Positions 1 to 45,271 of a stretch of 45,271 nucleotides of DNA are shown here, one piece after another. A program made the position numbers and the translations under genes. Position 1 is the stretch's first letter, and each line of letters begins with the position of its first letter. The stretch is from Acidobacteriota bacterium (GTDB taxonomy: Bacteria; Acidobacteriota; Vicinamibacteria; Vicinamibacterales; CAVVIG01): NCBI GenBank assembly GCA_025358945.1, contig JANYHS010000018.1:1-45271 (forward strand). The letters are read 5' to 3'. The notes below the pieces were generated by a model. That model was not told the origin of the DNA. It saw nothing but the letters and a program-made list of their open reading frames with translations, and did no database searches.

Positions 1-345
1 CAGGAAGATCGTGTGCGCGCCGACGACGTGCTCGAGCGCCGCGTAGGTCGTACGCTTCTCCTCCAGGTTCTCGATGATCGCCTCGATGATCAGGTCGCAG
101 TCCTTCAGCGCTGCAATCGTCGTCGTGCCGGACAGATTGGCGAGCGTCTTATCGCGCGCCTCGGCGGTGACCTTCCCTTTGGCGACGCCGTCTTCGAGGA
201 ACTTCCTGGCGCGTCCGAGCCCCTTATCGAGGAACGACTGCTCCACCTCTCGCACGATGGTTGTGTAGCCGGCCGCCGCGCACACCTGCGCGATGCCCGA
301 TCCCATCAGTCCGCAGCCCAACACACCGACCGTTTTGATCTGCAT
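1..345 (-). CDS. 3-hydroxyacyl-CoA (3-hydroxybutyryl-CoA) dehydrogenase, N-terminal part
   Basis: NAD-dependent oxidation of 3-hydroxyacyl-CoA to 3-ketoacyl-CoA in the cytoplasm (beta-oxidation or butyrate/PHB-type metabolism). The first 115 residues are present and the gene runs off the left edge. The start ATG at 345 is followed at once by the Rossmann motif GCGLMGSGIA (residues 10-19), the classical nucleotide-binding loop of this family. The later segment with DLIIEAIIENLEEK matches the second half of the same fold. The next two genes on this strand (an isopropylmalate-type dehydrogenase and a broken thiolase) suggest a former acyl-CoA gene set. Family assignment is firm; chain-length preference cannot be read from this part. 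Confidence 0.9.
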   Translation of the reverse strand, partial: MQIKTVGVLGCGLMGSGIAQVCAAAGYTTIVREVEQSFLDKGLGRARKFLEDGVAKGKVTAEARDKTLANLSGTTTIAALKDCDLIIEAIIENLEEKRTTYAALEHVVGAHTIFL

Positions 346-363
346 AAATTCCTTCAGTTGCTC

Positions 364-417
364 GGCCCATTCACCACTGGGGACACGATGGACACAGAGG
401 TAAACACTGTGGTGTCC
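364..417. repeat. Intergenic inverted repeat with GGACAC/GTGTCC arms
   Basis: The gap between the two dehydrogenase genes holds GGACAC at 381-386 and GTGTCC at 412-417, with a second GGACACAG at 390-397 and CACTGTGG at 405-412 inside. The arms fold into an imperfect hairpin. There is no T-run, so it is not a convincing terminator. It looks like one of several short palindromic repeat types seen between genes in this window. Confidence 0.45.
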
Positions 418-1467
418 TTAGCGGTGGATCAGGGCCGCGATCCGGTCCCCGGCTTCCGCTGTGCCGAGCGACCCGCCGATGTCTCTCGTGCCATGGCCGG
501 CCATCACGGCGGCCTGCACGGCCGCATCGACGGCTGCGGCTTCCGGCGCGAGGCCCAGATAGTCGAGCATCAGCGCGGCTGACAGGATCGCACCCATCGG
601 ATTCGCGACGTTCTTCCCCGCCAGCGGCGGCGCCGATCCATGGACCGGTTCGAACATCGACGTCTTGCCCGGGTGCAGGTTGCCGGACGCGGCCATCCCG
701 AGCCCGCCCTGCAGCGCGGCGCCCAGGTCCGTGATGATGTCGCCGAACAGGTTATTTGTGACGATCACGTCGAACTGTGCGGGATTCTGGACCAGACACA
801 ACGCGAGCGCATCGATGTACAGGTGCCGCGCCTCGATGCCGGGATACTGCAGCGCCACTTCCTTGAACACACGCTGCCAGAGCGCGTGCCCCTGCGCCAT
901 GGCGTTGCTCTTGTCGGTCATGCAGATGCTGCGGCGTCCGTGCGTCGACGCGAACTCGAACGCGTGCCGGATGATCCGATGCACCCCTTTGTAGGTGTTC
1001 ACCTCTTCCTGAATCGCGACCTCGTCCTCGGTCCCCGCCTTGAAGCGTCCGCCGATGCTGACGTAGAGGCCTTCGGTGTTCTCGCGGAACACGACGAAGT
1101 TCACGTCCTGCGTGGTTCGCTCTTTCAGCGGACACAGTCGCTGATCCAGCAGCTTGACCGGGCGATAGTTGACGTAGAGATCCAGTTCGAAGCGCGTCCC
1201 GAGCAGGATGTCGCGCGCGTGCCGGTTGTCGGGCACGCGCGGATCGCCGAGCGCGCCGATGAACACGGCATCGAACTGATCGCGCAGCATCGCGTAGCCG
1301 TCGGACGGCATCGTGATGCCGGTCTTCAGGAAATAGTCGGCGCCCCATGGCAGCATCTCGAGGTCGAATGACCGTCCGAACACGTCGCCCACCGCGCGAA
1401 TCGCCTTGACGGCTTCCACAGTCGTGTCGACGCCGATTCCATCTCCGGGAATGACTGCTATGCGCAT
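418..1467 (-). CDS. Isocitrate/isopropylmalate dehydrogenase family protein
   Basis: Beta-decarboxylating dehydrogenase of 349 residues that oxidises and decarboxylates a 2-hydroxy acid with NAD(P) and a divalent metal. The start is the ATG at 1467, because the family N-terminus IAVIPGDGIG follows directly; 27 residues of open frame upstream are only translated repeat DNA. Other hallmarks are the substrate-binding stretch ending LYVNYRP, VFRENTEGLY, the metal/NAD segment NNLFGDIITDLGA, FEPVHGSAP and KNVANPMGAI. No leu genes lie nearby; the neighbours are acyl-CoA enzymes and a thiolase relic. It could be 3-isopropylmalate, homoisocitrate, isocitrate or tartrate/malate-type. The sequence alone does not settle the substrate, so no gene symbol is given. 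Confidence 0.85.
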   Translation of the reverse strand: MRIAVIPGDGIGVDTTVEAVKAIRAVGDVFGRSFDLEMLPWGADYFLKTGITMPSDGYAMLRDQFDAVFIGALGDPRVPDNRHARDILLGTRFELDLYVNYRPVKLLDQRLCPLKERTTQDVNFVVFRENTEGLYVSIGGRFKAGTEDEVAIQEEVNTYKGVHRIIRHAFEFASTHGRRSICMTDKSNAMAQGHALWQRVFKEVALQYPGIEARHLYIDALALCLVQNPAQFDVIVTNNLFGDIITDLGAALQGGLGMAASGNLHPGKTSMFEPVHGSAPPLAGKNVANPMGAILSAALMLDYLGLAPEAAAVDAAVQAAVMAGHGTRDIGGSLGTAEAGDRIAALIHR

Positions 1468-1592
1468 GGGGTAATTGGGTAAATGGGTAATTGGGAAATT
1501 GATTGGAGATTGACGGCGATCAGGCGCATTGTTCGAACCACATTCCATTCATCAATTAATTACTCAATGACCAGATTACCAATTTACCCAAT
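1468..1592. repeat. AT-rich inverted repeat built from AATTGGGTAA-like units
   Basis: An AT-rich island in otherwise GC-rich DNA. The left arm (about 1469-1507) repeats TAATTGGGTAAATGGGTAA; the right arm (about 1551-1592) is its imperfect reverse complement (ATTACC, AATTTACCCAATT). About 45 bases lie between. The right arm runs into the thiolase relic and supplies its last codons and stop (ATTGGGTAA on the minus strand). It could form a long imperfect stem in RNA. No T-run follows, so I call it a repeat element rather than a terminator. Confidence 0.6.
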
Positions 1593-1952
1593 TCGCTCGA
1601 TCGCCAGCGCCATTCCCATTCCCCCGCTCACACACAATGTGGCCAGGCCTCGCTTCGCGCCGCGCCGCTCGAGTTCATGCAGCAGCGTGACGACGATGCG
1701 CGCGCCGGTGCAGCCGATGGGGTGTCCGAGCGCGATGGCGCCGCCGTTGACGTTGAGTCGATCGGCCGGGATCAGCCTGTCGTTCAGCACGGCCAGCACC
1801 TGCACCGCGAACGCTTCGTTCAGCTCGACCTGGCGGCCCGGGTTCGGGCCGGAGCCCGCCTGACGGCCGTGACCGACCAGCACCTCGTCCACGTCGGACG
1901 CGCGGATGGCCGTGCGCGCGGCGCTGAGGATGACGACGTCCCGAACAAGCAT
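1584..1952 (-). pseudogene. Thiolase (acetyl-CoA acetyltransferase) with its core deleted
   Basis: An open frame of 122 residues made only of the two ends of a thiolase, a family normally about 390 residues long. Residues 1-16 are the family N-terminus ([11 protein letters not shown]). Residues 17-41 match the stretch with [17 protein letters not shown], which normally lies some 20 residues further on. Residues 42-122 are the C-terminal end with [22 protein letters not shown] (catalytic His77) and CVSGGMGMA (Cys107). The nucleophilic cysteine domain, about 250 residues, is missing. Both joins, near 1904/1905 and 1829/1830, keep the frame. It cannot be a working thiolase. It starts 23 bases after the histidine kinase stop. 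Either a natural double deletion or an assembly error would explain it. Confidence 0.7.
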
Positions 1953-1975
1953 GAACGATCCCTTGTAGAGCGGGT

Positions 1976-4024
1976 TCAGTGAACCGACGAAGGTCCGGGG
2001 AAACCTGATCCGGGAAGGGTCAGGCGGAAACAGCATCCCGCCGCGGCCGGCATCAACTCCAGCTGACCCTGGTGCGCGCTGGCGATCCCGAGCGACAGCG
2101 ACAGGCCAAGGCCGGGGCCCGCGCCCTCGGACTTGGTCGTGAAGAACGGCTCGAAGATCTTGCCCGCCAGTGCCGCGGGAATACCCGGGCCGGTGTCGCG
2201 CACTTCGAGTACGGCGTCACCCGACGACATGAACGTGCGCACCGACAGCACGCGCACGGCGCCGAGGTTGGACATCGCCTGCTCGGCGTTCATGATGAGA
2301 TTCAGGATCACCTGCTGAATCTCTTCGCGATTGGCCAGGACGAGCGGCAGCATCGGCGCGTACTCTTCACGCACCTGAATACCGGCCATCTCCAGCTCGT
2401 AGGCCCGCACGCTCATCGTCGCTTTGACGATGTCGTTCAGATCCAGAAGCAGCCGTTCGTTCGGCGCCTGCCGGACGAAGCGCAGGAGATTGCGCACGAT
2501 ACGCCCTGCGCGTCCGGCTTCAAAGCGGGCGCGCTCCAGATCGGCGCGCATCGTCGGTTCGGGATGCTGATCGAGCGCCAGCTCGAGGGATCCGATCACC
2601 GTCTGCAACGGATTGTTGATCTCGTGCGCCACGCCGGAGACGAACTCACCAAGTGCGGATAAGCGCTCGCCGCGCACGAGCTGCTCGCGCAGCCGGAGTT
2701 CCTCGGTGATGTCGCGGATGACCGCGACAAAATATGTGATGCGACCGCCGCCATCCACGATCGGCGCCGCGACGCAGGCGGCCTGAAACGTCCCGCCGTC
2801 CTTGCGCGCCAGCGATGCGTTGACCCGCGTCACCTGTTTCGATTTCAGGCTTTTGTTGAACATCGGAATCGCGTCGGTCGACTCGGGCGCCACGAGCGCG
2901 CGCGGCGGCAGCGATTCGAGCTGTTCGTGCGTGTAGCCGGTGGCCCGGCAGAACGCGTCGTTCGCGTACTCGATCTGACTGTTGCGCCCGACGATGATGA
3001 CGAGATCGCCAGCCTGCTCGCAGGCGGTCGCCAGGAGGCGCAGACGCTGGTTTGCCTGTTCGCCGATCCGCTGCTCGACGCGCAGGCGGACGAGGACCAG
3101 GGCGATCCCGCAGACCAGCGTGCCGGCGGTCGCGACGTCGCGCAGCGTGTCCACTGGCTCGCCGAGCGGCATGAGGTATCGCAAGCCGTAGCCGACCACA
3201 GGCACGATGAGCAGCGCGACGAACAACAGGATCGGCGACGCCTGCTCCGTCGGCCGCGTCGCACTGGCTCGCGATTCCGTCGGTGACGCCGGCGACGTCG
3301 CCGCCGCCCATGCGGCAAACCAGAACGGCAGCATCCATCCGATATCAGCCGGCGATCCAGTCTGATAGTCACCACGGACAGCAAGCACGGAGAGCAGGAC
3401 GAGGATCGCGAACGCCAGCATCATCCCGTACGCGAGCCGCCGGTAGACCATCGCCCACGCGCTCTTGCCGGCGGCCACCGCGGCCAGCAGCAAGCCGGCG
3501 ACCGACGCCAGGCGGACGATCGGTCCCACGACCGCCAGCGATTGCAGCGCCAGCGCCGCATGCGCCGGATCGAGCCCAGGCGCAATGATCAGCGACCAGT
3601 ACAGAAAGCCCGTGAGAAACACGAGCACGATGATGTCGAGCGTCACCGTGATCGCCGCGTCCACCTGTGCGGGACGATGCGGCCACGCGGCGAGGGCGAT
3701 GAGCGGCAGCGCGGAGCCGGACAGTTGCAGCACGACGTGCCACCGGAACCACGGCAGCGACGACGCGCGGAATAGTTCGTCGGCGGCCCAGCCCAGCTGC
3801 CCGAGGAACCACAGCGCCGCCCACGCCCCGATGGCGCCCCAGAACACCGCCTGGCGCCCGCGCCAGTCGTGCCGCCGCGTCGCGAGCACGAACAACGGCG
3901 CGAGCGGAGGCAGGAGGAGGCCAATGTTGCCCAGCGTCATGCGCGCCGCGTCATGGCCGGCCACGCTCACCATGATCGCGGCGTACGCGCCGGAGTACAC
4001 CAGCCCCGCGACCGCCCAGTTCAT
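1976..4024 (-). CDS. Membrane-bound PAS sensor histidine kinase
   Basis: Two-component sensor of 682 residues. The start is the ATG at 4024, directly before the first membrane segment; 19 further open codons upstream look non-coding. Residues 1-320 hold about eight hydrophobic segments, so the sensory part lies in the inner membrane. A PAS domain follows (about 330-445; [14 protein letters not shown]), then the HisKA dimerisation helix with phospho-acceptor His467 in [10 protein letters not shown]. The HATPase domain has the N box [10 protein letters not shown] (573-582), G1 box DTGPGIP (610-616) and G2 box [11 protein letters not shown] (636-646). No response regulator is in the window, so the partner is unknown. 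The only downstream gene on this strand is the thiolase relic. Confidence 0.93.
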
Positions 4025-4133
4025 CGAGCTGCGCGCCCCATCGTCTTGAGTGTATCTCGAAGCCGGCAGGCCAGACTGCACGCCGTTGCCTCCGGCGCCG
4101 GCTCGATCGGCGGCTCTCCGTTCGAGTCGATGT

Positions 4134-4139
4134 TATAGT
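4134..4139 (+). promoter_or_regulatory. -10 box (TATAGT) for the PilZ gene
   Basis: TATAGT ends 8 bases before the PilZ start codon, so transcription would begin at or within a base or two of the ATG. No Shine-Dalgarno sequence lies in between. The message is probably leaderless. The -35 region is weak. Confidence 0.45.
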
Positions 4140-4147
4140 CGGGCCGA

Positions 4148-4495
4148 ATGGCTCCGGACGATAAGCGCGACACACACCGCTTGCAGATTCTTGGGGATCT
4201 GCACGGCGAGGTGATGGTGTTCCAGCCGATGGCGATCAAGGAAATCAGCCGCGGCGGCGCGCAGATCGAAACCGGATTTCCGCTCCACCTTGATTCACTA
4301 CACGACTTCCGGCTGACGCTCGGCGACCGTTCCCTCGTCGTCAAGGGCCGCGTGGTCCACTGCAGCATCACGGATGTGGAGCAGGAGCTGGTGCTCTATC
4401 GCGCGGGCATCGAGTTCATCGAGCCCTCCGAGCGCGTCGCGGCGGCGATCTCCGACTTCATCGACGCCGTCGAGAACGGACGTCGAGCCTTATAA
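4148..4495 (+). CDS. PilZ domain protein (cyclic-di-GMP binding)
   Basis: Small cytoplasmic protein of 115 residues consisting of a single PilZ domain. The c-di-GMP loop RxxxR is present as R7-D-T-H-R11. The second motif, usually (D/N)xSxxG, is present as EISRGG (residues 36-41), with Glu in place of Asp/Asn. The rest has the alternating strand pattern of a PilZ barrel, with VVKGRVVHC and YRAGIEFIEP near the end. It is a likely receptor for the c-di-GMP made by the GGDEF protein and removed by the HD-GYP proteins elsewhere in this window; its output partner is unknown. It stands alone, divergent from the histidine kinase and convergent with the peptidase. Confidence 0.85.
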   Translation: MAPDDKRDTHRLQILGDLHGEVMVFQPMAIKEISRGGAQIETGFPLHLDSLHDFRLTLGDRSLVVKGRVVHCSITDVEQELVLYRAGIEFIEPSERVAAAISDFIDAVENGRRAL

Positions 4496-4521
4496 AGAAG
4501 AAACCGCCGCGGTTCCTTCTT
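4495..4521. terminator. Bidirectional hairpin between PilZ and peptidase genes
   Basis: AAGAAGAAACCGC (4495-4507) pairs with GCGGTTCCTTCTT (4509-4521) with one mismatch. The A-rich left arm and T-rich right arm give a U-tract in both directions, so this hairpin can end both convergent genes. It overlaps the stop codons of both. Confidence 0.75.
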
Positions 4522-5911
4522 ATCTCCCCGGGTTGGTCTTGATGTCGGTGCTCGCGCGGGCGGGTGAGACGTAGGCGGTGACGAAGCTCTCGTGGCCGCC
4601 GGCATCGATCGACGCCACGCCGAAGACGTAGTCGTCGATCTGCATGTTGGGCAGAATCAGCGTCGTCACATTGCCGACGCGCACGTCATGCTGCCAGTCC
4701 GATCCCCATGCCTCGCGCCAGAAGACCCGGTACGCCGCGGCGCCGGGTGCCGCGGTCCACTTCAGGTTGGCGTCGTAGCCTGAGGGCGCGCGGGTGATCA
4801 TCGGCGCACCACGATCGCTCAACACGCCGGGCGGCGGCGGCGCAAGCGCCAGCGTGGCGGCAGACGCGGCGTTCACGCGCGCGTTCTGCGCCAGGTACGG
4901 CAGCGAGATCCCTTCGTAGGTGTCGCGCACGTCGTGCTGGCACGCGAAGTTCTCACGCGACTCGCGGAAACCGACGGCGGTGAAACCCAGCTGGTTGTAG
5001 GCGGAATGATCGCCGCCGCGGCCAAAGCGATCCGGCCGCGCCATCGGACGCACGGTGTGCGACGGCACGTATCGACCGCCCCAGCGCTGGACGAACCGCG
5101 CCAGTTCACGCGACGCCGAATCCTCCGGCCCCTCGGCATACACGCGAATTGTCGCGCCGTCGACAATGCCGTTGCCGCCCCGGTCGTTGCCGACGATGTC
5201 GTTGTTGAAGATCGCTTCGATCGGGATCTTCTCGGCGACGGCTTTCTGTGCGTGCAACCGCGCGCCAACGAGTCCCTGCTCTTCCCCGACATGGCACATG
5301 AACACCAGCGTCGCGTCGAAGTCGATGCCGCTCTGGCTGAACACGCGCGCCAGCTCAATGGTCAGCGCCGTCCCGCTGCCATCGTCGTTGACGCCGGGGG
5401 CGAAGGTGTCGAGCGGCGCGTTCGGGTCGACGGGCGGCGCGGGGCGCGCGTCGGGGTCGGCCGCAGGCGTCGGTGCGCCGGCATTCGCCGCACCCTGCCC
5501 GCGTGACGTCGCAAGCGTGTCGTAGTGGCCACTGATGTAGACCCGCCGCGGACTGCGACCCGGAAGCACCGCCATCACGTTGCGCAGCTCGACGTCGCGC
5601 GTGATGCGCCCCTGCGGCACGACCTGGTAGGTGTCAAAGCTGACCTGCAGCTTCGGGCTGTAGCCCCTCATCTCGTCGAGAATCCATTGCCGCGCCGCAC
5701 CAATGCCACGCGTCGTCGACGTCGTCGAGGACATCGTGCTGCGCGTCTCGAAGCTCTCGAGCTTTTTCAGGATCACGCCGAGCCGCTCTTCGGACACCGT
5801 CGCGACCAGGCGGACGACCCGTGGGTCGAGATCGCTGTCCTGCGCGCCGGCGCTCCGGCTGACGCCAGACACAACCAATACGAGACACACCATCAGCCGC
5901 CGTGCCGTCAT
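4520..5911 (-). CDS. Secreted M28 family zinc aminopeptidase with C-terminal FN3-like domain
   Basis: Exported metallopeptidase of 463 residues. A signal peptide (about residues 1-23, ending SAGAQ) precedes the peptidase domain. The two-zinc site is complete: His129 and Asp131 in SGHYDT, Asp in GVNDDGSG (173-180), Glu pair in HVGEEQG (207-213), Asp238 in NNDIVGND, and His in GGDHSAYN. A C-terminal part of about 85 residues (NLKWTAAPGAAAYRVFW onward) resembles a fibronectin type III fold and may bind substrate or the cell surface. Two ATGs (5914 and 5911) overlap the upstream stop. I chose 5911 because AGGGTG lies five bases before it but only two before the other. It is translationally coupled to the cyclotransferase-like gene. 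Confidence 0.92.
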   Translation of the reverse strand: MTARRLMVCLVLVVSGVSRSAGAQDSDLDPRVVRLVATVSEERLGVILKKLESFETRSTMSSTTSTTRGIGAARQWILDEMRGYSPKLQVSFDTYQVVPQGRITRDVELRNVMAVLPGRSPRRVYISGHYDTLATSRGQGAANAGAPTPAADPDARPAPPVDPNAPLDTFAPGVNDDGSGTALTIELARVFSQSGIDFDATLVFMCHVGEEQGLVGARLHAQKAVAEKIPIEAIFNNDIVGNDRGGNGIVDGATIRVYAEGPEDSASRELARFVQRWGGRYVPSHTVRPMARPDRFGRGGDHSAYNQLGFTAVGFRESRENFACQHDVRDTYEGISLPYLAQNARVNAASAATLALAPPPPGVLSDRGAPMITRAPSGYDANLKWTAAPGAAAYRVFWREAWGSDWQHDVRVGNVTTLILPNMQIDDYVFGVASIDAGGHESFVTAYVSPARASTDIKTNPGR

Positions 5912-6312
5912 CATTTCACCCTGAGGTGTTCGAGATAATCGCCAGACGCGATTCGCTGCGCGCGGCCGAGGGGCGCGTTGTAGAAGTACGCCCACGCCTG
6001 TTCGACGTGGCCGGCGTCGAAGGTGACGGGCGTTTCCACTCGTGTGTAGAGACTGGCGTCCGGGTGACCGGGACGATATCCCTCGATCTCGTCGAGCGCC
6101 GCGAGCACAGCGTCCGCGTCGGTCATGCGATGCACTTCCCCGAGCACACGGCCATCAGACGCCGGAATCGCGGCCGGATAGAGGCCCAGGTCAAAGAGCG
6201 TCGCCTGAATGGATCCGCGGCCGATCGCGGTCAGGTTCGGGTCGATGCGCGATCGCCCTGGCCGCTTGAAACCGCTCATCAGCGTGCCGTAGAAGAAAAC
6301 GAGATCGGTCAT
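5911..6312 (-). CDS. Gamma-glutamylcyclotransferase-like (AIG2/GGACT fold) protein
   Basis: Cytoplasmic protein of 133 residues, the usual length for the family. The substrate-loop motif FFYGTLM lies at residues 6-12, and the probable catalytic Glu is in ALDEIEGY (around residue 77). Family members open gamma-glutamyl-amine or dipeptide bonds to give 5-oxoproline; the exact substrate here is unknown. Its stop overlaps the start of the M28 peptidase, which points to co-expression and perhaps a joint role in peptide turnover. No gene precedes it closely on this strand, so the promoter should lie in the 6313-6378 gap. Confidence 0.85.
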   Translation of the reverse strand: MTDLVFFYGTLMSGFKRPGRSRIDPNLTAIGRGSIQATLFDLGLYPAAIPASDGRVLGEVHRMTDADAVLAALDEIEGYRPGHPDASLYTRVETPVTFDAGHVEQAWAYFYNAPLGRAQRIASGDYLEHLRVK

Positions 6313-6378
6313 CTGTCTGGAGTGGGACGGCGCGCAGGCGCTACTGGCGAGGAGTGTAGGGGGCGCAGTGGGAAGGCG

Positions 6379-7431
6379 TCAAGGGGACCCCGGCTTGTTC
6401 TTGCCGGCAACCGCGCCGATGACGTCGAACACTTCGGCCGGCACGGCAAAAGACAGCGACACGGTCTTGCCGGCGCCACCGAGTTCGAGCGACTGCATCA
6501 TGGCCTGCAGTTCAGGCTTGGCGCCCGCACCGAGTTTGGCCAGCGCCAGGAAACCACGCACGACGTCGCGCAGATTGTTGGCGGATGCCTCGTCACGTGC
6601 TTCCGCGCGAAGCGTGCCACGGATGCCGCCGTTGACGTGGCCGCTGATCGCGAACCAGGCGATCGCGGGAATCTGGCTGAGGACGTTGTCCGGCAGATGG
6701 GCCTGCGGGCTGAGCGCGTCGAACCGGCCGACGGCCCACGCATTGGCGTTGTCGAGCGACCGTACCAGGTTCATCAACTCGTCGTTGCCGGTGACGCTCT
6801 CGAGTCCCGCCTGGGGATTGTTGCCGGCCTTGTGCAGGTCGATCGCGGACTTGAGAAGGGTCGTGCTGCCGATCGCTACGAGTCCGGGCTCGATGAAGGA
6901 CAGTGCGAATGTCGTGTTCTTGTTCGTGGTCGGGTGCACGTCGATGTCGCCGGCGGCGAAGTCTTTCGTGTCCACGACGATGAGGCGCTTGCCGCTGTAG
7001 TCCTCGACGTGCGCACCGTGCTCGCGCATCAGCGCTTCGATTTTCACTTCGGCAAACCGGCCGCGCGCCAGCACCATGCCCGCGCCGGGAATGCTGGTGC
7101 TCTTCGCCTCCGGGTGCATGCAGGCGACGACGCTGTCGATGTCGGTTTCGATGTTGATGCCGGTCAGGTTCTCGAGTTCTTTCTGACCGTTCTCCGGCAT
7201 GGGCAGGGCGCGGCGCATCTTCTGCCGCAGCTCGGAGCTCATGATTTCCTGGACGTTGGCGAACGCGATGACCGTGGCGTCGCGGGGCACGAAGGCGAGG
7301 TCGGCCTGCCCGCCGCGGCGGCCCTGGGCGCCCGCAGGGAACCCCACGTAATACGCGACGAGCCCCGTGCCGAGGCCGACGCCCAGCACGAGAAGCGAAA
7401 TAATCACGAAATATCGGGTCTTATTCGTCAT
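6379..7431 (-). CDS. Membrane-anchored protein of unknown function
   Basis: A 350-residue protein I cannot name with certainty. One N-terminal membrane segment (about residues 8-30) is followed by a large domain that should lie outside the membrane. The repeated plan (AFVPRDATVIAFANVQEIM near 45-65, DIDSVVACM near 100, GMVLARG near 120) resembles uncharacterised DUF3352-like proteins of acidobacteria, in which each half has strands that assess a residual or score. No catalytic motif is evident. It starts 38 bases after the last ABC permease gene and on the same strand, so it is probably the last gene of that operon. Confidence 0.7.
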   Translation of the reverse strand: MTNKTRYFVIISLLVLGVGLGTGLVAYYVGFPAGAQGRRGGQADLAFVPRDATVIAFANVQEIMSSELRQKMRRALPMPENGQKELENLTGINIETDIDSVVACMHPEAKSTSIPGAGMVLARGRFAEVKIEALMREHGAHVEDYSGKRLIVVDTKDFAAGDIDVHPTTNKNTTFALSFIEPGLVAIGSTTLLKSAIDLHKAGNNPQAGLESVTGNDELMNLVRSLDNANAWAVGRFDALSPQAHLPDNVLSQIPAIAWFAISGHVNGGIRGTLRAEARDEASANNLRDVVRGFLALAKLGAGAKPELQAMMQSLELGGAGKTVSLSFAVPAEVFDVIGAVAGKNKPGSP

Positions 7432-7468
7432 GGGCAGCGCCTCAACGTCTTATACGGCCTGCTGAAGA

Positions 7469-8314
7469 TTATTGTTCAAGAACGTACTCGCGCTGCTCGA
7501 CGGCACGGCCCGCCAGCCAGAGCGAGACCGCGATGATCCCGGCCAGGCACAGCAGACTGGTCCACAGCGAGGGCACTTCGTGGAAGATCTGCAGCAGCAT
7601 GCTGACCGCCGAATCCTGAGGCATCTCGTGCGTCACGAGCGCCTGCATGTAGTACGCAATCGTCAGCCGTCGGAGATAGCCGGGAAACAGCAGCACTGCC
7701 GGCTCCCACCCGAACGCGAACACCAGCCCGACCACGAGCGGCCGCTTGAGTCGCGTGCCGACCAGCGCGAAGACGGCGCCGTACGCTGCGAGACCGACCG
7801 CGAGCATGCCGAGGTCCGCCAGCAGCGAGGGAAACGCCGCGCCGATGCTGCCGCCGCCGGTGGGCGCCACCAGGAAAAACATCAGCATCACCGATGGCAG
7901 CACCAGCAGTACCGTGCAGGCGAGATACGCCAGGTATTTGCCGACCAGCACGGCGCTGCGCGGGATCGGGCGCGTGAACAGATAGGTGATCGTCTTGTCG
8001 TCCACTTCGTCGGCGATCAGCGACGTGCCGTAGAACACGCCGAGCACCGGCACGATGAACCGGATGAACAGCAGCCAGATCATCATGCCGAAAATGCTCG
8101 AGCCGCCGACCACCGCGCCGTTGACCTTGAACCCGGCTGCATGCAGTGTGTCGAACACCCGCAGCACGATGGCGATCGCGACCGGGCCGCCAAGCAGCAC
8201 GCCGAGAAAGACCGATCGGCGCGACCACAGCATCTGGCCGAGCGACAGATCAAAGATGCGCATCGCCGAGGACAGCATGCCCGGCGTCGCCGCGGATCGC
8301 GTTGGCTGGCTCAT
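7469..8314 (-). CDS. ABC-2 type transporter permease (second pair)
   Basis: Integral membrane protein of 281 residues with about six hydrophobic segments and the layout of ABC-2 permeases: a cytoplasmic N-terminus, a long first extracytoplasmic part, then a segment with DEVDDKTITYLFTRPIPR, a family-typical cytoplasmic stretch before the core helices. It overlaps the upstream ATPase gene by ATGA, so the two are translated together. The substrate is unknown; such pairs in soil bacteria often export lipids or natural products or confer resistance. Confidence 0.85.
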   Translation of the reverse strand: MSQPTRSAATPGMLSSAMRIFDLSLGQMLWSRRSVFLGVLLGGPVAIAIVLRVFDTLHAAGFKVNGAVVGGSSIFGMMIWLLFIRFIVPVLGVFYGTSLIADEVDDKTITYLFTRPIPRSAVLVGKYLAYLACTVLLVLPSVMLMFFLVAPTGGGSIGAAFPSLLADLGMLAVGLAAYGAVFALVGTRLKRPLVVGLVFAFGWEPAVLLFPGYLRRLTIAYYMQALVTHEMPQDSAVSMLLQIFHEVPSLWTSLLCLAGIIAVSLWLAGRAVEQREYVLEQ

Positions 8315-9237
8315 GACTTCACCAGATACTGGAACACGGCCTGCAGGTTGTCGTCAGGCGAGGTGACCTCGTGGATGGCGCCGTGCGCGCCCGACGCCGC
8401 CAGATCCGTCAGCCGCGCGTAGAACGCGTCCGGCTTCCCCGTCTGCACCACGACCGCCCCTTCCTCGAACTTCAAGCTGAGCACATCGTCGTGGCCGAGG
8501 AACTCGCGCGCCAGCGCCCGCGTGTGCTCGGCTCTGATGTGCACGGTATGCGGATGCTCGTCGATCAGATCGCGAATCTGGTGCACGTTGCCTTCGGCGA
8601 GAATGCGGCCCTGGTTGATGAGCAGGATGTTCGCGGTCATCGACTCGATCTCGTGCAGGATATGGCTCGAGACGATGACGCTCTTGCCGGCGCGGCCCCA
8701 GTCCTTGATCATCCGGATCGCCTTGCGCCGCGCGATCGGGTCCATGCCCGACAGCGGTTCGTCCAGGATCAGGAGCTCGGGATCGTGCGCGATCGCCTGC
8801 GCCATCTTGATCCGCTGGCGCATGCCCTTGCTGTAGGCGCCGATCTTCTTGTTGGCGGCCTCGGTCAGCTCCACTTCTGCGATCGCGCGCGCGGCCATCG
8901 CGGCGGCTTCCGTCTCCGTCACGCCGTTCAGGCGGACGAGCGCGGTCACCCACTCGAGCCCGGTCATGCGTTCGTAAAACGCGTCCTGCTCGGGACAGAA
9001 ACCGATGCGCTGATACAGCGCCGGGTTGGCCCAGATCGGCTCGCCGAGGACCGTGATGCGGCCCTGGCTCGGCCGGAGCTGACCAGTGATCAGCTTCATG
9101 AACGTCGACTTGCCGGCGCCGTTCGGGCCAAGCAACCCGGTGATGCCGGGCGGCACGGTCACCGACACGTCGTTCAGACCGATTACCTGTCCGTACCACT
9201 TCGACAGATGGTCGGCAACGACGAGACCGGCGATCAC
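8311..9237 (-). CDS. ABC transporter ATPase (second pair)
   Basis: Cytoplasmic ATP-hydrolysing subunit of 308 residues. Walker A is GPNGAGKST (residues 38-46 or close), the signature is YSKGMRQR, Walker B is LLILDEP, and the H-loop is SSHIL. A C-terminal extension of about 90 residues carries the DUF4162-like tail common in ABC-2 exporters. The start is a GTG at 9237 that overlaps the stop of the upstream permease (GTGA); longer open frame upstream is the permease gene read in another frame. It works with the permease that follows it. Confidence 0.92.
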   Translation of the reverse strand: MIAGLVVADHLSKWYGQVIGLNDVSVTVPPGITGLLGPNGAGKSTFMKLITGQLRPSQGRITVLGEPIWANPALYQRIGFCPEQDAFYERMTGLEWVTALVRLNGVTETEAAAMAARAIAEVELTEAANKKIGAYSKGMRQRIKMAQAIAHDPELLILDEPLSGMDPIARRKAIRMIKDWGRAGKSVIVSSHILHEIESMTANILLINQGRILAEGNVHQIRDLIDEHPHTVHIRAEHTRALAREFLGHDDVLSLKFEEGAVVVQTGKPDAFYARLTDLAASGAHGAIHEVTSPDDNLQAVFQYLVKS

Positions 9238-10082
9238 GAGACCACCTCGATGCCGCGGACCCGCCGCTCGAGAATCAGCGCCGACCCTGCCACCAGCCCG
9301 ACAATCACCAGCAGCGACACCGGCCAGGGCGTGTCGTACTTCAGCGGCAGCCGGAAGATGACGTCGCCGACCTGCGCGAGATTCGCCGAGAACGACAGCC
9401 ACGACAGCGCGGTGCTGCGCGTGACGGCGTAGAGTACGCCGTAGACCGCCTGGGTAAAGAAGATCACCGCCGCATACAGAATCGCGACATAGCGGCTGCT
9501 CTTCGACAGCGACGACAACGCCAGCATCGTCGCCGACGCGAGGGCGATCTGGATGAATGCGAACAGCGTGATCGCCGGGAACAGAAACACGTTGGCTTTG
9601 AAGAACGTGAAGTTGCCGGCAAACGCAATCTGTACGATCAGCAGCAGGATCGCCGGCAGCCACGTGACGAGCGCGAGGAAGGTCATCAGAATCGCGAGCT
9701 TGCCGAGGATGTACTCCGCTCGCGTCAGCGGCTTCGAGAGGTAAATCTGCAGTGCGTTGGCGCGGCGATCGTTGGCGATCAGACCGGCGCCGACGTAGAC
9801 GGTGACGAAGAACACGAACGTCTGCTGCTGCTCGAGAAACTGGCGGAACGTCTCGGCCGACGGCGCCAGGATCGAGGCTTGCGGAATGCTGGTGAAATTG
9901 GCGGCGGCGTAGAACTGGACGGCGCGGACCAGGAACGGCGCCCAGGCCAGCATCAGCAGGCCGAGAAACGCCCGCTTGCCGATGAAGGTGCGGATGCCCG
10001 CGCGCGCGATCACCATCCAGCCGGTACCGGTCCGCGCCTTGTGGCCGCCGTACCGGCGATAGCCCTGATCATGAATGGGCAC
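9234..10082 (-). CDS. ABC-2 type transporter permease (first pair)
   Basis: Integral membrane protein of 282 residues with about six membrane segments. The N-terminal stretch PIHDQGYRRYGG is a conserved feature of this permease subfamily and fixes the start at the GTG at 10082. DRRANALQIYLSKPLTRAEY corresponds to the cytoplasmic stretch before the core helices. It begins two bases after the stop of its ATPase and its own stop overlaps the next ATPase gene. No substrate can be read from the sequence. Confidence 0.87.
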   Translation of the reverse strand: MPIHDQGYRRYGGHKARTGTGWMVIARAGIRTFIGKRAFLGLLMLAWAPFLVRAVQFYAAANFTSIPQASILAPSAETFRQFLEQQQTFVFFVTVYVGAGLIANDRRANALQIYLSKPLTRAEYILGKLAILMTFLALVTWLPAILLLIVQIAFAGNFTFFKANVFLFPAITLFAFIQIALASATMLALSSLSKSSRYVAILYAAVIFFTQAVYGVLYAVTRSTALSWLSFSANLAQVGDVIFRLPLKYDTPWPVSLLVIVGLVAGSALILERRVRGIEVVS

Positions 10083-10084
10083 GG

Positions 10085-11017
<933 letters not shown>

Positions 11018-11158
11018 GCAGATTCATAGACGCACGCGCCGCGCGCGATGTTCGTTCATTTCGTCACTCTTCAAGGCTGCGATCATAGCCGAACGCGGAT
11101 CGCCGCCGCCAAGACGTGGGCCGGGGTGTAGAATCAGGGTGTTCCGGAACGTGACGAG
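11018..11158. promoter_or_regulatory. Divergent promoter region between ABC operon and DUF433 gene
   Basis: A 141-base gap between divergent genes. On the plus strand TAGAAT (11129-11134) is a fair -10 box about 24 bases before the DUF433 start. On the minus strand TATGAT (about 11084-11090, read in reverse) is a candidate -10 for the ABC operon. The -35 elements are weak on both sides. Nothing else is recognisable. Confidence 0.35.
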
Positions 11159-11488
11159 ATGAAAACTGCCGAAGACGCGGACGCATTTCTGTCCCGCCTC
11201 ACACGAGGTGAAAAGGCGCGCCTGCTCCAGCGCGTGGCTCAGGATTTGGGCGATGCGTATCCCGGCATTGACGTCATCGACGAGGTCTGCGGTGGCGAGC
11301 CGATCATCGTCCGGACCCGTATCCCCGTCTGGCTGCTCGAACACGCCAGACGACTGGGGTCAAGCGAGGCGGATTTGCTTCGCTCCTATCCGGCGCTTCG
11401 AGCGGAGGACCTGGCCAATGCGTGGGCGTATGTCCGTTCGCATCGGGACCAGATCGCCGAGCAGATCCGCGGGCACGAAGCCGCGTGA
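11159..11488 (+). CDS. DUF433 domain protein, probable antitoxin
   Basis: A 109-residue protein whose core (GEPIIVRTRIPVWLLEHARR at about 43-62, then SSEADLLRSYPALRAEDL) is a DUF433 domain, a small winged-helix-like DNA-binding unit used by VapB-type antitoxins. The N-terminal 40 residues are an extra helical part. The next gene, six bases on, encodes a DUF5615 PIN-like protein, the standard partner of DUF433. The pair is therefore a candidate type II toxin-antitoxin module. DUF433 proteins usually also repress their own promoter, so self-regulation is likely but not shown here. Confidence 0.82.
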   Translation: MKTAEDADAFLSRLTRGEKARLLQRVAQDLGDAYPGIDVIDEVCGGEPIIVRTRIPVWLLEHARRLGSSEADLLRSYPALRAEDLANAWAYVRSHRDQIAEQIRGHEAA

Positions 11489-11494
11489 GCCACC

Positions 11495-11833
11495 GTGGCG
11501 CGATTTCTCGCTGACGAAAATTTTCCACTACCCGTCGTTGAAGAGCTGCGTCGTCTCGGCCATGACGTGCTGACAACCGCCGATGCCGGCAAGGCGGGCC
11601 AATCGATTGCCGATGAGGCAATCCTTGGTCTCGCGGCCGCGGAGGGTCGGACGCTCCTCACATTGAATCGGAAGCACTTCATCCGCCTGCACGCATCACA
11701 ACCGCGTCATGCGGGCATCGTCGCCTGCACGCTCGACCTCGACTTTGCTGGTCAGGCCGGGCGAATCCATGCCGCGATCACGCCACCGGCCGATCTTGCT
11801 GGTTGCCTCGTTCGCGTGAATCGCCCCGGCTAA
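11495..11833 (+). CDS. DUF5615 PIN-like protein, probable toxin nuclease
   Basis: A 112-residue protein with a PIN-like fold: the acidic site starts with FLADENFP (Asp6, Glu7), and continues through D in SIADEAILGLA (around 41) and LLTLNRKHF (around 54-62), which is the usual DUF5615 pattern ending TLDxDF. These proteins are thought to be Mut7-C/PIN-type RNases neutralised by a DUF433 or similar partner. The start is GTG at 11495, six bases after the antitoxin stop. The stop TAA shares CTAA with the stop of the opposite relic. Toxicity is inferred from the family, not shown. Confidence 0.82.
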   Translation: MARFLADENFPLPVVEELRRLGHDVLTTADAGKAGQSIADEAILGLAAAEGRTLLTLNRKHFIRLHASQPRHAGIVACTLDLDFAGQAGRIHAAITPPADLAGCLVRVNRPG

Positions 11834-12359
11834 CCGACCGTGACCGGGACCAGCGTCATGGTGTCGTTGCCGAAGATGTCGATCACCTTCACGGCGATCG
11901 TGTAGCGTCCAGGCGCCGCATACGTGTGCGGCGCCGTCGTCGTGTCGAGTTCCCGCTTCTGACGCGTGCGGACACTCTGCCACTCGTTCTCGAAGATGTA
12001 TGCGCCCACGGTGCTGACGCCGGCTCTCTTCGGAACCTTGATCATTTCTTTCCGGCTCTCGTAGTAGAAATCCACGTCGGTCGTCCGGCCGCCCGGTTTC
12101 GCGCCGCGAGCGAGCCATCGGCGTTTTCGAGCAGGTGTTCCGCGTCGAACCACCAGCGGAGCAGGCTGACGGATGTCGCCGATGCCCCGCGGTAGCCGCT
12201 CTGCCGCCACGCGTAGACCTCCTCGCGGATTTTCGCGACGAGTGGTGGAAGCAGCTTCTCGTACGCCGTGCTGCGTAGGGTCTCGTCGGCCGGAAACCAT
12301 CGTTGCGATGGGACAAGCGGCGCGTACGGCGAGGTGGGAAACTCGGGATGCAAAGCCAT
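11830..12359 (-). pseudogene. Relic of a DEAD/DEAH-helicase type III-like restriction enzyme, core deleted and frameshifted
   Basis: Two coding pieces in different frames. The first (12359 to about 12107) encodes SPYAPLVPSQRWFPADE, YEKLLPPLVAKIREEV and LLRWWFDAEHLLENADGSL; I recognise this as the part that precedes the helicase domain in large BPTD_3080-like restriction endonucleases. The second (about 12087 to 11830) encodes DVDFYYESRKEMIKVPK, FENEWQSVRTRQKREL and an end with a PKD-like strand pattern (HTYAAPGRYTIAVKVIDIFG). A frame change lies at about 12087-12107. The helicase and nuclease core, which should be hundreds of residues, is absent. Assignment of the first piece is from memory of the family; the second piece could come from the same protein or its methylase partner. 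Confidence 0.55.
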
Positions 12360-12382
12360 TGGATCACATATCGACGCTGGAC

Positions 12383-12949
12383 CTACAGGGATCCCCTGAG
12401 GCCCAATTCGTCCGCGCGTTCACGCATGAAGCCGATCGCGTTGCTGATGTGCTCTTCGAGCGTCAGCCCGAGCGACACCGCACCCTCGTGCAGATCCTCG
12501 CGCTTCACGCCCTTGGCGAACGCCTTGTCCTTCATCCGCTTGATCACCGACTTGGCCTCGAGGTCGAGGATGCTCTTGCTCGGCCGCACCAGCGACGCGG
12601 CAGTGATGAACCCCGCCAGCTCGTCGCAGGCGAACAGTGTCTTCTCGAGACGACTGTCGCGCGTGACGCCGGTGATCTCCATCGCGTGCGACAGGATCGC
12701 GCGGATCATCCACTCCGGATAGCCCTTCTCCCGCAGGATCTCGGCGCCCTTGTTCGGATGATCGCCCAGCGTCGGCCACCGCTCATAGTCGAAGTCGTGG
12801 AGCAAGGCCGTGATGCCCCACTCCTCCTCGTTCTCGCCGAACGTGCGGGCGTAGCCGCGCACGGCAGCTTCAACGCCCAGGGCATGTTTTCGCAGGCTCT
12901 CGCCCTTGGTGTATTCGGTCAGCAGCGTCCAGGCGTCTTCGCGATTCAT
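12383..12949 (-). CDS. HD domain phosphohydrolase
   Basis: Cytoplasmic protein of 188 residues. Metal ligands of an HD domain are visible: His22 (LRKHALG), His51-Asp52 (ALLHDFDYE), a His in GDHPNKGAEIL (64) and a later His in ILSHAMEITG, followed by an Asp in FACDELAGFI. This is the simple HDIG-type layout seen in small uncharacterised hydrolases that act on nucleotides or similar phosphate esters; the substrate is unknown. The start is ATG 12949, where family-like sequence begins, though a further ATG lies 15 bases upstream. It is divergent from the permease gene with 34 bases between. Confidence 0.85.
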   Translation of the reverse strand: MNREDAWTLLTEYTKGESLRKHALGVEAAVRGYARTFGENEEEWGITALLHDFDYERWPTLGDHPNKGAEILREKGYPEWMIRAILSHAMEITGVTRDSRLEKTLFACDELAGFITAASLVRPSKSILDLEAKSVIKRMKDKAFAKGVKREDLHEGAVSLGLTLEEHISNAIGFMRERADELGLRGSL

Positions 12950-12983
12950 GGTAAGTTTCAGCATCTTAATGCAGGAGCAGTCG

Positions 12984-14453
12984 ATGGCCAACGATTCGCA
13001 GGGGCTCGATACGGAATTTCACCGCGGTCTCGGCCTCTACGACTCCACGATGGTCGTCGTCGGCTCGATGATCGGATCGGGCATCTTCATCGTGTCCGCG
13101 GACATGGCGCGCAACATCGGCAGCCCAGGCTGGCTGCTCGGCGCGTGGCTGCTGACGGGCCTGCTGACGGTGGTTGGCGCGTTGTCCTACGGCGAGCTGG
13201 CGGCGATGATGCCCCGCGCCGGCGGCCAGTACGTCTACCTGCGCGAAGCCTTCTCACCCTTGTGGGGATTTCTCTACGGGTGGACGCTCTTTCTCGTGAT
13301 CCAGACGGGCACCATTGCCGCGGTCTCCGTCGGCTTCGCGCGCTACTTTGGGGCCCTGGTGCCGTGGATCGCCGACGACCACTACCTGATCGCACCGATC
13401 CATCTCTCGACCGGCTACGCGCTGTCGTTGTCGACCACTCAACTGGTGGGCAGCGTGATGATCGCACTGCTGACGTGGACCAATACGCGCGGTCTCGAGT
13501 ACGGAAAAATTATCCAGAACGTCTTCACGACGGCGAAGACCGGCGCGCTGCTCGGGCTGATCCTCGTCGGCCTGCTGCTTGGCTGGAACCACACCGCGGT
13601 CGCGGATAATTTCGGCAACCTGTGGTCGACTCGCGGCACGATGGAGATCGTGCCCGGGCTGTCCTCGATCACCGCCTTCGGTCTCTTCGTCGCCATCTGC
13701 GTCTCGCAGACCGGGTCGCTCTTCTCCGCCGACGCCTGGAACAACATCACGTTCACGGCCGGCGAAGTGAAGGATCCGCGCAGGAACATCCCACTGTCGC
13801 TGGCCTTCGGCACGTTCATCGTGATCGGCCTGTACATGCTGGCCAACGTCGCGTATCTCGTAACGCTGCCCTTCGATCAGATTCAGCACGCTGCCGGCGA
13901 CCGCGTCGCCACCGCCACGCTCAACGTGATCTTCCCCGGACTCGGCGTGACGATCATGGCGATCGGGATCATGGTCTCGACCTTCGGCTGCACCAACGGC
14001 CTGATCCTGGCCGGCGCCCGCGCCTACTACGCGATGGCGCGCGACGGGCTCTTCTTCCGCGCGGCCGGCGAACTGAACGCCGAGAAAGTTCCGGCGTGGG
14101 CGCTCGTCCTGCAGGGATTCTGGGCGGTGTTTCTGGTGCTGCCGCGCACCTACGATCCCGCAACAAAGGCCTACGGCAATCTCTACAACAACCTGCTCGA
14201 CTACGTGATCTCTGCCGCGCTGATCTTCTACATCCTGACGATCGCCGGCATCTTCCGCCTGCGCCAGACACGGCCCGACGCCGATCGCCCGTACCGCGCG
14301 TTAGGCTATCCGGTGATTCCGGCGTTCTACATTGCCGGCGCCGCCGCGATCCTGCTCGTGCTCTTCGTCTACCGGCCGGCGACGACGTGGCCGGGGCTCG
14401 CGATCGTGTTGTTGGGTGTGCCGGTATATTTCGCCTGGAAGCCGAAGCGCTAA
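12984..14453 (+). CDS. APC family amino-acid permease
   Basis: Inner-membrane transporter of 489 residues with about 12 membrane segments. The first segment carries GSMIGSGIF (residues 27-35), the substrate-contact motif of the amino acid-polyamine-organocation superfamily. ATG 12984 is set by AGGAG seven bases upstream; reading further upstream enters the HD gene's start. The C-terminal half (RLRQTRPDADRPYRALGYP) is typical of LAT/YfnA-like members. Substrate, probably a neutral or cationic amino acid, cannot be read. The stop TAA shares CTAA with the convergent Nudix gene. Confidence 0.9.
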   Translation: MANDSQGLDTEFHRGLGLYDSTMVVVGSMIGSGIFIVSADMARNIGSPGWLLGAWLLTGLLTVVGALSYGELAAMMPRAGGQYVYLREAFSPLWGFLYGWTLFLVIQTGTIAAVSVGFARYFGALVPWIADDHYLIAPIHLSTGYALSLSTTQLVGSVMIALLTWTNTRGLEYGKIIQNVFTTAKTGALLGLILVGLLLGWNHTAVADNFGNLWSTRGTMEIVPGLSSITAFGLFVAICVSQTGSLFSADAWNNITFTAGEVKDPRRNIPLSLAFGTFIVIGLYMLANVAYLVTLPFDQIQHAAGDRVATATLNVIFPGLGVTIMAIGIMVSTFGCTNGLILAGARAYYAMARDGLFFRAAGELNAEKVPAWALVLQGFWAVFLVLPRTYDPATKAYGNLYNNLLDYVISAALIFYILTIAGIFRLRQTRPDADRPYRALGYPVIPAFYIAGAAAILLVLFVYRPATTWPGLAIVLLGVPVYFAWKPKR

Positions 14454-14926
14454 CGCGAGAGCGCTTTTCGAACAACAGTGGCCGCCGCGCCGGTGAGCCG
14501 GTACGCGTCCAGTTCGCTGACCGGCACCCAGCGCACATCGGCGGCATCCGTGCCGCGAGTCGCAAGGCTCGTCGTGCCGCCTCGCACGCAACACGCGTAG
14601 TCGACGATGACGTAGTGATATTCGACGCGCCCCTCGCCATCGCGCCGGATGCTGTCGAGGACTTCCACCACAGCACCCACCACAACATCGAGCGAGGTTT
14701 CCTCGCGCACCTCGCGCGCGACCGCCGCCTCGAGCGTCTCGCCGACTTCGACCGCGCCACCCGGCAGGCTCCACTCGCCTTTCATCGGTTCCTGCCCGCG
14801 CCGCACCAGCAGGACGCGATCATCCTCGATGATCACCGCGCCGACGGACACGATCGGCCGCTCGGGATACTGCCTCACTCTTTCGCCATCAGACCGTTCA
14901 GGTGAGCGGAAGGGCAGGGTCGGCAT
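14450..14926 (-). CDS. Nudix hydrolase
   Basis: Cytoplasmic hydrolase of nucleoside diphosphate-linked compounds, 158 residues. The Nudix box is present at residues 57-79 (Gly57, Glu63, then REVREETSL), with the usual late Gly replaced by Ser. The frame opens at ATG 14926, inside the end of tsaD. A GTG at 14878, just before the conserved start of the fold, is an alternative that would give 142 residues and avoid the 29-base overlap. Substrate unknown: MutT-like 8-oxo-dGTP cleavage and NADH or sugar nucleotide hydrolysis are all possible. It is probably co-transcribed with tsaD. Confidence 0.85.
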   Translation of the reverse strand: MPTLPFRSPERSDGERVRQYPERPIVSVGAVIIEDDRVLLVRRGQEPMKGEWSLPGGAVEVGETLEAAVAREVREETSLDVVVGAVVEVLDSIRRDGEGRVEYHYVIVDYACCVRGGTTSLATRGTDAADVRWVPVSELDAYRLTGAAATVVRKALSR

Positions 14927-15947
14927 TGAGGTCCAGCGACGCCGTGTGGCCGGCGCGCAATCTCCGCAGACCTGCCGCGGCGATCATCGCGGCGTTGTCG
15001 GTCGAGAGCGACAGGCTTGGAAGAAACGTCGGCACCTCGCGCTGCTCGCCCCGCTCCTTCAACGCGGCGCGCAGCCGGCTGTTCGCGGACACGCCACCGG
15101 ACACGCCCACGCTCTTCGCGCCGTATCGCCGCGCGGCGACAAACAGTCTCTCCACGAGCGCCGTCACGACGACACGCTGAAAGCTGGCGGCGACGTTGGC
15201 GATCTCGGCGTCGGACAACGGGCCCTCGTGCGCGCGGACGTGCCGCAGCACCGCGGTCTTCAACCCGCTGAAGCTGAAATCAAGATCGCCTTTCAACTCC
15301 GGCGCATTGCGGTCCGCGTGCGTCAAGCGCGTGGTCGGCAGCGGCACCGCGCGATCGTCGCCGCTGTTTGCGAGACGATCGATCGCCGGCCCGCCCGGAT
15401 ATCCAAGCCCGAGTAGCCTCGCCACCTTGTCATACGCCTCGCCCGCCGCATCGTCCCGCGTACGGCTGAGCAGCTGATACGAGCCGGGCGTCTCGACGAG
15501 ATAGAGGTTGGTGTGTCCCCCGGAGACGACGAGGACGATCGATGGCAGCGGCAGTTCGCCGTTCTGCAGCACGAGGGACTCGATGTGTCCGGCCAGATGA
15601 TGCACGGCCACCAGCGGCAGGCCGGACGCGGCGGCAGCCGCCTTCGCGAACGAGACGCCGACGAGGAGCGACCCGACAAGGCCGGGCCCCTGGGTGACGG
15701 CGATGGCGCCCAGATCGCTCCAGGTCGTCGCTGCTTCAGCCAGCGCACGCGAGACGACGCTGCAGATGTCGCGAATGTGCTGGCGCGACGCGAGCTCGGG
15801 CACCACGCCGCCCCATTCGCGGTGAATCGCGACTTGGGACGCGACGACGTTGGATCGAGTCGTCCACGGCTTCGCCGCGTCGCCGGTCTCTTCGACCACG
15901 GCGGCGGAGGTTTCGTCGCAGGAAGTTTCGATGCCGAGGATGCGCAT
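14898..15947 (-). CDS. tsaD: tRNA threonylcarbamoyladenosine transferase TsaD
   Basis: Transfers the threonylcarbamoyl group from TC-AMP to A37 of ANN-reading tRNAs, in complex with TsaB and TsaE; neither partner is in the window. The 349-residue length is typical. Motifs: start MRILGIETSCDETS, metal-binding His117 and His121 in VHHLAGH, the phosphate loop VVSGGHTNLYLV, LGLGYPGGPAIDRLA, GVSGGVSANSRLR and the C-terminal DNAAMIAAAG. ATG 15947 gives the canonical N-terminus; extra upstream codons are translated repeat DNA. It is separated from mtnA by a palindromic repeat element. Confidence 0.97.
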   Translation of the reverse strand: MRILGIETSCDETSAAVVEETGDAAKPWTTRSNVVASQVAIHREWGGVVPELASRQHIRDICSVVSRALAEAATTWSDLGAIAVTQGPGLVGSLLVGVSFAKAAAAASGLPLVAVHHLAGHIESLVLQNGELPLPSIVLVVSGGHTNLYLVETPGSYQLLSRTRDDAAGEAYDKVARLLGLGYPGGPAIDRLANSGDDRAVPLPTTRLTHADRNAPELKGDLDFSFSGLKTAVLRHVRAHEGPLSDAEIANVAASFQRVVVTALVERLFVAARRYGAKSVGVSGGVSANSRLRAALKERGEQREVPTFLPSLSLSTDNAAMIAAAGLRRLRAGHTASLDLNADPALPLT

Positions 15948-15949
15948 GC

Positions 15950-16043
15950 AGAGATCTCTCACGAAAAACACGAAACAAACGAAACGCACGAAAAGGAAGC
16001 CGACCCTCGGATCATTTTCGTGTATTTCGTGGGGTTTTCGTGG
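15950..16043. repeat. Intergenic palindromic element with CACGAAA units
   Basis: Left half CACGAAAAACACGAAACAAACG..CACGAAA (15959-15992) is answered by TTTCGTGTATTTCGTGG..TTTTCGTGG (16016-16043), an imperfect inverted repeat with about 25 bases between. A perfect 10-base palindrome AGAGATCTCT sits at 15950-15959. The element fills the whole mtnA-tsaD gap and reaches the mtnA stop. It may be a dispersed repeat of this genome; as RNA it would form a long stem. Confidence 0.6.
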
Positions 16044-17105
16044 TTAGCGTGGTGTTGCCGTCTCCGTCTCGAACGCCTGTTTCAACGACTCCGTGTACGG
16101 CGCCCTGAAGATGCCGCGCTCGGTGATGATACCGGCGATGAAGCGGTGCGGCGTCACGTCGAACGCCGGGTTCCACACCTTCGCGCCAGTCGGCGCCACC
16201 TGCGACGAGCCGACATGCGTCACTTCGCGCGCGTTGCGCTCTTCGATCGGAATATGGCTCCCCTCAAGCGTGCGCAAATCGATCGTTGATAGCGGCGCCG
16301 CGACATAGAACGGAATATTGTGCTCGCGCGCGAGCACGGCGACACCGTAGGTGCCAATCTTGTTGGCGGTGTCGCCGTTGGCCGCAATCCGGTCGGCGCC
16401 GACGACGACGAAATTCACCTTGGCCTGGGCCATCAGCGACGCGCTCATGTTGTCGGTGATGATCGTGGTGTCGATGCCGTCGCGCATCAGCTCCCATGCG
16501 GTCAGCCGCGCACCCTGCAGGAAGGGCCGCGTCTCGTCGGCAAACACCGCGACGCGCTTGCCCTTCTCCACTGCGCCGCGGATCACGCCGAGCGCGGTGC
16601 CGTATCCGGCGGTGGCCAGCGCGCCGGCGTTGCAGTGCGTCAGGATGCGGGCGTCCTCGGGCACGACGTCGGCGCCGAAGGCGCCCATCGCGCGACAACT
16701 CGCAACGTCCTCGTCGTGAATCATTTGCGCTTCGCGGTCGAGACGATCCTTGATCTGATCGACCGACTCGCCCGCCTGGGCGCCCGTGCCAAACGATTGC
16801 TTCATCCGTTCGATCGCCCAGAACAGGTTGACGGCGGTCGGACGCGTCGCCGCGATCAGGTCGCAGGTCTTCTGAAACTCCGCGGCGAACTTCTGCGTGC
16901 CGGTGGCGGCGCTCCGGCGCATCCCGAGCGCGATGCCCCAGGCTGCCGCGACGCCGATGGCGGGCGCGCCGCGGATCACCATCGACTTGATGGCGCGCGC
17001 GACTTGGGGCGCGGTCTTGCAGCGGACGTAGACTTCCTGAGCCGGGAGTTTGCGCTGGTCGATCATCACGACCACGTCGCCTTCCCGCGCGATCGTTGGG
17101 AGCAT
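16044..17105 (-). CDS. mtnA: Methylthioribose-1-phosphate isomerase MtnA
   Basis: Converts 5-methylthioribose-1-phosphate to 5-methylthioribulose-1-phosphate in the methionine salvage pathway. Length 353, as usual for the family. The catalytic pair is visible: Cys158 in LTHCNAGAL and Asp238 in VVGADRIAANGD; RGAPAIGVAAAWG (45-57) is the conserved N-terminal loop. The start is ATG 17105; 61 extra open codons upstream are the deaminase gene in another frame. It lies 16 bases after the cytidine deaminase fusion and belongs to a purine/pyrimidine nucleoside salvage operon, which fits because MTR-1-P arises from nucleoside phosphorolysis. No mtnB-D genes are here. An aIF-2B-type relative is less likely given the full motif set. 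Confidence 0.95.
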   Translation of the reverse strand: MLPTIAREGDVVVMIDQRKLPAQEVYVRCKTAPQVARAIKSMVIRGAPAIGVAAAWGIALGMRRSAATGTQKFAAEFQKTCDLIAATRPTAVNLFWAIERMKQSFGTGAQAGESVDQIKDRLDREAQMIHDEDVASCRAMGAFGADVVPEDARILTHCNAGALATAGYGTALGVIRGAVEKGKRVAVFADETRPFLQGARLTAWELMRDGIDTTIITDNMSASLMAQAKVNFVVVGADRIAANGDTANKIGTYGVAVLAREHNIPFYVAAPLSTIDLRTLEGSHIPIEERNAREVTHVGSSQVAPTGAKVWNPAFDVTPHRFIAGIITERGIFRAPYTESLKQAFETETATPR

Positions 17106-17121
17106 TCCGAGATTGTACCGG

Positions 17122-17964
17122 CTAAAGGAGCCGCGCGTCGAACGGGAGCGGCAGCAGATTCTTGAGGTGGTGCCGGCCTTTTTCTTCGGTGAGGTTGGCG
17201 AGCTGGATCTCGAGGTTGCCGCCGAACTCCCAGAGGATCTGGCGGCACGCGCCGCACGGCGGCGTCGGCGCCTCGGTGTCCGCGACAATCGCGATGCGCG
17301 TGAAAATGCGATGGCCTTCCGAGATGGCCTTGAACATCGCGAGCCGCTCGGCGCAGATGGTCAGGCCGTAGGTCGCGTTCTCGATATTGCAGCCGGTGAT
17401 GACGGTGCCATCGCCGGTCTCGAGCGCCGCGCCGACCTTGAAGTGCGAGAACGCGGCGTCGGCGTTCTCACGCGCGCGCCTGGCGGCGCCGATCAAGTCG
17501 ACTTCCCCCCCGCGATCGCGCACACGGCGGGGTCCCGTGCGGCGGTCCCGCTTGGCCCGGCGATCCCCGTCGGTCCGGCCGGCATCCTTGATGCGGCGAT
17601 CGAATCCGGCCCGCCGATCGGCTTCCACGCGCGCGCGACGGTCGTCGAGCAGCACGCGCATCGTCTCGCTCGGACGCACACCGTTCACCACGTGCGTCAC
17701 GCGGGCGATGTGGGACAGCTTCTCGGTGAGCGCCTGGACTTCGAGGTCGCGGTGACAGCGCTCGGCGGCGGTGGCATCGGTCCAGTACCGCACCGCGTAA
17801 AACCGCAGCGGGTACGCTTCGTCCCGAACCATTTCCGCGCGTCCGTACTCCTTGCGGATCAGGATCGCTTCGAAGTGGGCCGAGATCGCCGTGAACGCCG
17901 GCTCCTGGCCAACGTTGACGTCGACAAGCGATACCGACAGCCGGCGCGCGTCAGAGCTCTCCAA
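17122..17964 (-). CDS. Cytidine deaminase with N-terminal ABM/Dabb-like domain and DRR-rich linker
   Basis: A 280-residue protein in which only residues 155-280 are a standard cytidine deaminase (hydrolytic deamination of cytidine/deoxycytidine to uridine). Zinc ligands are Cys204 (TICAERL, catalytic Glu206) and Cys237/Cys240 (PPCGACRQ). Ordinary bacterial enzymes are about 130 residues. Residues 1-97 are an extra domain (LIRKEYGRAEMVRDEAYPLR, FYAVRYW) that resembles the small ferredoxin-like ABM/Dabb fold. Residues 107-150 are an Arg/Asp-rich linker with five DRR triplets. The frame is open throughout and no internal start fits the deaminase alone. The first codon is TTG at 17964, overlapping the punA stop by 14 bases. 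The deaminase assignment is firm; the N-domain function is unknown. Confidence 0.85.
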   Translation of the reverse strand: MESSDARRLSVSLVDVNVGQEPAFTAISAHFEAILIRKEYGRAEMVRDEAYPLRFYAVRYWTDATAAERCHRDLEVQALTEKLSHIARVTHVVNGVRPSETMRVLLDDRRARVEADRRAGFDRRIKDAGRTDGDRRAKRDRRTGPRRVRDRGGEVDLIGAARRARENADAAFSHFKVGAALETGDGTVITGCNIENATYGLTICAERLAMFKAISEGHRIFTRIAIVADTEAPTPPCGACRQILWEFGGNLEIQLANLTEEKGRHHLKNLLPLPFDARLL

Positions 17965-18769
17965 TGATCCCCTCCAGGAGCGCGATGAACTGTCCGCGGA
18001 CCCGCGCGGCGGTGGCCATGACCTCGGAATGGTCCAGCGCCTGGGGCAGCACGCCTGCGGCCATGTTCGTGATGCACGAGATGCCGAGCACGTCCATCTT
18101 CATGTGACGCGCGACAATCGCCTCGGGCACCGTGGACATCCCCACCGCGTCTGCGCCAATCGTTCTGAGATATCGGATCTCCGCTGGCGTTTCATAACTC
18201 GGGCCCATCAGCGCAGCATACACGCCGTGCGCCAGCTGGAACCCGAGTGTTTTGGCCGCGCCATCGGCAATTCCGCGCAACCGTGACGAGTAGACCTCGG
18301 TCATGTCGGGAAACCGGGCGCCAAACCGCTCGTCGTTGTCGCCGACCAGCGGGTTCTGACCCATCAGATTGATGTGGTCGTCGATGACCATCAGCGCGCC
18401 CTGGGAGAAGGTGGTGTTCACGCCGCCGGCGGCGTTGGTCAGGATCAGCGTCTGCACGCCGAGCAGTTTGAGCGCGCGAACCGCGAACGCCACCCGGCCG
18501 GCATCGTGTCCTTCGTAGAGATGGCAACGCCCGGCGAGGGCCGCGATCGTCCGGCCGCCCGACGTCCCGACCACCAGTTTCCCCGCGTGCCCGATCACCC
18601 GCGACGCCGGCCAGTGCGGCAGTTCGCCGTACGGCATCGTCACCCCATCGTCGAGTGCGCTGGCGAAGTCGCCGAGGCCCGATCCGAGGACGATGGCGAT
18701 TTCGGGAACGTCGGAGATGCGCGCCCGAATGGCGTCGGCGGCGGCCTTGACCTGATCGTAGTCGCTCAC
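17951..18769 (-). CDS. punA: Purine-nucleoside phosphorylase (trimeric type)
   Basis: Splits inosine, guanosine and their deoxy forms with phosphate to the base and (deoxy)ribose-1-phosphate. Length 272. Hallmarks of the trimeric class: IVLGSGLG (27-34), GHAGKLV (60-66), GRCHLYEGH (80-88), TNAAGGVN, MGPSYETPAEI and SCITNMAAG, where the Asn favours 6-oxopurines. The start is GTG 18769, where the conserved alignment begins; the open frame reaches further into the transporter gene, which is unlikely to be coding. It lies 49 bases after the transporter and overlaps the deaminase start, so it is expressed in the same operon. Confidence 0.94.
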   Translation of the reverse strand: MSDYDQVKAAADAIRARISDVPEIAIVLGSGLGDFASALDDGVTMPYGELPHWPASRVIGHAGKLVVGTSGGRTIAALAGRCHLYEGHDAGRVAFAVRALKLLGVQTLILTNAAGGVNTTFSQGALMVIDDHINLMGQNPLVGDNDERFGARFPDMTEVYSSRLRGIADGAAKTLGFQLAHGVYAALMGPSYETPAEIRYLRTIGADAVGMSTVPEAIVARHMKMDVLGISCITNMAAGVLPQALDHSEVMATAARVRGQFIALLEGIIGEL

Positions 18770-18818
18770 CAGCAACCCCGTGGAACGCTCAGGCCGCAAG
18801 GGTCGCCAGGCACGGCGT

Positions 18819-20099
18819 TCACAGCAGGAACCCGGCAATCGTCGCGGTCATGAAGTTGGCGAGCGTGCCCGCGAACATCGCGCGCAGCCCGAGGCGCGCC
18901 AGATCGTGGCGGCGGTTCGGCGCCAGCGCGCCGATGCCGCCGATCTGGATCCCGATCGAACTGAAGTTCGCAAAGCCGCACAGCGCGAACGTCGCGATCG
19001 TGAACGACTTGGGATCGAGCACCGACTTCATCGGCCCGAGCTGCGCGTAGGCGACGAACTCGTTGAGCACCATGCGGGTGCCAAGCAGGTTGCCGATCGT
19101 CGGCGCATCCTTCCACGGCACACCCATGCTCCAGGCGACGGGCGCAAACACCCAGCCGAAGAGCTGCTGCATGCTGAAGTGCTCCAGGCTGGCGATGCCC
19201 ATGCGGGCGGCCTGGTGGCCCAGCGCACCGAGCACGTAGTTGACGAGCGCCACGAGCGCGAGAAACGAAATCAGCATCGCGCCGACGTTCAGCGCGAGGT
19301 GCAGACCTTCGCCGGTGCCGCGCCCAGCCGCGTCGATGACGTTGACGTCGGTGTTCTCGATCTCCAGCCTCACCGACCCCATCGTCTTGGGCACGTCGGT
19401 TTCCGGGACGAGCATCTTGGCCATCATGATGGTGCCGGGCGCTGTCATGATGACCGCGGTCAGCAGATGCTTGGCCTCAATGCCGAACAGGATGTAGGCC
19501 GCCATGATGCCGCCCGAAATGTGCGCCATGCCCGAGGTCATCACCGTCATCAGCTCCGACTGGGTCATCTCCGGCAGATACGGGCGAATCGTCAGCGGCG
19601 CTTCCGTCTGTCCCATGAAGATGCTGGCGGCGACGTTGAGCGACTCCGCGCCGCTGCATTTCATGACGCGGTGCATGACGACCGCCATCAACCGCACGAC
19701 GAACTGCATCACGCCGTAGTAGTAGAGGATCGCGAACAGCGCGGCGATGAAGATGATCGTCGGCAGCACCTGGAACGCGAAAATCACCGCGTAGTTGCCG
19801 CCTTCGGGCCCGAGCGCGCCGGTCATCGCGCGTCCCCAGACCGTGCTGTTACCGAGCGGGCCGAACACGAACGCGGCGCCGACGCCGGCGAACCCGAGCA
19901 GTTTGTTGATGCCCGCGCCAAGGGTTTCGAACACGCGCTGTCCGGCGGCGGTCTTCAACACGATCAGCGCAAAAATGACCTGCAGGCTCAATCCCCAGGC
20001 GACCGTCGACCAGTTGATGGCGCGCCGGTTGTTGGAGAACGCCACGGCAATGGTCAGGATCACGAAGGCGCCAAACAACGGTTGCAGCACTCCGAGCAT
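18819..20099 (-). CDS. Concentrative nucleoside transporter (NupC/CNT family)
   Basis: Inner-membrane symporter of 426 residues that brings nucleosides into the cell with H+ or Na+. It has three N-terminal helices, the CNT core with GAAFVFGPLGN near residue 80, the central MGQTEAPLTIRPYL (substrate-binding, around 145-160), SGGIMAAYILFGI and the C-terminal FANFSSIGIQIGGIG. The start is ATG 20099, forming TGATG with the deoA stop; the open frame begins three bases earlier at TTG. It stands between deoA and punA, as expected for an uptake-plus-phosphorolysis operon. Confidence 0.94.
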   Translation of the reverse strand: MLGVLQPLFGAFVILTIAVAFSNNRRAINWSTVAWGLSLQVIFALIVLKTAAGQRVFETLGAGINKLLGFAGVGAAFVFGPLGNSTVWGRAMTGALGPEGGNYAVIFAFQVLPTIIFIAALFAILYYYGVMQFVVRLMAVVMHRVMKCSGAESLNVAASIFMGQTEAPLTIRPYLPEMTQSELMTVMTSGMAHISGGIMAAYILFGIEAKHLLTAVIMTAPGTIMMAKMLVPETDVPKTMGSVRLEIENTDVNVIDAAGRGTGEGLHLALNVGAMLISFLALVALVNYVLGALGHQAARMGIASLEHFSMQQLFGWVFAPVAWSMGVPWKDAPTIGNLLGTRMVLNEFVAYAQLGPMKSVLDPKSFTIATFALCGFANFSSIGIQIGGIGALAPNRRHDLARLGLRAMFAGTLANFMTATIAGFLL

Positions 20100-21403
20100 C
20101 AATGCACCTCGTCGAGAATGAGACGGCGTGCCGGAGGAGGCGCGTCGCCGACGGCGATCGCCTGATGCAGCAACGCGCGCGCCCGTTCGAGCCGCTCGCG
20201 ATCGCGATAGAAGATTTCGACGATCGGATCGCCGCGGCGGACCGCCGCGCCGGGCTTGGCCAGCACCATGATGCCGACGCCGAAGTCGACCGCGTCTTCG
20301 ACCCGATCGCGCCCAGCCCCGAGCTGGACCGACGCGCGGCCCACCAGTTCGGCGTCCACCCGCGTCAGGAACCCGTCGCGCGGCGCCGTGATGATCTCCT
20401 GCGTGTCGACGTGCGGCAGGCGCGACAGATCGTCGATGACGCGCGGGTCGCCGCCCTGCATGTCGATGATCTGGCCGAACCGTTCAAGCGCCCTGCCGGA
20501 GCTGATCGCCTGTTGCGCCAGCCGCCCGGCGTCCTCGAGGCTCGTCGCCACCTTGCCGAGGACCAGCACGCGCTTGGTCAACTCGAGCGTGACCTCAATC
20601 AGATCGGCCGGACCGCCTCCGCGCAGCACCTCGATGCATTCGGCGACCTCGTTCGCATTGCCGACCGCGCGGCCGAGCGGCGACTCCATGTCGGTGATCA
20701 ACGCCACCGTCTTGACCCCCGACGCGTTGCCGATCGAGACCAGCGACTGCGCGAGCATGCGCGAGTCCGCTTCGGTTTTCATGAATGCGCCGCTGCCCGT
20801 TTTCACGTCGAGCACCAGCGCATCAATCCCTTCGGCGATCTTCTTGCTCATGATCGACGCGCTGATCAGCGGGATGCTCTCCACCGTGCCGGTGACATCG
20901 CGCAACGCGTACAGCTTCTTGTCCGCCGGGGCAATCTGCGACGTCTGGCCGATCATCCCGCAGCCGGTCTTGACCAGCGCCGCGGTGAATTCTTCCAGCG
21001 ACAGGCCGACGCGGAATCCGGGAATCGCCTCGAGCTTGTCGAGCGTGCCGCCGGTGTGCCCGAGACCGCGCCCCGACATCATCGGGACGGGCACGCCGCA
21101 GGCCGCTGCGACGGGCGCGAGGATCAGCGAGGTCTTGTCGCCGACGCCGCCCGTGCTGTGCTTGTCGACCTTCAGGCCCGGCACCCGGCTGAGGTCCACG
21201 CGAATGCCCGAATGCACCATCGCATCCGTCAGCCGCGCGGTCTCGTCCGGCGTCATCCCGCGCAGCACGATGGCCATCAGCAGCGCCGAGGCCTGGTAGT
21301 CAGGCCACGCGCCAGAGGTCACCCCGTCGACGAAGAAACGGATTTCGTCGTGCGACAGCGCCCCGCCGTCCCGTTTCTTCATGATCACGTCGACCGCGCG
21401 CAT
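20099..21403 (-). CDS. deoA: Thymidine/pyrimidine-nucleoside phosphorylase
   Basis: Cleaves thymidine, deoxyuridine or uridine with phosphate to the base and (deoxy)ribose-1-phosphate. Length 434. Motifs: KHSTGGVGDKTSL (phosphate and nucleoside contacts), SGRGLGHTGGTLDKLEAI, and KIAEGIDALVLDVKTGSGAFMK, followed by the C-terminal alpha/beta domain. The start is ATG 21403 (MRAVDVIMKKRDGG); the open frame extends upstream through the neighbouring gene in antisense. It is the first gene of the nucleoside operon. Whether it is DeoA-type or the broader Pdp type cannot be decided by eye. Confidence 0.93.
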   Translation of the reverse strand: MRAVDVIMKKRDGGALSHDEIRFFVDGVTSGAWPDYQASALLMAIVLRGMTPDETARLTDAMVHSGIRVDLSRVPGLKVDKHSTGGVGDKTSLILAPVAAACGVPVPMMSGRGLGHTGGTLDKLEAIPGFRVGLSLEEFTAALVKTGCGMIGQTSQIAPADKKLYALRDVTGTVESIPLISASIMSKKIAEGIDALVLDVKTGSGAFMKTEADSRMLAQSLVSIGNASGVKTVALITDMESPLGRAVGNANEVAECIEVLRGGGPADLIEVTLELTKRVLVLGKVATSLEDAGRLAQQAISSGRALERFGQIIDMQGGDPRVIDDLSRLPHVDTQEIITAPRDGFLTRVDAELVGRASVQLGAGRDRVEDAVDFGVGIMVLAKPGAAVRRGDPIVEIFYRDRERLERARALLHQAIAVGDAPPPARRLILDEVH

Positions 21404-21435
21404 TTGGCGGGCAGTATATCGGAGATAATCACCTC
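21404..21435. promoter_or_regulatory. Compact divergent promoter between deoA and the first HEAT gene
   Basis: Only 32 bases separate two divergent start codons. On the minus strand TATACT (21413-21418, read in reverse) lies 9 bases before the deoA ATG. On the plus strand GATAAT (21424-21429) lies 6 bases before the HEAT-protein GTG. Both messages would start at or next to their start codon. Each promoter's upstream contacts must lie inside the other gene, so the two units probably influence each other. Confidence 0.5.
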
Positions 21436-23655
21436 GTGTCCCAGGTGTCCCAGCTGTCCCCTGAACTGTCGCGGGGTTTGCTGCACATGGCTCGCGCGCT
21501 GCTGGCCGCGGTGCGCAACTGGACGCTGTATCCGCCCGAACATCCCACCGTCCGCGCGTCGGTCGAGCGCCTCGCCGCCGCCCTCCAGGCATCGGAGCTG
21601 GGCGCGGCATTTGCCATCGGCGTGACGCCCGACACCCTGATGATCGAGGGCGCCGCCGCCGACAACAGCCAGACCGGCATCACCGAGGCGGCGGCGATGC
21701 TGCACGACCGGGACATCGTGTCGATCATGTTCGTGGGCGCGGTCCCGCCGGAGACCATCCACGCATTCCTCCGCATGCTCACGCTGGAACCCGCCGAACG
21801 CCGCGCGCGCGGCGGCCCCGCGCGCATCTGGGCCGACCAGGGCCATCCCTCGGTGACCATCGAGCAAATCGACTACTCGAAAGTCCTGGCGCGCGAAGAA
21901 GGCCCGGCCGCGGAGCCGGCCAAGCGCGACGATCTCTGGCGCTCGATCGTGATCTCGATCGCGGGCGGACAGAAAGCCATCTTCGACCAGCGCGCGCAGG
22001 AACGGCTGCTGGCGATCGCCGGCAGCGCCGCCAACATCGGCGATCTCGCCACCGCCGTCGCCGCGCCCAAGTGCACGCTCGACGGCTCGCCGATGATCAC
22101 GTCGCAGGCGGCCACCGTCCTCGCCGCGTTCCGCCACCTCTCCAGCATCGTCTCGGTGATGTCGCCCGATCGCCTGCCCGAGGTGATGACCAACCTGGCG
22201 ACCGCGGCCACGCAGCTCGACCCGCACGTCATCATGCAGCTGATGCAGAGTCCGGACGACCCCGGCAGCGTGCCGGTGATCGCCGGGATGGCGGCGGCGT
22301 TCGACGATGTGAAGGTCGCGCAGTTGCTGGCCACGGCGCTGGCGCTCGACGGCCAGGCCTCGGATCGCCTCGCCACTATCTTCAACACCATCGCGCCCGA
22401 CGAAGATCGCAAGCGCCGCGTCCTCACGCTGACCCGCAGCTTGCTCAGCGAAACTGATTTCGGCCGCTCCGGACAATTCCAGGTGCTGTGGGCGTCCACC
22501 GAAGAGCTGCTCGTCGCCTACAACGACAAAGCGTTCGTGTCCGACTCGTACCGCAACGCGCTCGACGGCGTCGGCGGACGGGCGGAGCGCATGTCGTCGG
22601 TCGATCTGCCCGACGAGCTGCCCGAGTGGATGGAGAGCCTCGGCCAGGCCAACGTCCGCGTGCTGTCGGTGACGATGTTGATCGATCTCTTCACGCTCGA
22701 GCAGGACCCGGCGCGGGCCGCCGACATGGCGCCCGACATGTCCGCGCTCGCCGAAGATCTGCTGATGTCCGGCGCCTACGACGACGCCCTGACCGTGACG
22801 CGGGCGCTGCAGACCCGCGCGTCGGCCCAGAAGAGCATCGGCAAAGAGGCGTGCCGGCGCGCGCTGGATGAACTCGGTGAGTCGCTCGCGATGCGCGAAA
22901 CGGTGGCGCTGATCGGTGACGTGGACGAGGACGGCTGGACGGGGATCAAGTCGGTGATCGACTCGATCGGCGTGTCCAGCGTCGAGGCGCTCAAGAGCGC
23001 CATCGCCGTCGAGCAGGACAACATCACCACCACCCGGGCGGAAGCGATCATTGCCGGATTCGGATCGAAGGCGGTGATGCGGCTGGCGTCGCTCGTCGGA
23101 GATTCGCGGTGGTTCGTCCAGCGGCGCGGCGCGCGGCTGCTCGGCAAGATCGGGACGGCGGACGCCGTGCCGCTCCTGCAACCGCTGCTTCGGCAGAGCG
23201 ACCCGCGTGTGGCGCGCGAAGCGGTCGCCGCGCTGGGCGTGATTCCGGATCCGGCGGCGGCCCGCGCCATCCAGACGGTGTTGCGAGCCGCGACCGGCGA
23301 CGTACGCCGCGCAGTCACCGACGCGCTGGTGGCCGAGAAAGATCCGCGCGTGGTGCCGATGCTCGTGCGCATCATCGAAGAAAGCGAAGCGCTCGGCAAG
23401 GACCACGAACTCGTGCTCGAAACGGTCGGGGCGCTCGGCACGGTCGGCACGGATGCCGCGGTATCCGTCCTCGTCACCGTCTCCCAGAAACGATCGTTCT
23501 TCGGCCGCAAGAAAGCACGCGCGCTCAAGGAACGCAGCGTGGATGCACTCGCCCGCGTCGGCACGGCCCGGTCGGCTGCCGCCCTGCAGGACGCGGCGAC
23601 CAAGGGCGATGGCATGTTGCGGAAGATTGCCGCACAGAAAGTCAGGGGCTCATGA
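21436..23655 (+). CDS. HEAT-repeat protein with LYxxxHP N-terminal domain (first of pair)
   Basis: A 739-residue cytoplasmic protein with no signal or membrane segment. Residues 10-155 form a domain with LYPPEHP (31-37), FAIGVTPDTLMIEG (59-72) and VTIEQIDYSKVL (140-151). A helical middle follows (about 165-510), then HEAT-type repeats (about 535-735; for example AVPLLQPLLRQSDPRVAREAVAALG without long gaps). The same N-domain opens the next three genes. HEAT solenoids bind partners, so I infer a scaffold or regulator for the adjacent HD-GYP enzyme. The start is GTG 21436, six bases after a -10 box; an ATG at 21487 is an alternative. First gene of a four-gene array. Confidence 0.85.
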   Translation: MSQVSQLSPELSRGLLHMARALLAAVRNWTLYPPEHPTVRASVERLAAALQASELGAAFAIGVTPDTLMIEGAAADNSQTGITEAAAMLHDRDIVSIMFVGAVPPETIHAFLRMLTLEPAERRARGGPARIWADQGHPSVTIEQIDYSKVLAREEGPAAEPAKRDDLWRSIVISIAGGQKAIFDQRAQERLLAIAGSAANIGDLATAVAAPKCTLDGSPMITSQAATVLAAFRHLSSIVSVMSPDRLPEVMTNLATAATQLDPHVIMQLMQSPDDPGSVPVIAGMAAAFDDVKVAQLLATALALDGQASDRLATIFNTIAPDEDRKRRVLTLTRSLLSETDFGRSGQFQVLWASTEELLVAYNDKAFVSDSYRNALDGVGGRAERMSSVDLPDELPEWMESLGQANVRVLSVTMLIDLFTLEQDPARAADMAPDMSALAEDLLMSGAYDDALTVTRALQTRASAQKSIGKEACRRALDELGESLAMRETVALIGDVDEDGWTGIKSVIDSIGVSSVEALKSAIAVEQDNITTTRAEAIIAGFGSKAVMRLASLVGDSRWFVQRRGARLLGKIGTADAVPLLQPLLRQSDPRVAREAVAALGVIPDPAAARAIQTVLRAATGDVRRAVTDALVAEKDPRVVPMLVRIIEESEALGKDHELVLETVGALGTVGTDAAVSVLVTVSQKRSFFGRKKARALKERSVDALARVGTARSAAALQDAATKGDGMLRKIAAQKVRGS

Positions 23656-23686
23656 CGCAGGGCTCAGGACTCAGGACTCAGGGCTG
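23648..23686. repeat. GGACTCA direct repeats between HEAT and HD-GYP genes
   Basis: CAGGGCTCAGGACTCAGGACTCAGGGCTGATGG contains GGCTCA, GGACTCA, GGACTCA and GGGCTGA in tandem. It straddles the stop of the HEAT gene and ends at the next start codon (ATG 23687), so it also takes the place of a ribosome-binding site (CTCAGGG). A related GGGCTGATGG string occurs at 31439-31448. Confidence 0.55.
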
Positions 23687-25042
23687 ATGGAGCAGAAAAA
23701 AGCCGAGGAGCTGATCAGGCGACTTGCCGCGGCGCTGCGAGGCACCGAGCTGTACTCGGCGGCGCATCCGCTCGTGCAGCGCGGCATCGACGCGTTCACG
23801 GCGGCCGCGCAGGACGGCTTGAAAGTCACGCCGTCGGTCGTCATCGGCTTCATCGGCGACGAAGTCGTCGTCGACGGGACGCGATTGCCGAAAGGCACGG
23901 CGTCGCTCATCGGATTCGCGCGCGATCTGCGGGACCGCGGCATCGAAAAAATCACGCTGACGCGCGGGCTGTCACGCACGGAGGTCGGCAGCCTGGTGGC
24001 GGCGTTCACCGACAAAGGCTCGCCGGTCCCGCTGCCCGAGCGGTTGATTACGCGCGGCGTCCGCAACGTCACGCTCGGCCGCATCATCGTCGACGACGTC
24101 AGCGACGATCAGGCGGGCATTGCCGCGGCCCGGCGCGTGTACAGCACGGCTGTGGAGACAGCGGAAAATCTCTGGAACGCGGCGAAAGCCGGCGATCAGC
24201 CTGACCCCGGCGCAGCGCGGAAGATCATCGACGGTCTCGCGCGCCTGGTCACGCAGGACCGGACGTCGCTGATGGCGCTGACCGCGCTGAAGAAGTACGA
24301 CAACTACACCTTCACCCACATGGTGAACGTATCGGCGCTGGCCATGGCGCAGGCGCGCGCACTGAACATCGACGGCCCGCTGCTGCGCGAGTTCGGATTC
24401 GCGGCGCTGATGCACGACATCGGCAAGGTCAGGACGCCGCTCGAAGTGCTGAACAAACCCGGCAAGCTGACCGGCGAAGAATTCGACATCATGAAGCGCC
24501 ACGTCATCGACGGCGCGCACATCCTGCGACGCACGCCGGAGATGCCGGCGCTGGCGCCGATTGTGGCCTTCGAGCATCACCTGAAGCAGGACCTGAGCGG
24601 ATATCCCGAGAAGATCGGCAGCCGACAGCTGAATCTCTGCACGATGATCGTGTCGATTGCCGACGTGTTTGACGCGCTGCGCAGTAACCGGCCGTACCGC
24701 GAAGGGATGGCGACCGTCCGCATCCGCAGCGTCATGGGCGAACAGGGCAACCCCGCGTTCAACCAGGTGCTGCTCAAGCGCTTCGTCAACCTGATGGGGC
24801 TGTTCCCGGTCGGCAATCTGGTGCGCCTCAATAAAGGCGAAGTGGCGGTCGTCACCGCCGAGCACCCGACCGATCCGTTCCGGCCGCAGGTCAAGATCCT
24901 GATGGATCCGTCGGGCGCCCTCATCGAAGATCCGCCGCTGGCGAACACCTGGGAACGAGACAGCCGCGGCGAGCACCCGCACGCGGTGGTCGAGGCCATC
25001 GATCCGGAGTCGGTCGACATCGACCCGCTGCAGTACCTGTGA
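23687..25042 (+). CDS. HD-GYP domain phosphodiesterase with LYxxxHP N-terminal domain (first)
   Basis: A 451-residue cytoplasmic enzyme predicted to hydrolyse cyclic-di-GMP. Residues 8-140 are the array's common N-domain: LYSAAHP (22-28), VVIGFIGDEVVVDG (51-64), VTLGRIIVDDV (128-138). The HD-GYP domain (about 195-400) keeps its metal ligands: His211, His243-Asp244 (LMHDIGKV), His272 and His297-His298, then SGYP (304-307) and SIADVFDALRS. One departure from the family pattern is DLSGYP where DGSGYP is usual. A C-terminal part of about 70 residues follows, with PVGNLVRLNKGEVAVV. The start is ATG 23687, since the upstream frame is repeat DNA. The stop forms TGATG with the next gene. Confidence 0.9.
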   Translation: MEQKKAEELIRRLAAALRGTELYSAAHPLVQRGIDAFTAAAQDGLKVTPSVVIGFIGDEVVVDGTRLPKGTASLIGFARDLRDRGIEKITLTRGLSRTEVGSLVAAFTDKGSPVPLPERLITRGVRNVTLGRIIVDDVSDDQAGIAAARRVYSTAVETAENLWNAAKAGDQPDPGAARKIIDGLARLVTQDRTSLMALTALKKYDNYTFTHMVNVSALAMAQARALNIDGPLLREFGFAALMHDIGKVRTPLEVLNKPGKLTGEEFDIMKRHVIDGAHILRRTPEMPALAPIVAFEHHLKQDLSGYPEKIGSRQLNLCTMIVSIADVFDALRSNRPYREGMATVRIRSVMGEQGNPAFNQVLLKRFVNLMGLFPVGNLVRLNKGEVAVVTAEHPTDPFRPQVKILMDPSGALIEDPPLANTWERDSRGEHPHAVVEAIDPESVDIDPLQYL

Positions 25043-27309
25043 TGTCCGGACTGCCCGACGCCTCCCTGCCGCTCGACGCCGCGGAGACGGCACAGCTGAT
25101 CGAATTCGCGCGCGCGTGCAAGGCCGCGGCTCGCGCGGTCACGCTCTATCCGAACGGTCATCCCGCAATCGCTTCGACGCTCGGACGAATCGTGCAGATC
25201 ACATCGTCGGGTGAACTGACCCAACCGCTGACGATCGGCGTCCTGCCCGACGGCCTCCAGATGACCGAGCGCGCGCCCGCGCGCATCGACAGCGCGATCA
25301 CCGAACTGGCGGCGCTGCTGCATAGCCATCTCATCGGCGAGCTGACCATTCATCCTGGCGGCGACGTCGAGTCCTGGCGCACGTTCCTGCTGCTGCTGGG
25401 ACGCTCGCCGGAATCGGTCCGCACCGACGGCGGCATCGCGCGCGTGTGGACGACGATGGCCGGCCGACACGTGGAGTTACGAGAGATCGACTACACCGAA
25501 GTCCTGCGCGAGCGCCTGGACGGCGAGTCGGCCCTCTGGACGCGCGTGATTGCCAATTGTCTCCAGGGCAGCGCCTTCGATGTCGACGAGTCGGGCATTC
25601 GCGAACTGCTCGGCATCGCGGCCGACAGCGAGAAACTCGCGGCCCTGATGGCGTCGCTCGAACGCAGCACCGATGGCAGCGGCGACGGCGGCGGCATCGG
25701 CCTCAAGGCTGCCGCGATGATGCGCATGCTCCGCGGCATCGTCGAGGTCGTCTCGAAAAAAGATCCGGAGCAGCTCGAGCCGGTCCTGAAACAGATGGCG
25801 ACCGCTGCCGGCCATTGCTCGCCCGACATGCTGATCGGCTTGATCCGCCAGTCGAGCGGCGACCAGGGTCCGCAGCTGATGCAAGCCGTCGTCGGCCGGA
25901 TGACGGACACCACCATTTCGCGGTTCGTCTCACGGCACGTGATCGCCGACGGAACGGCCACCGATCGCCTGGCGCAGGCGTTCCAGACGCTGGTGCGCGA
26001 CGGAGACGAGCAACAGCGCCTGCTCGCGATGGCGCGACACGACGTTGCCGAGTCGCCCCTGGGGAGCACGGACACCTTCGGGGAGCTGTGGGACACCGTC
26101 GCCGAGAAACTGCTGACGTCGTACTCCGACGCAACGTTCGTCTCGGAGTCGTACGGCAAGGAGTTGTCCGGTGCGCGGATGAAGGCGATCGACGTCGCCA
26201 GTACCAGCGACGACCCGCCGGAGCGCATCAGCGCCTGGCTCCGCACGATCGCCACGACGGCGCTGCGCGGCCTCGACCTGATGCTGATGATCGACCTGCT
26301 GAAGATCGAGCAGGACGAGCAACGCTGGCGCGAGTTGCTGACGCCGCTGGTCGGCCTGATCGAGGACCTCCTCCTGGTCGGCGACTTCGACGCGGCCTCG
26401 GAGTCGATCGCCGTCCTGGTGACCGCCGGCGGCGCCGGGACGCCGTCGCGGCGGCAACTCGCGCTGACGGCGATCGACGTCCTGCTGGCCGGCTCGATGA
26501 TGCGCCACGTGACGACGCACCTGGCGACGCTGGACGAAGCGCAGTTCGAACGCGTCAAGGTGATGAGTGTGTCGCTTGGCGAAGTGTTCGTGCGCCCGCT
26601 GGCGGAAGCCTTGTCGGTCGAGGACCGGCCGCGCACGCGGGAGCGGCTGACCTCCATCCTGCTGGCGTTCGGCTCGGTGGGGCGCCGCACCATCGAGCGG
26701 CTGAAGAATTCGCACAACCCCGCCGTGCGCCGCACCGCGATCCAGCTGATGCGGCAATTCGGCGGCGACGAAGCGCTGCCGGATCTGACGGAGCTGCTCG
26801 ACGACAACGAACCGCAGGTGCAGCGCGAGGCCGTGCGAGCGATTCTGAACGTCGGCACGGACGCGGCCTACCGCATCCTCGAGCAGGCGCTCGCCAGCGG
26901 CACGGCGCAGTCACGCGACGCGATCATGCAGTCGATCGGCCGTGTGCGCGACGAACGCGCGACGCCGCTGTTTGCCTATATCCTGGGCCACATCGACCAT
27001 CGCGGCGCGTTGGCGCCGATCTACCTGCGCGCGATAGAGTCGCTTGGCGCGCTGCGCGATCCGGGAGGCATTGCGCCGCTGCGCGAGGTGCTCTACAAGG
27101 GCGAATGGTGGGCGCCGAGACGCACCGGCGCCACGCGCAGCGCGGCCGCGTCGGCGCTGGCGCGCATCGGTACCGCGGACGCGTTTGCCGTGCTCGATGA
27201 GGCCGTCGCCCGCGGCTCACGTGGTGTCCGATCCGCGGCGCGCGCGCAACTGTCCGCCAGCCGCACGCGCCGCCCCGCTGCCCGTCCACCGGAGGAGCAC
27301 CAGGCATGA
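25042..27309 (+). CDS. HEAT-repeat protein with LYxxxHP N-terminal domain (second of pair)
   Basis: A 755-residue cytoplasmic protein, paralogue of the gene at 21436 (similar length, order and end). N-domain: LYPNGHP (35-41), LTIGVLPDGLQM (63-74), VELREIDYTEVL (144-155). The HEAT repeats cover about 545-740, including LPDLTELLDDNEPQVQREAV. Both HEAT proteins end with an aromatic/basic stretch (SFFGRKKAR in the first, EWWAPRRTG here) followed by ALARVGT/ALARIGT, good evidence of common descent. The start ATG 25042 overlaps the HD-GYP stop. Overall the two copies are diverged, so the duplication is old. Function inferred as a partner of the HD-GYP enzymes. Confidence 0.85.
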   Translation: MSGLPDASLPLDAAETAQLIEFARACKAAARAVTLYPNGHPAIASTLGRIVQITSSGELTQPLTIGVLPDGLQMTERAPARIDSAITELAALLHSHLIGELTIHPGGDVESWRTFLLLLGRSPESVRTDGGIARVWTTMAGRHVELREIDYTEVLRERLDGESALWTRVIANCLQGSAFDVDESGIRELLGIAADSEKLAALMASLERSTDGSGDGGGIGLKAAAMMRMLRGIVEVVSKKDPEQLEPVLKQMATAAGHCSPDMLIGLIRQSSGDQGPQLMQAVVGRMTDTTISRFVSRHVIADGTATDRLAQAFQTLVRDGDEQQRLLAMARHDVAESPLGSTDTFGELWDTVAEKLLTSYSDATFVSESYGKELSGARMKAIDVASTSDDPPERISAWLRTIATTALRGLDLMLMIDLLKIEQDEQRWRELLTPLVGLIEDLLLVGDFDAASESIAVLVTAGGAGTPSRRQLALTAIDVLLAGSMMRHVTTHLATLDEAQFERVKVMSVSLGEVFVRPLAEALSVEDRPRTRERLTSILLAFGSVGRRTIERLKNSHNPAVRRTAIQLMRQFGGDEALPDLTELLDDNEPQVQREAVRAILNVGTDAAYRILEQALASGTAQSRDAIMQSIGRVRDERATPLFAYILGHIDHRGALAPIYLRAIESLGALRDPGGIAPLREVLYKGEWWAPRRTGATRSAAASALARIGTADAFAVLDEAVARGSRGVRSAARAQLSASRTRRPAARPPEEHQA

Positions 27310-28667
27310 GCGCGCCCCGCTTCCAGCTCGCCGACGATCTCCTGCGACGTTTCGCCGCCTCGCTGCGATCGGCGCAGCTCTACTCGCCCGGACACCCGAT
27401 CATCGGGCGCAACCTCGACGCGCTGTCGTCCGCGTTCCAGTTGCTGCACAGCCTGCAGCCGGCGGTCACCATCGGTCTGGTCGGCGACGAAGTGATCGTC
27501 GACGACATGCCGATGGCGAAGGCGGACACCTTCGGTCCGTTCGTCCGGCGGCTGCAGCAGAGCGGCATCGAGCGGATGACGATCGATCGTGGGGTCACGC
27601 TCGACGAGATCGCCGAGTTCCTCGCCGCACTGATGGCGCTCGACGCCCGGGACCCCGGCGCCGCGACTGCGTTCCCGCCGCTCCCCCACGTCCGCGTCGG
27701 GCGCGTCTCCGTCGAGCAGCGCGTCGCGGGCAGCGTCACCGACATGGCGACGATCAAACGGCTCTACTCCGATGCCGTCACGCTCGCCAGCGAGATCTGG
27801 GACAGCGCGGAGACCGAGGGACATCCGGACGCGACCGCGGCGCGGTCGATGATCGACGGCCTCGCGCAGGCCGTGGCGCAGAACCGCACTGCGCTGTTGG
27901 CGCTGACGACACTGAAGAACTACGACAACTACACGTTCACACACATGGTGAACGTGTCGATCCTGACGATGGGCCAGGCGCGCGGGCTGGGAGTCGACGG
28001 CCCGCTGCTGCGCGAGTTCGGCCTCGCCGCGCTGATGCACGACATCGGGAAAGTTCGCACGCCGCTCGAAGTGCTGAACAAACCGGACGCGCTGACGGAC
28101 GCGGAGTTCACGATCATGAAGCGCCACGTCGTGGACGGCGCTGAAATCCTGCGCACGACGCCGGACATTCCGGCGTTGGTGCCGATTGTCGCGTTCGAGC
28201 ATCACCTGCGTATTGACGGATCCGGATATCCGTCCGGCGTCACCCGGCCCTCGCTCAACGTCGGCACGATGCTGTGCAGCATCGCCGACGTCTACGACGC
28301 CATGCGATCGCAGCGCCATTACCAGCAGGCGTTTCCCACCGACCGCATTCTTGCGGTATTGAAGCGCAACGACGGAACGCAGTTCGATCAGCATCTCGTT
28401 CGCCGCTTCGTGCAACTCATCGGCATCTATCCGGTGGGCAATCTGGTGCGCCTCAACACCGGCGAGATCGCCGTCGTCATGAACGAGTACGCGCCCGATC
28501 CGTATCGCCCCCACGTGCGCGTGCTGATCGACCGTGACGGCTCACGCCTCGATGCGCCCTACGAAGTGAACCTGTGGGACCCCGGCGACGATCCGCGGCG
28601 CCCGGGCGCCATTGCCGCGCCGGTCGATCCGGCGGGCTACGCGTTCGACCCGCTGCTGCTGATGTAA
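27306..28667 (+). CDS. HD-GYP domain phosphodiesterase with LYxxxHP N-terminal domain (second)
   Basis: A 453-residue paralogue of the gene at 23687. N-domain: LYSPGHP (25-31), VTIGLVGDEVIVDD (54-67), VRVGRVSVEQR (129-139). HD-GYP ligands are complete: His213, His245-Asp246, His274, His299-His300, and the canonical DGSGYP (304-309). The C-terminal part has PVGNLVRLNTGEIAVV, matching the first copy. The two enzymes are strongly alike in the catalytic half (TLKNYDNYTFTHMVNVS versus ALKKYDNYTFTHMVNVS) and looser in the N-domain. The start ATG overlaps the HEAT stop (ATGA). No membrane segment, receiver or GAF domain, so the N-domain is the likely input or docking part. Confidence 0.92.
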   Translation: MSAPRFQLADDLLRRFAASLRSAQLYSPGHPIIGRNLDALSSAFQLLHSLQPAVTIGLVGDEVIVDDMPMAKADTFGPFVRRLQQSGIERMTIDRGVTLDEIAEFLAALMALDARDPGAATAFPPLPHVRVGRVSVEQRVAGSVTDMATIKRLYSDAVTLASEIWDSAETEGHPDATAARSMIDGLAQAVAQNRTALLALTTLKNYDNYTFTHMVNVSILTMGQARGLGVDGPLLREFGLAALMHDIGKVRTPLEVLNKPDALTDAEFTIMKRHVVDGAEILRTTPDIPALVPIVAFEHHLRIDGSGYPSGVTRPSLNVGTMLCSIADVYDAMRSQRHYQQAFPTDRILAVLKRNDGTQFDQHLVRRFVQLIGIYPVGNLVRLNTGEIAVVMNEYAPDPYRPHVRVLIDRDGSRLDAPYEVNLWDPGDDPRRPGAIAAPVDPAGYAFDPLLLM

Positions 28668-28670
28668 AAT
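28665..28670 (+). promoter_or_regulatory. -10 box (TAAAAT) for the phosphatase gene
   Basis: TAAAAT includes the stop codon of the HD-GYP gene and ends 7 bases before the GTG start of the phosphatase gene. No Shine-Dalgarno sequence fits in between, so a leaderless GTG message is likely. The -35 region lies inside the HD-GYP gene and is weak. Confidence 0.4.
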
Positions 28671-28677
28671 CCCCAGC

Positions 28678-30285
28678 GTGAAAACCATAGCCGTCCTCGC
28701 CGCGCTGGTGGTGCTGTCCACACCCCGCTTTCATGCGCAGACGCCCACCCGGCCGAAGCTCGCCGTCATCATCGTCGTCGATCAGATGCGCGCCGACTAC
28801 GTCGACCGCTTCAATGGCGAGTGGACAGGCGGCCTCAAGCGGATGGTGACGCAGGGCGCCTGGTTTCAGAATGCGGCGTATCCGTACCTGACCACGGTGA
28901 CGTGCGCCGGGCACGCAACGATTTCGACGGGATCGTTCCCGCCCACGCACGGCGTATTCCAGAACTCCTGGTGGGATCGCGACGCGCGGAAACAGATGAC
29001 GTGCACTGAGGATCCGCGCGCGAACGACGTCGGCTACGGCGTGACCGTGACCGGCGGCGACAGCCCGCAGCGGCTGCTGGTGCCGACCTTCGGCGATCAG
29101 ATGCGTGAAAGCCGCCAGGCGCACGTCGTGTCGCTGTCGCTCAAGGATCGCAGCGCGATCATGCTCGGCGGACACGGTGGCGACGCCGTCACATGGTTGA
29201 CCAATACACTCGACGGCTGGGAGACTTCGTCGGCCTACTCGCAGACGACAGTGCCCGCGGTGAAGGCCTTCGTCGACGCCAACCCGATCACCGCCGATTT
29301 CGGCAAGACGTGGACGCGCATGCTGCCGCCGACGTCGTACTCGGGTTCCGACGATGGTCTTGGCGAAGCGCCACCGCAGGGGTGGACGCGGACGTTTCCG
29401 CACGCGCTGAAGGGTTTGGCGACGACCGCGGACGCGGCGTACTTCCAGCAGTGGGAGCGCAGCCCGTACGCCGACGCGTACCTCGGGCGATTCGCCGCGG
29501 CGCTGGTGCAGTCGATGCAACTCGGCAGACATGACGGCACCGACGTGCTCGCCGTCAGTTTTTCGAGCCCCGACCTGGTCGGCCACGCGTTCGGTCCGAG
29601 CAGCCACGAGGTGCAGGACATCTACGCACGGCTCGATCTGACGATCGGCGCGCTGTTCGATCAGCTCGATGCCGTCGTCGGCAAGGATCAATGGGTGGCC
29701 GGGCTCACCGCCGATCACGGCGTGACGCCGATTCCCGAACAGCTGGTGGCGGAAGGCAAGGACGCGGGACGCATCAGCGGCAGCGAGATTGTCGTGGCGA
29801 TCGAGCGGGCGCTGAAGCCGGCACTCGGCGAAGGACGCCACGTCACGGTGCTCAATACGAACGATATTTATTTCGAGCCGGGCGTCTACAAGAAGATCGA
29901 ACAGACCAAGGGCCTGATCGGCAGCGTCATTTCGGCGATCGAAGCGCGTCCCGGCGTGCGGCGCGCGTTTCGCAGCGAGCAGGCGCGCGACGGCGCGAAG
30001 TCGAGCGACCCGCTGTTACGCGCGGCGGCGCTCAGCTACGTTCCGGGCCGCAGCGGCGACATCATCTTTGCGGCGAAACCGGGATGGATGATCTCCTCCG
30101 CAGGCACGACGCACGGGTCCGCAACACCAGATGATCAGCGCGTGCCGCTCCTGTTCCTCGGCCAGGGCATCAGGCCCGGCGCCTATCAGCAGCCGGCGAC
30201 GCCGGCCGATCTCGCGCCAACCCTCGCGGTGATTTCGGGCCTGTCGATGAAAGCGGAAGGCCGCCCGCTGCCATGCGTCAAATAG
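28678..30285 (+). CDS. PafA-type alkaline phosphatase family protein, secreted
   Basis: Periplasmic phosphomonoesterase of the alkaline phosphatase superfamily, 535 residues. A signal peptide (residues 1-20, ending FHA) precedes the catalytic domain. Two-metal site: Asp35 (VVDQMRADY), the nucleophile Thr in LTTVTCAGHATI (71-82), Asp and His in SSPDLVGHAFGP, Asp-His in LTADHGVTPIP and a last His in TTHGSATP. This motif order matches the calcium-tolerant, Thr-nucleophile PafA enzymes that free phosphate from organic phosphomonoesters. GTG 28678 is the start, placing the signal peptide at the N-terminus. The MGMT-like gene starts inside its last codons. Confidence 0.92.
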   Translation: MKTIAVLAALVVLSTPRFHAQTPTRPKLAVIIVVDQMRADYVDRFNGEWTGGLKRMVTQGAWFQNAAYPYLTTVTCAGHATISTGSFPPTHGVFQNSWWDRDARKQMTCTEDPRANDVGYGVTVTGGDSPQRLLVPTFGDQMRESRQAHVVSLSLKDRSAIMLGGHGGDAVTWLTNTLDGWETSSAYSQTTVPAVKAFVDANPITADFGKTWTRMLPPTSYSGSDDGLGEAPPQGWTRTFPHALKGLATTADAAYFQQWERSPYADAYLGRFAAALVQSMQLGRHDGTDVLAVSFSSPDLVGHAFGPSSHEVQDIYARLDLTIGALFDQLDAVVGKDQWVAGLTADHGVTPIPEQLVAEGKDAGRISGSEIVVAIERALKPALGEGRHVTVLNTNDIYFEPGVYKKIEQTKGLIGSVISAIEARPGVRRAFRSEQARDGAKSSDPLLRAAALSYVPGRSGDIIFAAKPGWMISSAGTTHGSATPDDQRVPLLFLGQGIRPGAYQQPATPADLAPTLAVISGLSMKAEGRPLPCVK

Positions 30286-30605
30286 CGCCGAAAGACACCG
30301 AGTTTTCCCGCCGTGTGCTGTCCGTCGTCCGGCGGATTCCGCCGGGACGCGTGGCCGCGTACGGCGAGGTCGCCACGCTGGCGGGTCGCCCGCGTGCGGC
30401 GCGCGCCGTCGGCAACATCATGCGCGGCTGCGGCCGGCCCGATGTGCCGTGCCATCGCGTGATCGCCGCCGGTGGAGGCCTGGGCGGCTACGGCGGGAGC
30501 GAGATGCTGAAGCGGGCCCTGCTCGTGGCGGAAGGCATCATCGTCTCCGGATCGCGAATCCGCGATCTCGGGCGCGTCCGCTGGCAGCCGCGGCGAAAAC
30601 CTTAA
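30273..30605 (+). CDS. One-domain MGMT-like DNA alkyl-transfer protein
   Basis: A 110-residue protein that equals the C-terminal, DNA-binding domain of O6-alkylguanine-DNA alkyltransferases. The winged-helix part has IPPGRVAAYGEVA (22-34) and the arginine-finger stretch RAARAVGNIM (41-50). The active-site motif PCHRVI is intact, with Cys60; alkyltransferase-like proteins (ATL) of similar length carry Trp there instead. It could therefore still accept an alkyl group, though it lacks the N-terminal domain of Ada/Ogt. It overlaps the end of the phosphatase gene by 13 bases. Confidence 0.85.
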   Translation: MRQIAPKDTEFSRRVLSVVRRIPPGRVAAYGEVATLAGRPRAARAVGNIMRGCGRPDVPCHRVIAAGGGLGGYGGSEMLKRALLVAEGIIVSGSRIRDLGRVRWQPRRKP

Positions 30606-30620
30606 AGCGAGCTGGCGCGC

Positions 30621-30869
30621 GTGCTGATCACCGTCGACGACCGCGCCGGCCGCGTCGACGTCCGCACCGAATACGAGCAGAATCGTGGCGACCCAAACCG
30701 CCGAACCGACCACGTATCAGTTGACTACACGGTGACCGTGCCGGCGTCAGTTTGGGTGGATCTGCATTCGATTTCAGGGACCATCAAGGTCACCGGCGTA
30801 CACGGATCACTGCGCAGCGAGACGATCAGCGGCGACATCATCCTCGCGAAACGCCAGCCCGGCTGTTGA
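30621..30869 (+). pseudogene. Fragment of a DUF4097-like (putative adhesin) protein
   Basis: An 82-residue frame, GTG-initiated, 15 bases after the MGMT-like stop and in the same frame. It encodes strand-rich sequence (VLITVDDRAGRVDV, VSVDYTVTVPASVWVDL, SGTIKVTGVHGSLRSETISG) that resembles the middle of DUF4097 beta-helix proteins, which normally have an N-terminal signal peptide and several more SGxxxxxG repeats. Both ends are missing here. It is read as a relic; a short expressed protein cannot be excluded. Confidence 0.5.
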
Positions 30870-30900
30870 TTCCGATGGCACCACGATTGCTGATCCTCGG

Positions 30901-30906
30901 TATAAT
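30901..30906 (+). promoter_or_regulatory. Perfect -10 box (TATAAT) for the secreted protein gene
   Basis: TATAAT lies 37 bases before the ATG at 30944, leaving a leader of about 30 bases with GGAGG (30931-30935) as a ribosome-binding site. No good -35 hexamer is seen at the usual distance. Confidence 0.55.
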
Positions 30907-30943
30907 CAACGTCACCTTGGGCGTTCATTTGGAGGCCAGCATC

Positions 30944-31423
30944 ATGAAGCGAATTGTTCTCGTGGGGGTTCTTGTCGGCGCCGTCGCCGCAAGCACCGCC
31001 TTCGCGCAGACGGAAAAAGGTCACACCGCGCCGAAGGCGCAGCCCGCTACCGGCCCAGCCGTGATGGCGCCGGAAGGCGAGATGGCTCTCGGGTCCGTCC
31101 ACATTCCGAAAGGCGTGAAGGCCGACGGCAAGACGCTGGCTGCCGGCACGTACCAGGTTCACCTGACGCCGCAAATGGCGACGCCGGACGCCAAGGGCCA
31201 GACCGCCTCGCTCGAGCGCTGGGTGGAATTCCGCAAGGGCGGCAAGGTCGCCGGCCGCGAAGTCGTGACGATCATCCCGCAGTCCGAGATCGACAAGGTC
31301 CAGAAGGACGCGCCACCCAAGGCCAACAGCTCGAAAGTCGAGACGCTGAAGGGCGGCGACTACACGCGCCTGTGGATCCACAAGGGCGGGAACCACTATC
31401 TCGTCCACTTCCCGACCGCGTAA
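30944..31423 (+). CDS. Secreted protein of unknown function
   Basis: A 159-residue protein with a clear signal peptide (MKRIVLVGVLVGAVAAS.. cleaved after AFA, about residue 20). The mature part is rich in Lys, Gly and short strands. It includes HIPKGVKADGKTLAAGTYQV (53-72), a stretch similar to periplasmic beta-sandwich proteins of acidobacteria in which a property is 'set' by PxGxYxV strands, then a C-terminal GDYTRLWIHKGGNHYLVHF. I do not recognise a named family. It has its own promoter, a strong GGAGG site and a terminator, the best-equipped expression signals in the window, so it may be abundant. Confidence 0.75.
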   Translation: MKRIVLVGVLVGAVAASTAFAQTEKGHTAPKAQPATGPAVMAPEGEMALGSVHIPKGVKADGKTLAAGTYQVHLTPQMATPDAKGQTASLERWVEFRKGGKVAGREVVTIIPQSEIDKVQKDAPPKANSSKVETLKGGDYTRLWIHKGGNHYLVHFPTA

Positions 31424-31452
31424 GCGGCATCGCGTTCAGGGCTGATGGCTAA

Positions 31453-31485
31453 GGGCTGAGGGGCATCGGGCTCCTCAGCTCTTTT
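31453..31485 (+). terminator. Rho-independent terminator after the secreted protein gene
   Basis: GCTGAGG (31455-31461) pairs with CCTCAGC (31473-31479) around an 11-base loop and is followed by TCTTTT. It lies 30 bases after the stop codon at 31423. The left arm is part of a GGGCTGATGGCTAAGGGCTGAGG repeat. Confidence 0.6.
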
Positions 31486-31500
31486 CACGTACGGCGGTCG

Positions 31501-31775
31501 TTCCTGATCGACACCAACATCTTCTCCGAGTTGCGGAAGGGTGAGCGCTGCAACGCATGGGTGGCGCGATGGTTCGCGGACGTGGACGACGCGGAACTGT
31601 TTGTCAGCGTGTTGACGATCGGCACGTCCCGGATCCGGTCCCGGTCATCGACGGACTGCTCGCCGCCACCGCCAGGGTGCACGGCTTGTCTCTCGTGACG
31701 CGCAACACGAAGCACGTTCGCCGGACGGGCGTGACCTGCGTCGATCCGTTCACGAATCACCGATCCCTTCGATAA
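31501..31775 (+). pseudogene. Relic of a VapC-type PIN toxin, core deleted
   Basis: Two pieces of a PIN-domain ribonuclease in different frames. The first (31501-31623) begins with FLIDTNIFSELRKG, the N-terminal acidic motif of the family, but has no start codon before it. The second (31623-31775) encodes PDPVPVIDGLLAATA, LSLVTRN and TGVTCVDPF, the C-terminal half. The join at about 31623 changes frame and omits about 50 residues, including the middle acidic residue. It is not functional. No antitoxin remnant is visible. This, with the terminator, is all I see in the 374-base gap between genes. Confidence 0.75.
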
Positions 31776-31797
31776 TCCCTGTTGAAGCGGCTCGCCT

Positions 31798-33363
31798 CTA
31801 CACCGCCATGACATCGAACTGCTCGTGATGGAGATGGACGTCAGCCTTGATGGTGACGTCCTTTCCAATCGACGCCCGTAGGTCCGTCAGCACGCCGCTC
31901 TCTTCTTCCTTCAGCGCCCGCGCGATGTCGGGGTTCACCCGCAGCAGCAGCCGATGGCCGCTGATGTCCGGACCGACCTTCTTCACTTCGTTCAGGATCT
32001 CGTAGCAGATCGTCGAGCTCGACTTGATCACGCCGGTGCCGGCGCAGTACGGGCACGGCTCGGTGAGGACGCGCTCGAGACTCTGCTTGACGCGCTTGCG
32101 CGTGATGATCACCAGACCGAAGTCCGACACCTGCAGCGCCTTGGACGGCGAGCGATCCTTGCGCAGCTCCTGCTCCACCGCCTGATACACCTTCTGGCGG
32201 TTTTTCTTGTCGTCCATGTCGATCAGGTCGAGGACGATGATGCCGCCGAGATCGCGCAGGCGGATCTGCCGGACGATTTCCTTCACGGCCTCGAGATTGG
32301 TCTTGACGATCGTATCCTCGAGACGGCCGCTGGTCTTCTTGCCGACGAAGCGCCCGGTGTTGACGTCGATGGCAACGAGCGCCTCCGTCTGGTTGATCAC
32401 GATCGATCCGCCGGACTTCAGGAACACCTTGCTCTTCAGCGCCTTGTCGATCTCGGCCTGCACGCCGTACTCGTCGAAAATCGGGAACGGCTTCGAGTAC
32501 AGCTTCACCTTCGGCGCCAGGCTCGGCATGATGCGCTCGATGAGCTCCATCACCTTCTGGTATTCCTGCGCGTTGTCGATGCGGATCGCCTGGAAATCCT
32601 CGGTCAGCAGATCGCGCAGCAGCCGCGCGACGATGCTCTGCTCCTGGAACAGCACGGCCGGCGCGCGAGACGACTCGTTGCGCTGGCGCATCTCGGTCCA
32701 GATCTTGTGGAACGCGTCGAGGTCGCCGAGGATGTCTTCCTTCGGTCGTCCGCCCGCCGCCGTGCGGATGATCACGCCGCCGGTGAAGCCGTGCGCCTCG
32801 CGGAACTCGCGGACGATGCCGCGCAGCCGGCCGCGCTCCTCGCGCGATTCAATCTTGCGCGACACGCCGATATGATCGACCGTCGGCATGAACACCATGA
32901 AGCGCCCCGGAATCGTCACGTGCGTGGTGAGGCGCGCGCCCTTGGTGCCGAGCGGCTCCTTCACGACCTGGACGACGATCTCCTGGCCTTCCTTGAGGAG
33001 TTCTTCGATTTTCTGGGTCGGGCGATCCTGGCGGTCGCGCTCAGGCCGGCCTCGATGGCCACCACCGCCGCCGCCGTTGCCGGTCGCGCCCGCTTCGTCG
33101 TCTTCATCACCGGCGAGCTTGTCGAACTCGGCGAGCGTGTCGATGACGTCGGCGACGTACAGGAAGCCATCGCGCTCGAGGCCGAGGTCGATGAAGGAGG
33201 ACTGCATGCCGGGCAGCACTTTCGAGACCCGGCCTTTGTAGACGTTGCCGACGACGCCGCGGTGCCGTTCGCGTTCGACGAAAATCTCTGCGACCAGGTC
33301 GTCCTCGAGGATGGCCACCATCGTTTCGTGGCCGTTGGAGGAGACGATCATCTCCTTGTTCAT
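31798..33363 (-). CDS. rng: Ribonuclease G/E family endoribonuclease
   Basis: Single-strand endoribonuclease that matures 16S rRNA and degrades mRNA. Length 521, close to RNase G and lacking the long RNase E scaffold tail. Residues 35-135 are the S1 domain (GVVGNVYKGRVSKVLPG, SFIDLG). It contains a 40-residue insert (about 77-118) with an acidic part, a Gly run and Arg/Asp-rich sequence, which is unusual. The catalytic metal site includes IDVNTG and LDLIDMDD. The zinc-link appears as PCPYCAGTG. ATG 33363 is chosen: AAGGAG lies six bases before it, and a GTG sits one codon upstream. It follows rodA after a paired hairpin element. Confidence 0.93.
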   Translation of the reverse strand: MNKEMIVSSNGHETMVAILEDDLVAEIFVERERHRGVVGNVYKGRVSKVLPGMQSSFIDLGLERDGFLYVADVIDTLAEFDKLAGDEDDEAGATGNGGGGGGHRGRPERDRQDRPTQKIEELLKEGQEIVVQVVKEPLGTKGARLTTHVTIPGRFMVFMPTVDHIGVSRKIESREERGRLRGIVREFREAHGFTGGVIIRTAAGGRPKEDILGDLDAFHKIWTEMRQRNESSRAPAVLFQEQSIVARLLRDLLTEDFQAIRIDNAQEYQKVMELIERIMPSLAPKVKLYSKPFPIFDEYGVQAEIDKALKSKVFLKSGGSIVINQTEALVAIDVNTGRFVGKKTSGRLEDTIVKTNLEAVKEIVRQIRLRDLGGIIVLDLIDMDDKKNRQKVYQAVEQELRKDRSPSKALQVSDFGLVIITRKRVKQSLERVLTEPCPYCAGTGVIKSSSTICYEILNEVKKVGPDISGHRLLLRVNPDIARALKEEESGVLTDLRASIGKDVTIKADVHLHHEQFDVMAV

Positions 33364-33375
33364 CACAAACTCCTT

Positions 33376-33451
33376 GGCAGCCCTGAAGGGCTGCGCTACG
33401 TGTCGGGCGGTCCGTGCCGACCCGGTCGTAGCGCAGGCCTTCAGGCCTGCC
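33376..33451. repeat. REP-like pair of hairpins in inverted orientation
   Basis: Hairpin one is GCAGCCCT-GA-AGGGCTGC (33377-33394), hairpin two GCAGGCCT-TC-AGGCCTGC (33433-33450). Their inner flanks GCGCTAC (33393-33399) and GTAGCGC (33428-33434) are also inverted copies. The whole is a BIME-like double palindrome of about 75 bases filling the rodA-rng gap. It could act as an RNA stabiliser or processing site, or be a mobile REP copy. Confidence 0.75.
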
Positions 33452-33454
33452 CGG

Positions 33455-34549
33455 TTAGTTCGTGAATCTGCGCATGCGGACGTTCAGCACCAGCCCGAAG
33501 CCCGCGAGGGTGGCAATCATCGACGACCCTCCGTAGCTCATGAGCGGAAGCGTAAGTCCTTTGACGGGCGCCAATCCTGCCGACATGGTGATGTTGTAAA
33601 TCACCTGGAAGGTAAAACTGGCGAGTACGCCAAGCACGAGGTACGACCCGAGCCGGTCCTTGGCCAGCCGAGCCGCCTCGAGCGCGCGCAGAATCACAAA
33701 CAGATACAGACCGAGCGCCACCAGGACGCCCGCAAAACCCTGCTCCTCGGCCAGCACCGAAAAGATGAAATCGTTATGCGCAACCGGCAGGAAGCGAAGT
33801 TGCCCCTGAGTCCCTTTCTTGAACCCTTTGCCGGTGAGGCCCCCCGAACCGACGGTGATGCGCGCCTGAATCTGCTGGTAGCCGGCGCCTTTCGCATCCT
33901 GTGACGGATCGAGGAACGTCGAAACACGGGATTTCTGATAGTCCTTGAGCGCGAATTTCCATGCGACGGGTGCCGCGAGGAGCAAACAGAGGAACAACAG
34001 TCCGAAAATGCGCATCCGCATCCCGGCGAGATACGCAATCGCGAAGAACACCGGAATCAGCGTGACCGCCGTGCCGAGATCCGGTTCCTTGGCGATCAGC
34101 GCGAGTGGGATCAGCGTCAGGACGCCGCCGACGGCGAGGTCGGCCCACGACGGCGTGCCACGATTCTCGCCGAAGAACTTGGCGAGGACGAGCGCAACGG
34201 CGACCTTGGCGAACTCGGACGGCTGCAGGTTGAAGAGCTTGAGCGGAATCCAGCGGCGCGCGCCCATCTGCACCATACCGAACAACATCACGTAGACGAG
34301 CAGGGCGCACATGCCGAAATAGATCAGATGGGACTTGTCGGTGAACGTGCGGTAGTCGAGCGTCAGCATGAACACCATCGCGAACAGGCCGAGGACGATC
34401 GCGTAGAGCTGCGTGATGTAGAGGCGCGACGTGGCGCGCGTCGGATCGGCGGTCGTGCTGTTGATCATCACGACGCCCAGCACGCACAGCGCGAGGATCG
34501 CGATGACCAGCGCCCAGTCGACGTGATGGTAGAGGCGTCGTTCAAACAC
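33455..34549 (-). CDS. rodA: Rod-shape SEDS glycosyltransferase RodA
   Basis: Polymerises lipid II into glycan strands during side-wall growth, together with PBP2. Length 364 with about ten membrane segments. SEDS hallmarks: NLQPSEFAKVA (near 125), KEPDLGTAV (the Asp needed for activity, near 160), the extracytoplasmic loop with ITVGSGGLTGKG, and the end TLPLMSYGGSSM. The start is GTG 34549, three bases after mrdA, so translation is coupled. It closes the mreBCD-mrdA-rodA gene set. FtsW is unlikely given this context. Confidence 0.95.
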   Translation of the reverse strand: MFERRLYHHVDWALVIAILALCVLGVVMINSTTADPTRATSRLYITQLYAIVLGLFAMVFMLTLDYRTFTDKSHLIYFGMCALLVYVMLFGMVQMGARRWIPLKLFNLQPSEFAKVAVALVLAKFFGENRGTPSWADLAVGGVLTLIPLALIAKEPDLGTAVTLIPVFFAIAYLAGMRMRIFGLLFLCLLLAAPVAWKFALKDYQKSRVSTFLDPSQDAKGAGYQQIQARITVGSGGLTGKGFKKGTQGQLRFLPVAHNDFIFSVLAEEQGFAGVLVALGLYLFVILRALEAARLAKDRLGSYLVLGVLASFTFQVIYNITMSAGLAPVKGLTLPLMSYGGSSMIATLAGFGLVLNVRMRRFTN

Positions 34550-34552
34550 GCG

Positions 34553-36442
34553 TCAGTCCTGCCCGCCGGCAACCGGGCCGCCGACACGGGCGTACGGATC
34601 GATGTAATTCAGATGAAAGTCGGCCGGCACGAGCGGGAGCGGCTTCCCTTCCTTTTTCGCGAAAAACGTCTCGAGGATGTGGTGCGCCACTGCCGCGGCA
34701 TTCCCGCCGTGGATCCCATGCTCGAGAAAGACGACACCGGCGATCTGCGGATTGTCGCGCGGCGCGAAAAACACGAACCAGCCGTTGTCGCGCAGGTCCT
34801 TGGTGGTCCGGCCGGCGGCGACGCGCCCGGCGTTCGAAATCACCTGCGAGGATCCGGTCTTGCCCGAGACGTCGTGGCCAATCAGGCGCGCGCGACCGCC
34901 GGTGCCGCCCTGATTGACCACCATCCAGAGACCGTCGCGGATGGCCTGCAGCTTCTGGGGATCGATGTTGACCTTCGACTGCGGCGGCGGCGGCGGTACC
35001 GGTTTCCAGCCGGAGCCGTCGTCCACCGCCTTCAGCAGATGCGGCGTCACGCGCGTGCCGCCGTTGGCCAGCGTCGCCATGTAGACGGCCATCGAGACCG
35101 GCGTGACGGCGACCGCGCCCTGCCCGATGCCCACAGAGATGGTCTCCCCCGCGTACCATTTCTCGTGCATCTTCTCGCGCTTCCACTCGGTGGACGGCAC
35201 GAGCCCCTGCACTTCGTTCGGCAAGTCGATGCCACTCTTGACGCCGAGCCCGAGCAGCGTCGCCCATTTATTGATCTTGTCGACGCCGACGATGTTGGCA
35301 ACCGTGTAAAAGTACACGTCGCACGACTGCTCGATCGCGTGCCGCAAGTCGATGGACCCATGGCCACCGGGCTTCCAGCACTTGAAATCGTGCCCATAGA
35401 AATTCGCGTGGCCCGCGCAGTGCGCGTGGAAGTCTGGCGTGATGATCCCTTCCTCGAGTCCTGCCAGCGCCACCGCCATCTTGAACGTCGAGCCGGGAGA
35501 GTAACGCCCCTGGATCGCGCGGTCCTGCAACGGCTTCAGCTCGTCGGTGTTGAGTGAGGCCCACGTCGCGCGATCGATGCCGGCGGCAAACGCGTTCGGG
35601 TCGTAACTCGGCACGCTGGTGAAGCCGAGCACGTCGCCGTTCGAGGGATCAAGCACGACGGCGGCGCCGTTGAAGCCGGCGACCCGGAAGCCGTCCTCGA
35701 TCGCCTTCTGCACGTCGTAATCGATCGTCAACTGGAGGCGACGGCCTTCGATCGGCGCGTCCTCATCGAGCGTCCGAATTTCGCGTCCAACGCTGTTGAC
35801 CACCACGCGCTTCGCGCCATCGGCGCCCATCAGCAGCGCGTTGTAGACTTTCTCGATCCCCGCCTGCCCGACGATGTCGCCGCTCTTGAGACCGTCGCTG
35901 TCGGTGACCTGCGCGTCGTTCACTTCGCCGACGTAGCCGAACAGGTGCGCCGCCATCGCTTCCGGATACCGCCGCGTCGGCACCTGCTCGACGACTACGT
36001 CCGGCAGCTCGAAATCGAGTCGCCGCGCGCGGATCGCCGCCACCTGCGCAAGCGTCGCGTCCTGGATGATCGTGATCGGCCGGTACGTCGGCTCCTTGCG
36101 ATGGCGCTCGACGATCTGCCGTACGCCCGCCTCGTCGAGGCCCATCACCGACGCCAGCAGGCGCACGGTGCGGTTGAGATCCTTGGTGTGCTCGCGAACG
36201 ATGGAGATGCTGTAGGACCTTCGGTTCTCGACCAGCACGTGCAGGTTGCGGTCGAAGACGATGCCGCGCGGCGCGCGCAAGGCGAGCGTTCGCTGATGAT
36301 TGTTCTCCGCCATCTCCTCGAACTTCGCGTGCTCCACCACCTGCATCACCCAGAATCCGACCGCGAGTACCGAAAAGATCGCGACGGTCGCGTACTGGAG
36401 GATCGTCAGGCGGATGGTGGTGTGGCGCCGGTCTTCAACCAT
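34553..36442 (-). CDS. mrdA: Penicillin-binding protein 2 (transpeptidase)
   Basis: Cross-links peptidoglycan for cell elongation in complex with RodA. Length 629. One N-terminal membrane anchor (about 12-35) is followed by the dimerisation domain (to about 230) and the transpeptidase domain. Active-site motifs: Ser318-T-F-Lys321 (SxxK), Ser373-C-D (SxN position) and Lys528-T-G (KTG). The stretch CAGHANFYGHDFKCW (342-356) carries Cys and His residues in the region that binds zinc in some PBP2 enzymes. ATG 36442 is the start, directly before the anchor. It follows mreD by 19 bases. Confidence 0.95.
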   Translation of the reverse strand: MVEDRRHTTIRLTILQYATVAIFSVLAVGFWVMQVVEHAKFEEMAENNHQRTLALRAPRGIVFDRNLHVLVENRRSYSISIVREHTKDLNRTVRLLASVMGLDEAGVRQIVERHRKEPTYRPITIIQDATLAQVAAIRARRLDFELPDVVVEQVPTRRYPEAMAAHLFGYVGEVNDAQVTDSDGLKSGDIVGQAGIEKVYNALLMGADGAKRVVVNSVGREIRTLDEDAPIEGRRLQLTIDYDVQKAIEDGFRVAGFNGAAVVLDPSNGDVLGFTSVPSYDPNAFAAGIDRATWASLNTDELKPLQDRAIQGRYSPGSTFKMAVALAGLEEGIITPDFHAHCAGHANFYGHDFKCWKPGGHGSIDLRHAIEQSCDVYFYTVANIVGVDKINKWATLLGLGVKSGIDLPNEVQGLVPSTEWKREKMHEKWYAGETISVGIGQGAVAVTPVSMAVYMATLANGGTRVTPHLLKAVDDGSGWKPVPPPPPQSKVNIDPQKLQAIRDGLWMVVNQGGTGGRARLIGHDVSGKTGSSQVISNAGRVAAGRTTKDLRDNGWFVFFAPRDNPQIAGVVFLEHGIHGGNAAAVAHHILETFFAKKEGKPLPLVPADFHLNYIDPYARVGGPVAGGQD

Positions 36443-36461
36443 AGCAGTTACATCTTACGTT

Positions 36462-36971
36462 TCAGCGCCGCATCCGGGATTTCCCGGCTCGCCGTCGTTC
36501 CACCGCCCCCGGGAGCAGTTCGACCAGCTGAAATGCAACGACGCCGACGACAGCGTTGGCCGCCGCCTGCCCGGCCACAGCCCCGATGGGCGCGCCAAAA
36601 TGCCTCAAGTCGAGCAGCACATACAGGCCCATGAACACGACCGCGTGCAGCACGGTGGCCCCGAAGAACACCACGAATCTGGGCAACGACGCGGTGACGA
36701 TGAACTGCGTGCCGATGATCCCGGCCAGGAATCCCACCAGCGTCTTCGCCAGGCCGCCGATGCCGATGACGCTGCTCGACAGCGCGTCCTGGGCGAGGCC
36801 CGCGAACGTGCCCGACAGCAGTCCGGTCGCCGGCCCCGACGTCAGCGCCACGTAGACCACCACGACCAGCACGAGGTCGACCGCGATGGACCCGCGCACG
36901 AGAAAGCGGGCGGCGGTGGTCTGCAGCGCCAGCGCGACCGCGACGGCCAAGATGACCCCGGCGACCTTCAC
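36462..36971 (-). CDS. mreD: Rod-shape-determining protein MreD
   Basis: Small inner-membrane partner of MreC in the elongasome, 169 residues with five or six hydrophobic segments. Sequence conservation in MreD is low; the call rests on size, helices, the GIGGLAKTLVGFLAG stretch (a typical MreD feature) and its place between mreC and mrdA. The start is GTG 36971, which overlaps the mreC stop (GTGA). Confidence 0.9.
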   Translation of the reverse strand: MKVAGVILAVAVALALQTTAARFLVRGSIAVDLVLVVVVYVALTSGPATGLLSGTFAGLAQDALSSSVIGIGGLAKTLVGFLAGIIGTQFIVTASLPRFVVFFGATVLHAVVFMGLYVLLDLRHFGAPIGAVAGQAAANAVVGVVAFQLVELLPGAVERRRAGKSRMRR

Positions 36972-37816
36972 TCCAACGCGCCTTCGGCGGCCTGTCGCGC
37001 CGGCGTCGGCGTCAGCACCACGAGCACTTCTTCGAGCGACGAGAAATCCACCGCCGGCTTGATCATGATCCGCTTGTAGGCGCCGCCGGCCTTCTCCACA
37101 GACTCGACGCGGCCGATCACGAAGCCCTTCGGATAGATCCCGTCGATGCCCGACGTCACCACCACGTCACCGGCGATGATGTCGAACACCTCCGAGACGT
37201 ATTCCATGCGCAGGCGATCGTCGCCCGCGCCGACGACCACGCCCTGGGCCCGCGTGCGCTCGACGATCGCGCCGACCGCGGCGTTGCGGTCAACGAGGAG
37301 TTGGACCTTCGCTGACCGCAGGCTCGGCACGACGAGCCGGCCGACGATGCCGGCCGGTGCGATGATCGCCATGTCGGCTTTCAACCCCTCGCGCGTGCCC
37401 TTGTCGATCGTCAGCGTTCGGAAGTCGGGCGTCGCGGCCGCGCCGATGATCTCGGCGGCGACGGTTTTCAGCGCGAGATGTTCGCGCATGTCGAGGAGCC
37501 TGGCAAGCCCCCCCGCGCGATCCGCCAGCGCGCGCTGTTCTTGAACCGCCACCTGCGCGACCGCCAAATCGCGCTGCAGCGCATCATTCTGCACTTTCAG
37601 ATTCCGCAGGCCGATATAGCCGGTCCAGACGTGGTGGAACCCGGCGAAGCCGCCGGACAGCCCGCGCTGCACTTCCGAGAAAATGCCAAAGGTGACCGCT
37701 TCGATCACCGGCACGCCACTCTTCGAGTTCACCTGGGCGGAGATCAGCAGAATCTGCCCGAGGGTGACCGCGAGAAACAGGGAGCCGGATCGCTGGCGGA
37801 TGTCCAGGAGTGCCAC
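36968..37816 (-). CDS. mreC: Rod-shape-determining protein MreC
   Basis: Bitopic inner-membrane scaffold that connects MreB with PBP2 in the periplasm, 282 residues. One N-terminal membrane segment (about 13-30), a coiled-coil stretch (LKVQNDALQRDLAVAQVAVQ, about 75-95), then the beta-rich MreC domain with LTIDKGTREGLKADMAI, GIVGRLV, and VVTSGIDGIYPKGFVIGRV. The start is GTG 37816, directly adjacent to the mreB stop with no spacer. About 20 residues at the C-terminus overlap no known motif. Confidence 0.95.
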   Translation of the reverse strand: MALLDIRQRSGSLFLAVTLGQILLISAQVNSKSGVPVIEAVTFGIFSEVQRGLSGGFAGFHHVWTGYIGLRNLKVQNDALQRDLAVAQVAVQEQRALADRAGGLARLLDMREHLALKTVAAEIIGAAATPDFRTLTIDKGTREGLKADMAIIAPAGIVGRLVVPSLRSAKVQLLVDRNAAVGAIVERTRAQGVVVGAGDDRLRMEYVSEVFDIIAGDVVVTSGIDGIYPKGFVIGRVESVEKAGGAYKRIMIKPAVDFSSLEEVLVVLTPTPARQAAEGALE

Positions 37817-39948
<2,132 letters not shown>

Positions 39949-40053
39949 CAGCTAAGTGCTTCTGTTCTCGATAAATATAGCACATAGCGACCTTGTAACT
40001 GCTTGCCACTTTGCAAGTTCATGGCCTAAAATGGGGGTTTCCAAGGTGCCCCA
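39949..40053. promoter_or_regulatory. Divergent promoter region between GGDEF and PpiD-like genes
   Basis: On the plus strand TTGCCA (40003-40008) and TAAAAT (40027-40032) are 18 bases apart, a good sigma-70-type promoter, 21 bases before the ATG; AAGGTG serves as ribosome-binding site. On the minus strand an AT-rich stretch (about 39968-39981, TATATTTATC in reverse) offers a -10 for the GGDEF-mre operon. Both promoters share this 105-base gap. Confidence 0.6.
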
Positions 40054-41973
40054 ATGACCATGCTCGATCGGATGCGCCGCCACAGGGACTGGCTCAAGTG
40101 GAGCCTCGGCCTGGTGTGCGTGGCGTTTGTCCTTTTTTACATTCCTGATTTCCTGCGCGGCAGCGGTGCGGACGCGGCCTCTGGCGATACGATCGCCAAG
40201 GTCGAGGGCCGCGAGATCACGAGCGGTGACTTCCGCCGGACGTATCAAGCCCAACTGCAGGCGTATCGATCAGCGTACGGCGGCAACATGAGCGATCAGC
40301 TGCTGAAGCAGCTGGGCATCGAGCAGCAGATTCTGCAGCAGATGGTCGACGAGCGCGCCGCGCTGGCCGAAGCCGACCGCCTCGGCATCAAAGTCAGCGA
40401 CGAGGAAGTCCGTCAGCGGATCTTCGCCATGCCCGCGTTCCAGGAGAACGGCGGTTTCATCGGCGAGGCGCGATATCAGCAGCTCCTGCGGATGCAGCGG
40501 CCGCCGATGGTCGCGTCGGAGTTCGAGGACAACGTGCGCCGCGGCCTCTCGGTCGAGAAACTGCGCGGGTCACTCACCGACTGGCTGTCGGTGAACGACA
40601 AGGATCTCGAGAAGGAATACCGCCGCCGCAACGACAAGGTCAAGCTTGCCGTCGTCAGCTTTACGGCGGACAGCTTCCGGACGCAGGTCACCGCGACGGA
40701 CGCCGAGGTGGCGAGCTATTTCGACGGCCACAAGAACGACTTCAAGATTCCCGAGAAGCGGAAGATCCGCTACCTGTTGCTCGATATCGATGGCCTGCGC
40801 GCGAAGGTCGTCGTGCCGGCTGCCGACATCGAGAAGGAATACAACAACAACAGTGAGCAGTACACGACGCCGGAGCAGGTTCGCGCCAGCCACATCCTGC
40901 TGAAGACCGAGGGCAAAGACGATGCGACGGTCAAGGCGAAGGCGCAGGAGCTGTTGAAGCAGGCCAAAGCCGGCGCCGATTTCGCGGAGCTGGCGAAGAA
41001 GAATTCCGACGACACGGACAGCGCGAAAAACGGCGGCGACCTCGACTACTTCGGCCGCGGGCGCATGGTGGCCGAGTTCGATCAGGTCGTGTTCGCGATG
41101 ACGCCGGGGACGACAAGCGACGTGGTGAAGACCGGATTCGGTTACCACATCATCAAGCTGGTCGACAAAAAGAACGCCACCACGCGGCCCCTCGCCGAGG
41201 TGCGGCAGCAGCTCAACGATCAGCTCGCCTACCAGCGCGCGCAGACGCAGGCGGCCGACCTCGCGCAGAACCTCGGGAAACAGATCACCAACGCGGCGGA
41301 TCTCGACAAGGTGGCCAAAGCGCAGGGCCTCACCGTTCAGGAGTCGGGATTCTTCGCCAAGGACGAACCGATTCTCGGGCTCGGGCCCTCGCCGGAAGCG
41401 GCAAACAAGGCGTTCGACATGAAGCCGGGCGACGTGTCCGGAGCCCTGCGCGCGTCGCGCGGGTTCGTGTTCGAAACGCTGGTCTCCAAGCAGGACCCGT
41501 ACGTGCCGAAGGCCGAGGACGTGAAGGACCGCGTGCGCGACGAAGTCGTGAAGCAGAAGGCGAAAGATGTCAGCCGGCAGAAGGCGGCGGACGTCGCGGC
41601 CAAGCTGAAGTCGGCGACGGACTTCGACAAGGCCGCGAAGGCGGCCGGCGTCGAGGCCAAGATGACCGAGCTCCTCACGCAGGATTCGCCGATTCCCGAC
41701 CTGGGCGTCGCGCCCGCAGTCGAAGAAGCGGCGTTCAAACTGGCGGTGGGTGCGGTCAGCGATCCGATCGCGACCGACAACGGCACCGCCGTCATCAAGG
41801 TGCTGGAGAAAAAAGAAGTGACGCCGGAGGAGTGGACATCGTCGAAGGATCGCTTCCGCGAAGAACTCCTGACCGACCGCCGCAACCGCTTCTTCTCCGC
41901 CTATATGGCGAAGGCGAAGCAGAAGATGAAGATTGAAGTGAACCGCGAGTCACTGCAGCGCGCGGCGTCCTAA
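40054..41973 (+). CDS. PpiD/SurA-like periplasmic peptidyl-prolyl isomerase
   Basis: Membrane-anchored folding helper for proteins crossing the inner membrane, 639 residues. The cytoplasmic N-terminus (1-14, basic), one membrane segment (about 15-32) and a large periplasmic part match PpiD. A SurA_N-like chaperone domain (about 44-200) with KVEGREITSGDFRRTYQ comes first. The parvulin domain (about 274-371) has RASHILLKTEG, GADFAELAKKNSDD, GGDLDYFGRGRM and GFGYHIIKLV, with most of the usual motif positions. A helical C-terminal part with repeated DFDKAAKAAG-like segments follows. The stop shares CTAA with sppA. Confidence 0.92.
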   Translation: MTMLDRMRRHRDWLKWSLGLVCVAFVLFYIPDFLRGSGADAASGDTIAKVEGREITSGDFRRTYQAQLQAYRSAYGGNMSDQLLKQLGIEQQILQQMVDERAALAEADRLGIKVSDEEVRQRIFAMPAFQENGGFIGEARYQQLLRMQRPPMVASEFEDNVRRGLSVEKLRGSLTDWLSVNDKDLEKEYRRRNDKVKLAVVSFTADSFRTQVTATDAEVASYFDGHKNDFKIPEKRKIRYLLLDIDGLRAKVVVPAADIEKEYNNNSEQYTTPEQVRASHILLKTEGKDDATVKAKAQELLKQAKAGADFAELAKKNSDDTDSAKNGGDLDYFGRGRMVAEFDQVVFAMTPGTTSDVVKTGFGYHIIKLVDKKNATTRPLAEVRQQLNDQLAYQRAQTQAADLAQNLGKQITNAADLDKVAKAQGLTVQESGFFAKDEPILGLGPSPEAANKAFDMKPGDVSGALRASRGFVFETLVSKQDPYVPKAEDVKDRVRDEVVKQKAKDVSRQKAADVAAKLKSATDFDKAAKAAGVEAKMTELLTQDSPIPDLGVAPAVEEAAFKLAVGAVSDPIATDNGTAVIKVLEKKEVTPEEWTSSKDRFREELLTDRRNRFFSAYMAKAKQKMKIEVNRESLQRAAS

Positions 41974-43742
41974 CGTAAGAAGGTCGACGGCATCAGTGCG
42001 AGGATCTCGCCGCGATGGAACATCGCGAACGGGCCTCGCATCAGGCGAATCGCTTCGATCTCGCCTTTCGAAAGGTTCGCATCCAGCCACGATCGGGCGG
42101 CGGCCGCCTGGATCTCGCTCGCCCCGCTGAACTGATCCGACAGCAGCTCGTAGAAGTTCTTGCGCGGCGGATAGACGACCAGCTCCACGTCGCTGTCCGC
42201 CGCAATCTTCGCGCGCTGCTTGGCCACCGCGACCGCACGGTCCAGCCCACCTAATTCATCGACCAGCCCGTTCTGCTTCGCCTGGCGCCCCGTCCAGACG
42301 CGTCCCTGCGCCAGCGCGTCGATCTTTTCCGGCGTGCTGTGCCGCGCTTCGGCGACCTTCTCGACGAACTGGTCGTAGAACGACTGCAGCTGCTCGTCTA
42401 CTTTCTTCAGCTCTTCCGCGTTGTACGGGCGGGCCGGCCCGTTCATCTCCGCATGTCGGCCGACGCTGGTCGACTCGATTTTCGCGCCCACCTTCTCGTA
42501 GACCCCGCCGGTGACGAACTTGCCGCCGAAGATGCCGATGGATCCGGTGAGCGTGGACGGCTGCGCGACGATCACCTGCGCCGGCATCGCGATGTAGTAG
42601 CCGCCCGACGCCGCCAGATCCGACATCGACACCACGAGCGGCCGATCCGCGCGCTCGCTTTTCGTGATCACCAACTCGCGCCAGATCGCATCTGACGCCG
42701 ACGCAGATCCGCCGGGACTGTCCACGCGCAGCACGATCGCGCGCACCGAACTGTCCTTGCGCGCCTGACGGATGTAGTCGATCAACGTATCAGCGCCCGC
42801 CACCGCCCCGTTGACCGGATCGTAGCCACTTCTGCCGCTGTTGATGGTGCCGGTCGCGTAGATTACCGCAATGCGCGGACCTTTGTTCAGGCCGAGCGAC
42901 GACAGGCTGACGCGAGCGTAATCGTCCGTGTCGAGATGACGGCGGACCTCGCCTGCACGAAGCTTGTCGTCCACTTGATCTTCGTACGCCACATCGTCGA
43001 CCAAGCCGGCGTGCAGGGCGTCTTCGGGCAGGAACGGACCATCGTCGAGCAGTTTGCGGACGTCGGCTTCGTTCTTCTTGCGGCCGTCGGCGATGCCGCG
43101 CACGATCTGTTCGTACAGATCGCGGTTCATCGACTCGTCCATCTCCTTGTGCGGCGCGGTATAGCCCTTTTCCTTGAATGTGTTCACCGCGGTCTTGTAC
43201 TTGCCGATGCGGTGGAGATCGGCGACCGCGCCGATCTTGTCGAGCGTGCCGCGGAGGAACAGTTCGTAGGTCGCCACGCCAACCAGGTCGAGCGGCGTGG
43301 ACGGCATCAGGAACACTTTGTCGGCCGCCGTCGCAAGGTAGTACTCGCGGTCGCCGCCGTATTCCAGATAGGCGTAGACCGGTTTGCCGGACTTCTTGAA
43401 GTCGAGCACCGCATCGCGCACTTCCTGGACCTTGGCCCAGAACGGCGACTCGAATCCGGTCGGTTTGAGCAGCACCGCTTTCACGCGCGGGTCCACCTTC
43501 GCCTTGCGCAGGTTGTCGACGATCGATCGCACCGTCGGCGTCTTCGATCCGCGCAGGTAATTGACGACGTCAGCCGGTGCGACTTCGGAGAGCGAGCCTC
43601 CGACACGCAGGACCAGCGTCGCGTTGGACGGCACGGCCGGCTCGCGGCCGACGAGGACGTACATCAGCGTGAAGCCGACGAGCGAGATGAACACGGCGAA
43701 TCCGAGTAGCGTGAAGAGGATGGCGAAGCCGCGGCGGGCCAT
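41970..43742 (-). CDS. sppA: Signal peptide peptidase SppA, long (67K) type
   Basis: Inner-membrane serine protease that degrades signal peptides after cleavage. Length 590, the duplicated long form: an N-terminal membrane segment (about 6-32) and two SppA repeats. The catalytic Lys183 is in IGKYKTAVN (first half), and the catalytic Ser379 in LAASGGYYIA (second half); the usual VDSPGG (340-345) and GSIGIFGGKF are present. The start is ATG 43742, with AGGTG six bases before; a GTG inside that site is unlikely. A -10 box TATACT (43764-43769 in reverse) lies just upstream. Confidence 0.95.
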   Translation of the reverse strand: MARRGFAILFTLLGFAVFISLVGFTLMYVLVGREPAVPSNATLVLRVGGSLSEVAPADVVNYLRGSKTPTVRSIVDNLRKAKVDPRVKAVLLKPTGFESPFWAKVQEVRDAVLDFKKSGKPVYAYLEYGGDREYYLATAADKVFLMPSTPLDLVGVATYELFLRGTLDKIGAVADLHRIGKYKTAVNTFKEKGYTAPHKEMDESMNRDLYEQIVRGIADGRKKNEADVRKLLDDGPFLPEDALHAGLVDDVAYEDQVDDKLRAGEVRRHLDTDDYARVSLSSLGLNKGPRIAVIYATGTINSGRSGYDPVNGAVAGADTLIDYIRQARKDSSVRAIVLRVDSPGGSASASDAIWRELVITKSERADRPLVVSMSDLAASGGYYIAMPAQVIVAQPSTLTGSIGIFGGKFVTGGVYEKVGAKIESTSVGRHAEMNGPARPYNAEELKKVDEQLQSFYDQFVEKVAEARHSTPEKIDALAQGRVWTGRQAKQNGLVDELGGLDRAVAVAKQRAKIAADSDVELVVYPPRKNFYELLSDQFSGASEIQAAAARSWLDANLSKGEIEAIRLMRGPFAMFHRGEILALMPSTFLR

Positions 43743-43751
43743 AAGAGTCAC

Positions 43752-43957
43752 CTATTGGATCTGAGTATAGCCGTCTGGCAAGGAAGCCGGGGCGCGCAAT
43801 TCCTGCGGAGTCCGGCCTGATCGCGCGTCGCAGTTCCTGCGACAGAATCCGCGCGCGACCGGCCATTCCGCGCAAATTTCGAACGTTTTCCGACTCGACC
43901 GCAGCGGCATCGTCTTCGCATTTCGACGATGCTATGATCCGCAATCCCAGAAGACGC
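43752..43957. promoter_or_regulatory. Divergent promoter region between sppA and a small gene
   Basis: TATACT (43764-43769, minus strand) serves sppA. TATGAT (43933-43938, plus strand) precedes the small gene at 43958 by 19 bases. The middle (43800-43930) shows no feature I recognise. Confidence 0.45.
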
Positions 43958-44164
43958 ATGACTGTTTCCCAGCTCAAAGGACGGATGGACCAGGGCTTCA
44001 CAGAAGTGGACCGTAAGCTGGACTCCATTGGTGACAAGCTTGATTCGATCGCCAATCGTCTCGGCGACAAAACAGACGGACACTTCCGGATCCTGCACGA
44101 ACATGAAGACCGCATCCAAGATCTCGAAGCCTGGCGTCTGGCGAAAAAAGATACCGCTCGATAA
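43958..44164 (+). CDS. Small coiled-coil protein of unknown function
   Basis: A 68-residue protein predicted to be almost wholly helical with heptad spacing of hydrophobic residues (GFTEVDRKLDSIGDKLDSIA, then DGHFRILHEHEDRIQDLE), so probably a coiled-coil oligomer. No known family is recognised with certainty; similar short 'LDxIxxRLD' proteins occur near phage and toxin genes. ATG 43958 is preferred over ATG 43934, since the latter overlaps the -10 box. The stop lies four bases before the next start. Confidence 0.6.
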   Translation: MTVSQLKGRMDQGFTEVDRKLDSIGDKLDSIANRLGDKTDGHFRILHEHEDRIQDLEAWRLAKKDTAR

Positions 44165-44168
44165 GCGA

Positions 44169-44552
44169 GTGGGCCCCGCGGCTGAACGCCGCCGGCGCCG
44201 GCGGCAGTGGTACCGGCTGTTCGCGCCGCCTGACGTCCGTCACCGGAGGCGCAAGGCACGGCGCTGGATTGAAGAGATGATCGTGCGCACGACGAATGCG
44301 CGCGTATTCCAACGTCGCCCGGGCGAGCGTCTGTTCGATACCGTGGCGGAGCGAAGAATCGTGGCGGACGCGCTGTACGACGCGTTGCGCCGGGACGACC
44401 CCGAGTTGCTCCTCGCGGTCGAGCGCGTACAGTTCGAAGACCGCACGCGCGACACGGGCATCACACTCGAAATGTGGAAGTCGCGTTCGCATCGCCGATC
44501 GGAGCGCCTCACGGAAGTCCGAGCCGAGATGCAACGGACGGGGCGGATCTGA
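44169..44552 (+). CDS. Arg-rich protein of unknown function
   Basis: A 127-residue frame (14 percent or more Arg by eye) starting at GTG 44169, four bases after the coiled-coil gene. Third codon positions are GC-rich through the frame (GTG GCG GAC GCG CTG TAC GAC GCG ..), which supports real coding, and the opposite strand shows no better gene. It includes RRWIEEMIVRTTNARVF and LYDALRRDDPELLLAVERVQ, helical stretches. No family is recognised. It may form a two-gene unit with its upstream neighbour. Frame evidence is moderate; a different start (for example inside 44200-44280) is possible. Confidence 0.5.
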   Translation: MGPAAERRRRRRQWYRLFAPPDVRHRRRKARRWIEEMIVRTTNARVFQRRPGERLFDTVAERRIVADALYDALRRDDPELLLAVERVQFEDRTRDTGITLEMWKSRSHRRSERLTEVRAEMQRTGRI

Positions 44553-44572
44553 TCGAACAGGCCGACTTCAGT

Positions 44573-44578
44573 TATACT
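44573..44578 (+). promoter_or_regulatory. -10 box (TATACT) for the tRNA-Leu gene
   Basis: TATACT lies 33 bases before the mature tRNA 5' end. The -35 region (about 44550) is poor. Confidence 0.4.
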
Positions 44579-44611
44579 GAGGGTTCGGCCTTAGGGTTTT
44601 TCTCACCACTT

Positions 44612-44697
44612 GCGGAAGTGGCGGAACGGCAGACGCGCTAGCCTCAGGAGCTAGTTGGAGCAATCCAGTGGAGGTTCGAATCCTCTCTTCCGCACCA
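44612..44697 (+). tRNA. tRNA-Leu (anticodon CAG)
   Basis: Reads CUG codons. The acceptor stem GCGGAAG (44612-44618) pairs with CTTCCGC (44687-44693), followed by A and an encoded CCA (44695-44697). The anticodon stem CTAGC/GCTAG (44638-44642 and 44650-44654) encloses the loop CTCAGGA with CAG at 44645-44647. A long variable arm (TTGGAGCAATCCAGTGG region) marks a type II tRNA as required for leucine. The T-arm has GGTTCGAATCC. Confidence 0.97.
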
Positions 44698-44708
44698 ACA
44701 GCCAAGAA

Positions 44709-44730
44709 GGCCCGGTTTCCCGGGTCTTTT
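44709..44730 (+). terminator. Rho-independent terminator after tRNA-Leu
   Basis: Stem GGCCCGG / CCGGGTC (44709-44715 and 44720-44726, one G-T pair) with a TTTC loop, followed by TTTTCTC. It ends transcription 12 bases after the tRNA. Confidence 0.8.
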
Positions 44731-44900
44731 CTCTCCATCCACCGGAAAAAGCTAACGGATCGCTAACGGGACGAATCGCAGATCCTAAATTGCGCGTGCA
44801 ATGTGGCTTTTGCCGGCTTGACTTGTACCTGGGTTCCGGCCACCCTCCGAGCGCGAGCCGACGCGGTCGCGAGAATTCGGCGGGATGTTTGGCGCGAGAC
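44731..44900. other. Gap without a recognised gene, with a short direct repeat
   Basis: About 170 bases. The only pattern is GCTAACGG at 44751-44758 and 44761-44768, a direct repeat 10 bases apart, close behind the tRNA gene. Such spots can be integration sites, but no integrase or second att copy is visible in the window. Confidence 0.3.
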
Positions 44901-45271
44901 TCAGTTCTTCAATTCCGCCGTCCAATTGAGCACGATGATCGAACTCGGTCGCGTGGCACTTGGCGCATCGAGGATCGTGCCGACGAGGAAGCGTTGGCCA
45001 TCGCGCGTCACGTCGTAGTCGGTTTCGATGCCCGACAGCATGCGGGTCGTGAAGAGCGCGGTCGGAGCAGCAACCTGGAGCGAGGCACCGCCGGTCTTGA
45101 TGCTCACGGCCATCACCTGCACTCGGGTGCCGGCCTGCGGTGCGGCGAGGTAGAACAGTTCCGTGCCGTCCCGCCGCCACCGTGGACGGCGGCCGCTGCC
45201 GATCGAAATCCGCAGCGGTTCGCCCAGCTTGCCGTCGTTCGCGTTGAAACGACGGACATACACCTCGTCGG
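44901..45271 (-). CDS. C-terminal part of a TolB/PD40-like beta-propeller protein
   Basis: The last 123 residues of a gene that continues past the right edge. The sequence (VYVRRFNANDGKLGEP, GSGRRPRWRRDGTELFYLA, YDVTRDGQRFLV, then SIIVLNWTAELKN at the end) is the final blades of a beta-propeller as found behind the kinase domain of many acidobacterial Ser/Thr protein kinases, where a closing 'NWxxELK' is common. The kinase domain, if present, lies outside. It may equally be a stand-alone propeller. Confidence 0.75.
   Translation of the reverse strand, partial: DEVYVRRFNANDGKLGEPLRISIGSGRRPRWRRDGTELFYLAAPQAGTRVQVMAVSIKTGGASLQVAAPTALFTTRMLSGIETDYDVTRDGQRFLVGTILDAPSATRPSSIIVLNWTAELKN

Follow-up and report, generated by a model that had tools for sequence, protein, structure and literature searches.

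The window, meaning the whole 45,271-nucleotide stretch analysed here, carries at positions 21436-28667 of the + strand four adjacent genes, HEAT1, HD1, HEAT2 and HD2, which form two tandem pairs of a HEAT-repeat protein and an HD-GYP protein. All four proteins begin with the same domain of about 140 residues, here termed the N-terminal domain (ND). The features are as follows.

21436..23655, + strand: HEAT1, 739 aa, ND and an all-helical HEAT solenoid (HEAT_2, E 2.7e-14; AF2 model with mean pLDDT 86, all-alpha beyond the ND)
21457..21897, + strand: ND of HEAT1 (ND profile, E 1.8e-41; predicted topology H-H-E-E-H-E-H-E)
23656..23686, + strand: 31-base spacer of ACTCAGG-type repeats at the HEAT1/HD1 join (sequence)
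23687..25042, + strand: HD1, 451 aa, ND and a predicted HD-GYP phosphohydrolase (HD_5, E 2.6e-18; HD, E 1.5e-15; translation)
23687..24106, + strand: ND of HD1 (ND profile, E 9.8e-37)
25042..27309, + strand: HEAT2, 755 aa from the ATG (756 from the GTG at 25039), ND and a HEAT solenoid (HEAT_2, E 4.8e-20)
25078..25512, + strand: ND of HEAT2 (ND profile, E 4.5e-40)
27306..28667, + strand: HD2, 453 aa, ND and a predicted HD-GYP phosphohydrolase (HD_5, E 3e-21; PDB relative PmGH 4mcw, E 3.5e-27, HD part only)
27309..27725, + strand: ND of HD2 (ND profile, E 9.9e-37; AF2 model with pLDDT 89.8 and pTM 0.82)
27933..28397, + strand: HD-GYP catalytic domain of HD2, with HD dyad, HH and DGSGYP (Pfam HD/HD_5 envelopes; metal ligands aligned to PmGH)

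The two gene pairs and their products

The alternation of HEAT and HD-GYP genes described by the first-pass annotation is borne out by the coordinates and by Pfam, in which only HEAT repeats exceed the cut-offs in HEAT1 and HEAT2, and only HD or HD_5 in HD1 and HD2. The sequence likewise agrees with the joins it had described: a TGATG overlap between HD1 and HEAT2 (25040-25044), an ATGA overlap between HEAT2 and HD2 (27306-27309), and 31 bases of repeat at the third. As a 17-base string of this repeat is found once in the genome, the repeat is a local feature. The start of HD1 was set at the ATG at 23687 because the N-terminal homology begins there, the mechanical reading frame from 23453 being over-extended. 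No membrane segment is evident in the pair proteins.

HEAT1 and HEAT2 belong to the HEAT-repeat family, with Pfam HEAT_2 above its cut-off in both, and the solenoid model of HEAT1 is matched by Foldseek to alphaRep, importins and the PP2A A subunit. They fall outside the PBS-lyase/NblB families, scoring 36 bits for NblB against a cut-off of 300, and 22.5 for CpcE against 330; their likeness to NblB and CpcE is confined to the repeats.

The closest solved relatives of the HD-GYP proteins are PmGH (4mcw) and V-cGAP3 (5z7c), which match over the HD part only; a NosR-family NCBIfam model also matches this part, below its cut-off. Family membership is evident from the HD dyad, the metal-binding residues and the GYP motif (DLSGYP in HD1, DGSGYP in HD2), with the strict HHExxDGxGYP signature partly kept, as both proteins lack the E after HH and HD1 has DL for DG. 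The proteins keep seven of the eight metal ligands of PmGH; H213, H245, D246 and D331 are invariant, and H274, H299, H300 and K249 occur in 31 of 33 sequences. The equivalent of the eighth, E185, is Tyr, which places HD1 and HD2 in the Y/F subfamily, for which a binuclear site was predicted by Bellini et al. (PMC4159591). Judged from these residues, the HD-GYP proteins are predicted phosphodiesterases of the Y/F subfamily, probably binuclear, which would act on c-di-GMP or, less likely, on 3',3'-cGAMP.

A domain common to both classes of protein

The domain held to be common to the scaffold-like and enzyme proteins had been recognised from the motifs LYPPEHP, LYSAAHP, LYPNGHP and LYSPGHP, all of which are present, and its homology between the two classes is firmly supported by sequence comparison and predicted topology. 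Firstly, BLASTP links the classes directly (HEAT1-HD1, E 1e-4; HEAT1-HD2, 2e-4; HEAT2-HD2, 0.01). Secondly, all six comparisons between the N-terminal regions scored above all 500 shuffles, the weakest being HD1-HEAT2, with a z of 4.2. Thirdly, hhalign aligned HD-side and HEAT-side ND profiles, built with relatives from Acidobacteriota, over 140 columns with a probability of 99.65% and an E of 5e-25, the latter being a single-comparison value. Fourthly, the AF2 models of one HEAT and one HD protein, made from different alignments, have an identical order of elements: H2-24, H30-47, E52-58, E61-64, H76-84, E89-93, H98-113 and E128-131 in HD2, and H9-31, H37-52, E58-63, E68-70, H80-91, E94-100, H105-115, two short extra helices and E140-144 in HEAT1. 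Chance or compositional likeness of the N-terminal regions was considered, and is rejected on the shuffles and the hhalign result. Pairwise ND identity between the classes is low, at about 20-29%, and the YPxxHP motif recurs across 45 ND sequences of both classes, with the Tyr in all 45, the His in 44 and the Pro in 43.

The ND corresponds to no known family: no Pfam or NCBIfam family is matched by more than one of the 45 members, and the N-terminal region of the HD-GYP proteins matches no unrelated family. A sequence search of the PDB gave nothing better than E 0.0035, to a short segment of a designed protein. No clear relative emerged from fold searches of the PDB (Foldseek, best E 1.1; VIA-align, best Z 6.5 for 69 residues at 3.3 A), which is not proof of a new fold.

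Conservation and duplication of the pair, and fusions of ND-HEAT

In a search of 199 Acidobacteriota genomes with HD2 and HEAT1 as queries, the HD-GYP genes of many bacterial families were immediately preceded by a HEAT gene. Such a gene lies directly upstream at 42 of the 46 ND-HD-GYP loci; two of the four misses are over-extended reading frames. Named genomes, mostly of Nitrospirota and Thermodesulfobacteriota, were scanned as well. The 80 loci obtained come from Nitrospirota, Geobacter, Trichlorobacter, Desulfuromonas, Aminicenantes (which belong to Acidobacteriota in GTDB) and Acidobacteria gp7, and an ND-HEAT gene lies directly upstream in nearly all. Such a gene was found at 73 of 77 loci, and the other four are cut by contig ends, so that all 73 uncut loci have it, against none of seven control HD-GYP genes lacking the ND. 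The junction is tight: in 70 of 74 cases the HEAT stop and an HD start codon are no more than 20 bp apart, and 25 of these have a start at a 4-base overlap. The ND occurs in 47 of 149 Acidobacteriota genomes, and in 65 of 148 from the phylum of Trichlorobacter (NCBI Thermodesulfobacteriota). The pair is thus spread over at least three phyla, Acidobacteriota, Nitrospirota and Thermodesulfobacteriota, in all of which the HEAT/HD-GYP order is kept. Neither of the outcomes that the first-pass annotation had named as fatal to its proposal was observed, the two modelled N-terminal regions sharing a topology, and the order of the genes being kept in relatives. Its proposal has to be broadened, however, in that the unit is a single HEAT/HD-GYP pair that is here duplicated.

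The neighbourhood beyond the pair differs between orders, and therefore neighbouring genes were not used to assign function. In several families ND-HEAT occurs without an adjoining ND-HD-GYP gene, meaning that the ND is not obligatorily paired, and that the HEAT protein may have other partners.

Within the window's own family, the ND is found in 25 of 27 genomes, and the complete HEAT-HD-HEAT-HD array, judged by spacing and frame, lies on one contig in ten of the 27; in the others, several arrays are split by contig ends, while other genomes have one pair. HD1 and HD2 share 50% identity over their full length, and HEAT1 and HEAT2 28%, which marks the two pairs as duplicates. The HD and HEAT trees are congruent, and since both separate pair 1 (from three genomes) from pair 2, the pair was duplicated as a unit, with pair 1 missing in some lineages. 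One Nitrospirota contig likewise carries two tandem pairs.

The strongest functional clue is provided by fusions, as read from their domain content. In the first kind, found at four loci in the phylum of Trichlorobacter, GGDEF and AAA_16 domains are joined to one or two NDs and a HEAT part; at a further locus, in Acidobacteriota, the contig ends before any HEAT part. The literal GG[DE]EF string is absent from the GGDEF fusion proteins of the Trichlorobacter phylum. In the second kind, at three loci, ND and HEAT are followed by cNMP-binding and PilZ domains. ND-HEAT is therefore found attached to proteins with domains for the synthesis, breakdown and reception of c-di-GMP. Hence ND-HEAT is not restricted to HEAT/HD-GYP pairs, the GGDEF+AAA and cNMP-binding+PilZ fusions extending it beyond them. 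The idea that the tandem NDs of the cyclases comprise one enzyme-type and one HEAT-type copy found no support: the two copies, ND1 and ND2, cannot be told apart as a HEAT-like and an HD-like type, and so the pair in cis does not mirror the two-gene pair. Across the source genome there are seven matches to GGDEF and several to PilZ, with one of each inside the window.

A putative scaffolded cyclic-dinucleotide module

The favoured reading, held with moderate confidence, is that each pair constitutes a soluble two-protein cyclic-dinucleotide module. In a cytoplasmic complex, the HEAT solenoid would be the scaffold by which the predicted HD-GYP phosphodiesterase is recruited, placed or gated, prompted by a protein partner or another input. 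The ND on both proteins would most likely offer a surface for homotypic ND-ND docking or, failing that, a common sensor of a ligand or target. The ND-HEAT half may then be a portable regulatory module, which in relatives would act in cis on GGDEF+AAA proteins or on a cNMP-binding+PilZ receptor, and the duplicated pair of this lineage could provide two parallel channels. Docking, gating, substrate and input are all inferred, docking being suggested by the shared domain and the strict adjacency of the genes, although neighbouring proteins may also carry homologous domains because they bind the same ligand. A more ambitious proposal is offered tentatively: the ND may be an undescribed homotypic docking domain of a new class of HEAT-scaffolded modules, which would serve a phosphodiesterase in trans, and a diguanylate cyclase or PilZ receptor in cis, in at least three phyla.

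The main competing explanation, a serious one that is nonetheless unlikely, is that the ND senses a small molecule or effector in parallel on both proteins, which would respond to the same cue without docking through their NDs. The presence of the same domain on HEAT and HD-GYP proteins is consistent with this, as are its N-terminal position, where HD-GYP sensor domains usually lie, and the existence of ND-HEAT orphans and single-ND cyclases; the invariant YPxxHP could line a pocket, or might merely shape a helix turn. However, the near-strict adjacency of ND-HEAT and ND-HD-GYP genes exceeds what parallel sensing needs, and the PDB fold searches gave no known ligand-binding fold.

A reading in which the HD-GYP proteins have no phosphodiesterase activity and are instead regulatory, nucleotide-binding or degenerate HD proteins, so that the true output scaffold would be the HEAT protein, is rather improbable. 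Inactive HD-GYP proteins are known, Bd1817 being an example (PMC4159591), and both the Tyr at the E185 position and the loss from HD1 of the first Gly of DGxGYP would fit such a fate, but there is almost no variation in the remaining seven metal ligands or in the equivalent of Lys225, 26 of 33 sequences retain the Tyr of GYP, and the Y/F proteins make up a large natural subfamily (PMC4159591). A role in defence, or in some pathway other than c-di-GMP-type signalling, appears very improbable: HEAT proteins do occur in defence systems, and the PADLOC model HEAT-ARM_XIII weakly matches HEAT1 (E 6e-8), but only in the repeats, and a module that is found in 25 of 27 family genomes, has congruent trees and is fused to GGDEF and PilZ proteins is unlike a variable defence island. 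That these are unrelated, ordinary HEAT and HD-GYP genes with a chance N-terminal likeness, as the commonness of both domains and the low ND identity between classes might suggest, is refuted by the hhalign and shuffle results, the pairing in three phyla and the congruent trees.

The favoured reading, of a scaffolded two-protein module, bears on the long-standing question of how single c-di-GMP enzymes acquire their own inputs and stay insulated. A search of open-licence literature found no description of the HEAT/HD-GYP pair, in agreement with the earlier statement that no described system of this make-up was known; the enzyme class is known, and it is the domain and the partner that are undescribed. 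As the pair is widespread and self-contained, consisting of two genes whose products, one of them a scaffold, share an unnamed domain, partner specificity is directly testable by binding and swaps, also across the two paralogous pairs. Many HEAT-repeat genes of soil and sediment bacteria whose function is unknown also gain a testable pathway assignment.

The closest parallels among described systems each share a part of this arrangement. The PP2A A subunit and other HEAT scaffolds likewise set a HEAT solenoid beside a hydrolase; this likeness is by analogy, with no common descent claimed, as the enzyme is a different one and the pairs here have the ND on both proteins. PmxA of Myxococcus xanthus is also an HD-GYP enzyme, and its preference for 3',3'-cGAMP (PMC8844925) is a reminder that this may be the substrate here, but in its operon it is accompanied by a FecR-domain lipoprotein and a LysM protein (PMC8844925) rather than by a HEAT protein. 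The catalytic half resembles PmGH, V-cGAP3 and the Y/F subfamily in its HD dyad, HH, GYP and seven of eight metal ligands, whereas HD1 and HD2 differ from described HD-GYP proteins in a front domain that matches no described sensor family, and in a gene tied to a HEAT partner. RpfG-type REC-HD-GYP proteins similarly combine an HD-GYP output with an N-terminal regulatory domain, but HD1 and HD2 fall outside this type, with no REC domain by Pfam or NCBIfam; instead, their input apparently arrives through a HEAT protein that carries the same front domain.

Further genes of the window

Four further features of the window are as follows.

4148-4495, + strand: small PilZ protein (PilZ match, E 1.2e-7)
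11159-11833, + strand: adjoining DUF433 and DUF5615 genes
28678-30285, + strand: predicted PafA-like alkaline phosphatase (score 365 bits, below the cut-off of 650)
38869-39948, - strand: predicted GAF-GGDEF diguanylate cyclase

The PafA-like gene starts 10 bases past the end of HD2, the second HD-GYP gene of the array. The GAF-GGDEF gene adjoins apparent mreB/mreC/mreD cell-shape genes, so named by sequence reading. The DUF433 and DUF5615 neighbours form a toxin-antitoxin-like pair.

ND-HEAT genes in other settings

The shared N-terminal domain (ND) is also found on HEAT genes with no ND-HD-GYP neighbour (loci L239-L246 and L253, mostly in the Acidobacteriota family f30), and for most of these no other ND was found in the same genome. 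Elsewhere it is joined to PilZ or PilZ-like parts, either in ND+HEAT+cNMP-binding+PilZ proteins (L296, L297 and L303), or with a PilZ-like tail, a weak Pfam match, C-terminal of the HEAT part (L222-L224). In the two-pair array of a Nitrospirota contig (L127, 2844-5014), the first HEAT gene is broken across two reading frames, reflecting either a pseudogene or a sequencing error.

Fusions to GGDEF and AAA_16

Large proteins at five loci in two phyla, Acidobacteriota (L219, where the contig stops ahead of any HEAT part) and Thermodesulfobacteriota (L292, L293, L298 and L301), have the architecture GGDEF+AAA_16+ND(-ND)+HEAT. At L292 two long ND-ND-HEAT genes adjoin, with GGDEF+AAA_16 shown on one of them. 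The literal GG[DE]EF string is present at L219, and absent from these proteins of the second phylum. Such an architecture is unusual for a cyclase.
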